DNA of 64,000 nt. It comes from Candidatus Altimarinota bacterium (GTDB lineage Bacteria > Patescibacteriota > Gracilibacteria > BD1-5 > UBA2023). Below the pieces are notes generated by a model. That model was not told the origin of the DNA and did no database searches. It saw only the letters and a list, made by a program, of their open reading frames with translations. The translations under genes were made by a program, and so were the position numbers. Where the stretch lies: positions 1 to 64,000 of the forward strand of contig PDRA01000009.1 in the NCBI GenBank assembly GCA_002747975.1, in the 5' to 3' direction. Below, one piece after another: positions 1 through 64,000 of the stretch (position 1 is the stretch's first letter; every line of letters begins with the position of its first letter).

Positions 1-318
1 TGAGTTATGGCAGAGTATTTTATGAGAGAAAAAGGAATTGCTTGGCCTGAAAATATTGCTCCAGCAGAGTATTATATAATTGTAATTTGAGAGGAAAATT
101 TAGAAAAAGCAGAAAAGCTTGCAAAAAGTTTAGAAAAAGAATGAAAAACTGTTATCTTAGATGACAGAATGTGAAAAAAATTTGGTTTTTGACAAAAAGC
201 AGGAGACTGTGAGTTATGGTGAATACCAAACAGAATTGTAATTTCAAAAAAGACTTTGGAAAAAGGAGGGTATGAGCTTCTAAAAAGAGGAGAGGAAGAG
301 GTGATTGTAAGATTATAA
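1..318 (+). CDS. proS: Prolyl-tRNA synthetase, C-terminal part
   Basis: This is the last 105 codons of a gene that begins before the window. The enzyme charges tRNA-Pro in the cytoplasm. The visible part is the anticodon-binding domain: an alpha/beta stretch with YYIIVIGEENLEKAEKLAKS, followed by the typical ending LWGIPNRIVISKKTLEKGG and a short basic tail. Several glycines (IGEE, KEGK, RMGKKFGFGQ, LWGIP) are encoded by TGA, so the frame stays open only under code 25. The gene ends at TAA 316-318. Family assignment rests on the GIPxRIVISKKTLE signature. The catalytic domain is not visible. Confidence 0.85.
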
Positions 319-370
319 AATTTGTAGAAATTTCTCAGTGAAGCATTTAAAAAATAAACATGTGTCTTGT

Positions 371-433
371 AGAGATGTTTCTCTGATCTTGAGTGAAATA
401 TCTTATAAAAAAACTTTTCAGAGAAAGGTCTCT
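371..433. repeat. Imperfect inverted repeat after proS
   Basis: The arms AGAGATGTTTCTCTGA (371-386) and TCAGAGAAAGGTCTCT (418-433) are complementary at 14 of 16 positions and flank 31 AT-rich bases. The right arm recurs after the next gene at 866-883. It may be a transcription terminator or a small dispersed palindromic element. No long T-run follows, so simple intrinsic termination is not convincing. The rest of the 319-487 gap shows nothing else recognisable. Confidence 0.5.
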
Positions 434-487
434 AAAAAGAAAACAATGAGACAATCGCAAAAAATATTTAATCTTTAAAATAAATTT

Positions 488-829
488 ATGAACTTCAGAA
501 AATTACAAGAAAAAATCTTTGAATTTAGAGATGCAAGAGATTGGAAACAATTTCATAGTCCTAAAGATTTAGCAACTGCAGTAGCAATTGAATCTTGAGA
601 ATTACAAGAAAAGTTTCTTTGGAAATCTCAAGAGGAATCTTATGAAATTTGAAAAAAAGATTCAAATGTCAAAGAGGAATTTGCAGACATTTTTAATTTT
701 CTCATTCTTTTTGCAGATGCTTGTGAAATAGACATTGAAAAAGTAGTTTTGGAAAAAATGGAGAAAAATGCAAAAAAATATAGTATAGAAAAAGCAAAAT
801 GATGTTGTGAAAAATATGATAAATTGTAG
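488..829 (+). CDS. MazG-like nucleotide pyrophosphohydrolase
   Basis: The 113-residue protein matches the small all-alpha MazG/dCTPase type, which hydrolyses noncanonical or excess (d)NTPs to monophosphates. Visible signatures are RDWKQFHSPKDLATAVAIE near residues 17-35, then ESGELQEKFLW, and later KEEFADIFNFLILFAD. These give the ExxE...ExxD acidic metal-binding pattern of the family. Length is normal for the single-domain form. Two glycines (SGEL, IGKK) and one near the C-terminus use TGA. It begins at ATG 488 and ends at TAG 827-829. It stands alone between two copies of a short repeat. A role in nucleotide-pool cleaning is inferred from family. Confidence 0.85.
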
Positions 830-865
830 AGATATTCCATTGGAACATCCGACTTTAAAAAGATC

Positions 866-883
866 TTTCAGAGAAAGGTCTCT
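866..883. repeat. Second copy of the TTTCAGAGAAAGGTCTCT repeat
   Basis: The 18-base word is identical to 416-433. With upstream bases 861-869 it forms a hairpin (AGATCTTTC / GAAAGGTCT, one G-T pair). Both copies lie just after a gene end, which suggests a 3'-end signal or a miniature dispersed repeat. Confidence 0.5.
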
Positions 884-981
884 ATAAGATTTATGACAAG
901 ATTTCTACAAAATATCTTTTGTATTTCTATATGTTTTAAGTATACTTAAAACATATATCAAAAAACTCATTTATTTTAAGC

Positions 982-1304
982 ATGAATAAAACTCATATAA
1001 AAAGAAAAATTTATTTAGAGCAAATTGAACCATATATTGGAAAAGATCTCGTAAAGGTTTTGATTTGACAAAGGAGGGTTGGGAAAAGTTATTTGCTGTA
1101 TCAAATAATGGATTTCTTGCAATATGAAAAAATGTAGATGAAAATGAAATAATTTATATCAATAAAGAAAATCTAGAATGGGAGAAAATCAAAGATTACA
1201 AAGATTTATATGAAGAAATTAAAAATTATAAATATATTTTTGTTGATGAGATTGAAGATAAAAAGTATTTTTTAATTCCCTTAAATTCATGACAAACAAA
1301 ATAA
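982..1304 (+). pseudogene. Remnant of an AAA+ ATPase of the DUF4143 type
   Basis: The first frame (982-1137) gives KRKIYLEQIEPYIGKDLVKV and a P-loop IGQRRVGKSYLL, typical of the N-terminus of DUF4143-family ATPases. It then stops at TAG 1135. A different frame continues with IIYINKENLEWEKIKDYKDL and YK-YIFVDEIEDKK, the expected next part including Walker B (FVDEI), before TAA at 1302. The rest of the roughly 400-residue family protein is missing. A frameshift plus 3' truncation explains the pattern. TGA still encodes the P-loop glycine (LIGQRR), so decay happened within a code-25 lineage. The end overlaps the start of the next gene. Confidence 0.75.
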
Positions 1305-2038
1305 TCATCTTTACAGACTTGCACTATGGTCAGAATATTGAGAACAAAGCAGACAAAAAAGGGACAAATACTCACTGAAATACTAGAAATTTACTAGAAA
1401 AGTTAAATGGAAAAATAGGAAAAATTGTTCCAGGTGCTGTTATAGATTTGGGAGATTTCGTGTTTTGAAGTTCCCTAAAAGAAAAAGAGGCAAGGTACAA
1501 AGAAGTCAGAGAAATTCTATCAAATGCAAAAAATAATATTTTTCATCTTATTTGAAATCACGAACTCTATTTAACTTCGGCAGATGATATAGAGAAATTT
1601 GTCTGACAAAAAATGAGGACAACTTTTGAGCTTGGCTGATATAAGCACATTATCACAGATATCGAGAAAAAGGAATTTTTACAAATATCCAAGGCTACTT
1701 TTGCTTGGCTTGAAGATGAACTCAAAAAATCTCAACTTCCCTGTATTGTCTACGGGCACTGCCCAATTTCTCAGAAAGAAGAAAACCTGACATACTATCA
1801 CAAAAATAATCCGGAAAGAGCTTTTCTTTCTAATTCACAGCAAGTAAGAGAACTTTTAGAGAAATATAATTGTAAATTTTATATTTCATGACACACTCAC
1901 TTTGAGTATAGAACAAAAATAAATTGATTAAATCATGTAACCATTCCTTCTTTTTCGGAAGACCAAAATTGAAATCCAAGTGGAAAATTTGCTGTTTTTA
2001 ATCTCGATACTTTAGATTTAGAAATACACAAAGTTTAA
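1289..2038 (+). CDS. Calcineurin-like metallophosphoesterase
   Basis: The 249-residue protein carries the five metallophosphoesterase blocks in order: DLH near the N-terminus (FTDLHYG), GD (IDLGDFV), GNHE (LIGNHELY), GHC (VYGHCPIS) and GHTH (ISGHTHFEY). These bind a two-metal centre that hydrolyses phosphoesters. The substrate cannot be told from sequence. The glycine of GNHE and the first glycine of GHTH are TGA codons. There is no signal peptide, so it is probably cytoplasmic. The start ATG 1289 lies inside the decayed 3' end of the upstream pseudogene, so the present start context may be recent. Confidence 0.85.
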
Positions 2039-2055
2039 TTTTTATTTAAAAATAT

Positions 2056-2571
2056 ATGTTTTGATTTTCAGTTGCTTTTATCTTTTCTCAAATATTTGTT
2101 GGAATTTCACTTATTCTTTCGGTACTAAGTTTTCAGTTTAAAAAAAGAAAGACTATTTTACTTCTGCTATTATTATCTGCTATTTGTATAATACTGCAGT
2201 ATATACTTTTGGAGAGATATGTAGCAGCAACTATTGTGGTAGTTTGATTTATGAGGTATTTAGCTTCATATTATTATCCAAAGATGTTTTTGGTTCCTAT
2301 TTTTATCTGTTCTTTTGCAATACTTACATTTATTTTTTGGAAAGATATCTATGATATTTTACCATTTCTATCTGCAAGTATAAATACTATTTGAGCTTTT
2401 CAAAAAAATGATAAATATTTAAGAATTATTATGCTTTTTTGAGCACCACTTCTAGTAATCTATTACTTTTTAATAGGCTCTCCAATTTGAATGGCTTTAG
2501 AAGGGATGTTTTTTGTAAGTAATATTATTTGATATTGGAGATATTACATTCATTGAAAAGAAAATAAATAA
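2056..2571 (+). CDS. YgjV-like inner-membrane protein
   Basis: The 171-residue protein is almost entirely hydrophobic, with about five or six membrane segments and a short charged tail. The block LSVLSFQFKKRKTILLL, a central MRYLASYYYPK and the ending NIIGYWRYYIHGKENK resemble the YgjV family, whose function is unknown. Seven glycines are TGA. It starts 17 bases after the phosphoesterase and precedes cutA, so it may share transcription. The family call is tentative because these proteins are poorly conserved. Confidence 0.55.
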
Positions 2572-2589
2572 TTTTTTAATTTTACACCT

Positions 2590-2901
2590 ATGAAAAACCT
2601 TATCTCAATCTACGCAACTTTTCCAGATAAAAAAGAAGCTAAAAAAATTATCAAAGCTCTTTTAGAATCTAAACTAATAGCTTGTGCTAATATTTTTGAA
2701 GCAGAATCTTTTTATACTTGGAAATGAAAGATGGAAAATGAAAATGAAATAGTGGCTTTTTTGAAAACAAAAGAAGAAAATTGGGAAAAAGTTAAAGAAA
2801 AAATAGAATTATTACACAGCTATGAAGTGCCCTGTATTTTGAAACTTCAAATAGATGGAAATTTGGAATATAAAAACTGGATTTTAGAAAGTGTAAATTA
2901 A
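2590..2901 (+). CDS. cutA: CutA1-like divalent-ion tolerance protein
   Basis: The 103-residue protein has the complete CutA1 layout: an N-terminal strand ISIYATFPDKKEAKKI, the LIACANIF block at residues 28-35, FYTWKGKMENENE near 40-52, and the end block YEVPCILKLQIDGN. CutA1 proteins are small trimers of the PII-like fold linked to metal tolerance, with unsettled molecular function. Only one glycine uses TGA (WKGKM). It follows the YgjV-like gene by 18 bases. Confidence 0.9.
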
Positions 2902-2918
2902 AAATAATAAGAATAAGC

Positions 2919-2945
2919 TTGTTTTTATTATCGAACTTATATAAT
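2919..2945 (+). promoter_or_regulatory. Possible promoter for the Nudix gene
   Basis: TTGTTT (2919-2924) and TATAAT (2940-2945) are 15 bases apart, 32 bases before the ATG. The spacing is short and the -35 element weak, so this is a modest prediction. Confidence 0.35.
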
Positions 2946-2976
2946 TATTGTAATAATTCTTAACTTTTAATATTTT

Positions 2977-3402
2977 ATGAAAAAGTGAATAGATTATATA
3001 TGAGCCTGAGTTTGAGCTATGATATTTAATGAAGATGGAAAAGTTTTTATGAATAAGAGATGAAAAGAATCAAGAAATGAAGTTTGAAAATGGGAGTTTC
3101 CATGAGGATGAATAGATTTTTGAGAAACATGTGAAGATGCTATAATAAGAGAAGTAAAGGAAGAATTTGATATGGATATAGAAATTGTAGAATTACTCAA
3201 TATTGCAAATCATATTATTCCAGAAGAAAAACAACATTGGCTTTCTCCTTGTTTTATAGCAAAACATATTTGATGAATTCCAAAAATTATGGAGGAGGAA
3301 AAGTGTGAAGAAATAAAATGGGTCCATACAGATGAAATTGATTATGATTCTCTTTCTATAGCTGCTAAAATAAGCTATGACTCTTATTTTAAAAAGAAAT
3401 AA
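2977..3402 (+). CDS. Nudix hydrolase (MutT-like)
   Basis: The 141-residue protein carries a Nudix box, GGIDFGETCEDAIIREVKEE, at about residues 48-67. It fits GX5EX7REUXEEXGU except that the final glycine position is Asp. Preceding blocks (GAMIFNEDGKVFMNKRG, VGKWEFPGG) are standard. Nudix enzymes cleave nucleoside diphosphates linked to another group; a pool-cleaning role is likely and the substrate is unknown. More than ten glycines, including two in the Nudix box, are TGA. This makes the gene one of the clearest proofs of UGA=Gly here. Confidence 0.9.
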
Positions 3403-3424
3403 TTATTTTTTAAATTAAATCCTT

Positions 3425-4264
3425 ATGAAAAACATAATTTTAGATACTGATTTAGGAGGAGATGCTGATGATATATTTGCACTTCTATTTGCTATACACT
3501 CCCCTGAATTGAAAATTGATTTAATCGTAACAAATGATGAATATAAAAGTCACAGAGCAAGATATACAGAGGAATTTCTTGAAATGATAGATGTAAAAAC
3601 TCCTGTTGTTGCTGGACTTGATGTAGGAAATACAAAATTATTTGTTGTAGAAGGGCAAATAAAAGATAAAAATAGAAAAGTTAATGAAAACTTTTTAGAA
3701 GAAATAAAAAAGGTTGTTGAAAAAAATGATATAACTCACTATGTTTGTATCGGTCCTCAATCAAATCTTGCAGCATTTATTAGAAAATATCCCAAACTAA
3801 AAAATAAAGTAAAAATATTATTTATGGGAGGAACTATCAATTATAGAATACCTGATTGTGCTGAGCATAATATTAAATATGATGTGCAATCTGCAATTGA
3901 TGTTTTCCATTCAAATTGGGATAAAAAATATGTTTTGAGTGATACTACATTTCGAGAAGAAATAAAAATAGATAAGCAATCAAAAATGTATAAAGAACTG
4001 GAAAAATCAAACAAAACTCATATAAATTTTATAATTGAATCAATGAATTCTTTTTTTCAAAAAATTGGTCCTGAAACTCGTATGCATGATCCATTGACAC
4101 TTTCATACCTGATAAATGAACAAATCATAGATTTTGAAACTCAGAAACTGAGTATGAATGACAGATGAATTATGAAAATTTCTCCAGAAGGAAGAGAAAC
4201 TGTTGTTTCTAAAAAAGCAAATTATGAATTATTTTTAGAAATATTTAGAAAAAGAATTTTTTAG
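3425..4264 (+). CDS. Inosine/uridine-preferring nucleoside hydrolase
   Basis: The 279-residue protein begins with ILDTDLGGDADDIFALLFA, the calcium-binding DxDxxxDD signature of nucleoside hydrolases. It continues with the VCIGPQSNLAAFI block and an MHDPLTLSYL block carrying the late His-Asp pair. The enzyme splits ribonucleosides into base and ribose, which suits a scavenger. Only one glycine, near the C-terminus (NDR-G-IMK), is TGA. About ten others use GGA, GGT or GGG, in sharp contrast to the flanking genes. This may signal more recent acquisition. The protein is slightly shorter than the usual 300-330 residues. Confidence 0.88.
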
Positions 4265-4284
4265 TTTTATAACATTTTAATCTT

Positions 4285-4839
4285 ATGAAAAAAGCACTTA
4301 TAATTATAGACTTTATCAATGATATTGTCTCAAAAGACTGAAAACTTGCAGGAAAATGATATGCAAGTTTTATAGAAGAAAACAATGTGATAGAAAATAC
4401 AAATAAGAAAATAGAAGAGTTTAGAAAAAATAATGATGAAGTTATTTTTGTCAAAATTCAGTTTAAAGAGGATTATTCAAATCAACCGAAAAATTCACCA
4501 CTTTTTGGAAAGGCTCATGAGTTTTGAATTTTTAAAAAATGAGAGAGTTGAGATGAGTTTTTTCCTGAATTGGATGTAAAAGAAAATGATACAATTTTTA
4601 TAAAAACGAGAGTGAGTGCTTTTTATAAAACAGGATTAGAAGAATATTTACAAGAAAAATGAATTTCTGAATTGTATTTTGCTGGTTGTGCTACTGATTT
4701 AGCTATTGAAAATGCTGTAAGAGATGCTCATGATAGAGATTTTTCTTGTTTTGTACTTGAAAACTGTTCTTGAGCATGAGATAGAGAAACTCATAATAAT
4801 TCTTTGAAAAATTTGGGAAAAATAGCAAAGATTATTTAA
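4285..4839 (+). CDS. Isochorismatase-family cysteine hydrolase
   Basis: The 184-residue protein has the catalytic triad of the family: Asp in LIIIDFINDIV (near residue 9), Lys in FIKTRVSAFYKT, and Cys in FAGCATDLAIENAVRDA. Members include nicotinamidases and isochorismatases; the substrate is not decided by these motifs. The segment HEFGIFKKGESGDEFFPEL is the metal and substrate loop region. Glycines are frequently TGA. It lies 20 bases after the nucleoside hydrolase, suggesting joint transcription and perhaps nicotinamide or nucleoside salvage. Confidence 0.85.
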
Positions 4840-4857
4840 CAATTACTAAATGCACTT

Positions 4858-5487
4858 ATGAAAAAAGAAATCAAACAAAAGTTCCATAATTTTTGGGATA
4901 CAAAATGGTGAGAATTAAATGAAAATATTTGACCGACTCAATTTTGACTGAGTATAAAAAAGTACTTAAAATCAGGTAAAAAAATTCTTGATATTGGTTG
5001 TTGAGCCTGAAGGGATACACATTTTTTCTCTAAACTTTGACTTTTTGTGGATGCTCTTGATTTTTCTGAAAATGCTTTAAAAAATATTTCTTGAAAAAAT
5101 ATAACTCCCATTTGTGCTAGTTGCTTAGAGTATGATTATCCAGAAAACTCTTATGATTATATTTATGCTTGTAATTCTCTGCATTATTTTTATTTAGAAG
5201 AGTTCCAAAAAATAATAGATAAAATATACACTTCACTCAAAAAATGATGACTTCTATTTTTAAGAGTAAAATCAATTGATGATGTGAATTTTTGAAAATG
5301 AGAAGTTTTAGCAGAAAATTATTATAGAAATAAAGATGATACAAAATATTATTTTTCAGAAAGTATTTTGCAAAATTGTTTGAAAAAATTTGAAATAATT
5401 ACAATTAAAAGTATTCAAGATGAGCAAAATAAAATAGATGGAACCATTGCTATAAACTGATTTATTGATGTAATTGTAAAAAAATAA
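4858..5487 (+). CDS. Class I SAM-dependent methyltransferase
   Basis: The 209-residue protein has SAM motif I ILDIGCGAGRDTHFFSKLG near residue 45, the acidic end of strand 2 (VDALDFSENAL), and a later SLKKGGLLFLRV block typical of class I methyltransferases. The opening HNFWDTKWGE resembles small-molecule methyltransferases such as tellurite or thiol methyltransferase-like proteins, but no substrate can be assigned. The GCGAG loop is written GGT TGT TGA GCC TGA, so motif I exists only under code 25. Confidence 0.8.
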
Positions 5488-5497
5488 TTATACTACC

Positions 5498-5740
5498 ATG
5501 TACACACTCTATATACTTCGCTGTCGTGATGGAAGTCTCTATACAGGGATCACAACCGATATAGACCGCAGAATCAAAGAACACAATTGAGAAAGGAAAG
5601 GATGAGCCAAATACACACGCGGGCGTCATCCTGTGTCGCTGGTGTATAGCGAAAACTTTGTAAATAGAAGCGAGGCAAGTAAGCGTGAAAGAGAGATAAA
5701 ACAAATGACGGTGAAGGAAAAAAGAAAATTGATACAATAA
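5498..5740 (+). CDS. GIY-YIG nuclease-superfamily protein (YhbQ-like)
   Basis: The 80-residue single-domain protein opens with YTLYILRCRDGSLYTGITTD, in which the GIY-YIG core appears as LYI and YTG. It continues with the catalytic Arg region DIDRRIKEHN and KGGAKYTRGRHPVSLVYSE. Length fits the UvrC/YhbQ-like stand-alone family, whose cellular role is not firmly known. It starts 10 bases after the methyltransferase stop. Its G+C content looks higher than its neighbours (CGCGGGCGTC near 5619), which may indicate transfer. Confidence 0.85.
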
Positions 5741-5742
5741 AT

Positions 5743-5770
5743 TTGACAAATAAATATTATTTTATATAAT
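5743..5770 (+). promoter_or_regulatory. Consensus promoter TTGACA-N16-TATAAT
   Basis: Perfect -35 TTGACA (5743-5748) and -10 TATAAT (5765-5770) hexamers lie 16 bases apart, about 35 bases before ATG 5805. They separate the upstream gene group from the following small gene. Confidence 0.8.
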
Positions 5771-5804
5771 TATATTTTATAATTTACTCTATACATTTTA
5801 TTTT

Positions 5805-6104
5805 ATGTCAAAATTTCAGGAATTTCCAGAATTCATAGAACAAGAAGTAGATGCTCAAAGAACTCTGATTCCACCGCGCAGTATACAGGCACTGGAAAGA
5901 AATCTCGCCCTTCGAGCAAAAGGAGCTCAAGAAAAACAACCAGTTTTAGAAGAATATGAGATGGCCAATCCTTATAAAAGTGACTTTGTGCCTTGAGTTT
6001 TTTTCACAAGAGACGATGGGAAATATAAACTCATAGAAACCAAGGCAGCATATGAATTTTGCAAAAACAATTTTGAGTTAATATTCAAGAAAAATAGCAT
6101 ATAA
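5805..6104 (+). CDS. Small hypothetical protein behind a strong promoter
   Basis: The 99-residue protein is not recognised. It starts MSKFQEFPEFIEQEVDAQ, has a basic helical middle (PPRSIQALERNLALRAKG) and ends in KNNFELIFKKNSI. One internal TGA (VPGVFF) is bridged as glycine. There is no signal peptide or membrane segment, so it is probably cytoplasmic. The consensus promoter directly upstream suggests good expression. Coding status is supported by the intact frame through the TGA. Confidence 0.6.
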
Positions 6105-6166
6105 AAGCAATTATTACATTTACTTTTTTACTAAAAGTGATACAATCATACAAATAATATATTTTT

Positions 6167-6619
6167 ATGATACAAATAATTTGCCCAGTTGATTCTTTTA
6201 AACACTATGAAAAACCAATCATAGAATTTCAAAAAAGACTTGGAAAAAAAGTAAAACTTATAAAAATCAAGCCGAGCAAGAAAAAAGAAGAGACAGAAGT
6301 CAAAAAAGAAGAAACAGAAAGGCTCAAACAGATTTTAGAAAAAACAAAATGATATAAAGTTCTGCTTTGTATTGATGGAAACAGCTTAAATTCAATAGAG
6401 TTTGAGAGATTTTTGAGTGAGAAACAGATGAACTTTTCTGATATAACATTTGTCATCTGATGAGCTTTTTGAGTCGATTTTGAGAAAATACAAGATTTGA
6501 TAGATTACAAGTTTTCTTTTTCAAAGATGACTTTTCCCCACTCTCTTGCCCTCCTCACGCTCTATGAACAGCTCTACAGAGCCGAGAGTATAAAAACAGG
6601 AAAAAAATATCATAAATAA
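6167..6619 (+). CDS. rlmH: 23S rRNA (pseudouridine-1915-N3) methyltransferase RlmH
   Basis: The 150-residue SPOUT-class trefoil-knot enzyme methylates pseudouridine 1915 in helix 69 of 23S rRNA. The C-terminal half has the family core: TFVIGGAFGVD near residues 97-107, [24 protein letters not shown], and the ending [10 protein letters not shown], matching the usual GxPYHK. The GGAFG loop is written with two TGA codons and a third in FGVD. A lysine/glutamate-rich stretch ([12 protein letters not shown]) near residues 38-49 is more charged than in typical RlmH. Confidence 0.92.
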
Positions 6620-6642
6620 AAAGTTTTCTTCTTCCTTTTTTC

Positions 6643-6670
6643 TTGCAAATTACACAAAAATTGATATACT
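6643..6670 (+). promoter_or_regulatory. Promoter of the beta-propeller gene
   Basis: TTGCAA (6643-6648) and TATACT (6665-6670) are 16 bases apart, about 29 bases before ATG 6699. The same hexamer types recur at other promoters in this window. Confidence 0.65.
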
Positions 6671-6698
6671 TTTTGTGCTTATTCATAATTTATTTACT

Positions 6699-9011
6699 AT
6701 GAAAAATTTTGCTTTTCTTGTGATTATCACAAGTATCTTGATTCCGCTTTCTTCATCGTTTGCAACAGTAAAAATCGAACCTGTCTCTACCGGTTCTACA
6801 GAAGTTGTAGAAGATGATTCAATTGTCAAAGAAGTCGATAAAGAAAAGGCAAAAGAACTTGCTGACTTCAAGCTCAAAACATTCAAAAGTTGTGAAAATA
6901 TGGAAAATGTCCTCGAGAAATATATCAAAGAACACTGGAAAACTCGAAAGTACTCAAGGAGGGCATACGATGATTTGAACTGATGACTTGCTTTCGAAAA
7001 GGCAGCTGTCCAAAACGATGTGGCAGCAGCTCCACAATTTGAGGCAAAGGGATGAGATTTTTCAAAGACAAATACTCAAGTTCAGTGAGTCGATGAAAGT
7101 GATATCATCAAAACTGATGGAACCAATATTTACTACTACAATTCAAAACAAGATAAGGTCTATATTAGTGATGTAAAAAAGAAGAAGATCATCAAAATTA
7201 TACAGGTTCCAAATCAGTTTGATAATCCTACATTCTATATCGATGATGCAACATTAAGTATTGTGGCTTCTGGTTACAACGGAAGAAAACAAAAAACCTA
7301 CGTTGCTCTCTATGCTATCAGCCAAAAAAACACATTTTCTTTTCAAAAACTCTATAGTGTCGATGGAAGCCTGTCTCACTCTCGAAAAATAGGAAACAAA
7401 ATTTATCTCGTTTCAAATTCTTATCTCGAGATTCCTTATTACGATTGGAAAAGTGAAGATGACATTGATTTTTCTATAGAACCCTATATTCCGAAAAAGC
7501 TCGAAGCCATCAAAACAAAAAATGAAAAAAAACCATACAATATTTTCCAAAAACCAACGGCTGCTTGTAATGCCATAGAATACAGCCTTCCAGACGAAAA
7601 AACAGTCAAAAAATTTGGTTTTAATCCAGGATTTACGGTGGTTTCTGTTATTGATACAAAAAATATTTTCTCACCAACAAAAACAAAAGTCATTGCTGGT
7701 TCAAATACAGAAATTCATATGAGTCTCAAAAGCCTCTACCTCACTGATCGAATGTACAGTGATAATGCCTATATTTGCCCGAGAGGAGCTCTGTGTGTAC
7801 TGCCTCGATATGAGCGAGGAAATAATACCCTCATTCACAAGATGAATCTTACCGGTGACGGAGATGTAAAATATCAAACCTCAAATATCGTTCCTGGAAG
7901 CCCACTTACGCAATACTCTATGGACGAACATGATGGGTATTTTAGAATTATCACTCAGACCAATAGATGGTCTTCTGGATTTATGAAACGATGATGAACT
8001 TCAAAAAAATATACTGGACTCTACATTCTTGATTCTAATCTGACTCTAGCGGGAAAACTCGAAAATCTCGGAAACAATGAAAACTTCAAATCAAGTCGAT
8101 ACATGGGCGATAAACTCTACCTCGTCACGTTTCGAGATATTGATCCATTTTTTGTAATCGATGTCAAAGATCCAAAAAAACCAAAAGTCCTCGGTGAACT
8201 CAAAATCCCAGGATATTCAACCTACCTACATCCATACGATGACAAGCATATTATCTGACTTGGATACGATACCAGTGACAACTGACATGGTGGAGTCTAT
8301 AATGACTGACTCAAAGTCGATCTCTATGAAGTCAACTATGATAAAAAATGTGGAGACAAAAATCTCAGCAATCAAGAAATCAAAAAATGTAAAAAATGAG
8401 ACTACAAAGGAATTATTGTCAAACAAAAACAAAGCTACGCTTTTGGTTGATATGGAAGTGAGAGTGAAGCTCTTCACAATCCTCGTATGTTTATGTGGAA
8501 CGAAGCAAGGAAAACACTCTTCTTGCCAGTCACTCTTATCTTTAACGAAAAAAATGATAAGTATAGAGCTACCGATTTCTTTGATGGAATGATGGCAATC
8601 AAAATCACACCAGAGACAATCAAAAAACTCTACAAAATAAGTCATATTGATATGCGTGATGTCCACAAAAAACGACTGGAAAAATGTCAACCTTTTTTGA
8701 AAGCTCCAAAAGAAAAAAAATGTGTAAAACTTCTCAACGGAGAAGAATACTGTAATCTTAAAACAGAGGAAAGACGAGTTCCAGAATACTGTTTTGCTGG
8801 AACAAAAGATGGATCATATATTGCCAGTGATCGTTGGAAGTACCGAGATCAATTTGTCAAAAGAGCCCTCTGGATTGGCGATCAGATTTTTATCTACTCA
8901 GATACCCTTATGTCAGCTCACAGCATTGATGATGGAGATTTCGAATTTGGACAAAATTTTGAATCACTTAAAATGATATCATCAAAAATATTTGCTGAAT
9001 TTAATAAATAA
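6699..9011 (+). CDS. Secreted beta-propeller domain protein
   Basis: The 770-residue protein begins with a signal peptide (MKNFAFLVIITSILIPLSSS, cleavage near SFA-TV). An acidic linker and a helical stretch lead to NTQVQGVDESDIIKTDG near residue 145, the hallmark opening of the Pfam beta-propeller family PF09826. Repeated blade-like strands follow (KIYLVSNSYLEI, GDKLYLVTFRDIDPFFVIDV, HIIGLGYDTS, GDQIFIYSD). Eight or so cysteines in the second half suggest disulphides outside the cytoplasm. Its function is unknown; members are surface or periplasmic. Several TGA codons interrupt the frame under the standard code. Confidence 0.8.
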
Positions 9012-9029
9012 AAGAAGAAATACACTCCT

Positions 9030-9611
9030 ATGAAACGGCTTTTTATTCTCTGTATTATTTTCCTTCTGTGTATAGCAACACCGTGGTTTATTATCACATT
9101 TCTCAGTAAAGATAGAATTTATACACAAATAGAGACTATACCATCAAAAACATATGGACTTGTATTGGGTACAAGCCCTCTTACGAAATGAAAAACAAAT
9201 CGGTTTTTTACAACTCGTATTGAGGCTGCAAAAGAACTCTACGAACGAGGAAAAATCAAAAAAATCATCGTATCAGGATCAAAAAATAATGATGGATACG
9301 ATGAACCATCGTACATGAAAAATGCACTTATTAAAGCATGAATTCCAGCTGAAAATATCATTCTCGATAGTCAGTGATTTCGTACGATTGACTCTATTAT
9401 GCGCGCAAAAAATACCTTCAAAATTCCAAGTGCAACTGTTATCTCTCAGCCATTTCATATAGAGCGAGCACTCTTTCTTGCTCATATGGAAGGCTTTGAT
9501 GCTATTGGATATGGAGCGGCTGATATTCCACTTTCACAGTGAATTGGTACCTATATTCGAGAGATTTGAGCCAGATGGAAGGCGATGTATGATGTACTTG
9601 ATATATTTTAA
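9030..9611 (+). CDS. SanA/YdcF-like DUF218 protein
   Basis: The 193-residue protein has one N-terminal membrane anchor (residues 4-26) followed by a DUF218 domain: YGLVLGTSPLTKGKTNRFFT, RIEAAKELYERGKIKKIIVSG, a DEPSYMKNALI segment and the ATVISQPFHIERALFLA block. Proteins such as SanA and ElyC of this family act in the cell envelope, at vancomycin sensitivity or peptidoglycan steps, but the reaction is not established. It follows the beta-propeller gene by 18 bases. TGA supplies five or more glycines. Confidence 0.8.
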
Positions 9612-9634
9612 TCATATTTCCTTCATAAAATCGT

Positions 9635-9662
9635 TTGCTTTTTGAAATTTTTTCTTTATAAT
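9635..9662 (+). promoter_or_regulatory. Promoter of secY
   Basis: TTGCTT (9635-9640) and TATAAT (9657-9662) are separated by 16 bases, leaving a leader of about 60 bases before ATG 9728. Confidence 0.6.
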
Positions 9663-9727
9663 GCGAGCCTATATTGTCTCGTAGCGAACAATGCACGTTT
9701 TTAATTTTATTTTATTTTTTTATTTTT

Positions 9728-11044
9728 ATGCTCCCTCGACTCAAAAAAATCTGGAATACTCAGCACATTCGAAAAAAAATTATCTTTACACTTTTGATGA
9801 TTGTTGTTTACAAGGTTTTGGCTTCTATTACAGTACCAGGTGTTAATGTAGCGGTTCTTAGTAACTTTACAGAACAACTTCGAGCCAATGCTGGACTCTC
9901 ATTTTTTGGTTCTATCATGGGTGGTGGACTGGAACAATTCTCTATTATCCTTATGGGACTAGCTCCATACATCAATGCAACGATCATTCTCCAGCTTCTT
10001 GGTGTCATCGTTCCTTCACTTGAAGCACTCAAAAAAGAATGAGAACAAGGACAAAAAAAGCTCAATAACTATACTCGATACCTTACCGTGCCACTTGCCC
10101 TGGCTCAAAGTTATGGTATGATTCTCCTTCTCAATACGGTAATTGGAACGGGAAATGCTGGTGCTCCTATTATCGATACAAGTAATTTCTGGGGAGTTGT
10201 TTTTCCAGCCATGCTCGTCATCACAGCTGGTACAATGATACTTCTTTGGCTTGGTGATCTTATTAGTGAATCAGGAGTTGGAAATGGAACCTCTATTATT
10301 ATCTTTGCCGGAGTTCTGGCTGCCGTTCCTCAAAAGGTTATAGGATACATCAATACTCAGGAATATGTGATGCTTATTGTTCTTGCGCTTCTGACTGTTG
10401 GGGTTATCTATGTAATCGTGCGATTTACCGAATGATACAGAAAAGTTCCTCTCATCTATACTCGTACTGGGCGTGATGAGCGATCTCACTTTCCAATTCG
10501 TATCAATCAAGCTGGTATGGTTCCAATTATCTTTGCTGTTGCTCTTATTACATTCCCTTCTATCGTTGGGCAAATCCTCGCTGGACGAGAGAGTGGTATG
10601 GCAGCCGATATTGGAAACTGGATGGTAACGCACCTATCAATGAATAATCCAAGCTGGATATATATCCTTATCTATTTCCTTCTTGTTGTTGGATTCTCAT
10701 TTTTCTATGTTTCTATCACTTTCAATACAAAAGACGTCGCTGAAAGTATTCAAAAAAGAGGTGGCTATATTCCAGGAATACGGCCAGGAAAAGAAACCGC
10801 CGAATACCTGGAAAAAACTTCAAACCGTCTCAATCTTTTTGGAGGTTCGTTTCTTGCTCTTATCGCAGTATTTCCATACTTGATGACAAAACTCAATACA
10901 TATCTTGAAATTTTCCCAACAACCAACCAAATTGATTTCCTCATTTCTGGTTCTGGGCTTATCATCGTCGTAGGAGTTATTCTCGACATTATTAGACGAA
11001 TTGATACGGATATGAAGAGCTTTAATTACAAGAAATTTTACTAG
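9728..11044 (+). CDS. secY: Preprotein translocase subunit SecY
   Basis: The 438-residue protein forms the Sec channel. Ten membrane helices can be traced, starting with IIFTLLMIVVYKVLASITVPG. Characteristic parts are the plug region after TM1, LGVIVPSLEALKKEGEQGQKK before TM3, ISESGVGNGTSIIIF, FPIRINQAGMVPIIFA, the GGYIPGIRPGKETAEYLEK loop and the TM9-10 ending IIRRIDTDMKSFNYKKFY. Only three glycines or so use TGA, consistent with restraint in an important membrane protein. It stands alone with its own promoter and terminator rather than in a ribosomal-protein operon with adk. Confidence 0.96.
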
Positions 11045-11062
11045 TTTGTACCTTGTTTTGAA

Positions 11063-11105
11063 AAAAGGAATTTTGTCAAGAAATTCCTTTTCTTATTTTT
11101 TTATT
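11063..11105 (+). terminator. Intrinsic terminator after secY
   Basis: The perfect 11-base stem AAAAGGAATTT (11063-11073) / AAATTCCTTTT (11081-11091), with a 7-base loop, is followed by a T-rich tract. Confidence 0.85.
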
Positions 11106-11118
11106 TCTATAGAATAGT

Positions 11119-11724
11119 ATGACTACTTTGTGTGTATGGGACACAGAAACCACAGGATTTCCAGTTCGAGATTGAACCCTTGATCAACAGCCATATATTG
11201 TCCAATTTGCAGCCATTGTCGGGGAAATCGATGATGATGGAAATTACAGTGAAAAAGAGCGACATAATATCTTGATAAAACCTCGAATTACTATTCCCTT
11301 TTCAAGTAGTCAGGTCCACGGAATTTATGATAAAGATGTAGAAAATAGCCCCTATATTGAAGAAGTAATTGACACCATTATCAAAATTCTCAATAGCGCA
11401 GATGTTTCATCTGGTCACAATATATCATTTGATGAAGAAGTCCTCGGATATGAGCTCGAAAGACTGGGAAGATGATGAGAGTACACTCCAAACCAAGTAA
11501 TCTGTACGATGAGAGGATCCACAGACTACTGTAAATTACAAGGACGATGATTTTCATTTAAACCACCAAAACTCGCGGAACTTCATAAATTTCTTTTTAA
11601 TGAATGGTTTGAGTGAGCTCATGATGCGATGATCGATGTAGAAGCAACTATGCGCTCCCTTGTAGAACTCATAAAACGATGAGTTATCCAAGTCGAAAAA
11701 AATGAAGTCATGCGCTTATTTTAA
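11119..11724 (+). CDS. DnaQ-like 3'-5' exonuclease (DEDDh)
   Basis: The 201-residue protein has the three Exo motifs: Exo I WDTETTGFPVRDG near residue 7, Exo II SGHNISFDEEVLGYE near residue 97, and Exo III EGAHDAMIDVEATMRSL near residue 170, with His-Asp marking the DEDDh class. Such enzymes proofread DNA or trim RNA; with no polymerase domain attached, the exact job is open. Several glycines near the active site are TGA. Its TAA overlaps the stop codon of the converging prmC by four bases. Confidence 0.88.
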
Positions 11725-12380
11725 AACCACACCTCCACAAAGCGCTCAATTCCAGCGTGATCAGAAAAAAATGCATATTTCCAATTATACCGCTCAAGAA
11801 CTTCTCGGGCGATATTTTTTTGATCAAATCAAAACTCAAATATTCCCATACTTCTGACAGGATTTTGTTTTGAAAGAAGAAAAAATAACTTCTCATAGAG
11901 CTCAAATCCTGTTTTCTCTCATCCAAACAAGGCCAGACTTGGCTCAAACATCGTATCGTCACTCATATTTTCAAAATCATTCTTTTTTACATATGGAAGA
12001 TTGGCAACAAGAAGTGTATTGTTTGGAATCTTGATATTTTCTATAAGATTATTTTGCAAAAAAGAAATATACTCTGCCTCTGGAAAGAGCTTTTTTGCAT
12101 TTTTTTTGGCTCCTTGTAGCGCCTCTTGTGATATATCTACAAGCACAGTTGGAAGGGCAAAGTCACAAAGAGAAAGTCATACAATGCCAGACCCAGTACC
12201 AATATCTATAATATTGTGAAACAAATATTTTGGATCTTGTAGATACTGTCGCGCTCGGCGAACGAGAAACTCGGTTTCAAGACGAGGAATGAGCACATTT
12301 TCATCGACAAAAAAATCTCTTCCAAAAAATCGCACACTTTTTGTTTTGTATTCTATCGGATACTCTGGATGATTAGACAT
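11721..12380 (-). CDS. prmC: Release-factor glutamine methyltransferase PrmC, short form
   Basis: The 219-residue enzyme methylates the GGQ glutamine of peptide release factors. SAM motif I is IIDIGTGSGIVGLSL; the substrate motif normally written NPPY is NLPYV here. The linker hairpin (RFFGRDFFVDENVLIPRLETE) is present at the N-terminus, but the usual 70-80-residue helical bundle that docks the release factor is missing. The ending GFELYEKLFFLL...FEFGFDQKNIAREVLERY matches the family. In a genome where UGA is sense, RF1 should be the only required substrate. The start ATG overlaps the end of the permease gene. Confidence 0.88.
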
Positions 12381-13137
12381 TGTCAAAACTACGACGAGAA
12401 AAAATAAAACCGGTTACAATTCCTATTGCCAGTAGATATGCAAGTATTCAAAGCATTCATATTCAAAACACTCAAAAATCAACAATAATTGGTGTCCCCA
12501 CAGTATTTTTGATATTAATAGCATTCAAATTTGGGAAAATAACCACAAATACTTTTGCAATATACTCAAGGATACCATTGTGAGATGCCAGCGCATATTC
12601 AAGAAGAGAATAGCTCGAATGACCGATAATATATACCGCAAGGGTGGCAAATATAATAAGAGAGCGCGGAAGGACAACACAAAAAAACAAAAGCACTCAA
12701 AACAAAACCTCAACCGTCAAAAAAACTCATACACTCGCCATAAGAAATTTTTCTGAGATTGGAAGATTAAATATCAAAAACGAACAAATAATAAATAATA
12801 ATTGTACAAAAAAAGAAATTACCAGTATCGATGAGAATCAAAGAAATTTTCAAAGTATAATATTATACCGAGAAATTGGACGAACAAACAATAAATAGAG
12901 TGTGCGCTGTTCTGCTTCTTTTGAGATAATTTCATGCCCAAGAAAAAGAACAAGACATATATGAGATATCTCAAGAAAAGAGAGTCCGACATCATAAAAA
13001 ATCCTCTGCGATTCTCCTAGAGAAAGCGCATTCAAAAGAAGTAAAAGAAGAATAAGAGCTGCATTTATACTGACAATCAAAAGAAGAAAATGAGCTCGAA
13101 ATACCTGATGAAAAGAATTTTTAAGAATAGGGAGCAT
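12373..13137 (-). CDS. ABC-2-type multi-span permease without a linked ATPase
   Basis: The 254-residue hydrophobic protein has about six membrane segments. It opens with MLPILKNSFHQVFRAHFLLL, and the cytoplasmic block LFLGHEIISKEAEQRTLYLLFVRPISRYNI is characteristic of ABC-2 export permeases (cf. NatB- and YhaP-like proteins). The C-terminus is a run of glycine-rich membrane segments in which most glycines are TGA. No ATP-binding partner lies beside it. It lies between the HIT gene (6 bases upstream) and prmC (overlapping), so it is part of the fmt-HIT-permease-prmC transcription unit. Confidence 0.7.
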
Positions 13138-13143
13138 AATTTT

Positions 13144-13536
13144 TTAAAGAAATGAAATGATTTTTTGTTGCATTGTTGCTAGCTTTTCGTTTTTTTCTGG
13201 CTCTTTTGGTGGAGGAGCATAGATATCTCGAACGGTATTTGTCGGGATGAGGTGATAGTGACAGTGTGGCACATCATATCAGATAAAAAGAGTGCAGATT
13301 CGCTGACATCAAGTAGCTTTTTTGAGGGCTGGTGATAGTTTTTTTGCTGCCTGGAATAGAGCCGTATAGTAGGGATCTGGAACCTGACTAAAATGATCAT
13401 ACTCACATTTTGGCACGATAAGTGTATGTCCGGCCTGAACTGGAAAAATATCAAGAAACGCATATACATACTCGTCTTCATAGATTTTGAAACTCGGGAT
13501 TTCGCCAGCAATAATTTTTGAAAAAAGAGTAGACAT
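13144..13536 (-). CDS. HIT-family nucleotide-binding hydrolase
   Basis: The 130-residue protein has the classic HIT layout: MSTLFSKIIAGEIPSFKIYE, YVYAFLDIFPVQAGHTLIVPK near residues 24-44, and the histidine triad VPHCHYHLIPT around residue 98. These proteins hydrolyse adenosine phosphoramidates or dinucleoside polyphosphates. TGA encodes the glycines just before the triad (TGCQR, FIGYDV). An EPEKNEKLATMQQ tail follows. It lies 34 bases after fmt on the same strand. Confidence 0.92.
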
Positions 13537-13570
13537 AGCAAAAAAGAATTAGAAAAATAAAGTTTAGAAA

Positions 13571-14503
13571 TTACAATTTATATCCAATAAAATCTCTGTG
13601 TCATCGAACAAATTCATCAATACTTTGAGATTTTTTCCCAGCGAGTTTCACTTTTTCAGGATAAATAATTCCCTGTTTACAGCTGATTCATACAAGATTA
13701 TTTTTTTTGATGACGGTACCAATTTCTTCGTCTGTAGCACCATCTATTTCAAATGATATGACTTCAAGGTTGAGTTTTTTCCCATCATAAAAGGTGTAAA
13801 TACCAGGCCAAGGTGTGTATGCTTGCCACCGATGATATATCATTTTAGCGTCTAATTCCCAATCAATCTGGCCATCTTGCTTGGTAATTTTTGTACAGTA
13901 TGTTGCCTTTGAATCATCCTGTGGAATGGGCTGTATTTTTCCTGTGTCGAAGTTTCTTATCGCTTCAATAAGGGCTTTTGGACTTGTTTCGCCAAACTTG
14001 TCAAAGAGTGTCGAAGTTGTCTCTTTTGTGTCGATCTTGATAGGAGCAATGGAAAGAATATCTCCTTCGTCCATTCATGGACTCATCTGCATAATAGTCA
14101 CACCTGTTTCTGTTTCTCAATGCAAGAGTGCTGACTGTATTGGAGAAGCTCATCGATATTTTGGTAATATTGAACCATGGACATTGATGGCGATTTTTTT
14201 TGGAATTTCTAGAAAATCCGCCGGCAAAATCTTACCATACGCGACCACTACAAAATAATCACATTCATACTTTTGTATCGTTTGATACAATTCTCTATTT
14301 CATTTTATGTTTTTGGGAGTAAAAATATCTATATCATGCTCTTGTGCCAGGGTCTTGACTGGCGTTGGGGTAAGGATTTTTTTTCGTCCGACTGGTTTAT
14401 CAGGATTTGTAATCACAAACAAAACCTCCATATCTTCCTCTTGAAGAAGGGATAGAAGCACTTTTTTTGCAAGTTCTGGTGTTCCGAGAAATCAAATTTT
14501 CAT
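13571..14503 (-). CDS. fmt: Methionyl-tRNA formyltransferase
   Basis: The 310-residue enzyme formylates the initiator Met-tRNA. It starts [16 protein letters not shown]; the formyl-transfer core [17 protein letters not shown], with the SxLPxYRG motif, is near residue 110, followed by [20 protein letters not shown]-terminal OB-like domain carries [19 protein letters not shown]. Several glycines, including the second in MKIGFLG, are TGA. It is the first gene of the minus-strand unit fmt-HIT-permease-prmC, a translation-linked grouping (initiation and termination). Confidence 0.95.
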
Positions 14504-14624
14504 ACATCATGTAATAGAAGACAAAATAAGATGATAAGAATTTGAAAAATATCATCCTACTTGGTCAAAAGTATAGGAAAAAATCAAAAAAAATCAAGAA
14601 TTAACAAAAAACACAAGAAAATGT

Positions 14625-14653
14625 TTGCTTTTTTTGGAAAAACTTGGTATACT
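14625..14653 (+). promoter_or_regulatory. Promoter of type IV secretion-like locus A
   Basis: TTGCTT (14625-14630) and TATACT (14648-14653) are spaced 17 bases apart. The expected transcription start near 14660 overlaps an AGAGGAG sequence (14654-14660) that could also be a ribosome-binding site. Confidence 0.65.
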
Positions 14654-14674
14654 AGAGGAGATTACTAATTTTCT

Positions 14675-15649
14675 ATCATACTCTCATTTTTCTTACTTTC
14701 CATTCCTGCAAACCTTATTCCAAATACCTATGCGCAAGGGTGAGCAGGTGGAGTTACAACGACTGTTATCGAAAAAGAAGAGAGTATTGAAGGTGAAACC
14801 GAATCAAAACTCGAAGAACTCAATACATTCAAAAGTGAATTTGAGAACTTTTTTTTAACACCAAAACAGTGATGATGAGAATGACTCCTAGGAACTATGG
14901 TCTACATTGCCTTCCAAATCAAAAACTTTTTTATTGCTATTGCCATTATATTTCTGATTATTGGAGTTTTAACGCTTCTTTTTTCAGAAATGGATGCAAA
15001 TGCTGCAAAAAAATGGAAAAATAACATCATATGGGTATCACTTGGTATTATTATCATGCAGATTGCCTTTGGTGCCTGGAATACTCTTCTTATAGGAAGT
15101 AGTGAGGCAAGTACCACAATTTGATCGGCTTTGAGTTGGAACTTTTGGAGCAGCGTACTGGCCCCTCTGGTTCGTATGATTCAGATGTTTGCAGGGTTTG
15201 TCTTTATTGTCATGATGATCTATGCATTTTATGTTATTATCACGAGTGCCTGAGATGAGAGCGGAAGAAAAAAATGAATCAATATGGTAATCTATTCAGT
15301 TATCGGGTTTATTCTGCTGCGTATTCCTGATATTATTGTCAGTTCATTTTATACGAATCTTCGTGATTGTAGTGGGGAAACATTTGGATTTATCAATCCA
15401 TGTACTGGAAGCAAATGAAGTGATTTTTCAAAAATTATTGGAGCGGTTGGAAATATTATTCAGTGGATCAATGGGATGCTCGCTGTTGTGTGTGTTATTC
15501 TGGTTTTGTACGCTGGCTTTCTTATTCTCAGTTCACGAGGTGAAGAAGAAAAACTCAAAAAAGCGAAAAAAATTATCATTTATATTGCTATAGGACTCGC
15601 CCTGCTTTTGCTTTCACACGCTATTTTCCGTTTCTTTATTCTTAAATAA
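14675..15649 (+). CDS. Multi-span membrane protein of secretion-like locus A
   Basis: The open frame runs from after TAA 14666 to TAA 15649. It has a signal-peptide-like start (IILSFFLLSIPANLIPNTYA), a glycine- and Glu-rich external segment, and about five membrane helices, plus WIxGMLAVVCVILVLYAGFLIL and KKAKKIIIYIAIGLALLLLS near the end. The frame has no ATG, GTG or TTG before 14897. Initiation must therefore use ATC 14675, ATA 14678 or similar, or a base is missing. TGA runs encode QGGAGG and KQGGGEG. No family is recognised; the layout and position before a VirD4-like ATPase suggest a secretion-channel or pilin-like membrane subunit. Confidence 0.6.
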
Positions 15650-15661
15650 TTTCTCGACTCG

Positions 15662-18094
15662 ATGAATAATGGTGAATTCATCTTTGCCTTCATTGTCGTA
15701 TTAGCGGTGATGATACTTTTCGTTCTTCAGCTTAAGAAACGGGTCAGCTATAGACGTTCTCTCAATCAGGTATTTTTGAGGGTTATTGTTGCCAGAAAAG
15801 ACAGTGAAAGTGATGAAAAAAAAGATACGATCAAGGACTTTCGAGAGCAGATTTCTATTATGGAGCAGTTTTTTGCTGGACTCAAATCGCTGTATTCTTC
15901 GACATTTATGGCCTGGATTTTTGGTCAAGAGTATATTTCTTTTGAATATGTTGCACACAAAGATGAGATTTATTTTTATGTTGTGGTTCCAAAACGATCC
16001 CAACTCCTTGTCGAAAAACAAATTATCGCCCTCTATCCAGACTGTCTTATCGAAAAAACCAATGAAGTCAATATTTTTAAAGATAGAGCCTACTCTCGTG
16101 GAGAAATCATGCGACTGGCAAAAACCGAAGAATACCCAATTCGAACCTATCAAAAACTCGAGTCAGACAGTATCAATGCTCTGCTTTCTGCGCTCGGACG
16201 TCTTGATAGCCAAAGTTCAGCTGTAATTCAAATTTTATTGCGTCCAGTTCCAGATACTTGGCAAAAGAAGATCAAGAAAATGATACGAAAAACGGAGAAA
16301 TGAAAACCAAAAAAACGATATTTTTCTCTCAATCCCCTTGTATGGATACGAGGTTTTATCGATATTATGCTGCGAAGTCCAGATGACACTGTCAAAGAAG
16401 AACCACAAGAAATAAAAGAAGATGAAGATCCGATCGATGATGAGGGACTGATGAAAGAAAAAGTCAAAAAAACAGGATATGAAACGGTTATTCGTATTAT
16501 TACAACCTCAAATGATGAAAATACCGCAGAAGTAGAGCTCAAAAATATTATTTCTGCATTTTCGCAGTTTGCCTCACCAGCCTATAATAAATTTAAACCA
16601 ATCAAGTGGAAATCACTCTCATTAGTGGTTCACTATTATATCTTCCGACAGTTTGCTTGGTGGCAGCCAGTCAATATATTTAATATTGAAGAACTTGCCA
16701 CCATTTTCCACTTTCCACATTCAAAGTATAACAGACAACCAGAAATTAAATGGCAGCATTTCAAGATTGTCAAAGCTCCAAGTAATACACCAACAGAAGG
16801 ACTGTATATTGGAGACAATGTTTTTCGTGATGAGCGAAAAAAGATCTTTCTCAAAAATGAAGACCGTTTCCGACACTTTTATGTGATCGGTCAAACAGGT
16901 ACTGGTAAATCTTCTATCCTCTCCGTGATGGCAAGACAAGACCTACAAAATCATCGATGACTTGCCGTTATTGATCCACATGGAGATTTTGCCGAGGGAC
17001 TTCTTGACTTTATTCCAAAAGACAGAGCTGATGATTTGGTGTTTTTTGATCCAGGAGACCTCTCTCGTCCAATGGGACTCAATATACTTGAAGCTGAAAC
17101 TGACGACGAAAAGGCTCATACAGTCAAAGAAGCCACCAATATTATGATAAAACTGTTTGGTCCAGAGATTTTTGGACCGAGAATTGTAGACTATTTTGAA
17201 AATGGTTGTTTTACCCTTATGGACTACCCAAACGGTGGAGCCATTACTGATATTATCAAACTCTTTACCGATGAAAATTTCCAGCGAGAACGTCGAACGA
17301 CGCTCAAAAACCCAATTGTAAAAGCATGGTGGGATCATACCTATGCAAAAATGGGAGCAAGAGAAAAGGGAGAAATTATTCCATACTTTGCAGCAAAATT
17401 TGGTCAGTTCATTACCAATACAATGATGCGAAATATCGTCGGACAAACTAAATCTGCCTTTGATATTACCGACATTATGAATAATGAACAAATTCTTCTT
17501 ATCTCTCTTTCGAAAGGGATACTTGGGGATTTGAATTCAAAACTTATCGGACTTATTCTGGTGTCAAAAATTCAAATGGCAGCGATGAAACGACAAAAGA
17601 TGGATCCAAAAGATCGAAAGGATTTTTTCCTCTATATTGATGAGTTCCAAAACTATGTCACTGATTCTATCGAATCTATCCTCTCAGAAGCTCGTAAATA
17701 TCGACTTGGACTCATCATCGCTCACCAGTATATTGGACAGCTTCAAAAATCTGATGCCCTCACAAAAACTGATCTCAACCTCAAGGATGCTATTTTTGGT
17801 AATGTAGGATCTATCATGAGTTATAAAATCTGACCAGAAGATGCTGATCTGATGACAAAACAATTTGCTCCTGTCTATAGTGAGCAAGATTTTATCAATA
17901 TGGATGCCTTTCAGGCGGCTTTGAAGCTTTCTGTCGATGGAAAACCAACAACAGGATTTAGTCTTGATGTTCCTCGTCCTTGGCTCACACAAGGCGACTA
18001 TGAAACCGGTCAAGCCCTCAAAGCACTCTCTCGTCTCAAATATGGAAGAGAACGAGAATTTATCGAAAAAGAAATTATCTATCGTATTTCATAA
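15662..18094 (+). CDS. VirD4/TraD-like secretion ATPase, paralogue A
   Basis: The 810-residue protein has an N-terminal membrane helix (residues 6-24), a long cytoplasmic region, Walker A IGQTGTGKSSIL near residue 410, the LAVIDPHGDF strand, Walker B FFLYIDEFQNYVTDS and the sensor-like GLIIAHQYIGQL. This is the conjugative coupling protein type, which pulls DNA or protein substrates to a type IV secretion channel. The C-terminal half is clearly homologous to the ATPase at 44426-47290 (for example RNIVGQTKSAF against RNIIGQTKSAF). It starts 12 bases after the membrane protein and precedes a secreted protein, which suggests one operon. Confidence 0.82.
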
Positions 18095-18105
18095 CCCTTT
18101 TATTT

Positions 18106-19065
18106 ATGAAAAAAATATTTATCTCTCTTGTGTATATACTTTTTTTACCTCTTTCTTCATACGCTCAAGAAGAAAAAGAATTTAATGCAACCTATGAATC
18201 CTATCAAAACAATGTAAAGAAATACTGTGATACCAAGGATCGTCCCTGGGCAAAAAAAAATGCCCTCATCCCAATACCACAGTACCCAGCACTTGATACT
18301 GATGCTATCAATAATCAAATTGAAAAAACAAAAAATCTCAATAATGTCAGCAATGAGGAAAAGAGACGACTTCAAGAACAGCTTGCTCAAGATAGAATTG
18401 CTCATTTTAATGGTCTCAAAGTCGTGGAAGTCGCTCGAAATCAATACCGTGCTGCTATGAATAATGTTTTTGGCTGCGCTGTTGTCGATGGAAGACTGCA
18501 GATTCTCGATACTCTCAAGAAAAAAATAGAAAGCCAAACCCAGTGAAGAAATTCAGAAATTAACAAAAAACTCGACGCCGAAAAAGATCGACTCGAACGA
18601 CAGCGAGATAAACTCCAGTGCAATACATCAAGAAACAAACAGATTCCTATGAGTCGACAGCTTGTCAATAGTGCAAGCAGACAATACTGTCATTACCGAT
18701 ACTGGCTTGCTTATGTTGATGAGAATTTTCAGGAAAATAAACACAAACTTGATACGCTTGAAAGCACTGTAGGAAATCAAAATCCAGATACGAGTAAAGT
18801 ACATCCTCGTACGATTGAGGGATGGAGGAAATCATTTATACAGCAATCAAATAGCCTAGAAAAAGAGATTAATCGTGCTGACCAGACGCTTCCTCGTGCC
18901 ATTCAAGCGTTTCAAGATATGCAGTACAGCTATCCAATTCATTTAATGCTTGTCATTATCTACGATGATTTTATTCGGCTGAGAAATAACCTCTCAGTGT
19001 ATATGAATGCCTCATCACAGCTCTACCAAAAGGCATATAATGCTCAAGACAAAAATGAGCGATAA
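18106..19065 (+). CDS. Secreted coiled-coil protein of locus A
   Basis: The 319-residue protein has a signal peptide (MKKIFISLVYILFLPLSSYA, cleavage before QEE). The rest is mostly helical, with charged heptad-like stretches (EEKRRLQEQLAQDR, KKLDAEKDRLERQRDKLQ) and about five cysteines. One TGA (TQGRNS) is bridged as glycine. No family is recognised. It is the last gene of locus A, directly before a strong terminator, and is probably an extracytoplasmic component or substrate of that system. Confidence 0.7.
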
Positions 19066-19066
19066 C

Positions 19067-19103
19067 AAAAAAATCTACTTCAAATTGAAGTAGATTTTTT
19101 ATA
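19067..19103. terminator. Bidirectional terminator between locus A and rpmE2
   Basis: A long stem AAATCTACTTC / GAAGTAGATTT, flanked by A-run and T-run, closes the converging genes on both strands. Confidence 0.85.
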
Positions 19104-19116
19104 GTGAAGACAAAAA

Positions 19117-19374
19117 TTATTTTTTTGCCAGTTCTTCTGATTTTTTTTGTCGAGCGTAGAATTTGTCAAGGGAACTTGTCTTGAGGAGTGTCTTCTTACC
19201 AGTGTAGAAAGGATGAGAAGCCGAAGAGGTTTCTATATAAACACAAGGATATTTTTTCCCCTCATATTCAGCAGTTTCTTTTGGTTTGAGAGTTGATTTT
19301 GTCAAAAGATAAAAATCAGCACTTCTATCAATAAAAAGAATATCCTGCATATCAGGATGAATACCAGATTTCAT
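19117..19374 (-). CDS. rpmE2: 50S ribosomal protein L31, type B
   Basis: The 85-residue protein starts MKSGIHPDMQDILFIDRSAD and contains FYLLTKSTL and the highly conserved VYIETSSASHPFYTGKKT, which marks the zinc-free type B L31. No zinc-binding CxxC pair is present. No TGA codons are used, as expected for a highly expressed ribosomal protein. It is the last gene of a unit with tRNA-Thr and tRNA-Tyr upstream. Confidence 0.95.
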   Translation of the reverse strand: MKSGIHPDMQDILFIDRSADFYLLTKSTLKPKETAEYEGKKYPCVYIETSSASHPFYTGKKTLLKTSSLDKFYARQKKSEELAKK

Positions 19375-19459
19375 AATAAAAAAGGATAGGAAATAAAATA
19401 ATTCGCCAAGTACGAATCTTCCTGATGCTTTTTTCGGCGAAGCAACAAACCAAATATGG

Positions 19460-19541
19460 TGGGCCGGGAGGGATTCGAACCCCCGAAGGCGAAGCCAAAG
19501 GATTTACAGTCCTCCCCATTTGACCGCTCTGGAACCGACCC
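19460..19541 (-). tRNA. tRNA-Tyr (GTA), CCA encoded
   Basis: On the minus strand the acceptor GGGTCGG pairs with CCGGCCC (one G-T pair). The anticodon loop is CTGTAAA (anticodon GTA), there is a long variable arm typical of bacterial tRNA-Tyr, and the T arm contains GGTTCGAATCC. The discriminator A at 19460 is followed by genomic CCA (19457-19459). Confidence 0.95.
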
Positions 19542-19605
19542 AAAATAGCAAAACAAAAGATAACCTGCTTTTAAGAAAAAGTATGCTATCTTCTAGAAAA
19601 AGTGG

Positions 19606-19677
19606 AGCCACCTGTGAGATTTGAACTCACGACCGTCGGTTTACAAAACCGATGCTCTACCACTGAGCTAAGGTGGC
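19606..19677 (-). tRNA. tRNA-Thr (TGT), CCA encoded
   Basis: On the minus strand the acceptor GCCACCT pairs with AGGTGGC. D arm TAGCTCAGTGGTAGAGC, anticodon loop TTTGTAA (anticodon TGT, codon ACA), T arm GAGTTCAAATCTC. CCA is encoded at 19603-19605. It is the first gene of the tRNA-Thr/tRNA-Tyr/rpmE2 unit. Confidence 0.95.
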
Positions 19678-19688
19678 AAGTGGGATTG

Positions 19689-19716
19689 ATTGTATAAAAA
19701 ATTACCTTTCTGTCAA
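19689..19716 (-). promoter_or_regulatory. Promoter of the tRNA-Thr/tRNA-Tyr/rpmE2 unit
   Basis: On the minus strand TTGACA (19711-19716) and TACAAT (19689-19694) are 16 bases apart, just upstream of tRNA-Thr. Confidence 0.75.
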
Positions 19717-19749
19717 TCTTTTTTCAAAGAAAGTTTTTTTACCTCAAGA

Positions 19750-19790
19750 AAAAATAAAAAAACCTTCTGACTGTTGGTACAGCAGAAGGT
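19750..19790 (-). terminator. Terminator of the structured RNA
   Basis: On the minus strand CCTTCTG-C-TGT / ACA-GT-CAGAAGG forms the stem, followed by a run of seven T. Confidence 0.75.
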
Positions 19791-20166
19791 CAGTATTTGG
19801 TGGCTATGAAGCACTCTGAAGGCGATTTTGCCTGTATCGTGAGGCTAAAGCATAGCTCTTGGTTGGGTTTCTCATACCCTCTAGAATAATCTAGACCTAA
19901 CTGACCTTTCGATGATTTTGTTTACGAAGAACCATCGAATCTCCGTGTTCGGCAAGAACACCTTTATACTCTCACTTTTTTTATGGAAAAAGGAAGAAAA
20001 TAAAGATGTTCTCACCATTTATTTGCTTTTTGTATACATTTGTTCTTTTTGTATTGATATTGGCAAATGGGTTTTGGTTTTGCAAACAGGAGTTTCTCTT
20101 GAGAGAAGAGAGTCCTCTGATCGGCAAGTTAGGTTTTGTTAAGGCGTCATTCTTTTTCAAGAAGAC
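19755..20166 (-). ncRNA. Unidentified structured RNA of about 410 nt
   Basis: On the minus strand this segment is bounded by a promoter (20173-20202) and an intrinsic terminator (19750-19790). It contains no convincing reading frame; the best is 45 codons. Helices visible by eye in the 3' half: GTGTTC/GAACAC, TTCGATG/CATCGAA, a self-complementary TCTAGA pair, GGGT/ACCC, GCTATG/CATAGC, and a long-range closing helix AAGGTCAGT/ACTGACCTT. The closing helix shares bases with the terminator hairpin, so the two may compete. A hairpin UCUCUU/AAGAGA lies in the 5' half. I could not match it to tmRNA (no tRNA-like ends), RNase P RNA (no GAGGAAAGUCC core), SRP RNA or 6S RNA. Confidence 0.6.
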
Positions 20167-20172
20167 ACACAT

Positions 20173-20202
20173 AGTATATCAGATTTTTTGAAATCTTGCC
20201 AA
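20173..20202 (-). promoter_or_regulatory. Promoter of the structured RNA
   Basis: On the minus strand TTGGCA (20197-20202) and TATACT (20173-20178) are 18 bases apart. The segment 20203-20532 beyond it holds only AT-rich palindromes and no gene that I can support. Confidence 0.6.
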
Positions 20203-20301
20203 TCAATTTATCTCCTCTTTTCCTATTTCTTATGTATAATAATATATTTTTCCTATGTTTTTCCCATATTGAAGGAAAAACACTTTTTTTTAAAAAACGG
20301 G

Positions 20302-20321
20302 CAATTATTAAATAATAATTG
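20302..20321. repeat. CAATTATT-N4-AATAATTG palindrome
   Basis: Eight-base perfect arms flank AAAT. The inverse-complement 20-mer occurs at 52168-52187 inside an rluA-family gene. A related element (GCAATTATTAAACATTAAAT and onward) lies at about 20396-20424 and another at about 40364-40391; both end with ACGAAAT. Confidence 0.6.
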
Positions 20322-20532
20322 TATAAAAAATGTGTATCTGTACAGAATATGTACTCACTAGAACCCCTTATTTATAAGAAAATAAGTATAAATGAGCAAT
20401 TATTAAACATTAAATGTACGAAATAGGATATGTACGACAAAAAGAATACTATATATTGTGTTTTATTCCTCTTTTGTAATCTTTCCTCTCTTTCTTATAT
20501 ATATTTTGATAAAAGTTTGTGTTCAATATATC

Positions 20533-21246
20533 CTACCTATATCCATGTAAAATTGCAAATCAAATCACGGCTCCCATTGTCTCGGTTCTCAGGATTCTTT
20601 CTCAAAAATGAGCAATTATTGAATTATTATTGCTCAAAAAAGAAATTTCTTCATCACTCCATCCCCCTTCCGGTCAAACCCAAAGAGCATACTTTTTTTG
20701 TTTTTTGTCATATATATCCTGCACAGACTGCGATTTTCACTGAGTATGTAAGACGATGTGCTTATATGAAGCGGGTATTTGTACTTGTGAAAGTGAATCT
20801 ACGTACTCGAGAACTGTTGGTCTATAGCCTCCACACTGCTCAAGAGCTTCTGTTGCAATATTTTCCCAGCGTTCGCGTTTTTTTTGGGATATCACAAGCT
20901 TTTGCGATCGCTGTGAACGAAAAAATACAATCTTTTCAATTCAAACTTCCACCGATTTTTGGATAATATATTCAATTTTTTCCCACTTATTTGGAAGGGC
21001 TTGATAGAGAATAATGTTTTGTTTTTGCTCTCTATGTACCTGTGTTTTTTCTCATTGTGCTTGGAGTATAATTTGCTTTTTTCTTATTTCAGAAAGTGTA
21101 TACACCCGCTGAGTTCCATCCTCTTGAAAGAGGATAATTTCATCTCATACTTTTCCTCGTAATACTCGAGAAAGCTGATGAATCCAAGCATTATCAGTAA
21201 TAGTATAAATATCATCAAGGGTGTCTTTTGTAAAAAATCGTTGCAT
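20533..21246 (-). CDS. rsmE: 16S rRNA (uracil-1498-N3) methyltransferase RsmE
   Basis: The 237-residue SPOUT methyltransferase opens MQRFFTKDTLDDIYTITDN and carries the RsmE blocks IHQLSRVLRGKVGDEI, ALPNKWEKIEYIIQKSVEVGI, the arginine/serine pair FFRSQRSQK, and the SAM-knot motifs WVGPEGGWSDEE and RILRTETMGAVIGFAI. TGA encodes several invariant glycines, including the first of GPEGG. A 26-base palindrome (20610-20635) falls inside the coding sequence at SNNNSIIA. The start overlaps the preceding gene's stop by one base. It ends at TAG 20533-20535. Confidence 0.93.
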
Positions 21247-21788
21247 TATTTTTGAGAATTATGAAATGTATCCCACATATCCTTTGGAAGCATAATTGCG
21301 TCGAGCAAAATATTCCAAGCGAGGATTACAAGAATTGCACTCCCCTGAACAACAAAACCGTACAAAAATCAAACAATATCTGCTCAAATATTTTCTCAAA
21401 TCACTTGATTCTCAAGTTTTTTTGCAATTTTGGTCTTTCCAAATGGGATTTCATCAGGAACAATAACCGAAGCGGGCTCTTTTTTTTCTTTCTCTTTCTG
21501 TTGTTCTTGTATTTCCAGTGTTTGTATCGTTTCATTGTACTCTTCTTGAGAAATTTCTCACTGCGAGAGCGCTTTTTGGAGTTCTTGTTGTAACAGACTC
21601 AGTGACTGTCCTATAGTGATACGATTTCGCAGTCAAAAAATATCAAATTTATTCTTTGTATACAATGTTTCTTTTTTCTTGTCAAAATGCTCTTGAATAT
21701 CCTCAAGACGACTTCTCTCTTCATCTTTTATAGTTTCTTGGATGCGTTTTTGGGCTTCATGATAGGCTCCAGCTTTTTCTCGTACCAT
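21246..21788 (-). CDS. Coiled-coil protein with C-terminal membrane helix
   Basis: The 180-residue protein is highly charged and helical over residues 1-120 (HEAQKRIQETIKDEERSRLE, QTLEIQEQQKEKEKKEP). It then has one hydrophobic segment (VGFLYGFVVQGSAILVILAW) and a short tail. No family is recognised. Five TGA codons fall as glycines in IFGLR, SQGEI, VIGENIGADIVGF. It is translationally coupled to rsmE by a TAATG overlap, so it is probably a real gene despite no homologue in memory. Confidence 0.65.
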
Positions 21789-21813
21789 AGAGGTATGGTA
21801 TCCAAAAAACAAA

Positions 21814-21844
21814 AAAAATCAAGATATATTTTTTCTTGATTTTT
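21814..21844. terminator. Terminator at the end of sufB
   Basis: AAAAATCAAGA and TCTTGATTTT arms enclose a short AT loop, with A- and T-runs on both sides. It overlaps the sufB stop and should end the suf transcript. Confidence 0.7.
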
Positions 21845-23252
21845 AAATTCCCCCCTCCATTTCCATACCAATAAGTACATTCATCTCAGCGGCATATTCA
21901 AGAGGAAGTTCCTTGACAAGTGGCGAGACAAATCCTCGTACAATCATCGCCTTGGCGTCATCTTCGCTCATGCCACGAGACATCAAGTAAAAAAGCGTAT
22001 CTTCATTGATTTTACCAACCGTTGCTTCATGGGCGACAAGAGCATCCGAACCAGCAACTCGAATATCTGGTATAGTATCAGATCGAGATTCTTGGTCGAG
22101 GATAAGTCCATCACAATCAATCTGTGATACGCTCTCTGTGGCTGATTTTTTGATATCAAGCAGTCATCGGTAGGTAGCAATTCCTCCTCATTTTGAGAGA
22201 GATTTTGATACGATTTCACTCTTGGTATTTTTTCCAATATGAATTACCTTTGCTCCAGTATCAGTTTCTTGATCCTTATTTGCAAAGGCAACTCCAAAAT
22301 GCAGAGCCTTTGAATTGTCTCAAACAAGAAGCGAACACGGATAGAGCATCGTAACTCCAGACCCAAGATTCCCGCCAATCCACTCGATGACACCGCCTTC
22401 CTCTGTTTTTGCTCGTTTGGTATTGAGATTGTAGGTGTCTATTGACCAATTTTCTACACTTGAATATCGCATTTTTGCATTTTTTCCTACAAAAATCTCA
22501 ACACATCCAGCATGAAGGCTCGTGGTATTCCACTTAGGAGCACTGCATCACTCTATGTACGCAGCCTCTGCATCGTCCTCGAGAATGATGAGAGTATGCT
22601 CAAACTGTCCACCAGCTCTCAAATTCATACGAAAATACGCCTGTAGCGGCTCTGAAAGCTTGACTCCCTTCGGAATATAGAGAAAAGTACCTCCACTCCA
22701 CACAGCGCCGTGTAAAGCCGCAAATTTATGATCACTTGGTGGAACCAACTTCATAAAATATTTTTTGATGATATCTTCATACTTGATAAGAGCCGTCGAC
22801 ATATCTTCGAAAATCACTCCCTGATCTTCGACTTCTTTCTTGATATTGTGATAGACAACATCACTATCATACTGAGCTCCAACACCGGCCAGCATTGTAC
22901 GCTCTGCCTCTGGAATACCAAGTCTGTCAAAGGTATCTTTTATTTTTTCGGGTACTTCATCCCAGTTTTTCGTATCCGAAGCTCACTGTGGTCGAGAAAA
23001 GTAATAAATCTCATCGAGATTGAGGGTATCGAGTGATGGTCCCCACGTCGGCATTTCCATCTTTTGAAATGTTTCAAACGATTTCAGGCGCAAATCAAGC
23101 ATCCATTTTGGCTCCTTATGATGCGATGAAATTTGCATGATAAGCTCTTTTGAAAGCCCAGCCGAAGAGAGTATATCATAAGAAACCTCGTCTCTTTTGT
23201 CGAGTGATTCTCTTGAAATATCAGCAATGATGTGGTCTGTATCTTGATTCAT
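21843..23252 (-). CDS. sufB: Fe-S cluster assembly scaffold SufB
   Basis: The 469-residue protein is the beta-helical scaffold of the SUF iron-sulphur assembly complex. The N-terminus is typical ([54 protein letters not shown]). Later blocks include [20 protein letters not shown] and [18 protein letters not shown], and the ending is [12 protein letters not shown]. Several glycines are TGA. It is preceded by sufC, 11 bases away. SufD and the SufS/SufU sulphur donors are not in the window. Confidence 0.95.
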
Positions 23253-23263
23253 TCACAAAAAAA

Positions 23264-24001
23264 TTAAGGCGTATAGAGTCCTGTTTTTGTAATCTCTTCA
23301 AGAAGACTTTTATCTCCAGATTTTTTGATTTTTCCTTTTGACATCAGAATAACATCATCAATATCAAGCTCTCTTATAAAAGAGAGATTGTGACTGACGA
23401 TGATCAGTGTCTTTCCTTCTTTTTTCCATTGTATGATTTGATTTTTTAGGATTTCAAGAGCATCAATATCAAGCCCACTATCAACCTCATCAAGGATGAT
23501 ACATTTCGGATTCAAGAGAGCTATTTGCAAGAGCTCAATTCGTCGCTTTTCTCCACCAGAAAATCCTACAAACATATCTCGAGCGAGAAAATCAGTGGTA
23601 AGATGAAGTTTGGGAAGAAGTTTCTCGACCATTCTGCGAAAGACAAAAGGAGAAATCGGTTTTTTATCAGGAAAATTGTATTTAAAATACTCATCATAGA
23701 TCGCCTGTAAATACTCAAAAAGTCAGATTCCAGGAATTTCTGGCACATTCTGAAATGAGAGAAAAATCCCAAGTTTTGAGCGCTCATCGGGCGTACACTT
23801 AGTGATATTTTTTTTTCCAAAAAAAATATTTCCACTTGCCTCGTAGCGTGGATGTCCAGCAATAGCAAGTGAAAGTGAAGTTTTTCCAGATCCATTGTGT
23901 CCAAGTACCAGTGAAGTTTTTCAGGCTTGGAACTCATAAGAAAGGTCTTGAATAATTGTCTTATCCTCAATACAAAGAGAAAAGTTTTGAAGTGTAAGCA
24001 T
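23264..24001 (-). CDS. sufC: Fe-S assembly ATPase SufC
   Basis: The 245-residue ABC-type ATPase partners SufB. Walker A is LGHNGSGKTSL near residue 35, the signature FVGFSGGEKRRIELLQ follows, Walker B is CIILDEVDSGLDIDALE, and the switch His is in LIIVSHNLSF. The SufC-specific AIAGHPRYEASGNIFF region is present. It starts the suf pair behind its own promoter and ends 11 bases before sufB. Confidence 0.95.
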
Positions 24002-24024
24002 GTATACAAAGAATAATGGATCGT

Positions 24025-24052
24025 ATTGTACAAAAAAAAAGGGAATTTGCAA
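24025..24052 (-). promoter_or_regulatory. Promoter of sufCB
   Basis: On the minus strand TTGCAA (24047-24052) and TACAAT (24025-24030) are 16 bases apart, about 25 bases before the sufC ATG. No obvious iron-regulator operator is seen here. Confidence 0.65.
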
Positions 24053-24062
24053 GTTTAGTCAC

Positions 24063-24092
24063 AAAAAAATCCCCCAAAAAGGGGGATTTTTT
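24063..24092. terminator. Strong terminator after the SLH surface-protein gene
   Basis: AAATCCCCC and GGGGGATTT arms with A-run and T-run flanks form a symmetric, bidirectional intrinsic terminator. It insulates the surface-protein gene from sufCB. Confidence 0.9.
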
Positions 24093-24125
24093 GTTCTGAA
24101 AACTGTTTAGAATGAAAAAGGAGAA

Positions 24126-26981
24126 TTAGTTACTTTTTACATTATAGCTTTCAGTGTAAACGTTTCCGTTTACTTCGTATTCAACAACGAATACTTCAGC
24201 TACAAGACTTGTAGGGTTGTTGTAGTATGAATCTACGTAGAGTTCTTTATCTACATTAGAGTTTGTACTTACAGTAAATTCAAGGCTATGACCTACAAAA
24301 TTAAACATTTTAGCAGGACCAGGAACAGAACCATGTCCAGCCGCATCAAGAGCACCAGATCCATCACAAGTATCTGAAGAACCAGCATTTCGGAAACATG
24401 TTGCTCCAGAATATCCATCATCTTCAGCATCAGGTCGAACCTGAACTTTAATCTTGTTGATTTGGATATCATCATCAGAAGATTGATTTGCAATATTGAT
24501 GACAAATACATTTTCTGTACCAGATTTTTTTGTTACAGTAAGTGCTGGTGGGATAAGTGCTGCTGTATATGTTTTATCACAAGTGTAAGGACCAGCAGTG
24601 ATACTGCTTGTAGAATCAGAGTAAGCAGAAACAACATTTACATCTAATTGTACAGTATCAGTACCCATTTCAGTGATAAGATCGCTATTTGTATCTACAA
24701 GGATTTTGTAGTTTTTAGTCATATCTTTATCAACTGAGAGAGACATACCTGTAAGCTTGATTTGTGTTGCAGTAACTTCTACAGAAGCAGAAACTTCAGA
24801 GTTATCAGCTACATTGACAAGTTTTACATTTTGTCCAGAAACAAGTTTTGTAAAGTCAGCAAGGCTACCTGCATTATCGAGAGTGATTTCTCGTACTGTT
24901 ACTTTCTCAGCTTTTGCTTCGAGTCCAAATCGTCCGATCTCAAGATCAGTTGCGTTGCTGTAAACTTTTGTTGAGTCTGGAGCAGCAACACTTGATGCTT
25001 TGAGATTGAGAGTAGCATTTTCTACAGTAACTTTTGCACTGTTTCCAGATGATTTGTTTACACCAGTAACAGTATTTCCGTTAGAAATGTTTTTAACGTT
25101 GTTTATTGTTACATTTACTTGGTAAGAACCAGTAGCAGCAGCATTTGAAAGGTTACCTTTCAATCGAAGTGTTACAGGAGTTCCAGCGTTGATTCTGAAT
25201 TTATCAGAAGTAGCGCTAAATACATACTCACCAGGAGCAGATTGTGACTTTTGAAGCATATCATAATCTGTACCATCTACAGTAAGAGTAAGTGTTGTGA
25301 AATTGTTATTAAGCTGTCCTCCAGTATATGTAGGAGTAAGTTTAAGCGTAAATTTCGTTACATCAAACTCAGTACCAGCTTTGACATCAGCGTCAAAAAG
25401 AGAAACATCTGAAGCTCCAGGAGCAACAGTTATTGATTTATTGTTATTTTTCGTCCAGATAATATCAAGAGAAGAAAGATCAATAGTACCTACAGCAGTA
25501 GAAGTTTGAACTGAAGTTGTGTACCCAGTATCATCCTCAATTGCAGAAACGTCAGTTGTTTCAGAGATTTTGAGTTTGATATCATCGTTAGCATTACCAT
25601 CACCTACGTAAATAACGTCACCTCGAAGTTCATACTCAATAGTATTGTTTCGATCGACTTGGTTGTCAAGTCCAGTAACAGTCATTTTGTCAGAAGTGAT
25701 AGAAACAGATCCAACCTCCTCACCTCCTTTGTAAGCTTTTACATTAGCAAGGGCTCGAGTCATATCAATACCACTTTCTTTTGTAAGGGTAAACCCTTTC
25801 ATAGTGATGTTTCGGTTTCCAGCTTGGAATTTTACACGACCAAGATTTTGATCATTTTTACCAGAAGTTACACCGTTAAATGCAACAGTTGAAACTGTTA
25901 CTTTTGAAACTTTGTAAGAGGTAGTGTTGATAAGTCCAAGAGTGACAGGAAGACCTGTAACAGTAGCAGCAGCGTCAACAGTACCAACAGCGGTAACTGT
26001 GAACTGACTTTGACTGTTTGAAGTACCGCTTACAGAAACGAGTACATCAAATGTAGCAGACTCACCTTTTTTAAGTTCAAGAGTATCGTTAAGACGAACG
26101 ATAGCATCTTGTGTAGATGTATTTACTGATCGATTTTCAGAAACAGTAGTACCACCTTGACCAAGAGCGATAGTCATACCTTGACTGTCACCGAGACCAG
26201 ATCGGTTAACAGTTACAGTTTTAACTTTTACATCTTTATTAGCAGTAAGTTTGATAGAACCTACTTTTACGCTTGAAGCGTTCATAGGAACATATTGAGC
26301 AACTGCTTTTCCTTCAAGAGAAACATCAAGTGAACCAGTTGTGTCTCCTGGTGTTGGAGTCGTTCCACCAGTTCCAGTTCCACCACCGATATTAAGACCA
26401 GCAGCACAAGAAGCGATTTTGAATGTTTCACCTCGTGAAGTAGAAGCATTTGGTCGGAAGTACATAGCGTCTCTTGCACATCCGAGTTCATTTGCTCGGT
26501 TGATAAATCCAGCAAGGTCTCCAAGAGCAGAAGTTACATCTTGGTATCCAGCAGAAGTGCTAGAACCAGTTTCTCCAAGAGCTCCGAGAACCATTTTTGA
26601 CATTTCAGCACGAGTAACGTGATCATTTGGTCGGAATTTTGTGAATGAAGTAGATACAACTCCAGCAGTAGCAAGAGTAGTAATAGCATCACAGAGATCT
26701 CCGAGAGAAGAATCCACGTCAGTATAAAGATTTGCATCACATGCAGTCATAGTGTACGAACCAAGGTTCGCAGCAACTTTTGCAAGTTCTGCACGAGTGA
26801 TTTTATCACCCAGTCGGTAACCAGCCTCAGAAGACTGAGTATTGATTACGCTTTTATTAGCAAGAGCTTCAGCGTATGGAAGAAATTCAGAAGCAGCAGA
26901 TGCAACTGATGTTCCAAGAGTTGTAGCCATAAGAGCTACAATCGATACGAATGAAGCAACTTTTTTAGAAAAAGTACCCAT
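24126..26981 (-). CDS. SLH-domain surface (S-layer-like) protein
   Basis: The 951-residue secreted protein has a signal peptide (MGTFSKKVASFVSIVALMAT, cleavage near ASA-AS). Two to three SLH-type repeats follow over residues 35-200 (YRLGDKITRAELAKVAANLG, FRPNDHVTRAEMSKMVLGAL, FRPNASTSRGETFKIASC), then a Gly/Thr/Pro linker. The long remainder consists of beta-rich, Ser/Thr/Asp/Val-rich repeats with few cysteines. This is the usual plan of S-layer or adhesin proteins bound to the cell wall. The whole gene contains no TGA codon although it is rich in glycine, so UGA-Gly is avoided. A long structured leader precedes it, which suggests very high expression. Confidence 0.88.
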   Translation of the reverse strand: MGTFSKKVASFVSIVALMATTLGTSVASAASEFLPYAEALANKSVINTQSSEAGYRLGDKITRAELAKVAANLGSYTMTACDANLYTDVDSSLGDLCDAITTLATAGVVSTSFTKFRPNDHVTRAEMSKMVLGALGETGSSTSAGYQDVTSALGDLAGFINRANELGCARDAMYFRPNASTSRGETFKIASCAAGLNIGGGTGTGGTTPTPGDTTGSLDVSLEGKAVAQYVPMNASSVKVGSIKLTANKDVKVKTVTVNRSGLGDSQGMTIALGQGGTTVSENRSVNTSTQDAIVRLNDTLELKKGESATFDVLVSVSGTSNSQSQFTVTAVGTVDAAATVTGLPVTLGLINTTSYKVSKVTVSTVAFNGVTSGKNDQNLGRVKFQAGNRNITMKGFTLTKESGIDMTRALANVKAYKGGEEVGSVSITSDKMTVTGLDNQVDRNNTIEYELRGDVIYVGDGNANDDIKLKISETTDVSAIEDDTGYTTSVQTSTAVGTIDLSSLDIIWTKNNNKSITVAPGASDVSLFDADVKAGTEFDVTKFTLKLTPTYTGGQLNNNFTTLTLTVDGTDYDMLQKSQSAPGEYVFSATSDKFRINAGTPVTLRLKGNLSNAAATGSYQVNVTINNVKNISNGNTVTGVNKSSGNSAKVTVENATLNLKASSVAAPDSTKVYSNATDLEIGRFGLEAKAEKVTVREITLDNAGSLADFTKLVSGQNVKLVNVADNSEVSASVEVTATQIKLTGMSLSVDKDMTKNYKILVDTNSDLITEMGTDTVQLDVNVVSAYSDSTSSITAGPYTCDKTYTAALIPPALTVTKKSGTENVFVINIANQSSDDDIQINKIKVQVRPDAEDDGYSGATCFRNAGSSDTCDGSGALDAAGHGSVPGPAKMFNFVGHSLEFTVSTNSNVDKELYVDSYYNNPTSLVAEVFVVEYEVNGNVYTESYNVKSN

Positions 26982-27163
26982 AGTATTATAGGTTAGAAAG
27001 TAAAAATATATTCTTTCCTCTTAAAAATAAGGAAGTAATATATAAAAAGAGAAATATATCAAAATATATACTTTTGAAATAAGGCAGTACATTCTGGTCA
27101 AAAAATGCAGATGCTTATAGGTATATACTATGATATAGGAATTGTCTCTCTGGTCAGGAGAGA
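26982..27163 (-). promoter_or_regulatory. Structured 5' leader of the surface-protein mRNA
   Basis: About 180 bases separate the predicted transcription start from the ATG. At its 5' end, on the minus strand, lies CTCTC-7-GAGAG (27146-27162), which would form a stem-loop almost at the first nucleotide of the mRNA. Such 5'-terminal hairpins are known to protect long-lived mRNAs such as ompA. The rest is AT-rich. Confidence 0.5.
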
Positions 27164-27169
27164 TTACCA

Positions 27170-27198
27170 ATTATCTTATACTCCAGCTCATTTTCCAA
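27170..27198 (-). promoter_or_regulatory. Candidate promoter of the surface-protein gene
   Basis: On the minus strand TTGGAA (27193-27198) and GATAAT (27170-27175) are spaced 17 bases apart. Other TATA-like words occur nearby, so more than one promoter is possible. Confidence 0.5.
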
Positions 27199-27287
27199 AA
27201 ATTATTGTAAAAAAGAATTGGTCGGTTTCTTTTAAGGAAATAATTTTTATATGAATAAGAGAAAAAGAGAAAGTATAAAGATAAAAA

Positions 27288-27327
27288 GGTTAAAGCTTTA
27301 ACCTCAAGTTATGTACATAACAAGAGG
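27288..27327. repeat. Two adjacent perfect palindromes upstream of the surface-protein promoter
   Basis: GGTTAAAGCTTTAACC (27288-27303) is a 16-base perfect palindrome. It is followed immediately by GTTATGTACATAAC (27308-27321), a 14-base perfect palindrome bracketed by CCTCAA and AAGAGG. Tandem dyads like these may be regulator binding sites. The rest of 27328-27720 contains no gene I can support. Confidence 0.55.
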
Positions 27328-27722
27328 AAACTTTCGATTTCTCTCCTAATTAAAAGAAATAAAAAGATTCCTCTCATTACATTTCATAACCGAGGGCTAT
27401 AAATTGAAATGAATTTAAGAATGTTAAAGAACATAAAAGTACCTGCAAATATGCAAAATACTGGTGCAAGTGTATAAAAAAACATACGAAAGTCAAATAA
27501 AAATAGGACTCTTCACACTTTTTTCACATAGAAATTATATAATAAATACTGAAAATAATAAATCAATATTTAAAAAAAGACTATTAAATAGCCAAAAAAG
27601 AAGAAAAGAGAGAAAAAAACTTTATTATTTTGTATTTTTTTGTACAATGCTTTTGACTCTCAGATAAAAAACGATTTTCATTTTTCACTTTTTCCAACTC
27701 ATATTCGACGATTTTCTTGATT

Positions 27723-27750
27723 TTGAAATGCTGATTTTTGGTATTATAAA
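27723..27750 (+). promoter_or_regulatory. Promoter of rny
   Basis: TTGAAA (27723-27728) and TATAAA (27745-27750) are 16 bases apart, about 72 bases before the rny ATG. Confidence 0.5.
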
Positions 27751-27821
27751 CAAAAAAACTCTTTAGAAATATGTTTCTCTTTTTTTCTGAGAACACTCTA
27801 TTTTTTTAATTTTATCAATGT

Positions 27822-29333
27822 ATGCCATACTATATTCTCTCGGTTGTTATCGGGCTTATTGTAGGATGATTTTGAGTGTATATTCTCAATATCAGGAAGC
27901 AAAAAGCAAAAGCCTCAAAAACAATATCTGATGCTCATAAGGAAGCAAAAAATATCCTCGATCGTGCTCAAAGCACCGTCAATGATCTCAAAAAAGAAAT
28001 CCATGAAGCTCGAAATGATCTCAAAGAAGAAAAACAAAATATCATCTCTCAAGAGAAAAAACTCGAAGAAAAACAGCAAAAAATAGATGAAAAATATGAC
28101 GAACTTGAAAAGAAAAGAAACACCCTTCTCACTCAACAGGAAAACAACGCAAAAGAAAAAGAAAAACTGGGGACCGTGCGAGAAGAGCTCCAAAATAAAC
28201 TCGAAGAAGTAGCTGGACTCTCAAAAGAAGAGGCAAAAACAGAACTCCTCAAAACCATTGAAAGTCAATATGAACACGATATCGTATCTCTGATAGAAAA
28301 AAAACAAAAAGAATACAAAAATCGTCAAGAGGATATGGCTCGAGAAATTCTCATCACTTCGATTCAGCAGTATGCAGGCGAAGTCACGGCTGAGACAACT
28401 CAGAGTATTGTACAGCTCGAAAGTGATGACCTCAAAGGAAAACTTATTGGAAAAGAGGGACGAAATATTATTGCTTTTGAGAAAGAAACATGAGTTTCAC
28501 TTATTATCGATGATACACCAGATACGGTTTTTATTTCGAGTTTTGATCTTTTCCGCCGATATATTGCAAAAAAATCGCTTGAAGATCTCATAGCAGACAA
28601 GAGAATCCAACCAGCTCGTATCGAAGAAATTGTCTCAAAAAACAAAGAAGATGCCGAAAAACTTATCTATGACCTCGGACGTAAAACCGTCGATGATTTA
28701 GGAATTGTAAATATTCCAGATGAAATCCTTCCACTGGTGGGAAAAAGTCGATTTCGAACCAGTTACGGACAAAATCTCCTCCTCCACTCAAAAGAGGTTG
28801 CCTATATATCAAAAGCGATTGCAAAACTGCTTTGAGCTGACGAAACATTAGCTTTCCGAGGTGGATTTCTCCATGATATTGGAAAAGCAATGGATCACGA
28901 TATTGAAGGAACTCATCCTGAAATTGGAGGAAGAATTGGTCGAAAATATGGGCTTGATGAAAAAACAATCAATATCATAGAAAGTCACCATGATGATGTA
29001 CCGATGACTTGTATCGAAGCAAAAATTGTACAGATTTCTGACGCTATTTCAGCAGTACGACCAGGAGCCAGAAGAATGAATGCAGAAGACTATATCAAGC
29101 GAATTCGAGAAATGGAGAATATCGCTATGAGCGTAGCTGGTATTGAAAAGGCGTATGCACTCTCAGCTGGACGTGAAGTACGAGTATTTGTCGATGCTGA
29201 TACGGTTTCTGACCTCGATGCTCATAAGAAGGCTCAAGAAATTGCAGCGCAAATAGAGGCGAACTGTAGCTATCCATGAGAAGTAAAAGTCAATCTTCTG
29301 CGTGAAACTCGCGTCATAGAATATGCAAAATAA
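27822..29333 (+). CDS. rny: Ribonuclease Y
   Basis: The 503-residue membrane-anchored endoribonuclease initiates mRNA decay. It has an N-terminal membrane helix (residues 3-24), a long coiled coil (about 25-190), a KH domain with GKLIGKEGRNIIAFEKETGV, and an HD domain with FLHDIGKAMDHDIEGTH and IIESHHDDVP. The end SAGREVRVFVDADTVSDLDA and LLRETRVIEYAK is family-typical. ATG 27822 was chosen over ATG 27818 because it stays in the RNase Y frame. TGA appears in the membrane helix (GGFG) and after the KH core. Confidence 0.95.
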
Positions 29334-29370
29334 AAAAATATAAATAGATAAAACATTTGAAAATATCTCT

Positions 29371-29408
29371 AAAATACATATACTCACCATAAAAGTATAT
29401 GTATTTTA
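29371..29408 (+). terminator. Terminator after rny
   Basis: AAAATACATATAC (29371-29383) and GTATATGTATTTT arms form a 13-base stem with an 11-base loop, followed by TATTTTATAAATTTTATTT. Confidence 0.6.
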
Positions 29409-29428
29409 TTTTATAAATTTTATTTGTT

Positions 29429-30229
29429 ATGTATCCTGTTATTACATTCCCATACATTGATATTTATCTTTTTTGAGTCGGACTTATGGTTGCATGGGTA
29501 TTGTTTTTTTATGGACTTCATCGCAGATCTATCGAGGCAGGAATTACAAAGCATATTTTTTCTCGCATTACTCTTTTTACTCTCTCGATTTTTATCTTCT
29601 CTCGAATGTTTTATATCCTTTGACAGTGGCGAATAGAGCGTTTTATATTTGAAGATTTTTTGAGTGGAAATGATACCTTTATTACTTTTCTCGAGAGATT
29701 TTTTCTGGCCTCTGGAACTGGATGATACAATCTATCATTTGCAGGAGGAGTCGTCGGTTTTGTTCTTGTATTTCTCTGGCTCACCCGTAAACAAAAAAAG
29801 ATAAAACTTTCTTATCTCGATATTATTCTCCCTGCATTTTTTGTTGCAGCAATTGCCGGCTATATAGGAGCTCTTCTTGGTGGGCAGATTTATGGTATTC
29901 CTTTTGATAGTTTTTTCTCAATTCAATACGCTCATAAATTCAATATTGTTCCCCTTCAAAAAGCACTCTTTCCTCTTCCTGTTCTCTATATTCTTATGGC
30001 AATAATCGGTGTGGTATGAAATCACTTTTTACAAAAAAAACAAGTGCCGAAAGGATTTATTGGAGCTGTTGGAATTTGATATGTATCAAGTGTACTCTTC
30101 ATATTTGAGTTTCTCAGTGGAGACAGCGATACATTTGCTTCTCATATTTGAATTAATATGACCCAGATTCTCGCTCTTTTTGGAATATGAGTCACTTTTT
30201 GGATATTTTTTAAAATCTTACGAGCATAG
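29429..30229 (+). CDS. Multi-span membrane protein, Lgt-like
   Basis: The 266-residue protein has about seven membrane segments and an overall layout like prolipoprotein diacylglyceryl transferase. Supporting features are the opening FPYIDIYLFGVGLMVAWVLF, an arginine-rich loop QWRIERFIFEDF, the glycine-rich GTGGYNLSFAGGVVGF segment where Lgt has its signature, and ALLGGQIYGIPFDS. The exact Lgt signature is degenerate, so this is tentative. A lipoprotein with a clear lipobox at 61296-61856 shows that such an enzyme is needed. It lies three bases before the ComEC-like gene. Confidence 0.5.
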
Positions 30230-30232
30230 AGA

Positions 30233-31753
30233 ATGAATTTTTTGAAACGATTTCATCCGAGGATACTTTTTTTCCTCGGATTTTTGAGTTTTGGTATTGG
30301 AATAGGATTTTGAGGATATGAGAACTCTCCTCTTCATATTCTTTTGTGATGAATAATCGTACTTTGAATACCAATTATTATTTGATATTGAAGATGGCAA
30401 ATTCTCTGCATCGCATGATTCTTCTTTCTGAGTGGTTTTTTTATAACCTATCTTCACCAACAAGAGCGAATAAATACTTATAAATATCTCTATGAGAATG
30501 TATTTGAAAGAAAAAATATACAAATTACTGGCACTATTGACAAAAAAATGTACACAACTGATAGAAGTTCTGTATATAGACTATTAATAGACAACTTCGA
30601 CACAGAAGGACACAAAAAAATAATTCTCCCTTCTCTACATGCCAGCATTATGGTAGAAGTACCAAAAAACCTTGATGTTCATATTGACAATAAAATCCAA
30701 TTTACAGGGACCACTCTTGCCGGATTTTCAAATATTTTTCAACTCAGTTGATTTGAAAAGTATGCCTGGTACCATAAACTTTTTTGAAAGGCATATCTCT
30801 GGAGTTTTGATATAAAAAATAAAAGTGAAAATATTTCTTTTCGGGAAAGTATACAAAAATCACTCAAAAAAATATTTTTTCAGTGATTTCCAAAAGATGT
30901 CACTTCTGTACTGTTAGGTATAACTATTGGAAATACTGATTTTATGAATTGACAATTAAAAGATGATTTTCAAAAATCTGGACTCACTCACATTCTTGTA
31001 GTCAGCGGTTCAAATATTACTTTCTTAATTCTTTTTTTAGGAATAATGACTCGATCTATTGCTCTCCATCGATATATAAAACGGACAATTATTGTTTCAT
31101 TATTGCTCGTTTATTGATATATTGTTGGTTGGGATGTTCCCATTATACGGGCAACTGTTATGGGAATAATTGGATATATTGCTTTGGAATCCGGACACAA
31201 ACGGTCTGTTCTTGCTTTTTTAATACTCGTTGCATGGTGAATTCTTATTTTTTCACCACTTGCGCTCCTCTATGATGTTGGATTTGGACTTTCATTTGGT
31301 GCCACTCTATGAATAATAGTTTTTTATTCTCAGGTAGAAGAAATTCTCAAAAAAATACCCTTTCTTCCTAGGTGGATTATTTCTATTATCTGAATTACAC
31401 TTACTGCAAGTATATGAAGTTTTCCGGTTCTTATTTATCATTTTGGTGTATATCCTATTGTCTCAATTTTTGCAAACATTATAATAGGATGAATTATATG
31501 ACCACTTCTTACCTTGTCTCTTCTCTACATTATTCTCGCACTTATTTTTCCTATATGAAATATACTTTTTTATCTTGGATATTTTCTTTTTTTCTGAGTC
31601 AAGAGTATACTTTGGGTTGCTCATTTTTTTGCTTTTTTCCCAAGTATACAAATCATAGATCCATTTCGCATTCCTATCAGTCTTTTTATTATAAGTATAT
31701 GTATTCGATATATCCTCGTCCGAGAAGATACAAAATTATTTCACTCAAAATAA
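30233..31753 (+). CDS. comEC: ComEC/Rec2-like DNA-uptake channel
   Basis: The 506-residue membrane protein has an N-terminal hydrophobic block, an OB-like soluble segment (about residues 95-195) and the ComEC competence core: TSVLLGITIGNTDFM, FQKSGLTHILVVSGSNITFL near residue 255, WDVPIIRATVMGIIGYIAL, and LLYDVGFGLSFGATLGII. ComEC carries single-stranded DNA across the membrane. The C-terminal metallo-beta-lactamase domain of many homologues is absent. More than 20 glycines use TGA. The last nine bases overlap a convergent gene on the other strand. Confidence 0.88.
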
Positions 31754-32470
31754 ATTATCCACACTTATATTTTCAATATCTCTCAAAATATCTTCGGCAT
31801 TTTCATTTTCAAGAAACTGAATTAAAACTTTTATAAGATTTTTTTGTATATATTGACTGTATGACACGGCATTATTTTTTTGTATTTTTATATTTCTTGT
31901 CTGAAAGAAAAAAATCAAGAAATGAGTAAAGACATCATTTATTTCATTTGGATAAGTTTGTTGTATTTGTTTGGCGAACTTTGCCATCATAATTGTCGAA
32001 GTTGTCGAATGTGTTAAAAATGTTTCCATAAATGTTACCCAAATGGTTATCCAACTCCGAAGAGAAGCATCCAGTGTTGATTCATTAAAATCTGTTAGAG
32101 TCTCATACTTATGAAGATTCTTCATCATTTCAAAATCTTTTTCTTTGCTGATAGTTTGAGAAATATAGTAGCTTGCCTCTGGATAAAAGAGGGCTATCAT
32201 CGCTAGAATCGCTCTTGAGGGGATTGAATGAGAAAGAAGAAAAGTAATATCAGGAATAAGGGAAGAATAGTATGGATTATTGATAAACTTTTTGAGAATT
32301 TCAAATAATTCTCTATCATCTCACTGGGCCTTCTTTTCATCTTTTTGCACCTTCTGGAGTTGTGATTGTGCTTTTTGTGATTGTGCTTTTTGTTTTTCTT
32401 GTGTTTCTTTTGACTGCTCTACTCATGATGAGAGTCCATCGGACTCAAAACCTAAAATATCATTTTCCAT
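31745..32470 (-). CDS. Hypothetical helical protein with a Gln/Lys repeat region
   Basis: The 241-residue protein begins with an acidic, glycine-containing segment. A low-complexity stretch rich in Gln, Lys, Ala and Ser (KAQSQKAQSQLQKVQKDEKK) follows, then a helical domain (ELFEILKKFINNPYYSSLIPD, DASLRSWITIWVTFMETFLT, IQKNLIKVLIQFLENENAED). It is not recognised. Three TGA codons are read as glycine in the N-terminal part. It follows the S41 protease gene by 20 bases on the same strand, so the two may be co-transcribed. Confidence 0.6.
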
Positions 32471-32490
32471 AGATAATAAAAAGTAAGAAA

Positions 32491-33795
32491 TTATTTTTGA
32501 AAATTTGTATCTTTTGCGTATTTGAGAATTGACTCATAAGAATTTTTTGTATCTTTTAATCAATTTTCAAGAATTTTTTGAGCTGCATCAAGCTGTCTAT
32601 CAAATCACTCTTGATAATCAAAGTCAGTTATATACACCGATTTATCTGGTGTAATTCATTTTTCATCAATACTAACATCTCATGGTGTGTACCAACGAGC
32701 GGTTGTAAGTTTTATAACGGTTCCGTCTCAAAGAGAATATATTTCTTGAGCTGATCATTTTCCATAACTTTGTTCTCAAATAATAAGAGCTCTTTTATAG
32801 TATTGAAGTGCTCAAGCAAATATTTCACTGGCAGAAGCAGAATAATTATTTATTAAAATGATAATTGGAATATGAATATTTGACTTTCATCAATTTACTG
32901 TATAAAGAATTTCATTTTTCGTTGGATCATTTTCTTTTATTTTGACAACAGGAATATTTTCTTTTAAAAAGGCAGAAGAAAGTTCTATCGCGGTTTTTAA
33001 ATACCCACCTCAATTATAGCGAAAATCGAGAATCATTGCCTGTGATCCACTCTCTACAAGAGTATTAAAAGCATTATAAAAATCCTGGCTTGTTTTGTCT
33101 CAGAAAGTTGATACCTTAATATAGCCTATAGAGCCTGTAAGCATTTCTGATTGTATTGATGGTATTTTTACAATATCTCGTGTTACTGTTGTCGTATCAG
33201 TTTTTTGATTTCATTTCTCTCCTCGTAAATAATCGAGAATTATACTAGTTCCTTTTGGTCACCGAATTTTTTCTACCGCTTCACCCACAGTAAGTCCAGC
33301 AATACTCTCACCATCAACATGAGTCATAATATCTCCAGCCTTTAATCCTGACTTTTGAGCTGGTGAAGTATCGAGTATATGAGTGATTTTCACTCATTTT
33401 GTATCGGGTGATACAACAGCTCATATTCACTCAAAATCTCATCTCAAATCTTCATTGAAAATTTCTGTCATTTTTTCATCAAAATAGGTACTGTGCTTAT
33501 CTCCCAAACTCTTAACAAGAGCCTCGGCAAATTCAGATTCTATTTCTTTGTTTGTTTTTTTATGAAAAGCAAAATAGTGATCTTCTATAAGATCATATAT
33601 TTTCTTGATTTTGTTAGAGGAAAAAATATCATATGAGATTTCTCCTGTAAAGCTATTTATTTCCTGTTTACTTTCTCTATTCTCCCTGTGAGGTAAAGAG
33701 AAATGTTGCATTAAAAAAAATGTCCAAATAATTCACAATAATAATCAAATTATAAAAAATCATCATCATTTTTTTACATTTTGTGAAAAAATCAT
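32491..33795 (-). CDS. S41 C-terminal processing protease
   Basis: The 434-residue protein has an N-terminal anchor that exists only under code 25 (KKGGGFFIIGLLLGIIGTF, where GGG is TGATGATGA). A CtpA N-terminal domain, a PDZ domain (ILDTSPAQKSGLKAGDIMTH) and the S41 catalytic core follow, with ILDFRYNGGGYLKTA, LINNYSASASEIFAGALQ (nucleophile Ser) and GEQSYGKGSAQEI (Lys). These proteases trim or degrade envelope proteins. The ending YESILKYAKDTNFQK is complete. It has its own promoter. Confidence 0.92.
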
Positions 33796-33890
33796 AAAAA
33801 TACTTTTTTAAAAAAATTAACAATTACCAGTGTAGGGATTTTTTGAAAAAATACAAATCAATATTAAATATTTTTTTACATTAAAAATAC

Positions 33891-33919
33891 TGTCAAAAAA
33901 CTAAAAAAATACTCGTACC
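33891..33919 (-). promoter_or_regulatory. -35 region upstream of the S41 protease gene
   Basis: A perfect TTGACA on the minus strand (33891-33896) lies about 95 bases before the protease ATG. AATATT-like -10 candidates follow about 17-18 bases downstream, below 33875. The rest of the 33796-34123 gap is AT-rich and gene-free, apart from the hairpin and promoter listed next. Confidence 0.35.
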
Positions 33920-33982
33920 TATAAACAAAACTAAGTATAAATTTTTAAAACACTGTTTATTTCTTTTTTTAAAGGAGGAAAT

Positions 33983-34001
33983 AAAAAAAAGGGCTACCCT
34001 T
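33983..34001 (-). terminator. Possible minus-strand terminator hairpin
   Basis: AAGGG-CTA-CCCTT (33989-34001) is followed on the minus strand by a run of eight T. No gene upstream on that strand explains it, so it may end an antisense or unannotated short RNA. Confidence 0.4.
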
Positions 34002-34089
34002 ATTTACAAACAAAAACTACTAGTATTACTATCTTTTTTTATTTTTTAATTATCATATATTACTTTTGAACAGAAAAATATTTTTTTGC

Positions 34090-34117
34090 TTGCAAAAGGA
34101 TAAAAAACGAGTATTAT
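34090..34117 (+). promoter_or_regulatory. Promoter of the 34.1-40.4 kb unit
   Basis: TTGCAA (34090-34095) and TATTAT (34112-34117) are 16 bases apart, only six bases before ATG 34124. Transcription would start at or near the start codon, so the first message may be leaderless. Confidence 0.55.
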
Positions 34118-34123
34118 TCCCTC

Positions 34124-34321
34124 ATGAAAAATTTAACTCTTCAACTCCATTCAAGAGACGAAAAAACCTTTTTTCTCACTCAAATAATTGAGGAGCTTGA
34201 AATTAAAAAAGAAGAAAAATCTCTCTATCTTTTTTCTATGAATATCCTTGATGATAATGATTTTGATATTTTTTTTCAAAAAATAGTTTCCCAAGTTCCT
34301 CAAAAAATAACCATTTCTTAA
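34124..34321 (+). CDS. Small acidic protein, first gene of the uvrA unit
   Basis: The 65-residue protein (MKNLTLQLHSRDEKTFFLTQ ... FFQKIVSQVPQKITIS) is not recognised. It has no membrane segment or signal peptide and no TGA codon. It is 11 bases ahead of the next gene and directly after a promoter, which supports expression. Confidence 0.5.
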   Translation: MKNLTLQLHSRDEKTFFLTQIIEELEIKKEEKSLYLFSMNILDDNDFDIFFQKIVSQVPQKITIS

Positions 34322-34332
34322 TTTAATTTTTC

Positions 34333-35694
34333 ATGGTGTTTCAGGCAACCTGTTCGAAAGGATCAAGTAAACTTACTCTCAGTGTAACAGCAGATTCTAT
34401 TGAACAAGCAAAGTACATTCTTCACAGTCAGTGATATTCTATTATAGAAATTCATGAAACAGAAAATACTTCTCAAAAAAATGGAAATTTTTTCTATTTT
34501 GATGCCTATGTAGGAGGTATTTTGCAAACCTGAAAAATTCAATCAAATGATATTTTTAAATCATATAGAAAACTTGTTGAGAATCTTAAATATGATGTAA
34601 AATATATTTATACAAATCCGAATATGAGTGAAGATCAGAAGATAAAAATGACAGCAAAGGTTCGAGATGGTTATAATTTGTATCGTGAATCTCTCGAAAA
34701 AAATAACGAAGAAATACAAGAAACTGAAAAAAAAGTTACAACAGATGAAGATATTTCAGATGAATTTTCATCAGAAGTTCTCAAAGAATTAGAGCGTTAT
34801 GAAACAGTCGTTAATAATACGATTGAAAAAATACAAAATCTCCTTATAAAATATGATAGTACTATTAATATAGAACAAAAAAGTACATTGAGTCAAATTG
34901 AGCTTGAGCTTACAAAAATTCGATGAACAAGAAATATTAGTAAAATGAAAAATATTCTCGAAAACTCTCTTAATACTATCGGTTCTGTTGAACTCTATCT
35001 TCTTAAACAGTGAATGGTCAAGGAAAAAAAGAAATTTCTTTCTCAGACAAATGATCTCTTAAAAGAGATTGGTTCAGATAATAAAATTCAAACAGAAGAT
35101 GAAAAACAAAAAGATATTGGATATAAGTTAAAATCTTTTTTTCAAAAAATAGTAGAAAAAAAAGAAGAAACCCCCGAAGAAGAAATACAAACCATAGATA
35201 CAAATTCTTTTGTATATCTTAAAAATAAAAGAGAACTTTCTATTTATAAAAAACGACTTTCTAAAAATACACGAGATATTATTCAAAAAATTCTCTCATT
35301 CAAATTTTCTGATCTTAAACGCTTGTATCTTAAAAGAAAACTTCTCAAGCAAAATATACAAATTGTACAAAATCGAATTCATCAAAAGCATGTATCTTAT
35401 ACAAAAATTGTTCACGGTTTTGGATACTATAAAGATAAGTTTTTTGCCTTTATACACTGAATTTCGATGCTCATAACAGTAATTATTTTTATTTATACTG
35501 TTGTTTATATATACCTCTCTTCATTTGATTCTCTTGGTATTATCAAAATTTCTTTTTTAGAAAAATCACTCTTTTTTGTCGTCTTTTTTACACTGTTAAA
35601 TTTTTTACTTTCACTCGTTCGAGGATGGAAGACTCTTATTTTTGTTGTGATTTTATTTTTTCCAATTATTTCTTTTCTCAATAGTAATTTTTAG
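34333..35694 (+). CDS. Large coiled-coil protein with C-terminal membrane helices
   Basis: The 453-residue protein has an N-terminal domain reminiscent of the first repeat of GspF/PilC-type proteins (MVFQATCSKGSSKLTLSVTA, then SIEQAKYILHSQGYSIIEIH). A long charged helical region with coiled coil spans about residues 80-370. Two to three membrane helices close the protein (residues about 380-450). Five TGA codons are bridged as glycine. No family is certain. The membrane protein that follows directly abuts its stop codon, so the two probably work together, perhaps in a pilus-like or secretion assembly. Confidence 0.65.
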
Positions 35695-36864
35695 ATGTAT
35701 TTTCTTCTTATTCTTATACATCTTATCTTTGTTATTATCTCTCATATTTTTGGTTTTTACCTTATTGAGGGAGCTTTTATTGTTCTTTGAATCTTTTTCA
35801 TTCTCTATTTTTCTCCAGTATTTTTCTTTAAGAATCAAAAAAACCAATTTTTAGAAGTATTTTCTTTTGATTTTTCTCCACAAAGATCACTTTTACTTCC
35901 TCTTGTCTTGATGTATCTGTGAATCTATCTTCTTGCCTTTACTTTTACTGGTACCCTCAAAGAGAGTATGACCGTGCATATTATGATTTTTCTTGGTATT
36001 TACGGTATTTTAGTTGGGTATATGCTTACGTTTTATTGGAAGAGTGATATTTTTTTTGATATCTCTCGGTTCCACCTTCTCTATAGCTATATCACACTTA
36101 TTATCATCGGTATTTATTTTTCTTTTTATCCAGCTGATATTTTATTTTTACACATTATATTTATGGCAATAGTGCTTGGGTATTCTGTTTTCTTTTTTGG
36201 ATATTCTCGTAAAGAAAAAGTATGAATTTTTCAACTGTTTCTTGTGTCAATGATTATTGGTGGTACTATGTCGATTCAGTACTTATTTCCCAATCTTCCT
36301 CTCTATATCCTGACAGGTCTTGCAGGAGTTGTGTCTCTTGTATTTTTTGAGCAAATACCAAAAATACGTTTTTTTCAGCCATATCTTTTTGAGTCAAAGG
36401 TGTTTTTCTTAAGTATCGTACTTATATCCTCTCTTGTTAATGTATTTTTAAGTTTTTTTGTTTTTGAAAGTAGTTATTTTTTGATTCTCTTTACGATGTT
36501 CTTATTTTCTGTTCATGCTCGCTACTCAAATTATATTGCCTATATTTCAGCTATAGTTCTCTTGTACTACTTATATGGCTTTTTGTTTTTTAATTTACTT
36601 CATTCTGATTCAATTCTCTCAAGTTTGATTTTTATCTTTTTCTTTCCTATTGTCATTATTGCAAACACATATTTTTGGGAAGAAAAGTATCCATATGATT
36701 TCTCTATTCTACACTATTGAAGCATAGCGTATAGTGTTGGATTTTCGATTTATGCCAGTATTTTCCTTTCATGGTGAGATTGACTTCTCTTTTTTATTTC
36801 ACTTTGTATTTTCCTTATTGCCTTCTTGTTCTTCTTTTCATATTTTCGTTTTCGTTATCGATAG
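35695..36864 (+). CDS. Polytopic membrane protein of unknown function
   Basis: The 389-residue protein is almost wholly hydrophobic, with roughly eleven or twelve membrane helices and few charged residues. Its ATG follows the upstream TAG with no gap, so translation is coupled. Short basic loops (FGYSRKEKVGIFQ) and a basic end (FFSYFRFRYR) suggest cytoplasmic termini. Five or so TGA codons encode glycine within helices. No transporter family motif was recognised. Confidence 0.65.
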
Positions 36865-36867
36865 TAT

Positions 36868-37491
36868 ATGAAATTTATTTCAGATATCATCACTTTTTTT
36901 CGCGATATTTTTATAGAAAAATCTGGAGAAGATGATTTTTTGATTACAGTCAAAAATTATACACAAATATATAAAAATCAATTTGAAAAAAATTATCTTA
37001 ATGAAATCATCGTTGCTTGCGCTTATAAGGAAATAGAAAACGATCTCAAGATGTATAAATACCAATCCCAACAATATAAATCAAAGAAGATTATAAGGGC
37101 GTATATTGAAATATTTACAAAGTATTCTCATACTTTTGGTACAAAAAATATCGCTATTGTCCCAGTTCCGACTCACTGGAGAAGAAAAGTATTTCGCTGA
37201 TTTGATCATATGAAATACATAAGCAAAAAACTCTCAAAAAAAATAAATATTCCAGCCTTGCCTCTTCTCTCTACAAAGTACACGCCTCAGCAGTCAAAAC
37301 TTCCACGAAGCAAGCGTCTTAAAAATAAAATACATGCCTTTAGGGTTAAATCCTCATATAAAATCCCAAAGAAAATAATTCTCATCGATGATGTTATCTC
37401 GACAGGAGCGACAGCAAATGAATGTGCGAAAGTACTTAAACAATCATGAGTACAAAAGGTCTATGGATGTTTCTTAGCCACTAATCAATAA
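36868..37491 (+). CDS. comF: ComF-like phosphoribosyltransferase-fold protein
   Basis: The 207-residue protein has the ComF landmarks: [37 protein letters not shown] near residue 110, [14 protein letters not shown], and the PRPP-loop motif [18 protein letters not shown]. ComF proteins support natural transformation, possibly by assisting single-stranded DNA handling. The usual N-terminal zinc finger is absent. It begins three bases after the membrane-protein gene and ends four bases before uvrA. Confidence 0.85.
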
Positions 37492-37495
37492 AATC

Positions 37496-40357
37496 ATGTC
37501 AAAAAATCTTATAATTAAAGGAGCAAAAACTCATAATCTCAAAAACATTCGTGTCAGCATACCAAAAAATACCCTCTCTGTAATTACAGGTGTTTCTGGT
37601 TCTGGAAAATCTTCGCTAGCTTTTGATACTCTCTATGCAGAGGGACAAAAGCGGTATTTGGAGTCCCTCTCTACCTATGCTCGTATGATTATATCAGATA
37701 CCTCTGATGCAACAAAAGTTGATGAAATACAAGGACTCTCGCCAACTATCGCCATCAATCAAAAAACTGTGTCGAATAATCCACGCTCGACCATAGGAAC
37801 CATCACAGAAATATATGACTACTATCGACTTCTCTATACTCATATTTGAGTCCCTCATTGTATCAATCACAATACTATTGTTCTCAAAAAAACAAGCCTT
37901 TCACAGATATACGATTCTCTTGAAAAAATTCCTCTTTGAGAAAAGTACTATGTAATGTTTCCATTTTCAATTTTTGAAAATGCTCGTGAATATATCAATC
38001 TCAAAGATATAAGCCAAAAGGTTTCTGATAATGGGTTTGTACGTTTTATGGTTTGAAACCAGCTCTATTCTATTGCTGATAATTTTGAGGATACTTCGCC
38101 TGTCGAAGATGTCGAAGATGTGTCTATCGTTGTAGATAGGCTTGTCAAAAAAAAGTCAGAAGAGTATGAAAATAGACTCAAAGATACCCTTCGAATAACG
38201 AGTGAAAAGTGAAATGGATATATAGAAATATATTTTGTAGCATCGTGAAAAAAACAAAAAGAAACACTCTATGCATCATGTAAAAAATGTGGATATACAC
38301 TTGAAAATCTTCAAATATCAAATTTTTCTTTTAATTCCCATTATGGGGCGTGTGCAGATTGTCTATGATTGGGTTATCGTATGACTTTTGATGAGAAGGA
38401 TATTATCAATGGAGAACTCACACTTCTTGAGTGAGCAATACTTCCTTGGTGAGATCAGAAGTGATACTATTCAACCATACTTCAGTCGATGTGTGAAAAC
38501 AAAAATATATCCATGGATATTCCCTATAAAAAACTTACAAAACAACAAAAAGAAAAGGTGCTTTATGGAGTTTCTGAAAAGTTTCGAGTGGAGTTTCGGC
38601 TCAAAAATTCCAAATCAAAGCACATATCACACATACGATATGAGTGAATTATTCCTCATTTAGAGAGAAAATATTTTGATATAGAATGAAAAAAAGATGT
38701 CTATGTTAAAAAACTCACACAATATGCCACAGAAAAAAAGTGTAAAAGTTGTCAGTGATATAGAATTCACCCCATGTATTTGCAGGTAACTCTTGGAGGA
38801 AAAAATATCTGAGAATTGACGGGACTTTCAGTGCAAGAAAGTAGAAAATTTTTTGAGAAAATACGGCTTTCTGAAAATGAGTCAAAGATAGCAAAAGAAA
38901 TTCTCAAACATATTCGTGATCGCCTTGATTTTCTTCAGGGAGTAGGACTTTCATATTTGACGCTTGATAGAAAAGCTAATACCCTTTCAGGTGGAGAATC
39001 TCAAAGAATCCGCTTGGCAACTCAAATAGGAACAAAACTTGAGTGAATTATTTATGTACTTGATGAACCATCAATTGGACTACATCCTCGAGATAATATG
39101 ATGCTTATTTCTAATCTCAAACACCTCTCGGAGATTGGAAATACGGTCATTGTTGTCGAACATGACGAAGATATTATGAGAGAGAGTGACTATATTGTCG
39201 ATATTTGACCAGGGGCCTGAGTACACTGATGAGAAATTATATTTTCTGGTACGTATAAACAGCTGTTACAAACTTCGACACAAACGGCGCAGTATTTGTC
39301 GAAACAAAAAATAATCACACGAAATAATCCAAAAAAGCCATCGATAAAAAATGCGATAGAAATTTATGGAGCCAAAGAAAATAATCTAAAGGATGTTAAT
39401 GTGCGTATCCCTCTTTGATGCCTTACTGTTGTGACGGGTGTTTCTGGTTCTGGAAAATCTTCGCTTGTTATTGATATTGTTTCAAATTTTTTACACAATC
39501 ATTTCAATCGATCAAAACGAAAGGTTTGAAAACACAAAAAAATAACTGGAATGTCGAACATCGACAAAATGATTTTAATTGATCAATCACCGATTTGACG
39601 AACTCCTCATTCAAATATAGCAACCTATACAGGAGTATTTACTTTTATTCGTGAGGTATTTGCAAGCTCTGTCGATGCCAAAAAACGCTGATTTTGACCA
39701 GGACATTTTTCTTTTAATACCAAATGATGACGGTGTGAAATTTGTGAGTGAAGTGGGACAAAAAAAATAGAAATGCATTTTCTGCCAGATGTCTATGTTG
39801 AGTGTGAATCATGTAAATGAACTCGATACAATCAGAATACACTTGATGTATTTTTTAAAGGAAAAAATATTGCAGAAGTCCTCAATATGACTATAGAAGA
39901 AGCTGCTGTATTTTTCAAATCCTTTCCACGAATACTTCGAATTCTGGATACACTTCTTGATGTAGGACTTGGATATATCACTCTTGGACAGTCTGCTCCT
40001 ACACTCTCTGGTGGTGAATCTCAGCGGATAAAACTTGCCTTTGATCTAGCAAAACGCTCAACCGGAAAAACTCTCTATATCCTTGACGAGCCGACGACAG
40101 GGCTCCATTTTTCTGATATACAAAAACTTCTTGATATTCTTGATCGATTGGTAGAAAAAGGAAATAGTGTTCTTGTTATCGAACATAATCTTGATATTAT
40201 TGCCAACTCTGATGCGATTATTGATATTTGACCAGAAGGTTGAAAAAATGGATGACAGCTTTTATTTTCTGGACCGACAAAAAAAATTGTGAGTTGTGAA
40301 AAATCCTATACCGGACAATCGCTTAAAAAATACTGGGAATTACAAAAAAAGAAATAA
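37496..40357 (+). CDS. uvrA: Excinuclease ABC subunit A
   Basis: The 953-residue damage-recognition ATPase of nucleotide excision repair has two ABC halves. The first has Walker [21 protein letters not shown], the zinc-binding CKKCGY/CADC module, signature [18 protein letters not shown] and Walker [12 protein letters not shown]. The second has Walker [15 protein letters not shown], zinc finger CEICEGSGTKK/CESCKGTRY, signature [13 protein letters not shown] and [12 protein letters not shown]. About 25 glycines are TGA. The CGG codon at 40025 encodes the conserved Arg of SQRIK, showing that CGG is arginine. It is the last gene of the unit. Confidence 0.97.
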
Positions 40358-40363
40358 ACGTAC

Positions 40364-40391
40364 AATTATTGAACTATAAATGCACGAAATT
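40364..40391. repeat. CAATTATT-type repeat after uvrA
   Basis: The element closely resembles 20396-20424: both read CAATTATT, AAC, TAAATG, then ACGAAAT. At 40541-40559 a separate hairpin TTCTGAA-ACAAG-TTCAGAA lies just past the end of trxB and may terminate that minus-strand gene. No gene is seen in 40358-40598. Confidence 0.5.
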
Positions 40392-40598
40392 AAATATTTT
40401 GTCGAAGTTGTACCTTCTTTGATTTGATATAATTTCTTTGAAAAAATAAAAAAATCCTGCCATTTTAGAAATTGTCCCAAAAATTGTCATCTAAGAATTT
40501 ATTTCAGGATCTAGTAAAAAATATTGCTTTAAAATAGAGATTCTGAAACAAGTTCAGAATAACAAAAGCAACATTTTTTATTTCTATTTTAGAAAATT

Positions 40599-41501
<903 letters not shown>

Positions 41502-41519
41502 AGAGAGAAAAGTTAATAA

Positions 41520-41540
41520 TAATGAGAATAATTCTCATTA
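41520..41540 (-). promoter_or_regulatory. Fur-like operator overlapping the trxB promoter
   Basis: TAATGAGAAT-A-ATTCTCATTA is a perfect 21-base inverted repeat very close to Fur boxes such as GATAATGAGAATCATTATT. It overlaps the -10 element of the trxB promoter and lies 19 bases before the ATG, the right place for repression. Confidence 0.65.
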
Positions 41541-41563
41541 TATAGAAATAAAAATTATTGCAA
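41537..41563 (-). promoter_or_regulatory. Promoter of trxB
   Basis: On the minus strand TTGCAA (41558-41563) and TATAAT (41537-41542) are 15 bases apart, with the -10 inside the Fur-like palindrome. Confidence 0.6.
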
Positions 41564-41574
41564 GAGATTTTTTA

Positions 41575-42072
41575 TTATTTTTCTTTTTGTATTATTGCAT
41601 GAAGTATTCGTGTATTTTTGAGTACTTGCAAGAGAGGATGTAGACTATATTTTTCTCAAGTTTTTAATTCTATTTCGAGGGTTCAATATCAGAGTATATT
41701 TCACAAAAAACCATTTGTGTAGGATTGTATTTTTTGTATATCTTCAAGATTAAAAGAATTTATTTTTTGCTGTTTATTTCAAATAATAATACATTGCTTG
41801 TTTGTGACAAGATATATCTGCGTCATTTTTTGCAGGATTTGTTTGACAAGAAAATATATAAAAACACTTCCTATAACCCCAAAAAAGAACCAAAAAAGAC
41901 CTTCGGAAACAAGAGAGGCAATTGGCACAAAAAAATGAAAAATAACAATAGAGAAAATAAAAAATCAAACAATATATACTCATTGGGCTACAAAAACTAT
42001 AGGATGTGTTTTTATAGTGAGACGGATAGTTTCATTTTTTTCGAGAGAAGGGATGTTTATTTTTTCGGACAT
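41575..42072 (-). CDS. Membrane protein with bacterial PH-like domain
   Basis: The 165-residue protein has two membrane helices (residues about 28-50 and 60-80). A domain of the bPH2/YdbT kind follows: TQIYLVTNKQCIIIGNKQQK, FNLEDIQKIQSYTNGFLGNILGYGTLEIEL. Such domains bind lipids or protein partners at the membrane; function is unknown. The TGA-encoded glycines fall at the expected turns (LGNILGYGT). It overlaps the upstream tsaB-like gene by 16 bases. Confidence 0.7.
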
Positions 42073-42614
42073 GTGATATGAGGTTTTTTTATATAAATAG
42101 GAGAAAATCGAGATTTATTTTCAAGAGATTCAAAAACAGTAAAAACAGTATCGACAGAATCTTTGTACTTCGTAAAAGTATCAATGCTGTCTTCATTTCA
42201 AATGTATCAAATATACTCGTATTTTGGTAAGTTTTCTTTTTGGTAAAAAATACTACTTCCATTCTCTTGAATGAGAAATTCTTTTCTATTGGCTTTAAGA
42301 AGAGGAATTTTTGATGATATCTGTCAAATAAGATCAAAAAAATGACATCATTTTAAATGAATGGTAGGATATATGTATTTGAGAGTATTGAGACAAAGTA
42401 TTACAATTCTCATCTTTGTAAAGGGTCCAGGACCTTCGATACACCAAACTTCTGAAAGTGTGTATTTTTTTGAAAGTTCTGCAATTTTTTGAGGAAAAGA
42501 AATGCTTATGTCATTTGAGATTATTGTATGGTGTTCTTGTATGTTTTTTTTCGCATCAAAAACAAAATAATCTATATTTTCTCAAATTGGATTGATGTAG
42601 AGGAAAGAAGACAT
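42057..42614 (-). CDS. TsaB-like t6A-modification protein, divergent
   Basis: The 185-residue protein begins FLYINPIGENIDYFVFDAKK and carries SEVWCIEGPGPFTKMRIVILCLNTLKYI, corresponding to the TsaB block GPGSFTGLRIG and following helix. TsaB is the inactive ASKHA partner that supports TsaD in making the t6A37 base of tRNAs. The protein is shorter and more diverged than usual TsaB (about 220 residues), with Phe-Thr-Lys in place of Phe-Thr-Gly. It sits 13 bases after comM, which supports a coordinated unit. Confidence 0.65.
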
Positions 42615-42627
42615 GTGTCAAAGTAAA

Positions 42628-44151
42628 TTATGTTTTTTGTCGATATCAAAGAGCTTCAAGTATGTGTCTATCTTCGACATATTTTTGTCAATCGAGGTCA
42701 GCGATGGTGCGAGCAACTCGTAGGATTCTATAGTAGGATCGAGTCGAAAGGTTCATTTTTTCGACAGATTTTATGGCTATATTTCGAGCACTTTCTTGTA
42801 TATTTCCAAATTTTTCTATTTCTTTACTTGAAAGTTCACTATTTCTTTTTGGTCAAATTCCAGTCGCCTTATGTCGAGCTTTTTGTATTTCTATTGCTTG
42901 TATAATTTGTTTTTGAATTTCGCTTGAGGGAGTATTACTTTTTGTGCTTTTTTGGAGTTCTTCTATCTTTATACGAGGAACATTGATATACATGTCAATC
43001 CTATCGAGAATTGGCCCAGAGAGCTTTGATCGGTATCGGTCGATTGAGTGTCTTGTACAGCTACACTGTTTTTCTGGATCTCAAAGGAAACCACATGGAC
43101 AGGGATTCATCGCTCCAACAAGAGAGAAATCACATGGATATTCTGAACTTTGATTGACACGGTTGACAGTAATTTTGCCATCCTCAAGAGGCTGTCGAAG
43201 GGTCTCTAACAGTCGTTTTGAAAACTCCAAAAATTCATCGAGAAACAAAATTCACTTATGAGCCAGAGAAATCTCCCCAGGTTTTGCATCTCTTCATCCT
43301 CCGATGATACTCGCTTCACTGGCGGTGTGATGAATGGTTCGAAATGGTCTTTGGTTAATAATAGGAGTATCGGCAGAGAGAAGTCCAGAGACAGAATATA
43401 TTTTTGAAATTTCTATTTTTTCTTCTATATCAAGTGGAGGAAGAATACCAGCTAAGGCTTTTGAGAGAAGAGTTTTCCCAGATCAGGGTGGTCATTCCAT
43501 GAGGAGATTGTGTCCACCTGCTGCTGCAATCATAAGGGCTCTTTTGGCATGATCTTGTCCGATAATTTCCTTGAAATCAGTGTAGATTTTTCTCTTCGGT
43601 TCAAAAGAATTTTCTATTTTCGGACAATTATCAATCATTTTTTGCCCGTTTAGGTACTCTATTGCCTCTTGGAGTGATTCAATTCAGATAACGGTAATAT
43701 CTGGTATCATAGATGCTTCTCATAGATTTTCTTTTGGGAGGAAGATATATTTTTTTCCAATTTCACGAGCGAGTATTGCTGCAGGAAGGACTCAGATAAC
43801 TTTTCGTACTGATCCATCGAGGGCAAGCTCTCATAGGAGAATACTTTCCTCGATAATATTATCTTTGTACTCTATTTGTTCAGCGAGGATTCACAGGGCA
43901 ATTGGCAGATCATAGATAGGTCATTTTTTTCGTACATCAGCTGGAGCAAGGTTGACAGTAATCCTGGCCCCACTTGGAAAGGTAAAACCAGAATTTTTGA
44001 TTGCACTCCTGACTCGTTCTTTGCTTTCTTGAACTGCAGTATCACCCAATCATACAATCATAAATTGCCCCATACCACGCTTGACATCGACTTCAACCTC
44101 GATGAGGGCTCCAATGATTCCGTGCACAGATGCAGAATAGAGTGTTTGCAT
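42628..44151 (-). CDS. comM: YifB/ComM-family AAA+ helicase-like protein
   Basis: The 507-residue protein has the Lon-like N-terminal domain ([41 protein letters not shown]), then a Mg-chelatase AAA+ module with Walker A LLMEGPPGSGKTLL, Walker B GILFLDEF and a finger block [17 protein letters not shown]. The C-terminal domain has [20 protein letters not shown]. ComM is a hexameric branch-migration factor that extends recombination of transforming DNA. The Walker A glycine before the proline pair is TGA. Confidence 0.94.
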
Positions 44152-44300
44152 AGAGAACAAAATGATACAAAAAGTATATAAAAAAAGTAAAAAAAGTAAA
44201 GCAAAGTCCTAAGTATTTATAGATATACAACTATTTATTTTTTAAAAATATATATCAAAACATATTAAAAATATATGTAAAGCGAAAATTTACGAAAGAT

Positions 44301-44329
44301 TTGAAGAATTTACAAATATATGCTATCAT
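44301..44329 (+). promoter_or_regulatory. Promoter of type IV secretion-like locus B
   Basis: TTGAAG (44301-44306) and TATCAT (44324-44329) are 17 bases apart. The remaining part of 44152-44425 also holds the comM upstream region on the other strand, without a clear consensus promoter. Confidence 0.5.
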
Positions 44330-44425
44330 ATATTATTTTTTGCATACACATATTCTGCTTGAGCCATAGAAGTTCGAACAGCAAGACCAGAAGAAAAGGT
44401 TCCAACAGGTACGTGGGATGGTGTT

Positions 44426-47290
44426 ATGGATTGAATTTTTTGGTTATTTTCAAATATTCTTGCTATTATTGCACTGGTCCTTTTTGTATGGATTATGATT
44501 CGAATTATTCGACTTATATTTGAAATCTATACATCAAGAAATCTTGTATACTTGCGAATACTTTTGCCACGGGCGGATTCCAAACTTGATAAAGAACAGG
44601 AAACAAAAAAGGATTTTAAAGAAAAAATTGGTATTATGACACTCTTTTATAAGAGTATACATATGATCGGACAAATTAGTGCTTGGCAAACCATGATGAA
44701 TTTTCTTTTCAATCATTTAAAAGTTTCACTTGAGGTTTTTTATGATAAATGAGAAGTTTATTTCTACATTACTTGATATCAAGTAAATATAAATCTTATC
44801 AGACAGCAGATCACCTCAAACTATCCAGATGCAGAAATTACTGAGATTCCAAGAGAGAAAATGCCAGACATTAAGCCAATATGATATGCACTTGAAGCGG
44901 CTTCTATTGGAAAAGAAACTGATGATATTTATCCAATTAAGACTTATAAATATTTTGAGGATGATCCTCTTTCAAGTTTGACAAATAATTTTTGATCACT
45001 TCAAAAAACAGATGTCGCCTGTGTCCAGTATGTCATCAAGCCACTTGGAGCCAGCTGGAATCGACGAGCCAAAAAAGCCGCTCGATTGGTCGCAAAATGA
45101 GAATACAAAAAATGACTTAAATTTGGTATTATCGGATCAGCTTTTAATTTTTTGACGGCACCATTTCGATGGTTTTTGTACCGATTTGTAAAAAATGAAT
45201 CTCTCTCAGGCCCTTGAGATACTACTGCTCCATGAGCCTCTTCTGGTGACGCTTACAAGATCTTTAACCAAGCCGAAACAGAGGCTCAAAAAATGGTTGG
45301 TGAGTCAGCTGGTCAGCCTGGATTTGAGACGTCTATTCGTATTTTGGTCGCATCAAAAACTCGATCCTCAGCGCATGAAGGACTTAAAACATTAATTTCG
45401 ACCAATTCTGTTTTTACAGATGAATACAACAATCAGCTCGATAATCCACAAATATTGGAGGATTTCTTTCGATTTTTCTTTACTCCAGTTCGTTACTTTG
45501 CTTTCAAATATCGATTGGTTTGACTTTTGCAAAATATCAGTCGATTTTCGACCGATGAACTGGCAACAATGTATCATTTCCCTGATATTAAATACAATCG
45601 ATCACCGCTTATTGCCTGGCTTGAATATAAGATGCTTCGACCACCAATTGAACTCAAATTTCCAACAGATCCACTCAAGCTCTCTGATTATAAGAGGGAT
45701 TCGAATGGAAATATCATCACGGTTGATGGATCACTTCTCAAGGTTGATGAAAACAAAAATCTATTTCGAGATAAAAACAAAAATCTTGAGCTTATTGATG
45801 GTACAACTCTGCCAATAGTGCGAGAAGGAAAAAATCTTGGAAGACCAATTGATGAAGGGAAATATCCAATTGAACAAGATGTTCAGAGAACTCTGGGAGG
45901 ATTTCCACTTTTCAAAAATTCGGTACTTATGTGATGGAATGAATACAGAAGTCGAAAAACTCCAATCTATTTTGACAAAAAAGATCGTGGACGACACCAA
46001 TATATTATCGGTAAATCTGGTTGAGGTAAGTCTGTATTTATCGGGTCACTGGCGCGTCAAGACCTCTGGAATGGAGAATGACTGTGTGTTATTGATCCAC
46101 ATGGAGACCTTGTAGAAGATATTATTTCTTTTACTCCAAAAGAGCGAGCAAAGGATATGATTGTATTTGATCCGGCTGATTTTGAGCGTCCTATGGCACT
46201 CAATATGCTTGATATTATTGCCACAGAACCAAATCTGCGAGCCATAGAAAAAGATAGAGCCGCTCTTGATGCTACTTCTATTTTTATCAAGATGTATGGT
46301 GATGAGATCTTTGGTCCTCGTATTCAGCACTATTTCCGAAATGGATGTTTGACGCTAATGGATGATGAAGATGATGGAGGAACCCTTATCGATGTACCTC
46401 GACTTTTTGTCGATGAAGCGTATATGAAATACAAGGTTTCAAAGGTCAAAAATGTCATGGTAAAATCCTTTTGGAAAAATGAATATGCCCAAACAGGCGA
46501 CAGAGAGCGACAAGAAATGATTCCATTTTTCCTTTCGAAGTTTGGTCCATTTATTACCAATACAACGATGCGAAATATTATTGGACAGACAAAATCTGCC
46601 TTTAATCTTCGAGAAGTCATGGACACTCAAAAGGTTCTTATGGTTAACCTTTCAAAGGGTAAAATTGGAGATATCAATGCTCAGCTTCTTGGACTTATCA
46701 TGGTATCAAAGATCAATATGGCAGCCATGGCACGAGCCGATATGCCAGAAAAAGAGAGAAAAGACTTTTATCTCTATGTTGATGAGTTTCAGAATTTTGC
46801 CACCGATACTTTCTGAGAAATCCTCTCAGAAGCTCGAAAATATCGACTTGCTCTTATTATGGCTCACCAGTTTATTGCCCAGATTTGAGGAAGTGGTGAA
46901 AAGTACAAAAGCACTGGAAAACCATCAATCAAAGATGCCGTATTTGGTAATGCTGGAACGATTATGAGTTTCAAGGTTGGTGCCGAAGATGCAGAATACC
47001 TCGAAAAAGAATACGCTCCGCTTCTTTCCCAGCAAGATATTATCGGTATTGCAAAATATACCGCCTACTGTAAGCTCAATATTGATAATTCGACAACTCG
47101 ACCTTTTGATATGAAGACGATTTGGGATCAAACTCACAAAAATGCCGCTGTTTCTGATGTTATCAAAGAATATTCTCGAAAAATGTATGGACGAAAGAAA
47201 AAATACGTCGATATGGAAATTGAAGCCCGAATGGGTATGACTCAGGAAAATGATACTAAGTCGGATTCCGAAACTCCAAATATAAATTAA
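44426..47290 (+). CDS. VirD4-like secretion ATPase, paralogue B
   Basis: The 954-residue protein starts with one membrane anchor (MDGIFWLFSNILAIIALVLF). A long N-terminal region leads to Walker A IIGKSGGGKSVF near residue 527, LCVIDPHGDLVEDI, Walker B FYLYVDEFQNFATD and LIMAHQFIAQIG. The second G of the SGGGKS loop is TGA. The frame stays open upstream to about 44240 without ATG, GTG or TTG and could add a signal-like FFAYTYSAGAIEV segment; ATG 44426 is the first canonical start. It is a paralogue of the protein at 15662-18094, with an extra insertion of about 100 residues before the P-loop. It leads an operon with phosphatase, VirB4-like ATPase and pilin-like genes. Confidence 0.82.
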
Positions 47291-47305
47291 ACCTAATTTT
47301 CTGTT

Positions 47306-48511
47306 ATGCGAACACTTCTCTTCATTCTTGTATTTTTAATAGCTGCTATCAATTGAGCTATTGTTCTTGGTATATTCGGAATTTTTGAATATGAGCCACT
47401 TCAGCAAATTATAGATGCACACCTTTCATATGTTATTATCGCACTAGCTCTTCAGTTGCCAGTTCTCTATATTCTTTTGCATTTTTCATATATTCGTCCT
47501 GTTGCTCTCTTAAATAAAAATATTGCCCGATTTTATACTGGTATTCAAGAAAATCCTGATATCAAAGCAAACTCTTGGAGTTCTGGTATGAATAATCTTA
47601 TCACCTTTTTCTTAAAAAGTTTGGAAATTTTACGTGTTTTTAAAGAAGAACTCAAAGATGGTCGGGTTCTCAAATCGGAGGTGGAAATTGCCAGTGAAAT
47701 CCAAAAACAAAACCTTCTCAAAGAAGATGATGTTATTCCTGGACTCGATATTGCCATTGGTATTGATCCAGCTTCTGAGGTTGGATGAGACAGTGTTGAT
47801 ATTGTCTCATGAAAAGATGGAAATCACTATCTCTACGTTTGAGATGTTACCGGACATGGTGTCCCTTCTGGATTTGTGATGATGATGGTAAATGCCCTTA
47901 TTTCTGCCTTTTCAGAAAAGGCAGTGCAGGGAGACTATATTCTCGGTGCTACTAACAAAGTCCTCAAACCAAGAATCAAACCAAATATGATGATGACCGC
48001 GCTCATGCTTCGTTGGGACAGTATAAATCAAAAAATGTACTATACTGGAGCTTGACATGAATACCTTCTTGTTTATAAAGCTGACAAAAATAAAGTCTAT
48101 AAAATCAAGAGTGGTGGCGTTGCTTTGGGAATGATGCGAGATATTTCTCGTACCCTCAAAGAACAACCAATACCTTTTACTTGAAATGATATCATAATTC
48201 TATATACTGATGGTATCACGGAAGCTCGGTATCGATCTGAGCAAAGTGGAATCTTATTTGGGGTTGATAGACTGATCAATTCTATTCTCTCGGCTCCACA
48301 GCATACGCCAGAATCTATTTTTACAAAAATTACCACTGATCTTTCCGCATTTATGGGGTATAAACATATCCAATACGATGATATTACACTGGCTGTTATT
48401 GGTATGAATTCAAATCCACTCAAATGAACAACGCTTATGAAAATACCAGAAAAGATCAATCCAGATAATCTTACGGAGTGGAACTGGTGAATACAAACAT
48501 CAACAAAATAA
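47306..48511 (+). CDS. Membrane-bound SpoIIE/RsbU-type PP2C phosphatase
   Basis: The 401-residue protein has two membrane helices (residues about 4-24 and 42-62), a short linker with coiled coil (LKSEVEIASEIQKQNLL), and a SpoIIE-class serine phosphatase domain. Metal-binding landmarks are GDSVDIV, VGDVTGHGVPSGFVMMM, YYTGAGHEYLLVY, IILYTDGITEARY and YDDITLAVI. Such phosphatases switch partner proteins by removing phosphate from Ser or Thr. It lies between two secretion ATPases, with 15- and 20-base gaps, so regulation of the secretion apparatus is a reasonable inference. No cognate kinase is in the window. Confidence 0.88.
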
Positions 48512-48531
48512 TTTTCTAATACTCTTTTATT

Positions 48532-50460
48532 ATGGCTTCTACAACACTTGCACAACTTGTATCATCAATTTATACTGGTGATGTTCAATGACTTGATACT
48601 ATACAATCTTCGCCACAAAGTACAGTTTCGACTCAGAGAACTTCGCCTGTGGTTTCTCAACAAAAATCACTTGCATCAAGAGATGATTTTCCTGATGATG
48701 GTACAAAGAAACTCACAAAAGAAGAGGCTCTTATTCTTAAGGAAACTGAAAAAGAATACAGAGAATCTCTGGCTTTTATAAAAGATATGATTGCCCCATC
48801 AATGATAAAAATTGATGCTACGAAACTCCAAATAGGAGACACCTTTATCCGTACCGTTTTTACCTATAGTTATCCAGATGTCCTTGAGTGAAATTGGCTT
48901 TCACCTCTTATCAACTGGGATGTAAAATTTGATATGTCGATGTTTGTCTATCCAGTATCAAGTGGACATGTCATGAAGTACCTTCGTCGCAGGCTCACGC
49001 AGCTTCGATCGCAGTATTCTATCAATCAAGATAAGGGACTGACAAGTGATCCGCATCTAGAAGCGCAAATGCAAGACGTAGAAGAGCTCCAGCGATCGCT
49101 GACACGAGGGCAAGAAAAGTACTTTCATTTCACATTGTATGTGACTATCTATGCAGAGAGTGAAGAAGAAATGAAAAAACTTTCCAATAAACTCGATACC
49201 ATGCTTGCAGGTCGAAATATTATGACAAAACAGGCATTTTTGCGAGCAGAGCAAGGATTTATTGCCACTGGTCCTTTTGCAAAAGATGAGGTCAATGTCT
49301 ATAGAAATATTTCTACGAAGGGACTTTCGACAACGTTTCCATTTAGCTCGAATTCACTTTCACAGGATGATGGAATTTTTTATGGAATCAATACACACAA
49401 TAAATCACTTATCATTTTTGATCGATTTCAATCGGAAAATGCAAATATGTGTGTCTTTGCCAAATCTGGTTGAGGAAAATCATTTGCTGTCAAGCTTGAA
49501 ATCCTTCGATCGCTTATGATGGGCACAGATGTGATTGTCCTTGATCCAGAAAATGAATATAAAGCACTGGTAGATACGGTATGATGAACCTATCTCAATA
49601 TATCTTTGAACTCCGATGAGAGAATTAATCCATTTGATCTACCACGATGACTGAAAGATCGAGATGAACATCCTGGTGATCTTCTTCGGTGAGCTATTGT
49701 TAATATGATTTGACTGCTTCGTTTGATGCTTGGTACTATTACGCCGAATGAAGAAGCCATTATCGAAAAAGCTCTGATCACGACCTACTCTCTTAAGTGA
49801 ATCACGATGGAAGATGACAGTGTTGAATGAAAAGAAATCCCTCTTCTCAAAGACCTTGTTTCTGTTCTTGAAACTATGGATGGTGCCACTGGGATTGTCA
49901 ATCGACTTGAGAAATATACGGTTTGAGTATTTTCCTGAGTTTTTTCTCAGCATACAAATGTTGACCTGAAATGAGGATTGGTTGTGTTTTCTGTTCGTGA
50001 TCTCGATGAAATTCTTCGTCCCATTGCTATGTATATCCTTCTTAATTATGTGTGGAATGTGGCTCGTTCAAGCAATAAAAGAAGATTTCTTGTCGTTGAT
50101 GAGGCGTGGAATGTGATGCAATATGAGGACAGTGCGAGGTTTCTCTTTGGTCTCGTAAAGCGAGCTCGTAAGTATGGACTTGGAGTGACGACAATTACGC
50201 AGGATGTTGAGGATTTTATGACTTCAAAGTATGGAAAAGCCATCGTAACCAACTCATCGATTCAAATGCTTCTCAAACAGTCTCCAGCCTCGATTGATGT
50301 TCTTCAAAACGTATTCAAGTTGACAGAACAAGAAAAATATATTCTCCTCAATGCCTCGGTTGGTACTGGACTCTTCTTTGCTGGAGGTGAGCATGTAGGA
50401 ATTGAAGTTCTTGCTTCTTATTTCGAAGAAAATATTATTACCAAAGGTATTGCTTCTTAA
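48532..50460 (+). CDS. virB4: VirB4/TraC-like secretion ATPase
   Basis: The 642-residue protein has a low-complexity N-terminus (about 1-60), a VirB4 N-terminal domain (SMFVYPVSSGHVMKYLRRRL) and the motor domain. Walker A is CVFAKSGGGKSFAVKLEILR near residue 317, followed by DVIVLDPENEYKALVDTVGG, Walker B RRFLVVDEAWNVMQ and the GVTTITQDVEDF strand. VirB4 ATPases power assembly of type IV secretion pili and channels. The middle glycine of SGGGKS is TGA, as are those of VGGTYL. It is flanked by the phosphatase and a pilin-like protein. Confidence 0.9.
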
Positions 50461-50469
50461 CTTATCTCT

Positions 50470-51399
50470 ATGAATATGCTTTTCAACACTAAAAAATGAT
50501 CGGTTCTTCTGATTGGTATGATTCTTTCGGTTTTTGTTTCTGTCTTGATTCTTGGACTTGCTGATCGAATTCAGCGATTTGCCCAAAATAGTTCTTGAAT
50601 AGAGGCTTCTACTCAGGCCTACTATAAGGCTACCAGTACGATCGAAACACAGCTGATGGAAAATGCTGATCTGCGGACGCAGCCATGGAAACTGACAAAT
50701 ACAGGAGCAGGAAATCCCTATAGTGGATCGGGATATGAGTTGATCGCTCAAACAGGAGGAAGTGTGATTCCAAGTCCTTGACAAGGAAATAGTCCATTTA
50801 GTTCAGGCTATAATCTTATCACTCTTTCTGAGCCAGTTCAGTTGGTAATACCAAACTGAGTCAATTGGTCAAATGTGAAAATAAAATTTCGAGTTCCAGA
50901 TCTCGATGAAGACGATGTCTCAGAAATAATACAGGTTTCAAATACTCTTTCATGAGTCATTCTTTGGACATTTGGATCTCGAGAAGATATTTTATACGCC
51001 AGTGGAGAGACAAATATTATACAATATCGGCATATTTTCGATGGGAACGACATTGCTAACCCCTTTTCAATTAAAGATAAAGAATGATTCCTTTCATCAA
51101 ATACAGCATCTGGAGAAACATTTTGAAGTTTTTATACAAATACTCTTTGACCAGGTGGTGATAAGTGTAAGAACTATAAATGTACCCTTAAATTTTCTAT
51201 GATTCGTCGAATTCCTTTGGATCTTCAAAAAACGCTTCCATTTCTTGAATATAAGATAGAGTTTGCTCCAACTACCATCCCAAATCGGTATATGAAAATT
51301 GATTCAAATGCCTATGTACGAGGGTATCTGCGAAGCCGACATGTAGAGATTCCACAAATTACGACCAATACTGCACTTGACTTTGCAGTCCTTCAGTAG
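50470..51399 (+). CDS. Pilin-like (PilX-type) exported protein of locus B
   Basis: The 309-residue protein begins MNMLFNTKKGSVLLIGMILS, continuing VFVSVLILGLADRI. This is a basic leader, then Gly-Ser and a hydrophobic helix as in PilX-like minor pilins. In such proteins prepilin peptidase cuts after the glycine, here a TGA codon. The rest is beta-rich with a Cys-x5-Cys pair (KCKNYKC). It starts 10 bases after virB4. A pilin-like subunit in a VirB4/VirD4 operon is unusual and suggests a mixed apparatus. The peptidase is not in the window. Confidence 0.65.
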
Positions 51400-51411
51400 T
51401 ATAATGGCGCC

Positions 51412-52395
51412 ATGAAAACAATTATTATTTCAGAATCGAGTGACGCTGATCAGCGACTTGATAAGTTTATCAAGAAGTTTTTTCCTAGCGCGCCACTTGG
51501 TGCGCTCTACAAGATGATACGAACTGGAAAAATCAAGGTTTCAAAAAAAAAGAAACCCCTTTCGTATCGACTCAATATACACGATGAAATTCAATTTTTC
51601 CTTACGGATGATGAATTCAAGACTTTTCGTGGTCAGCAAAAAATACAAAAACAGCCTCAAAAAAAGAGGGATCTTGATATTCTCTATCAGGATGACTACC
51701 TTCTTGTGATCAATAAACCAGCCTGAGTCAATGTTCATCCCTGAGACTATAAAAGTGATGAGATTTCTCTTATCCAACAGGTTCATGATTTCCTGGGGAC
51801 AAAGTATAATACACTTACTTTTAAGCCATCACTAGTCCATAGAATTGACAGAGATACTAGTGGATGCATACTGGTTGCCCTCGAAAAGAAAACTCTTGTC
51901 GATTTACTCTCGCAATTACAGAACCATAGCATTACAAAGATATACCATGCTATTTGATATGGAAAACTTCCAGGTATGAAGTGAAAATTGACAAATAAGA
52001 TCCTAAGAATAGAGAATGCAAAAAATGAAGCAAAGGTTCAAGTCAGTGAAAAATGACAAAAGGCTATAACGCACTATAGTGTGATTTCAAATTTTAAAGT
52101 AGACAACTTCGACATATCCCATATCGAATGTCGACTTGAAACTGGAAGAACACATCAAATTCGCGTGCAATTATTATTTAATAATTGTCCGATTTTATGA
52201 GATAAGCAGTATGGAAATAAAAAAATAAATAGCTATTTTCGCAGGCATTTTGATATTTCAAGACAATTGCTTCACGCAAGAAAGCTTGAATTTTTCCATC
52301 CAATAACAAGAAAAAAAATACAGATTGAAGCTCCATATCCAGATGATTTAAATCGAATTATTTCTTTTTCTCAATCTTGAGAAAACACCGTATAA
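51412..52395 (+). CDS. RluA-family pseudouridine synthase
   Basis: The 327-residue protein has an S4-like RNA-binding domain (residues 12-65, DQRLDKFIKKFFPSAPLGAL). The RluA catalytic domain follows: LVINKPAGVNVHP, the catalytic-Asp motif LVHRIDRDTSGCILVALEK near residue 143, and the CRLETGRTHQIRVQL block. The target uridine (RluC/RluD type) cannot be assigned. Glycines at NKPAG and HPGDY are TGA. A CAATTATT-N4-AATAATTG palindrome at 52168-52187 lies in frame within the RVQLLFNNC segment. It follows the pilin-like gene by 12 bases. Confidence 0.9.
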
Positions 52396-52465
52396 TAAAC
52401 GAATTAAATGGTTTTTAAAATGCTTCTATAAACACAAAAATATATTTTTTTATACTCATATTCTT

Positions 52466-53584
52466 ATGAAAAAAATCCCAAAAAAAATTCTTATTATGGC
52501 TCTGGTCTGAAAGCAAAATATTTGAGACGAATATATTCTCAAGTCAGAATATATGTTTCTAAAAAAGAAATATCCGGATGCAAAGTTTACGATCGCCACC
52601 TTCGACACAACTTCGACACCTATTGTCGACAAAAATATTTCTTATATTTCGTATTTTCCAAACAATCTCAAAAAAAATCCCTTTAAAAATATCTATTATT
52701 TTTTGCGACAGACTTTTGCAATGATGTTACATGACTGTATTATCGTTTGATGATGAGGAATATTTTTTGATAATGAACCAAATTCGGATTTCAAAAAACT
52801 CATCTATCAGTGGAAACTGCGACTCTCTTTGGCACGATTTTTTAAGAATAAAATTTGTTTTTTTGGAATCTCTCTTGAGATAAAATCTTCGACACATCTT
52901 CGACAACTTCGACAAATTATCTCATCAAAAGATACTGTCTTGGTTCGAAATAAAAAAAGTAAAGAAAGTCTTTTAAAAATAGGACTAAAGAGTGTACTTA
53001 TAGATGATGTTGTTTTTTTAAGTTCGACACAACTTCGACAAACTTCGACACAAAAATCACAGAAAAAAAATATTGGAATTTCACTTCGATGATGATTTTT
53101 TTCTGATACAAATATACAAGAATTTCAAAAAGCTATAAAAATTCTCGAAAAACAAAAATACACCTTTGTTTTTCTTTCCCACTCTCTTGATGGAGATATA
53201 AATACCAATGATGCCAAGTTTGTAGAGAGTATCTTCTGAAAAAAATATCAAATTACTCAATCTTTTGAAGAAACTGAAAAAGCCTATCAAACCATAGATA
53301 TGATGATTTCTATGCGGTTTCATTCAACAGTTCTTTCGGCAATGAGAGCAATTCCCTGTATTCTTATTTCTTATTGACCAAAAACCGATGCTCTTATAGA
53401 AGATTTTGATCTAAAAGAGAGAAGTTTTCAAATTTGAAATCTTTTATCGCAGGATTTGGCAGGCCTTGTTTCTGATTTATTCGATAATTATGAAAAAGAG
53501 CAAGACAAAATAGCCCAGATATACACAAAAAAGCATATAAAACTGTTGCAAAAATTAGATAAAATTGATATAATGGGTCTATAA
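52466..53584 (+). CDS. Polysaccharide pyruvyltransferase (CsaB-like)
   Basis: The 372-residue protein matches the pyruvyltransferase family: ILIMALVGKQNIGDEYILKS at the start, CIIVGGGGIFFDNEP near residue 95, FFGISLEIKS, NIGISLRGGFF, and the C-terminal MMISMRFHSTVLSAMRAIPCILI block. In SLH-protein bacteria CsaB adds pyruvate to wall polysaccharide so SLH domains can bind, which fits the two SLH proteins in this window. Seven copies of the word CTTCGACA fall in this gene, in several reading frames. Confidence 0.87.
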
Positions 53585-53602
53585 TATATTTTTATTTAGA
53601 CT

Positions 53603-54286
53603 ATGGATTTCTCATCAATCAAAAAGGCACTTTCATCGTGAGTTGATTCTGTCAAGAAAACAGCAAAAAAAGTTTCGAATAAAACCCTCTCATTTGCCAA
53701 TGAGCAGGTAAGTCGAACTGGACTTTTTTTGACCGAACGAGAAGATTATGAAAAAATGATAGCAGAAAAGAAACGTTTTATCGTCATAGCCTATGATGAA
53801 ACTGACCTTATCGGTCGAGAGTTGGTGCTCCTTCTTTCGGTATGGATGACAAAAACTTTTATTGACGGCTCAACACTGCGCTACATAAGTATCGATCCAG
53901 ATGATACTCCAGATTTTGCTCATGATCTCAAACTGAACTGGCCAGTGGAGATGAGAGTTTTTTATGATGGAAGAGAAACCAATCGCTTTACAGATCTTGA
54001 TGATATCAAAGAATGGTGGGATTGAGAACGCATTTATAAGGTAAAATTTGTTCCAAGAAAGAAGAACGAACCAAAAAAACAAACACCTAAAAAATCAAAA
54101 ACTTCGACGACAAAGAAGGCAGGCTCTGCAACAGCCAAAAAAACAAGCACTTCAAAAACGACTGCAACAAAAAGAACAAAAAAGCCATCAACAAAAACAA
54201 AACCAAAAACCACTCGAAAAACTCGAACCAGAAAAGCTGATAGTGTAGCCCCAGTTGATCCGCTCGCAGAAGCTACTAAAAAATAA
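53603..54286 (+). CDS. Thioredoxin-fold-like protein with lysine-rich histone-H1-like tail
   Basis: The 227-residue protein has a helical start (KKALSSGVDSVKKTAKKVSN) and a central alpha/beta domain with strand pattern RFIVIAYDETDL, TLRYISIDPDDTPDFA and VEMRVFYDGRET resembling a thioredoxin fold without CxxC. The C-terminal tail of about 75 residues is made of Lys, Thr, Ser, Pro and Ala (KKTSTSKTTATKRTKKPSTK), like histone H1 or DNA-binding tails. It may bind nucleic acid or acidic polymers. No family is recognised for the whole. It follows the pyruvyltransferase gene by 18 bases. Confidence 0.7.
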
Positions 54287-54310
54287 TATATATTCTTATT
54301 CTCACAAACT

Positions 54311-54529
54311 ATGATTTCTTCACTTGATCTTCTCTATACAGTCCTTGCTGTCATGATTATTCCGGTATTTTCGCTTATTTGTCTTGTGCTTTGGCGTACG
54401 TACAAAATCCTTGGAACGGTTGAAAATATCACACAAATGATAGACAAGGGGATAGAAATAGTGGCTGGTGTTGATAGTATTCCTATGAGAATTATCAAAA
54501 AATTCCTCCAAAAAACACAAGAGAAATAA
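54311..54529 (+). CDS. Small single-span membrane protein
   Basis: The 72-residue protein has one membrane helix (about residues 10-30, VLAVMIIPVFSLICLVLW) followed by an amphipathic helix (GTVENITQMIDKGIEIV). The arrangement is like small membrane-anchored scaffold proteins. No family is recognised. It has no TGA codon. It abuts the convergent nucleotidase gene, separated by one base. Confidence 0.55.
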   Translation: MISSLDLLYTVLAVMIIPVFSLICLVLWRTYKILGTVENITQMIDKGIEIVAGVDSIPMRIIKKFLQKTQEK

Positions 54530-54530
54530 A

Positions 54531-54998
54531 TTATTTCATCAAATATTCGAGAACTTTTTGCCAATTAGGAAAATCGAGGGTTCCAAAATGGATATGTTCG
54601 CCTTCGAATTTTTCTACGCCGTTTTTTGTTCTATCATCAATCAGGTAATCTCCAGTATTTAAGTTTTTGTGATGAGAGAGGATAAGTCTTTTATATAAAA
54701 TACTCTCTTCTTCTTTTCAGAAATACTTTTGAATCCATTCAATTTTATCCCTCCAAGAGCTCGAATTGTACCAGGAAGGTGTGGAAAGTATATAGACTTC
54801 ATATTTTTTTGAGAGCCTGTGTATCCCTTCGATGGCTCACTGCATTGGTTTCATTAAGCGAAAAACGCCTGGTATTTGATCAAGCCTTCCTTCGTATTCT
54901 TTTTGAGTTTTTTCGCTGCACTGGGCAACTCCACTCATGAAATCAACCAGTACACCATCCATATCTATGTAGAGAATTTTTTTTGAGTTTGGTTTCAT
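54531..54998 (-). CDS. HAD-family 5'(3')-deoxyribonucleotidase-like protein
   Basis: The 155-residue protein begins KKILYIDMDGVLVDFMSGVA, the DxDGVLxD nucleophile motif of the NT5C/deoxyribonucleotidase branch. It continues with GAIEGIHRLSKKYEVYILSTPSW (HAD motif II) and LILSHHKNLNTGDYLIDDRTKNG (motifs III-IV). It would remove phosphate from (deoxy)nucleoside monophosphates, fitting the nucleotide-handling genes elsewhere in the window. Two TGA codons act as glycine (MQGAIE, YFGKEE). Confidence 0.85.
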
Positions 54999-55042
54999 AG
55001 AGTTTTATATTTTATAGTGTAAATGCATTCAACATGAATATT

Positions 55043-56311
55043 TTATATCAAAATACCGTGGATACATTTTCCTTTTTTGATTTCTTGTCCGGCATCGGGT
55101 AAGAAATTTTTTTCATTTGCGGCGATATAGTTTTGTGTCCAGCCAGAAAACTTGTCTTTTCTTGCCTTTTCGACAAGAACCGTTAGTTTTTTTCCAGTGC
55201 TTTGCTCAAACAGTGCTTGTTTTGCTTGTTCGCCGGCAGCGATGATTTCTTTGACTCGTCTTTGGCTCAAATGATTGGGAACTTGATTTGCAAATTTCCC
55301 AGCTGGCACACTGTAGTGATCGATGTGAGGTGAAAAAGGGAATGCATGTAAACTTGAAATCTGGAAATCTTTTACAAGTTGTAGACTTTCTTGGTAATCT
55401 TCGTCACTTTCTCCTGGAAAACCAACAATAATGTCAGCTCAAATATTTAAAATCGCACCATCGTGTCGCTTTAAATGACGCAGTTTTTGCAAAACCTCTC
55501 GTACTTTTTCTCCATCATAGTGACGATTCATCGCCTCGAGAACAGATGAAGAAGCTGACTGAATGGAGAGATGAGGATAGGGATTGATTCGATCTTCTCA
55601 AAAAAGAGCGATGAGCCTATCATCGAGAAATTCCACTCCAAGAGAGGAAATTCGAAGTCGCTCTAGTGTTGTTTTTTCGAGGACGGCTTCTATGAGCTCG
55701 ACAATTCGTGAATCAGTAAAGTCATTTGAGCTTTTGGCTCACCAAGCCCCGAGATTGATACCAGTGAAGACGACTTCTTTTCATCACGATGTTACAAATT
55801 CATTGATTTCCTCAATAATTTCATCAGCTGGTCGCCATCGGTGTCTTCATCGAGCCTGTACGGTCAAGCAAAAGGTACAAAAATTATCACAGCCAGTTTG
55901 TATGACCATATATTTTCTAGTAAACAGCGATTTGACGTTTAATTTTTTGAGACTTCTGACCTTTGTTTTCATTTGTTTTATTCTCTCTTCTTTTGTCATC
56001 ACAAAATCACTGGGATCTTCAGGAAGAATTTTTATTTTTTCTTGATATTTTTCAAGTTCGCTATATATTTGATAAAACTTTGGATCAACAACACCATTTC
56101 GGATATTACCACAACCAGAGAGATACAAGTGTTCATTTTTCCCAAGGGTTGGTATGATTTTGAGGGCATATTTGAGCCATTTGTTTTTAGCTTTGTCCGT
56201 GACAACACATGATGCAATAAAATAGCCCTTTTTTCCATTAAGATAGGAATGAGCGAGCCACTTTTCTGCAAAATATTTATTGGTTTTACAGCCAAAAACC
56301 TTGTAATCCAT
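55043..56311 (-). CDS. mtaB: tRNA t6A37 methylthiotransferase MtaB (MiaB family)
   Basis: The 422-residue radical-SAM enzyme adds a methylthio group to t6A37 in tRNAs. The UPF0004 domain has three cysteines (FGCKTN, IASC, LSGC). The radical-SAM cluster motif is TGCDNFCTFC near residue 140, then GRHRWRPADEIIEEIN and VVFTGINLGAWG. The C-terminus has a TRAM-like domain (LTVLVEKARKDKFSG). The pairing with a TsaB-like gene elsewhere in the window is consistent, because t6A is the substrate. ATG 56311 gives the usual DYKVFGCKTN start; an upstream ATG at 56374 would add 21 residues. Confidence 0.92.
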
Positions 56312-56382
56312 AAAAAAACTATTGCTATTGAAATATATTTTGGCATACTCTATATACTTTTTTTCAAAAATCAAATTCTTTT

Positions 56383-57678
56383 ATGTACTTTCTTGCTTTT
56401 TTTCTGTTTTCACTGCCTTTTGTTTTTAGTCATCTATTTTGAGCTTGATTTTTTGTGTATATACAGTCATTTTTGTGGGAAAATTTTCATATTTTTCTTG
56501 CCTCGATTTCTTTTGAAAAAATAAAAGTTCTCTACTTGTTTTGTTTTTTAGTCTGTTTTCTCGTATTTCTGGTATGAAAGTATATTTTTTCTTATAAATA
56601 TTCCAGAAAAAAATCCTTCTTTTCTCTCTATTTTTTATGAGGATATTGTATTCTTCTTGCTATTCCACTCGTATCGTATCTTTTATTTTGATGAGATGCA
56701 AGTTATTTTTTGTGGGGAAATAGCCAGAAAATGCATGGATATATTTGGTATATTGCGTGTGCTCTTTTTTGGTCGATAAGTGCTCTCTATTTTCAAAAGA
56801 AGTTGCTTTTTTATAGAGCGATTCTTCTTGCTTCATGCTTTGTATGAGGGCTGACTCTAGGAGAATTTTTTCTTGGTAGTTCTCTTTGGTTTTGAGATTC
56901 ACTTACCATTCCTTGGTGAGAGTTTCGTCCGATTATATCATTTTGAAATCCAAATTATATTGCCGGTTTTCTTTTACTGACTCTTCCTGTGATACTCTCA
57001 TATTGCAAACAGAAATATATAAAAATACCTCTTTTTGTTCTTGTCTTGTGAGCCATTGTATCGACTGGAAGCCTGACGGCTCTCGTACTCTCGCTTGGTT
57101 TTATTTTCTTTGAAATATCGAGAATATTTCGTATTGATATGAGAATTTTGATTCTTATTTTTGCCTGTAGTGCTGCCGCCCTTTTTGCCCTGCTTCCAAG
57201 AGAGAAAATACTTTCCTTTGAGAGTCGAATTGCTTTACAAGAAGATATTATAAGTGATATTTCTTTTCCGGAGATACTTGTATGAAAATGAATTGGAAGT
57301 ATTGAGGAGCATTTTCGGGAAACTCGAAATCAGAAGATACAAAAGTATTTCCCAAATCACTTTATTATTGATTCATCGCATAATATTTTTGTTGATTTTT
57401 TGTATGAATTTGGTATTATTTGGCTTGGTATTTTCTTGTTGTATTTTTGGTACTTTTGGAAATGTTTTGAGTATGGAGAGAAAATAATTTGTATTCTTTT
57501 TTTCCTCTTTTTCTCTTTTAATACGCTGACAACACTACCAGTTCTTATTTTTTTATGAGCCAGTGCCTATGGTTTTTGACAATCTTCCCGACATAATTGA
57601 AGTACACGTACGAGCTCATGCTCACAAAACGAAGTACAGAGAAACACTCTCTGACGGAACTCTAAAAATCGAGCTTAA
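56383..57678 (+). CDS. O-antigen ligase/polymerase-like membrane protein
   Basis: The 431-residue protein has about eleven membrane helices and the Wzy/WaaL-like landmarks SFGNPNYIAGFLLLTLP near residue 190, STGSLTALVLSLGFIFFEI and DSSHNIFVDFLYEFGIIWLG. These proteins polymerise or ligate surface glycans. After a TGA at 57575 (AYGFG) the frame runs on for 34 polar, low-quality residues to TAA 57676, overlapping the next gene by 110 bases. If UGA were a stop, the protein would end naturally at that point. The glycan role suits a cell with SLH proteins and a CsaB-like enzyme. Confidence 0.75.
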
Positions 57679-57814
57679 CGCTCCAAAAGAAGGAGGAAAA
57701 GCCAATAGAGAGCTTATCAAATTTCTTGAAAAAGAAACTGGCGATAATTGGAAAATTATTTTTGGGAAAACCAGTTCACGAAAAAAACTCAAGAGAATTA
57801 AAAAACTCCTTTAA
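57569..57814 (+). CDS. DUF167/YggU-family protein
   Basis: The 81-residue protein has the YggU core: IIEVHVRAHAHKTKYRETLS near the N-terminus, LKIELNAPKEGGKANRELIKFLEKE, and KIIFGKTSSRKKLKRI. Its function is unknown across bacteria. All glycines use GGN codons. GTG 57563 is an alternative start two codons upstream. It overlaps the end of the preceding frame by 110 bases, and the stop codon is embedded in a perfect palindrome that acts as terminator. Confidence 0.88.
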   Translation: MVFDNLPDIIEVHVRAHAHKTKYRETLSDGTLKIELNAPKEGGKANRELIKFLEKETGDNWKIIFGKTSSRKKLKRIKKLL

Positions 57815-57827
57815 TTAAAGGAGTTTT
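57800..57827. terminator. Bidirectional terminator containing the DUF167 stop codon
   Basis: AAAACTCCTTTAA and TTAAAGGAGTTTT form a 26-base perfect palindrome with T-rich flanks between the convergent DUF167 and pilT genes. Confidence 0.75.
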
Positions 57828-57831
57828 CATA

Positions 57832-58875
57832 TTATTCCATATAGAGTCGGTCGCGATCTCTCATATTAAAGAGGGCTTCGGTTTCTGTAATAATTCCATC
57901 TTTAAATAATTTTTGTATGGATTGATCCATGAGGATCATTCCTTCTTGTTGAGCGGTTTCAAGGGTTGAGTAGATATATTGAGTCTGCCCTCTGAGGATG
58001 AGGTTTCGAACTGAGTCATTATTGAAGAGAATCTCTCGAGCAACGATACGTCCACTGTTATCAGCTTTTGGTATGAGGACTTGAGAAATTACAGCCTTGA
58101 GAGTCAAAGAGAGCTGCATACGAATCTGGTTTTGCATGGTCTCTGGAAATGACTGAATAATACGATCGACGGTTTGAACGGTATCATTGGTATGAAGTGT
58201 CGAAAGGACAAGATGTCCTGTTTCTGCCAGTGAAATAGCAGCACTAATCGTATCAAGGTCTCGCATCTCACCAACGATAACGATATCTGGATCTTCACGA
58301 AGAACAGATCGAATACCACCTCAAAAGCTCTTGAAATGCCTTCCCATTTCTCGCTGATTGATAAAAGATTTATTATCTTTATATACAAACTCAACTGGAT
58401 CCTCAAGGGTAATAACATGTTTTCGCATATTTTTATTGATATGCTCAGTCATTGTTGCCAGTGTCGTAGATTTACCACTTCCGGTTGGACCGGTTACCAG
58501 AATAAGTCATTTTCCAGTACGAGTTGCATCGAGGAGATGTTTTTGGAGCAAAATATCTTTTGGTTCTGGAATTTTTGAGAGAATAGTACGCATTGAGATT
58601 GTAATCCCATGAATGGTTCGAAAGATATTGACACGAAATCGAGTTCATTTATGTTCAAACGAGAGATCAACAGAAGTTTTTGTAAATGGTTTCTCATATA
58701 AGATAGCAATCACTGATTCGATATCTTCAGCTGAAAGAGTACCAAAACTCTCCACCGGAACAATGTCCCCGATTTGGTTTCGTATGTAGGGAACTCGCCC
58801 TGTACTCAGGTGAAGGTCAGAGATGTTTTTTTTGATGACTTCTTCTACAAGAGAAAGAAATTTAGAAGTTTCCAT
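57832..58875 (-). CDS. pilT: Twitching-motility ATPase PilT
   Basis: The 347-residue hexameric ATPase retracts type IV pili. Landmarks: [20 protein letters not shown] near the N-terminus, Walker [18 protein letters not shown] near residue 127, the Asp box [15 protein letters not shown], Walker [18 protein letters not shown], and the His box [22 protein letters not shown] encodes glycines in KGLIL and SFGGGIRS. Retraction is needed for both twitching and DNA uptake, matching the ComEC/ComF/ComM genes. An SLH-type exported protein lies just upstream. Confidence 0.95.
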
Positions 58876-58884
58876 AGAAAAAAA

Positions 58885-59958
58885 TTAAGAAAGAGTATTA
58901 ATAAGGGTATAATCTTCATTTGTTTTTGTGTATTTGAAATTTGATTTGAAGGTGTCAATATGTGATTGAGTTATAGTTTCGTATTTTTCACTTTGTTCAT
59001 TATAAAAAGGAATATCCTTGATTTCGTCGAGAGAATTTGGGTAGCTATTGTTCATATCATGATAGACGAAAAGAGCTTTTCTTATGAGAGACTTTTGTTC
59101 TTCGAGAGAAAAAGAATCTTGACGATCAGAAACTGTAAATATCTCCTCTAAGAAATTATCAATATCTGTGTTTTCTTCATTTGGTTGTCAGAGAGCCTCT
59201 TCTCTGAGAGGATATTTATTTTTGTAGAGAATATGTAAGATAGCGATTTGTGTATCAGAAGCCTCTTTTGCTATTTCCCATGTACTTCCGCTTTGTATAT
59301 ATCCAACCTCGATCGCTCCTACCAAAAATGGAGTATACCATGCATTTGGTTTTACATTTTTGATATTGATTGAAGTATTTTGATTTTTCATAGCAGTAAA
59401 TGTACCATTTGCAAATACTCATTTGATTTGATATGGAGTTTTGTAGTATCGTGAGAGAAACATAAGAGTCTCTTCTCGAGTTGTATATTTTTTTCCATCG
59501 AAATAACTTCCGTACGCTCATTTTGCACATATTTTTGCTGTCTGCTTGATAAGCTGTGGAGTGAGAGATCTTTTTTCGACAGTATCGATGATACAAGTAT
59601 CATATTTTTTATCTTGTGAAGTAGAGCCTTCTTTGAGAAGTTCTTTGAGATACTTTTGGATAATAAATTCTTTTTTGTCCTCGGGATGTGTATTTTCTGA
59701 AATACCCTCATTAAGATAGTATGCAATTGGCTCTTTCCATTCAAATCCTTGATCAGCAATTGACTGGTGCACTTCTTTCCAGAGTCTATACCCTGCTTCA
59801 TTATAAGAGTATACAGACTGAGAAGTGTCACTTTCAGGAAAAGAAACAAAACTCTCTGACGATCCATAAGCAAAAATGGAAGGAAGAGAAATAGTTGTAT
59901 ATATAAGTATGAGAAGTATTTGCCATACTTTTGTGAGTGTTTGAAACATAAAAAACAA
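58885..59958 (-). CDS. Exported SLH-like protein upstream of pilT
   Basis: The 357-residue protein has a signal peptide (ending near SIFA-YG). SLH-like repeats follow: AYYLNEGISE, FDGKKYTTREETLMFLSRYY near residue 165, and NAWYTPFLVGAIEVGYIQSG ... TQIAILHILYKN. The C-terminal region resembles the globular end of type II pseudopilins (ALFVYHDMNNSYPNSLDEIK). It may anchor a pilus-linked protein to the cell wall, but this is inference. It starts ten bases' distance from pilT and has its own promoter; an alternative start is three codons in. Confidence 0.65.
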
Positions 59959-59982
59959 ATATAAATGAATTAAAACAAAAAT

Positions 59983-60012
59983 ATCTTAGCATATTTTTTG
60001 AAAAAAAGCCAA
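59983..60012 (-). promoter_or_regulatory. Promoter of the SLH protein/pilT pair
   Basis: On the minus strand TTGGCT (60007-60012) and TAAGAT (59983-59988) are 18 bases apart. Confidence 0.5.
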
Positions 60013-60040
60013 TATTTTGGAAGTTTTTTCAAAAAATCAA

Positions 60041-60068
60041 TTGACAGATAAACCTTTTATTCTAAGAA
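60041..60068 (+). promoter_or_regulatory. Promoter of pth
   Basis: TTGACA (60041-60046) and TAAGAA (60063-60068) are 16 bases apart, 54 bases before the ATG, divergent from the preceding promoter. Confidence 0.5.
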
Positions 60069-60122
60069 TAACTTTTTTGTAAAAAATCTTGAAAAAAAGA
60101 GCATTTTTGATACAATTTTGTT

Positions 60123-60656
60123 ATGAAAATAATTATTTGACTTGGAAATCCTGGAAAAAAATATGAATGCACTCGGCACAATATTTGATTTATGATGGTC
60201 GATGCAATTTTTGATATGTATGATTTTGATACCTGGAAGACTTCAAAATTTGATGCTCTCACGAGTGAGGGAATCATCGAAGGAGAAAAAGTTATCCTCG
60301 TCAAACCGACAACTTTTATGAATCTCTCTGGTCAGGCAATTTCAAAAATTGTCAATTTTTATAAGCTTGATATTTCAAAAGATATTCTTGTAATATCCGA
60401 TGATATTGATATGGAATTTGCCAAAGTTCGAATGCGAGCAAAGGGAAGTCATGGAGGACAAAATGGTTTACGAGATAGTATTCAGAGGTTGGGAACAGAC
60501 CATTTTTATCGTTTGAAAATCGGTATTGGACGGCATGGACATATGAGTGTTAGTGATTGGGTTCTCTCAAAATTTACAGCCAGTGAACAAAAGACCTTAT
60601 CAAATGAAACCTACAAACAAGTGGAAGAAAAAATAGAGAAATTTTTGAGAGGGTAA
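60123..60656 (+). CDS. pth: Peptidyl-tRNA hydrolase
   Basis: The 177-residue enzyme frees tRNA from stalled peptides. It starts MKIIIGLGNPGKKYECTRHN, with the catalytic His in the TRHNIG motif. Further blocks: VILVKPTTFMNLSGQAI, LVISDDIDMEFAKVRMRAKG, and the SHGGQNGLRDSIQRLGTDHF loop, all family-defining. The first glycines (IIGLGNPG and NIGF) include TGA codons. It has its own promoter upstream. Confidence 0.96.
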
Positions 60657-60661
60657 AAAAT

Positions 60662-60689
60662 TTGACTTAAAATCTTTTTGTATTATAAT
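60662..60689 (+). promoter_or_regulatory. Promoter TTGACT-N16-TATAAT
   Basis: Near-consensus hexamers at 60662-60667 and 60684-60689 lie directly after pth and 30 bases before the next ATG. Confidence 0.75.
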
Positions 60690-60719
60690 ACAGACATATT
60701 TCTTTTAACTTTTTAAAAA

Positions 60720-61073
60720 ATGAATCCTACTATACATTGAAATAAGGAACAACCTATTGATTCTCCCGAAGAGACTATTTCAGCAATTATCACACAAATA
60801 AAAATGCTCGGAATTGAAGGATATAGTGTTGAAGGTACGAATAAACAATTATTGCAATATGCTCAGCAATTGTGAGAAAAAGGTGATACATCGTATATAG
60901 TACAAGAACTTCTTCATTTTTGTAATTATTATAAGAGTTATGATTTACTCACCAAATTTCAAGCTTTTCTTGAAAGTGTCAATAAAGAGATCAGACCAGA
61001 AAAACAAAAAACTGAAGATAAGGGACATGTAAATGCAGCAATTCCTGCCCAAAAAATAGTAGGAAATTTGTAG
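60720..61073 (+). CDS. Hypothetical small helical protein
   Basis: The 117-residue protein is not recognised. It appears helical (EETISAIITQIKMLGIEGYS, QLLQYAQQLGEKGD, SYIVQELLHFCNYYKSYDLL) with a polar tail ending PAQKIVGNL. TGA is glycine at IHGNK and QLGEK. A near-consensus promoter and a following terminator make it a one-gene unit, which supports real expression. No membrane helix or signal peptide is seen. Confidence 0.6.
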
Positions 61074-61111
61074 GACGTTTCATGAGTCTATTTGCAAAAA
61101 TAATATTTATA

Positions 61112-61138
61112 AAAAAGCCTTTATAGTTAAGGCTTTTT
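61112..61138 (+). terminator. Terminator of the small helical protein gene
   Basis: AAAAAGCCTTTA and TTAAGGCTTTTT arms. A second hairpin, CCTCG-TT-CGAGG followed by GTTTTTTT, lies at 61153-61172. Confidence 0.75.
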
Positions 61139-61185
61139 AACATATGAGAGTTCCTCGTTCGAGGGTTTTTTTAGATGTATTTTGG

Positions 61186-61256
61186 AGGCACCTGCCGGAG
61201 TCGAACCGGCCTTCAAAGCTTTGCAGGCTCCTGTATAACCGCTCTACCAAGGCGCC
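61186..61256 (-). tRNA. tRNA-Cys (GCA), CCA encoded
   Basis: On the minus strand GGCGCCT pairs with AGGTGCC, the anticodon loop is CTGCAAA (GCA), and the T arm contains GGTTCGACTCC. The discriminator is T, followed by genomic CCA (61183-61185). GCA reads UGC and UGU, not UGA, so this is not the tRNA responsible for UGA decoding. Confidence 0.95.
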
Positions 61257-61295
61257 AAGTACAGGTATTATAGTGAAAATAAAGAAAAATCAAAT

Positions 61296-61856
61296 TTATT
61301 TACAATGAAAGGTTTCTAGAAGTTTGATATAATCGTCTGGTGATCGGTTGAGTGAGATTGCGAAGTGCAGTAAATACACATCCGAACCACATACTTTCGC
61401 TGTTTGGATAAATCGCAATTTTGGAGTTTGATTATTGTACTTCGCGTCAAAAATATACACGCGAGAGCTGTCAGAATCTCGAAAGCGTATAGGGTAGGCA
61501 TCTATTTTTTCGTATTGGATGTATTTTGATTTTGTTGCTCTGTTATTCATAATACTGTATTGACTTGAATTTACCAGAGTTTCAAGGCTTTTTTTGAGAA
61601 TAATTAAATTATGAGAGAAGCCATAATTTTTGCTTGGAGATCGAAGTGAAAGGACTAATTCTCATAGATATGGAGTGGGAAGGTTTTCTTCTCATTCCTG
61701 GCTCCATTTTTCCGGAGTATACATTTCAAAACCAGACCCAGAAGACAGCAGAGTCGGCTGTCACTGGCTGAGTTTGGGGGCAGGATTTTCGCTGTTTCCA
61801 CCACAAGAAGAGAGTAGAAGCATGCTTGCGAGAAGATAAACAATTATTTTTTGCAT
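61296..61856 (-). CDS. Lipoprotein of unknown function
   Basis: The 186-residue protein has a lipoprotein signal (IIVYLLASMLLLSSCGG) with lipobox LSSC, so Cys 17 or 18 would be lipidated. The mature part holds FEMYTPEKWSQEGEENLPTP, LVLSLRSPSKNYGFSHNLII, and a beta-rich end with YPIRFRDSDSSRVYIFDAKY. The pattern is loosely PsbP-like but not enough to name. Three TGA glycines join what would look like separate fragments under the standard code. It follows the membrane protein gene by five bases. Confidence 0.75.
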
Positions 61857-61861
61857 TTTTT

Positions 61862-62230
61862 TTAAGAAAAAGAGATAAGTCCTGTGTGAATAAGGAGAGG
61901 AGGAAGGGCAAGAATAAGACAAATAATACCTACAATAACCCGAATCATTGGACTCTTGAGAGAAGTGTGTGTGAGAATAATGTATTCGATACTTGCATAG
62001 GCAAACCAAAAAGTCGTGATAATAACCAGTGAATAGAGATGATAGGTAATGATCGCAAGTCGATCAAGCGTGAAGTATCCCCAATAAAATCCTCCCACAT
62101 TCATCAAATATACGAAGAAGTAGGCAAATACCACAATTCAAAATATATATCGTGCGAATTGAAACCGCATTTCTATAATTTCTTTCGGGCTTTGTTTTAT
62201 TCTTTCGAGAATTGACTTGATTTTTGGCAT
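61862..62230 (-). CDS. Small membrane protein upstream of the lipoprotein gene
   Basis: The 122-residue protein has a basic, helical N-terminus (MPKIKSILERIKQSPKEIIE) and three to four membrane helices (residues about 28-50, 58-80, 98-118). No family is recognised. One TGA encodes glycine (YIFGIV). Its closeness to the lipoprotein gene suggests joint expression. It is transcribed divergently from gatC. Confidence 0.6.
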
Positions 62231-62271
62231 AAAATTTATATTATATTTTTATATTCTTATTATATACAAAA

Positions 62272-62550
62272 ATGTCTATAACACAAGAGCAAATCGCTCG
62301 ACTTCGTGCACTCTCTGCCCTCAATACAAAAAAAGAAATAGATATTGATGCGGTTATTTCATCATTTGACGCTCTTGACCAGGTGGATACGACTGGCGTC
62401 AAAAATATCACTCGAAGTGGAAATACCAAGCTATTATTGCGAGAAGATACTGTAAAACCATCACCGTACTCTGCGCAAATGCTTGCCTGTTCTCCACAAC
62501 GAGTCGCGGCCTGTCAGATTATTCTCAAAGGCATTATGCATGGCGAATAG
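62272..62550 (+). CDS. gatC: Asp/Glu-tRNA amidotransferase subunit GatC
   Basis: The 92-residue helper subunit stabilises GatAB, which makes Gln-tRNA and Asn-tRNA by amidation. The GatC pattern is clear: MSITQEQIARLRALSALN, DIDAVISSFDALDQVDTTGV and LREDTVKPSPYSAQMLACSP. No TGA codon is used. GatA and GatB are not in the window. It overlaps recF by 11 bases, an unusual pairing. Confidence 0.88.
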   Translation: MSITQEQIARLRALSALNTKKEIDIDAVISSFDALDQVDTTGVKNITRSGNTKLLLREDTVKPSPYSAQMLACSPQRVAACQIILKGIMHGE

Positions 62551-63619
62551 TACTGCGAAAATTACATCACTTTCACTTCATAATTTTTATGGAGTTGATG
62601 ATTGGAGTGCTGATATTTCTGAAAATACTCACTGCATTGGCAGTAATGGCTCTGGGAAGACTCACATCCTCAATGCGCTTCATCTCGCACTTGGCGGGAA
62701 GGTTCTCTATGGCAAAAATAAACTCTTACCAGGAACAAAAATTACTTTCACGGTTCAGGATGCCAATGGAATGGAGATGGTGTATTTGTTTGGAAATGAT
62801 GGAAAAAAAGAGTACACGATGAGAGGAGAAACTATATATACAAAGCCAAAGTACCTTCAAAATCTCCCAATTCGAAGTGTTTTTATCTCTCCATTTGATA
62901 TGAATATGCTCTATTTTGCGCCACAAATCAGGAGAGACTATCTCGATAATGTGTGTGCTCGAGCCTATCCAAACTTTATAAAAGTACAGCGAGATTTTGA
63001 GCGGACGATGCGACAGAGAAATGCTCTTCTCAAAAATATACGAGAAGGCCAGTCTGCTTTCAATGATCTTGATTTCTGGGATTCAAAATTTGCTGAAATT
63101 GCCTATTTGTATGGACAGTATCGAATCAAATTTATTGATTTTATTACTTCGATAATGCCAGAATTTCCACAATTTTTTGGAAAGTATGTGATACAAATCA
63201 ATTATGCCGGTGATTGGATCTATCAGGAGGACCCAGTTTGATATATAAAAACATATCTTAAAAATAAAAGACAAAGAGATATTCTCTCTGGTCATACCCA
63301 TATTGGGCCACATCGAGATGACTTTTGATTCTATATAAAAGATAATGATGATGAAATCACAGAAAATGTCCAGTCTTTTTTGTCTCGATGAGAAATGAAA
63401 ATGCTTCTTATTGGACTCAAAATATGAGAGGCAAAATGGATCCAAGAAAAACAAGATGTATCGGTCATTATCCTCTTAGATGACTTATTTTCTGAACTTG
63501 ATCCACACAACAGTGATATTTTTCTCGACTCTATTATTCAACATCAGATATTTTTGACAAGTCAGACACCGCACAAAAAAACCCTGAAAAATAAACAATT
63601 CACTTGCATAAATTTGTAA
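62540..63619 (+). CDS. recF: DNA replication and repair protein RecF
   Basis: The 359-residue SMC-like ATPase loads RecA at gaps. It has KITSLSLHNFYGVDDWSADI, Walker A HCIGSNGSGKTHILNALHLA near residue 35, NMLYFAPQIRRDYLDNVCAR, GHTHIGPHRDDFGFYI, the signature-like SFLSRGEMKMLLIGLKIGEA and Walker B VIILLDDLFSELDPHNSD. TGA appears as glycine in the C-terminal half (PVGYIK, DDFGFY, RGEMK). ATG 62540 was chosen because it starts at the family N-terminus. RecF next to a DNA-uptake gene set is consistent with recombination of imported DNA. Confidence 0.92.
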
Positions 63620-63661
63620 TTTCTATAAAATAGACTCGATATTTTTTTATATTTTGTAATT

Positions 63662-64000
63662 ATGTTTCACAAAATCCTCTTTTCTTTTTCTGCGATTGTG
63701 GGTTCTTTCTTTGTAATGACAGCAAATTCTTACGCAGGAGATGCGGTTCGTTTTGAAATCGATGCTCCAGCGGTTGCAACTCTTGGTGAAGCCATCGATG
63801 TTACCGTCAAGGCAGTTGATAGTGATGGAAATGTTGACAAAAATTATTGAGGGTCAATTATCTTCTCAACCAATAATATTGGTGATATTGTCCCAATGCC
63901 AGGAAGATCTATCAAATTCGAGGCAGAAAATGCCGGAGTATACAAATTTAGTAAATGAGTTACCTTCAAAAATATAAAAGGAAAAAGAAAACTTGTCGTA
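63662..64000 (+). CDS. Secreted protein, N-terminal part (runs off the window)
   Basis: The first 113 codons of a longer gene. A signal peptide (ILFSFSAIVGSFFVMTANSY, cleavage near SYA-GD) is followed by AVRFEIDAPAVATLGEAIDV, TVKAVDSDGNVDKNYGGSII and GVYKFSKGVTFKNIKGKRKL. This is the strand pattern of an Ig-like surface domain. Two TGA codons encode glycine (NYGGS, KGVT). It is likely a surface or adhesin protein. Confidence 0.65.

Follow-up and report, generated by a model that had tools for sequence, protein, structure and literature searches.

A SpoIIE-type phosphatase gene beside virB4 in Gracilibacteria, perhaps part of an Rsb-type partner switch tied to type IV secretion and pili in the absence of an alternative sigma factor

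The chromosomal type IV secretion system (T4SS) of Patescibacteria has been described as having few relaxases and, in Gracilibacteria, no VirB6 and no TrsD near virB4 (Quinonero-Coronel et al., 2025; PMC12102498). The same paper reports a monoderm VirB4 of the MPF-FATA/CD1110 type, VirD4-like ATPases encoded mostly apart from virB4, and VirB2-like pilins of PF18895, and the locus described here resembles that system in all three respects. It differs in that a PP2C phosphatase gene stands beside virB4, joined by a VirD4-like gene in 10 of the 59 genomes of the order; the words "phosphatase" and "SpoIIE" are absent from the main text of PMC12102498. The phosphatase gene directly 5' of virB4 is the new part, the T4SS itself being already published.

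The locus can also be compared with the partner switches RsbU-RsbV-RsbW and SpoIIE-SpoIIAA-SpoIIAB. Shared features are the metal-site aspartates of the PP2C domain, a STAS serine at the position of the SpoIIAA phosphorylation site, a HATPase_c_2 kinase with a conserved N-box, and the adjoining STAS and PP2C genes of sister lineages. Unlike in those systems, the genes are dispersed with no sigma factor gene seen alongside and one Sigma70_r2 match, the phosphatase gene adjoins the T4SS motor gene, and in one family the kinase gene belongs to a pilus operon. The BtrU-BtrV-BtrW switch of Bordetella, which serves type III secretion and whose action is reported to fall in part on secretion itself (PMC8256260, in the part available), is alike in serving a secretion machine, which here is predicted from genes, but it concerns type III instead of type IV secretion and a lineage unrelated to Gracilibacteria. 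Among the matches listed, we found no description of partner switching in Patescibacteria in the open-access PMC literature. A 2024 perspective, in its available part, called the mechanisms of motile versus attached differentiation in Patescibacteria completely unknown, and reported type IV pili and a predicted T4SS to be essential in one Saccharibacterial species (PMC11665869). A conserved three-protein phospho-switch, with its phosphatase gene travelling with the T4SS motor gene, would offer a concrete candidate, open to testing, for control of this kind in Gracilibacteria.

The window, i.e., the whole stretch of DNA analysed, comprises 64,000 nucleotides from a very small, probably host-dependent bacterium. 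Its relevant features are as follows.

14897..15649, + strand: T4SS pilin-like protein, VirB2-type (PF18895, 1.5e-16; NF045849 above cut-off)
15662..18094, + strand: second VirD4-like ATPase (DUF87 and TrwB_AAD_bind above cut-off)
44426..47290, + strand: P0001, VirD4/TraD-like coupling ATPase (954 aa; PF02534 T4SS-DNA_transf, 9.1e-12)
47306..48511, + strand: P0002, membrane-anchored PP2C/SpoIIE-type serine phosphatase (401 aa; PF07228 SpoIIE, 2.9e-38)
48532..50460, + strand: P0003, VirB4 motor ATPase of the CD1110/Patescibacteria T4SS family (642 aa; NF045971, 365 bits, cut-off 325)
50470..51399, + strand: P0004, prepilin-like protein, gene 4 (309 aa; leader ...KKG|SVLLIGMI)
51412..52395, + strand: RluD-type pseudouridine synthase, 12 bp 3' of gene 4 and a frequent neighbour of the P0004 family

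Under translation table 11, TGA codons break all four genes from P0001 to P0004, whereas all four are open under table 25 (TGA = Gly). The TGA codons fall on conserved glycines, such as G161 and G179 of P0002, which are Gly in all 21 homologues. A run of four genes with gaps of 9 to 20 bases had been proposed from the letters alone; it is real with TGA read as glycine, the gaps being 15, 20, and 9 bp. The accompanying assignments as coupling ATPase, membrane PP2C phosphatase, and VirB4 are borne out by the matches to PF02534, PF07228, and NF045971. The start of P0001 at 44426 is putative because homology runs on in frame 5' of this ATG, where there is no in-frame ATG, GTG, or TTG.

P0003 is a member of the published chromosomal Patescibacteria T4SS family. 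VirB4 was found in all 59 genomes of the order, the source genome included, and in 225 of 239 genomes of the phylum, mostly as a single copy. P0001 (45 bits against PF02534, cut-off 20.1) has matches in the same 59 genomes and 11 orthologues that are 71-76% identical; its predicted structure was too poor to interpret (pLDDT 42). The second VirD4-like ATPase is a paralogue of P0001, 48% identical across the ATPase part, and the VirB2-type pilin gene ends 12 bp 5' of it. This pilin gene is the one match to PF18895 within the window, among 14 in the source genome. PrgI (VirB3) and TrsD had no match in the source-genome stretches examined (the window, L100, L101, L115, and L138). We assign the motor and coupling ATPases of the locus to the chromosomal Patescibacteria T4SS, which is apparently non-conjugative. 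The sequence-only reading had argued against plain conjugation, and we likewise judge an ordinary conjugative element unlikely, since VirB4 is near-universal and mostly single-copy and the Pfam scan of the 32 window ORFs gave no relaxase family; both the phylum-wide distribution and the neighbouring genes thus speak against such an element. An integrative conjugative element (ICE) could be suspected because two of the families matched, NF045971 by the VirB4 and NF045849 by the T4SS pilin, take their names from ICE proteins, but the near-universal presence of VirB4 in the phylum sample, its vertical inheritance, and the lack of relaxase or integrase families among the 32 scanned window ORFs make this origin very improbable.

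Viewed by eye, P0002 has two transmembrane helices and a HAMP-like front part. In its catalytic domain, D162, D180, D302, D358, and D359 are kept in 21 of 21 aligned sequences and D165 in 20 of 21; we take these residues to be metal-binding. A C-terminal TEWNW tail (residues 390-394) recurs in 49 of 51 relatives. The best PDB sequence match, 6k4e, is titled putative serine phosphatase and is presumably SiaA of Pseudomonas; the likeness to SiaA is confined to the catalytic domain, both in this match and in a sub-threshold match to NCBIfam SiaA.

The source genome has one SpoIIE domain. In 43 of the 59 genomes of the order, the source included, the PP2C gene lies at most 700 bp 5' of virB4 on the same strand, where random placement would give about 0.02; in two further genomes (G017 and G027), the two genes are split at contig ends with the fragments in the same order. 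A second, named set of loci, which is not independent of the first because 35 or more of its 80 contigs match contigs of the first in length, gave adjacency in 43 of 55 loci of the order type against 0 of 15 outside the order. Moreover, eight other genomes of the same class outside the order have matches to both genes, adjacent in none. The link between a T4SS-type motor and a SpoIIE/RsbU phosphatase, suspected at the outset, is therefore stable. Conserved synteny, the check suggested for the four genes, was seen for the phosphatase gene with virB4; the VirD4-like gene adjoins the phosphatase gene in 10 of 59 genomes, and gene 4 follows virB4 in only 6 of 59. This pairing of phosphatase and motor genes, common across the order, may reveal how the contact machinery is controlled. 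In sister lineages, the orthologous PP2C gene, with orthology backed by the tree, adjoins a STAS gene in five of nine genomes. Two observations concern PP2C paralogues: one in sister lineages is encoded near lepA and PrgI-TrsD, and a second paralogue in G020 sits with a kinase, a STAS protein, and a sigma factor as a separate, canonical module.

The matching kinase that the sequence-only reading had suggested looking for has a candidate in the same genome, together with a STAS protein; both genes are on different contigs from the PP2C gene. The source genome has one STAS match above the cut-off and one below, and one HATPase_c_2 match. The SpoIIAA-like STAS protein P0005 exceeds the cut-offs of TIGR00377 (61.1 bits, cut-off 53.45) and PF01740, and its best PDB match is SpoIIAA (1.1e-8). 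Its Ser61 aligns with the first serine of the SpoIIAA DSSG loop, and the NSKSIG motif is present in 18 of 18 aligned STAS proteins. The RsbW-like kinase P0006, on contig C26, matches PF13581 with 48.2 bits (cut-off 27.4); its score stays below the NCBIfam spIIAB cut-off, and a sequence search of the PDB gave no match up to E 0.1. The N-box motif DE..NN is found in 20 of 20 aligned kinases, and a kinase was detected in 45 of the 59 genomes of the order only.

At a few loci the switch genes lie near each other or near virB4. The STAS gene is 85 bp 3' of virB4 in L213 and 0.5 kb 3' of it in L191 and L199, beyond a small opposite-strand gene. In L184, the kinase gene lies 1.5 kb 5' of the PP2C gene, from which it is separated by two genes, one of them on the opposite strand. 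In seven loci of family f2 (one reduced), the kinase gene stands behind HU and ends a type IV pilus (T4P) operon; in four f2 loci, the T4P operon that closes with the kinase gene opens with a T4SS-pilin match to PF18895. This count of pilus linkage is biased, as the 20 kinase loci were hand-chosen out of 52 matches, several for a nearby T4SS pilin match; 8 of the 20 have no T4P gene, and one (L127) is a different module. In seven genomes, a PF18895 match lay some 6 kb or less from the kinase gene; this was dropped as a count, because with 5-16 such matches per genome the nearness is about at chance level by a rough estimate. No cognate alternative sigma factor of the sigma-70 type was found in the source genome, which is 92.5% complete and gave one Sigma70_r2 match. 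On account of this single match, we say that the set works like a partner switch, not that it is a sigma regulator.

The best explanation, to which we assign a probability of roughly 55%, is that the T4SS locus unites the secretion ATPases with the adjacent phosphatase of an Rsb/SpoII-type partner switch; the interpretation made from the sequence alone is partly supported. P0006 would phosphorylate P0005 at Ser61. The two-helix, HAMP-like front part of the membrane phosphatase P0002 could sense a cue from the envelope or from cell contact, upon which the phosphatase would dephosphorylate the STAS protein. The unphosphorylated STAS protein would capture the kinase, setting the kinase's other client free. 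Since the phosphatase would be made together with VirB4, the switch would be tied to the presence of the T4SS and might control it. The genes, with their conserved catalytic residues, and the synteny are observed; the specificity of phosphatase, STAS protein, and kinase for one another is presumed, as are the cue, the kinase's client, and the direction in which control would run. The phosphorylation control of the apparatus and its use on a host or prey cell, both suggested from the sequence alone, are hypothetical. As the kinase gene ends the T4P operon in one family, the circuit would coordinate pili and the secretion channel. A stronger version is tentative, possible but not what we would expect: a sigma-independent switch would directly coordinate both contact machines of the order, with the phosphatase encoded in the T4SS locus, the kinase in the T4P operon of one family, and the STAS protein relaying between a motile, piliated and an attached, secreting state. 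Should the switch operate with no alternative sigma factor, the known scope of partner switching would become wider.

The triad might instead act globally, as in Chlamydia trachomatis, where the primary sigma factor is reportedly under the control of RsbU/V/W (PMC8256260, in the part available): the kinase would bind the housekeeping sigma factor, growth and differentiation would be steered generally, and adjacency to virB4 would only time phosphatase production. The single Sigma70_r2 match of the source genome fits such a role, as does exactly one match in 11 of the 59 genomes. However, a purely global role leaves unexplained why the PP2C gene adjoins a STAS gene in sister lineages and why its place next to virB4 is confined to this order, and G028, which has neither PP2C nor a detected kinase, has six Sigma70_r2 matches. 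We regard the global role as doubtful. Alternatively, the PP2C-virB4 arrangement could be a legacy of the order's ancestor, the genes having a promoter but no pathway in common. Both genes are indeed vertically inherited; their co-variation (Mantel r 0.89) reflects the species tree and is hence not counted as evidence of interaction. The intervening gap exceeds 100 bp in many f2 genomes, and the two genes are non-adjacent in 11 genomes having both, some at contig ends (G017 and G027 set aside). Family f3 (G028 and G030) keeps VirB4, VirD4, and T4SS pilins with no PP2C or kinase match and weak STAS matches, so that the T4SS can exist without the switch. Nevertheless, the adjacency persists in at least 43 genomes of two families, although the other neighbours (VirD4, prepilin-like, RadA, and FtsA/FtsZ) vary, and a STAS gene lies in the same region at three loci. 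Mere neighbourhood is thus an unlikely account, and we prefer the partner switch associated with the T4SS.

A hybrid apparatus had also been proposed; in it, the prepilin-like protein would belong to the structure of the secretion machine. On visual inspection, the leader region of P0004 is consistent with a prepilin: a basic leader with Gly as its last residue (KKG|SVLLIG) precedes a hydrophobic helix, and G10 and S11 are invariant in six aligned sequences. The further assignment as PilX-like did not hold, as there is Ile instead of Glu at +5 and no Pfam family matches, including N_methyl and PilX_N. The predicted structure was too poor to interpret (pLDDT 45), the PDB fold search gave only noise (best E 0.012, nothing under E 0.001), and a profile search gave no match under 0.7. 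Gene 4 lies 9 bp behind virB4 here and close behind it in five other genomes, the space between the PP2C and virB4 genes of L213 contains a 925-aa ORF that begins with a prepilin-type leader (KAFTLVELIVV), and the T4SS-pilin matches heading kinase-ending operons in f2 point in the same direction. The idea is nevertheless weak because gene 4 is directly behind virB4 in so few genomes, being unmatched or elsewhere in 53 of 59, and we consider a hybrid machine improbable. P0004 has homologues (E <= 0.1) in 57 of 59 genomes, and in 15 of 16 other loci examined gene 4 follows a gene of the N-methylated prepilin family, the usual order being prepilin, P0004-like, RluD. Near the RluD-type gene of the window, a promoter-like TTGACT-17-TATAAT lies at 51377-51405.

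The genome of this organism (0.98 Mb, 41 contigs) reads TGA as glycine, and under code 25 four same-strand genes span positions 44426-51399 with intergenic gaps of 15, 20 and 9 bp, in agreement with the four genes and 9-20-base gaps described in the sequence-only reading. Family searches identified gene 1 as a VirD4/TraD-like ATPase, gene 2 as a SpoIIE-type PP2C phosphatase and gene 3 as a VirB4 of the CD1110 family; they assigned no family to gene 4, which encodes a prepilin-like protein. Both ATPases show Walker motifs on inspection by eye, and in the alignment the Asp residues of the PP2C are conserved. An RluD-type gene begins 12 bp downstream of gene 4. Immediately 5' of gene 1, a sigma-70-like site occupies positions 44309-44336, and the end of gene 4, ahead of the RluD gene, carries a better site, TTGACT-17-TATAAT, but the region contains 40 such sites versus 31.8 (sd 5.3) in shuffles, making the promoter assignment weak. 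VirD4-like coding similarity runs 5' of the first start codon (window 44300-44426) with no in-frame ATG, GTG or TTG, which leaves the start or the assembly unsettled; relatives of gene 1 begin, as judged by eye, with a signal-peptide-like stretch in this region.

Within the order, 43 of the 59 genomes carry the phosphatase gene in the same orientation as VirB4 and fewer than 700 bp before it, where about 0.02 would be expected from random placement. By family within the order, the pair occurs in 23/27 (f1), 20/30 (f2) and 0/2 (f3) genomes. In two additional genomes (G017, G027), contig ends interrupt the locus and the fragments stand in PP2C-VirB4 order, and five further genomes carry PP2C 1.7-4.4 kb upstream of VirB4. 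PP2C matches were found in 56/59 genomes, the three without a match being the two f3 genomes and G015, which is 70% complete. A second set, from GTDB, gave the pair in 43/55 order-type loci (VirB4 model score at least 1045 and at least 1.5 kb of upstream sequence) versus 0/15 loci outside this cut, leaving out L220, an order member with a truncated VirB4. The two sets overlap: of the 80 contigs in the second, at least 35 equal a contig of the first in length. Across the phylum, PP2C matches occurred in 11 of 239 sampled genomes, all of the same class and including our own, and PP2C did not adjoin VirB4 in any of the eight other same-class genomes matching both. As to the outer genes of the four-gene synteny proposed for checking in the sequence-only reading, a VirD4-like gene stands directly 5' of PP2C in 10/59 genomes, and gene 4 downstream of VirB4 in 6/59. 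Several other genomes have a VirD4-like gene followed by a T4SS pilin gene. Among 16 other gene 4 loci, the gene lies behind a prepilin-family gene in 15 and ahead of RluD in 12. At one locus (L213:1109-3886), a 925-aa ORF with the prepilin-type leader KAFTLVELIVV sits between PP2C and VirB4, with STAS after VirB4, all on one strand.

VirB4 matches were present in all 59 order genomes, our own included, and in 225/239 genomes sampled across the phylum. The T4SS to which this VirB4 belongs was described for Patescibacteria by Quinonero-Coronel et al. 2025 (PMC12102498), whose main text reports the system as near-ubiquitous, VirD4 homologues as mostly distant from virB4, relaxases as few and, for Gracilibacteria, VirB6 as absent and TrsD as not close to virB4; neither "phosphatase" nor "SpoIIE" occurs in that main text. 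No relaxase or integrase family matched among the 32 window ORFs scanned with Pfam, in line with the earlier remark that no relaxase was visible. A second T4SS-like unit (window 14897-19065) consists of a PF18895 T4SS pilin gene, 12 bp, a VirD4-like paralogue and then a protein of family F28, which matched no Pfam family; the paralogue and this F28 protein also occur together at three other loci (L093, L095, L096). In several relatives, a protein with Sigma70 region 4 and HARE-HTH (L080:16485-17537) adjoins pilin and VirD4 genes. Other genes around the T4SS genes in the window are:

30233-31753, ComEC-type gene (PF03772)
36868-37491, ComF-like gene, recognized by eye
42628-44160, ComM-type gene (Mg_chelatase)
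57832-58875, PilT-type gene (T2SSE)

Our genome encodes one SpoIIE domain. The search for a matching kinase, suggested earlier, returned one HATPase_c_2 match (contig C26, 71254-71790), and one STAS match exceeded the cut-off (C26:61217-61573), with a weak one on contig C12. About 10 kb, including PilB- and PilC-type genes, separates kinase and STAS on C26. The STAS protein scores above the cut-off of the anti-sigma-antagonist model, has SpoIIAA as its closest PDB match and aligns Ser61 to the first serine of the SpoIIAA DSSG loop, which we take to be the phosphorylated one. The motifs NSKSIG and DE..NN are kept in 18/18 STAS homologues and 20/20 kinases, respectively. In 5/9 genomes from sister lineages of the class, a STAS gene lies directly next to the gene for the orthologous phosphatase; the tree joins these phosphatases with the VirB4-linked ones (96/96) and sets a second paralogue clade (100/99) apart from them, with a long-branch warning that concerns other, order-specific paralogues. 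Within the order, STAS lies 85 bp downstream of VirB4 at L213 and 0.5 kb downstream, behind a small opposite-strand gene, at L191 and L199, and at L184 PP2C-VirB4 is preceded, at a distance of 1.5 kb and with two genes intervening, by an HU-kinase pair.

At 15 of the 20 kinase loci inspected, an HU gene precedes the kinase. A type IV pilus gene is present in the examined stretch of 12 and absent from that of 8, a fraction biased because the 20 were selected out of 52 kinase matches, in some cases for having a T4SS pilin close by. At seven loci, all f2, the HU-kinase pair stands last in a series of genes for pilus assembly and pseudopilins, which is reduced at L134; at L117:2287-8291, L118, L119, L120, L125 and L131 the order is PilN/PilO-like, PilC, four pseudopilins, HU and RsbW-like kinase, and L117-L120 have a PF18895 T4SS-pilin match at the head.

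The best reading of these gene arrangements is that the phosphatase would be made together with the T4SS motor, would act as a contact or envelope sensor and would putatively reset the kinase-STAS switch. Against the necessity of such a switch counts family f3, which keeps the T4SS, yet gave no PP2C or kinase match. The phosphatase has a C-terminal tail past the PP2C domain (residues 390-394), which reads [TS][EDQ]W.W at 49 of the 51 order loci whose end is complete; this form is absent from three sister proteins checked, one of which has a shorter TEW. As a guess, the tail may be a docking peptide. The components are individually of known kinds. In the portions of the open-access PMC literature covered, we found no description of a partner-switch phosphatase stably joined to a T4SS motor, and excerpts of PMC11665869, PMC12857230, PMC11452946 and PMC8080830 do not mention a phosphatase in this setting.

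A lone Sigma70_r2 match was found in each of 11/59 genomes. The single match in our own makes a canonical alternative-sigma output unlikely here, on Sigma70_r2 matches only and in an assembly 92.5% complete. According to excerpts of PMC8256260, the Bordetella BtrU/V/W switch targets type III secretion, and the Chlamydia Rsb system targets the main sigma factor. Together with these precedents, this leaves two live models: the switch might control the contact machines directly, or it might act on the main sigma factor.

In one order genome (G020, L275:7840-12047), kinase, STAS, membrane PP2C and ECF-like sigma factor genes are adjacent and make up a complete partner-switch module of their own. 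At 7/10 sister-lineage loci (L267, L268, L270-L274), a PrgI-TrsD (T4SS) pair has a second paralogue of the membrane PP2C in its vicinity, with lepA in between at the four read gene by gene.
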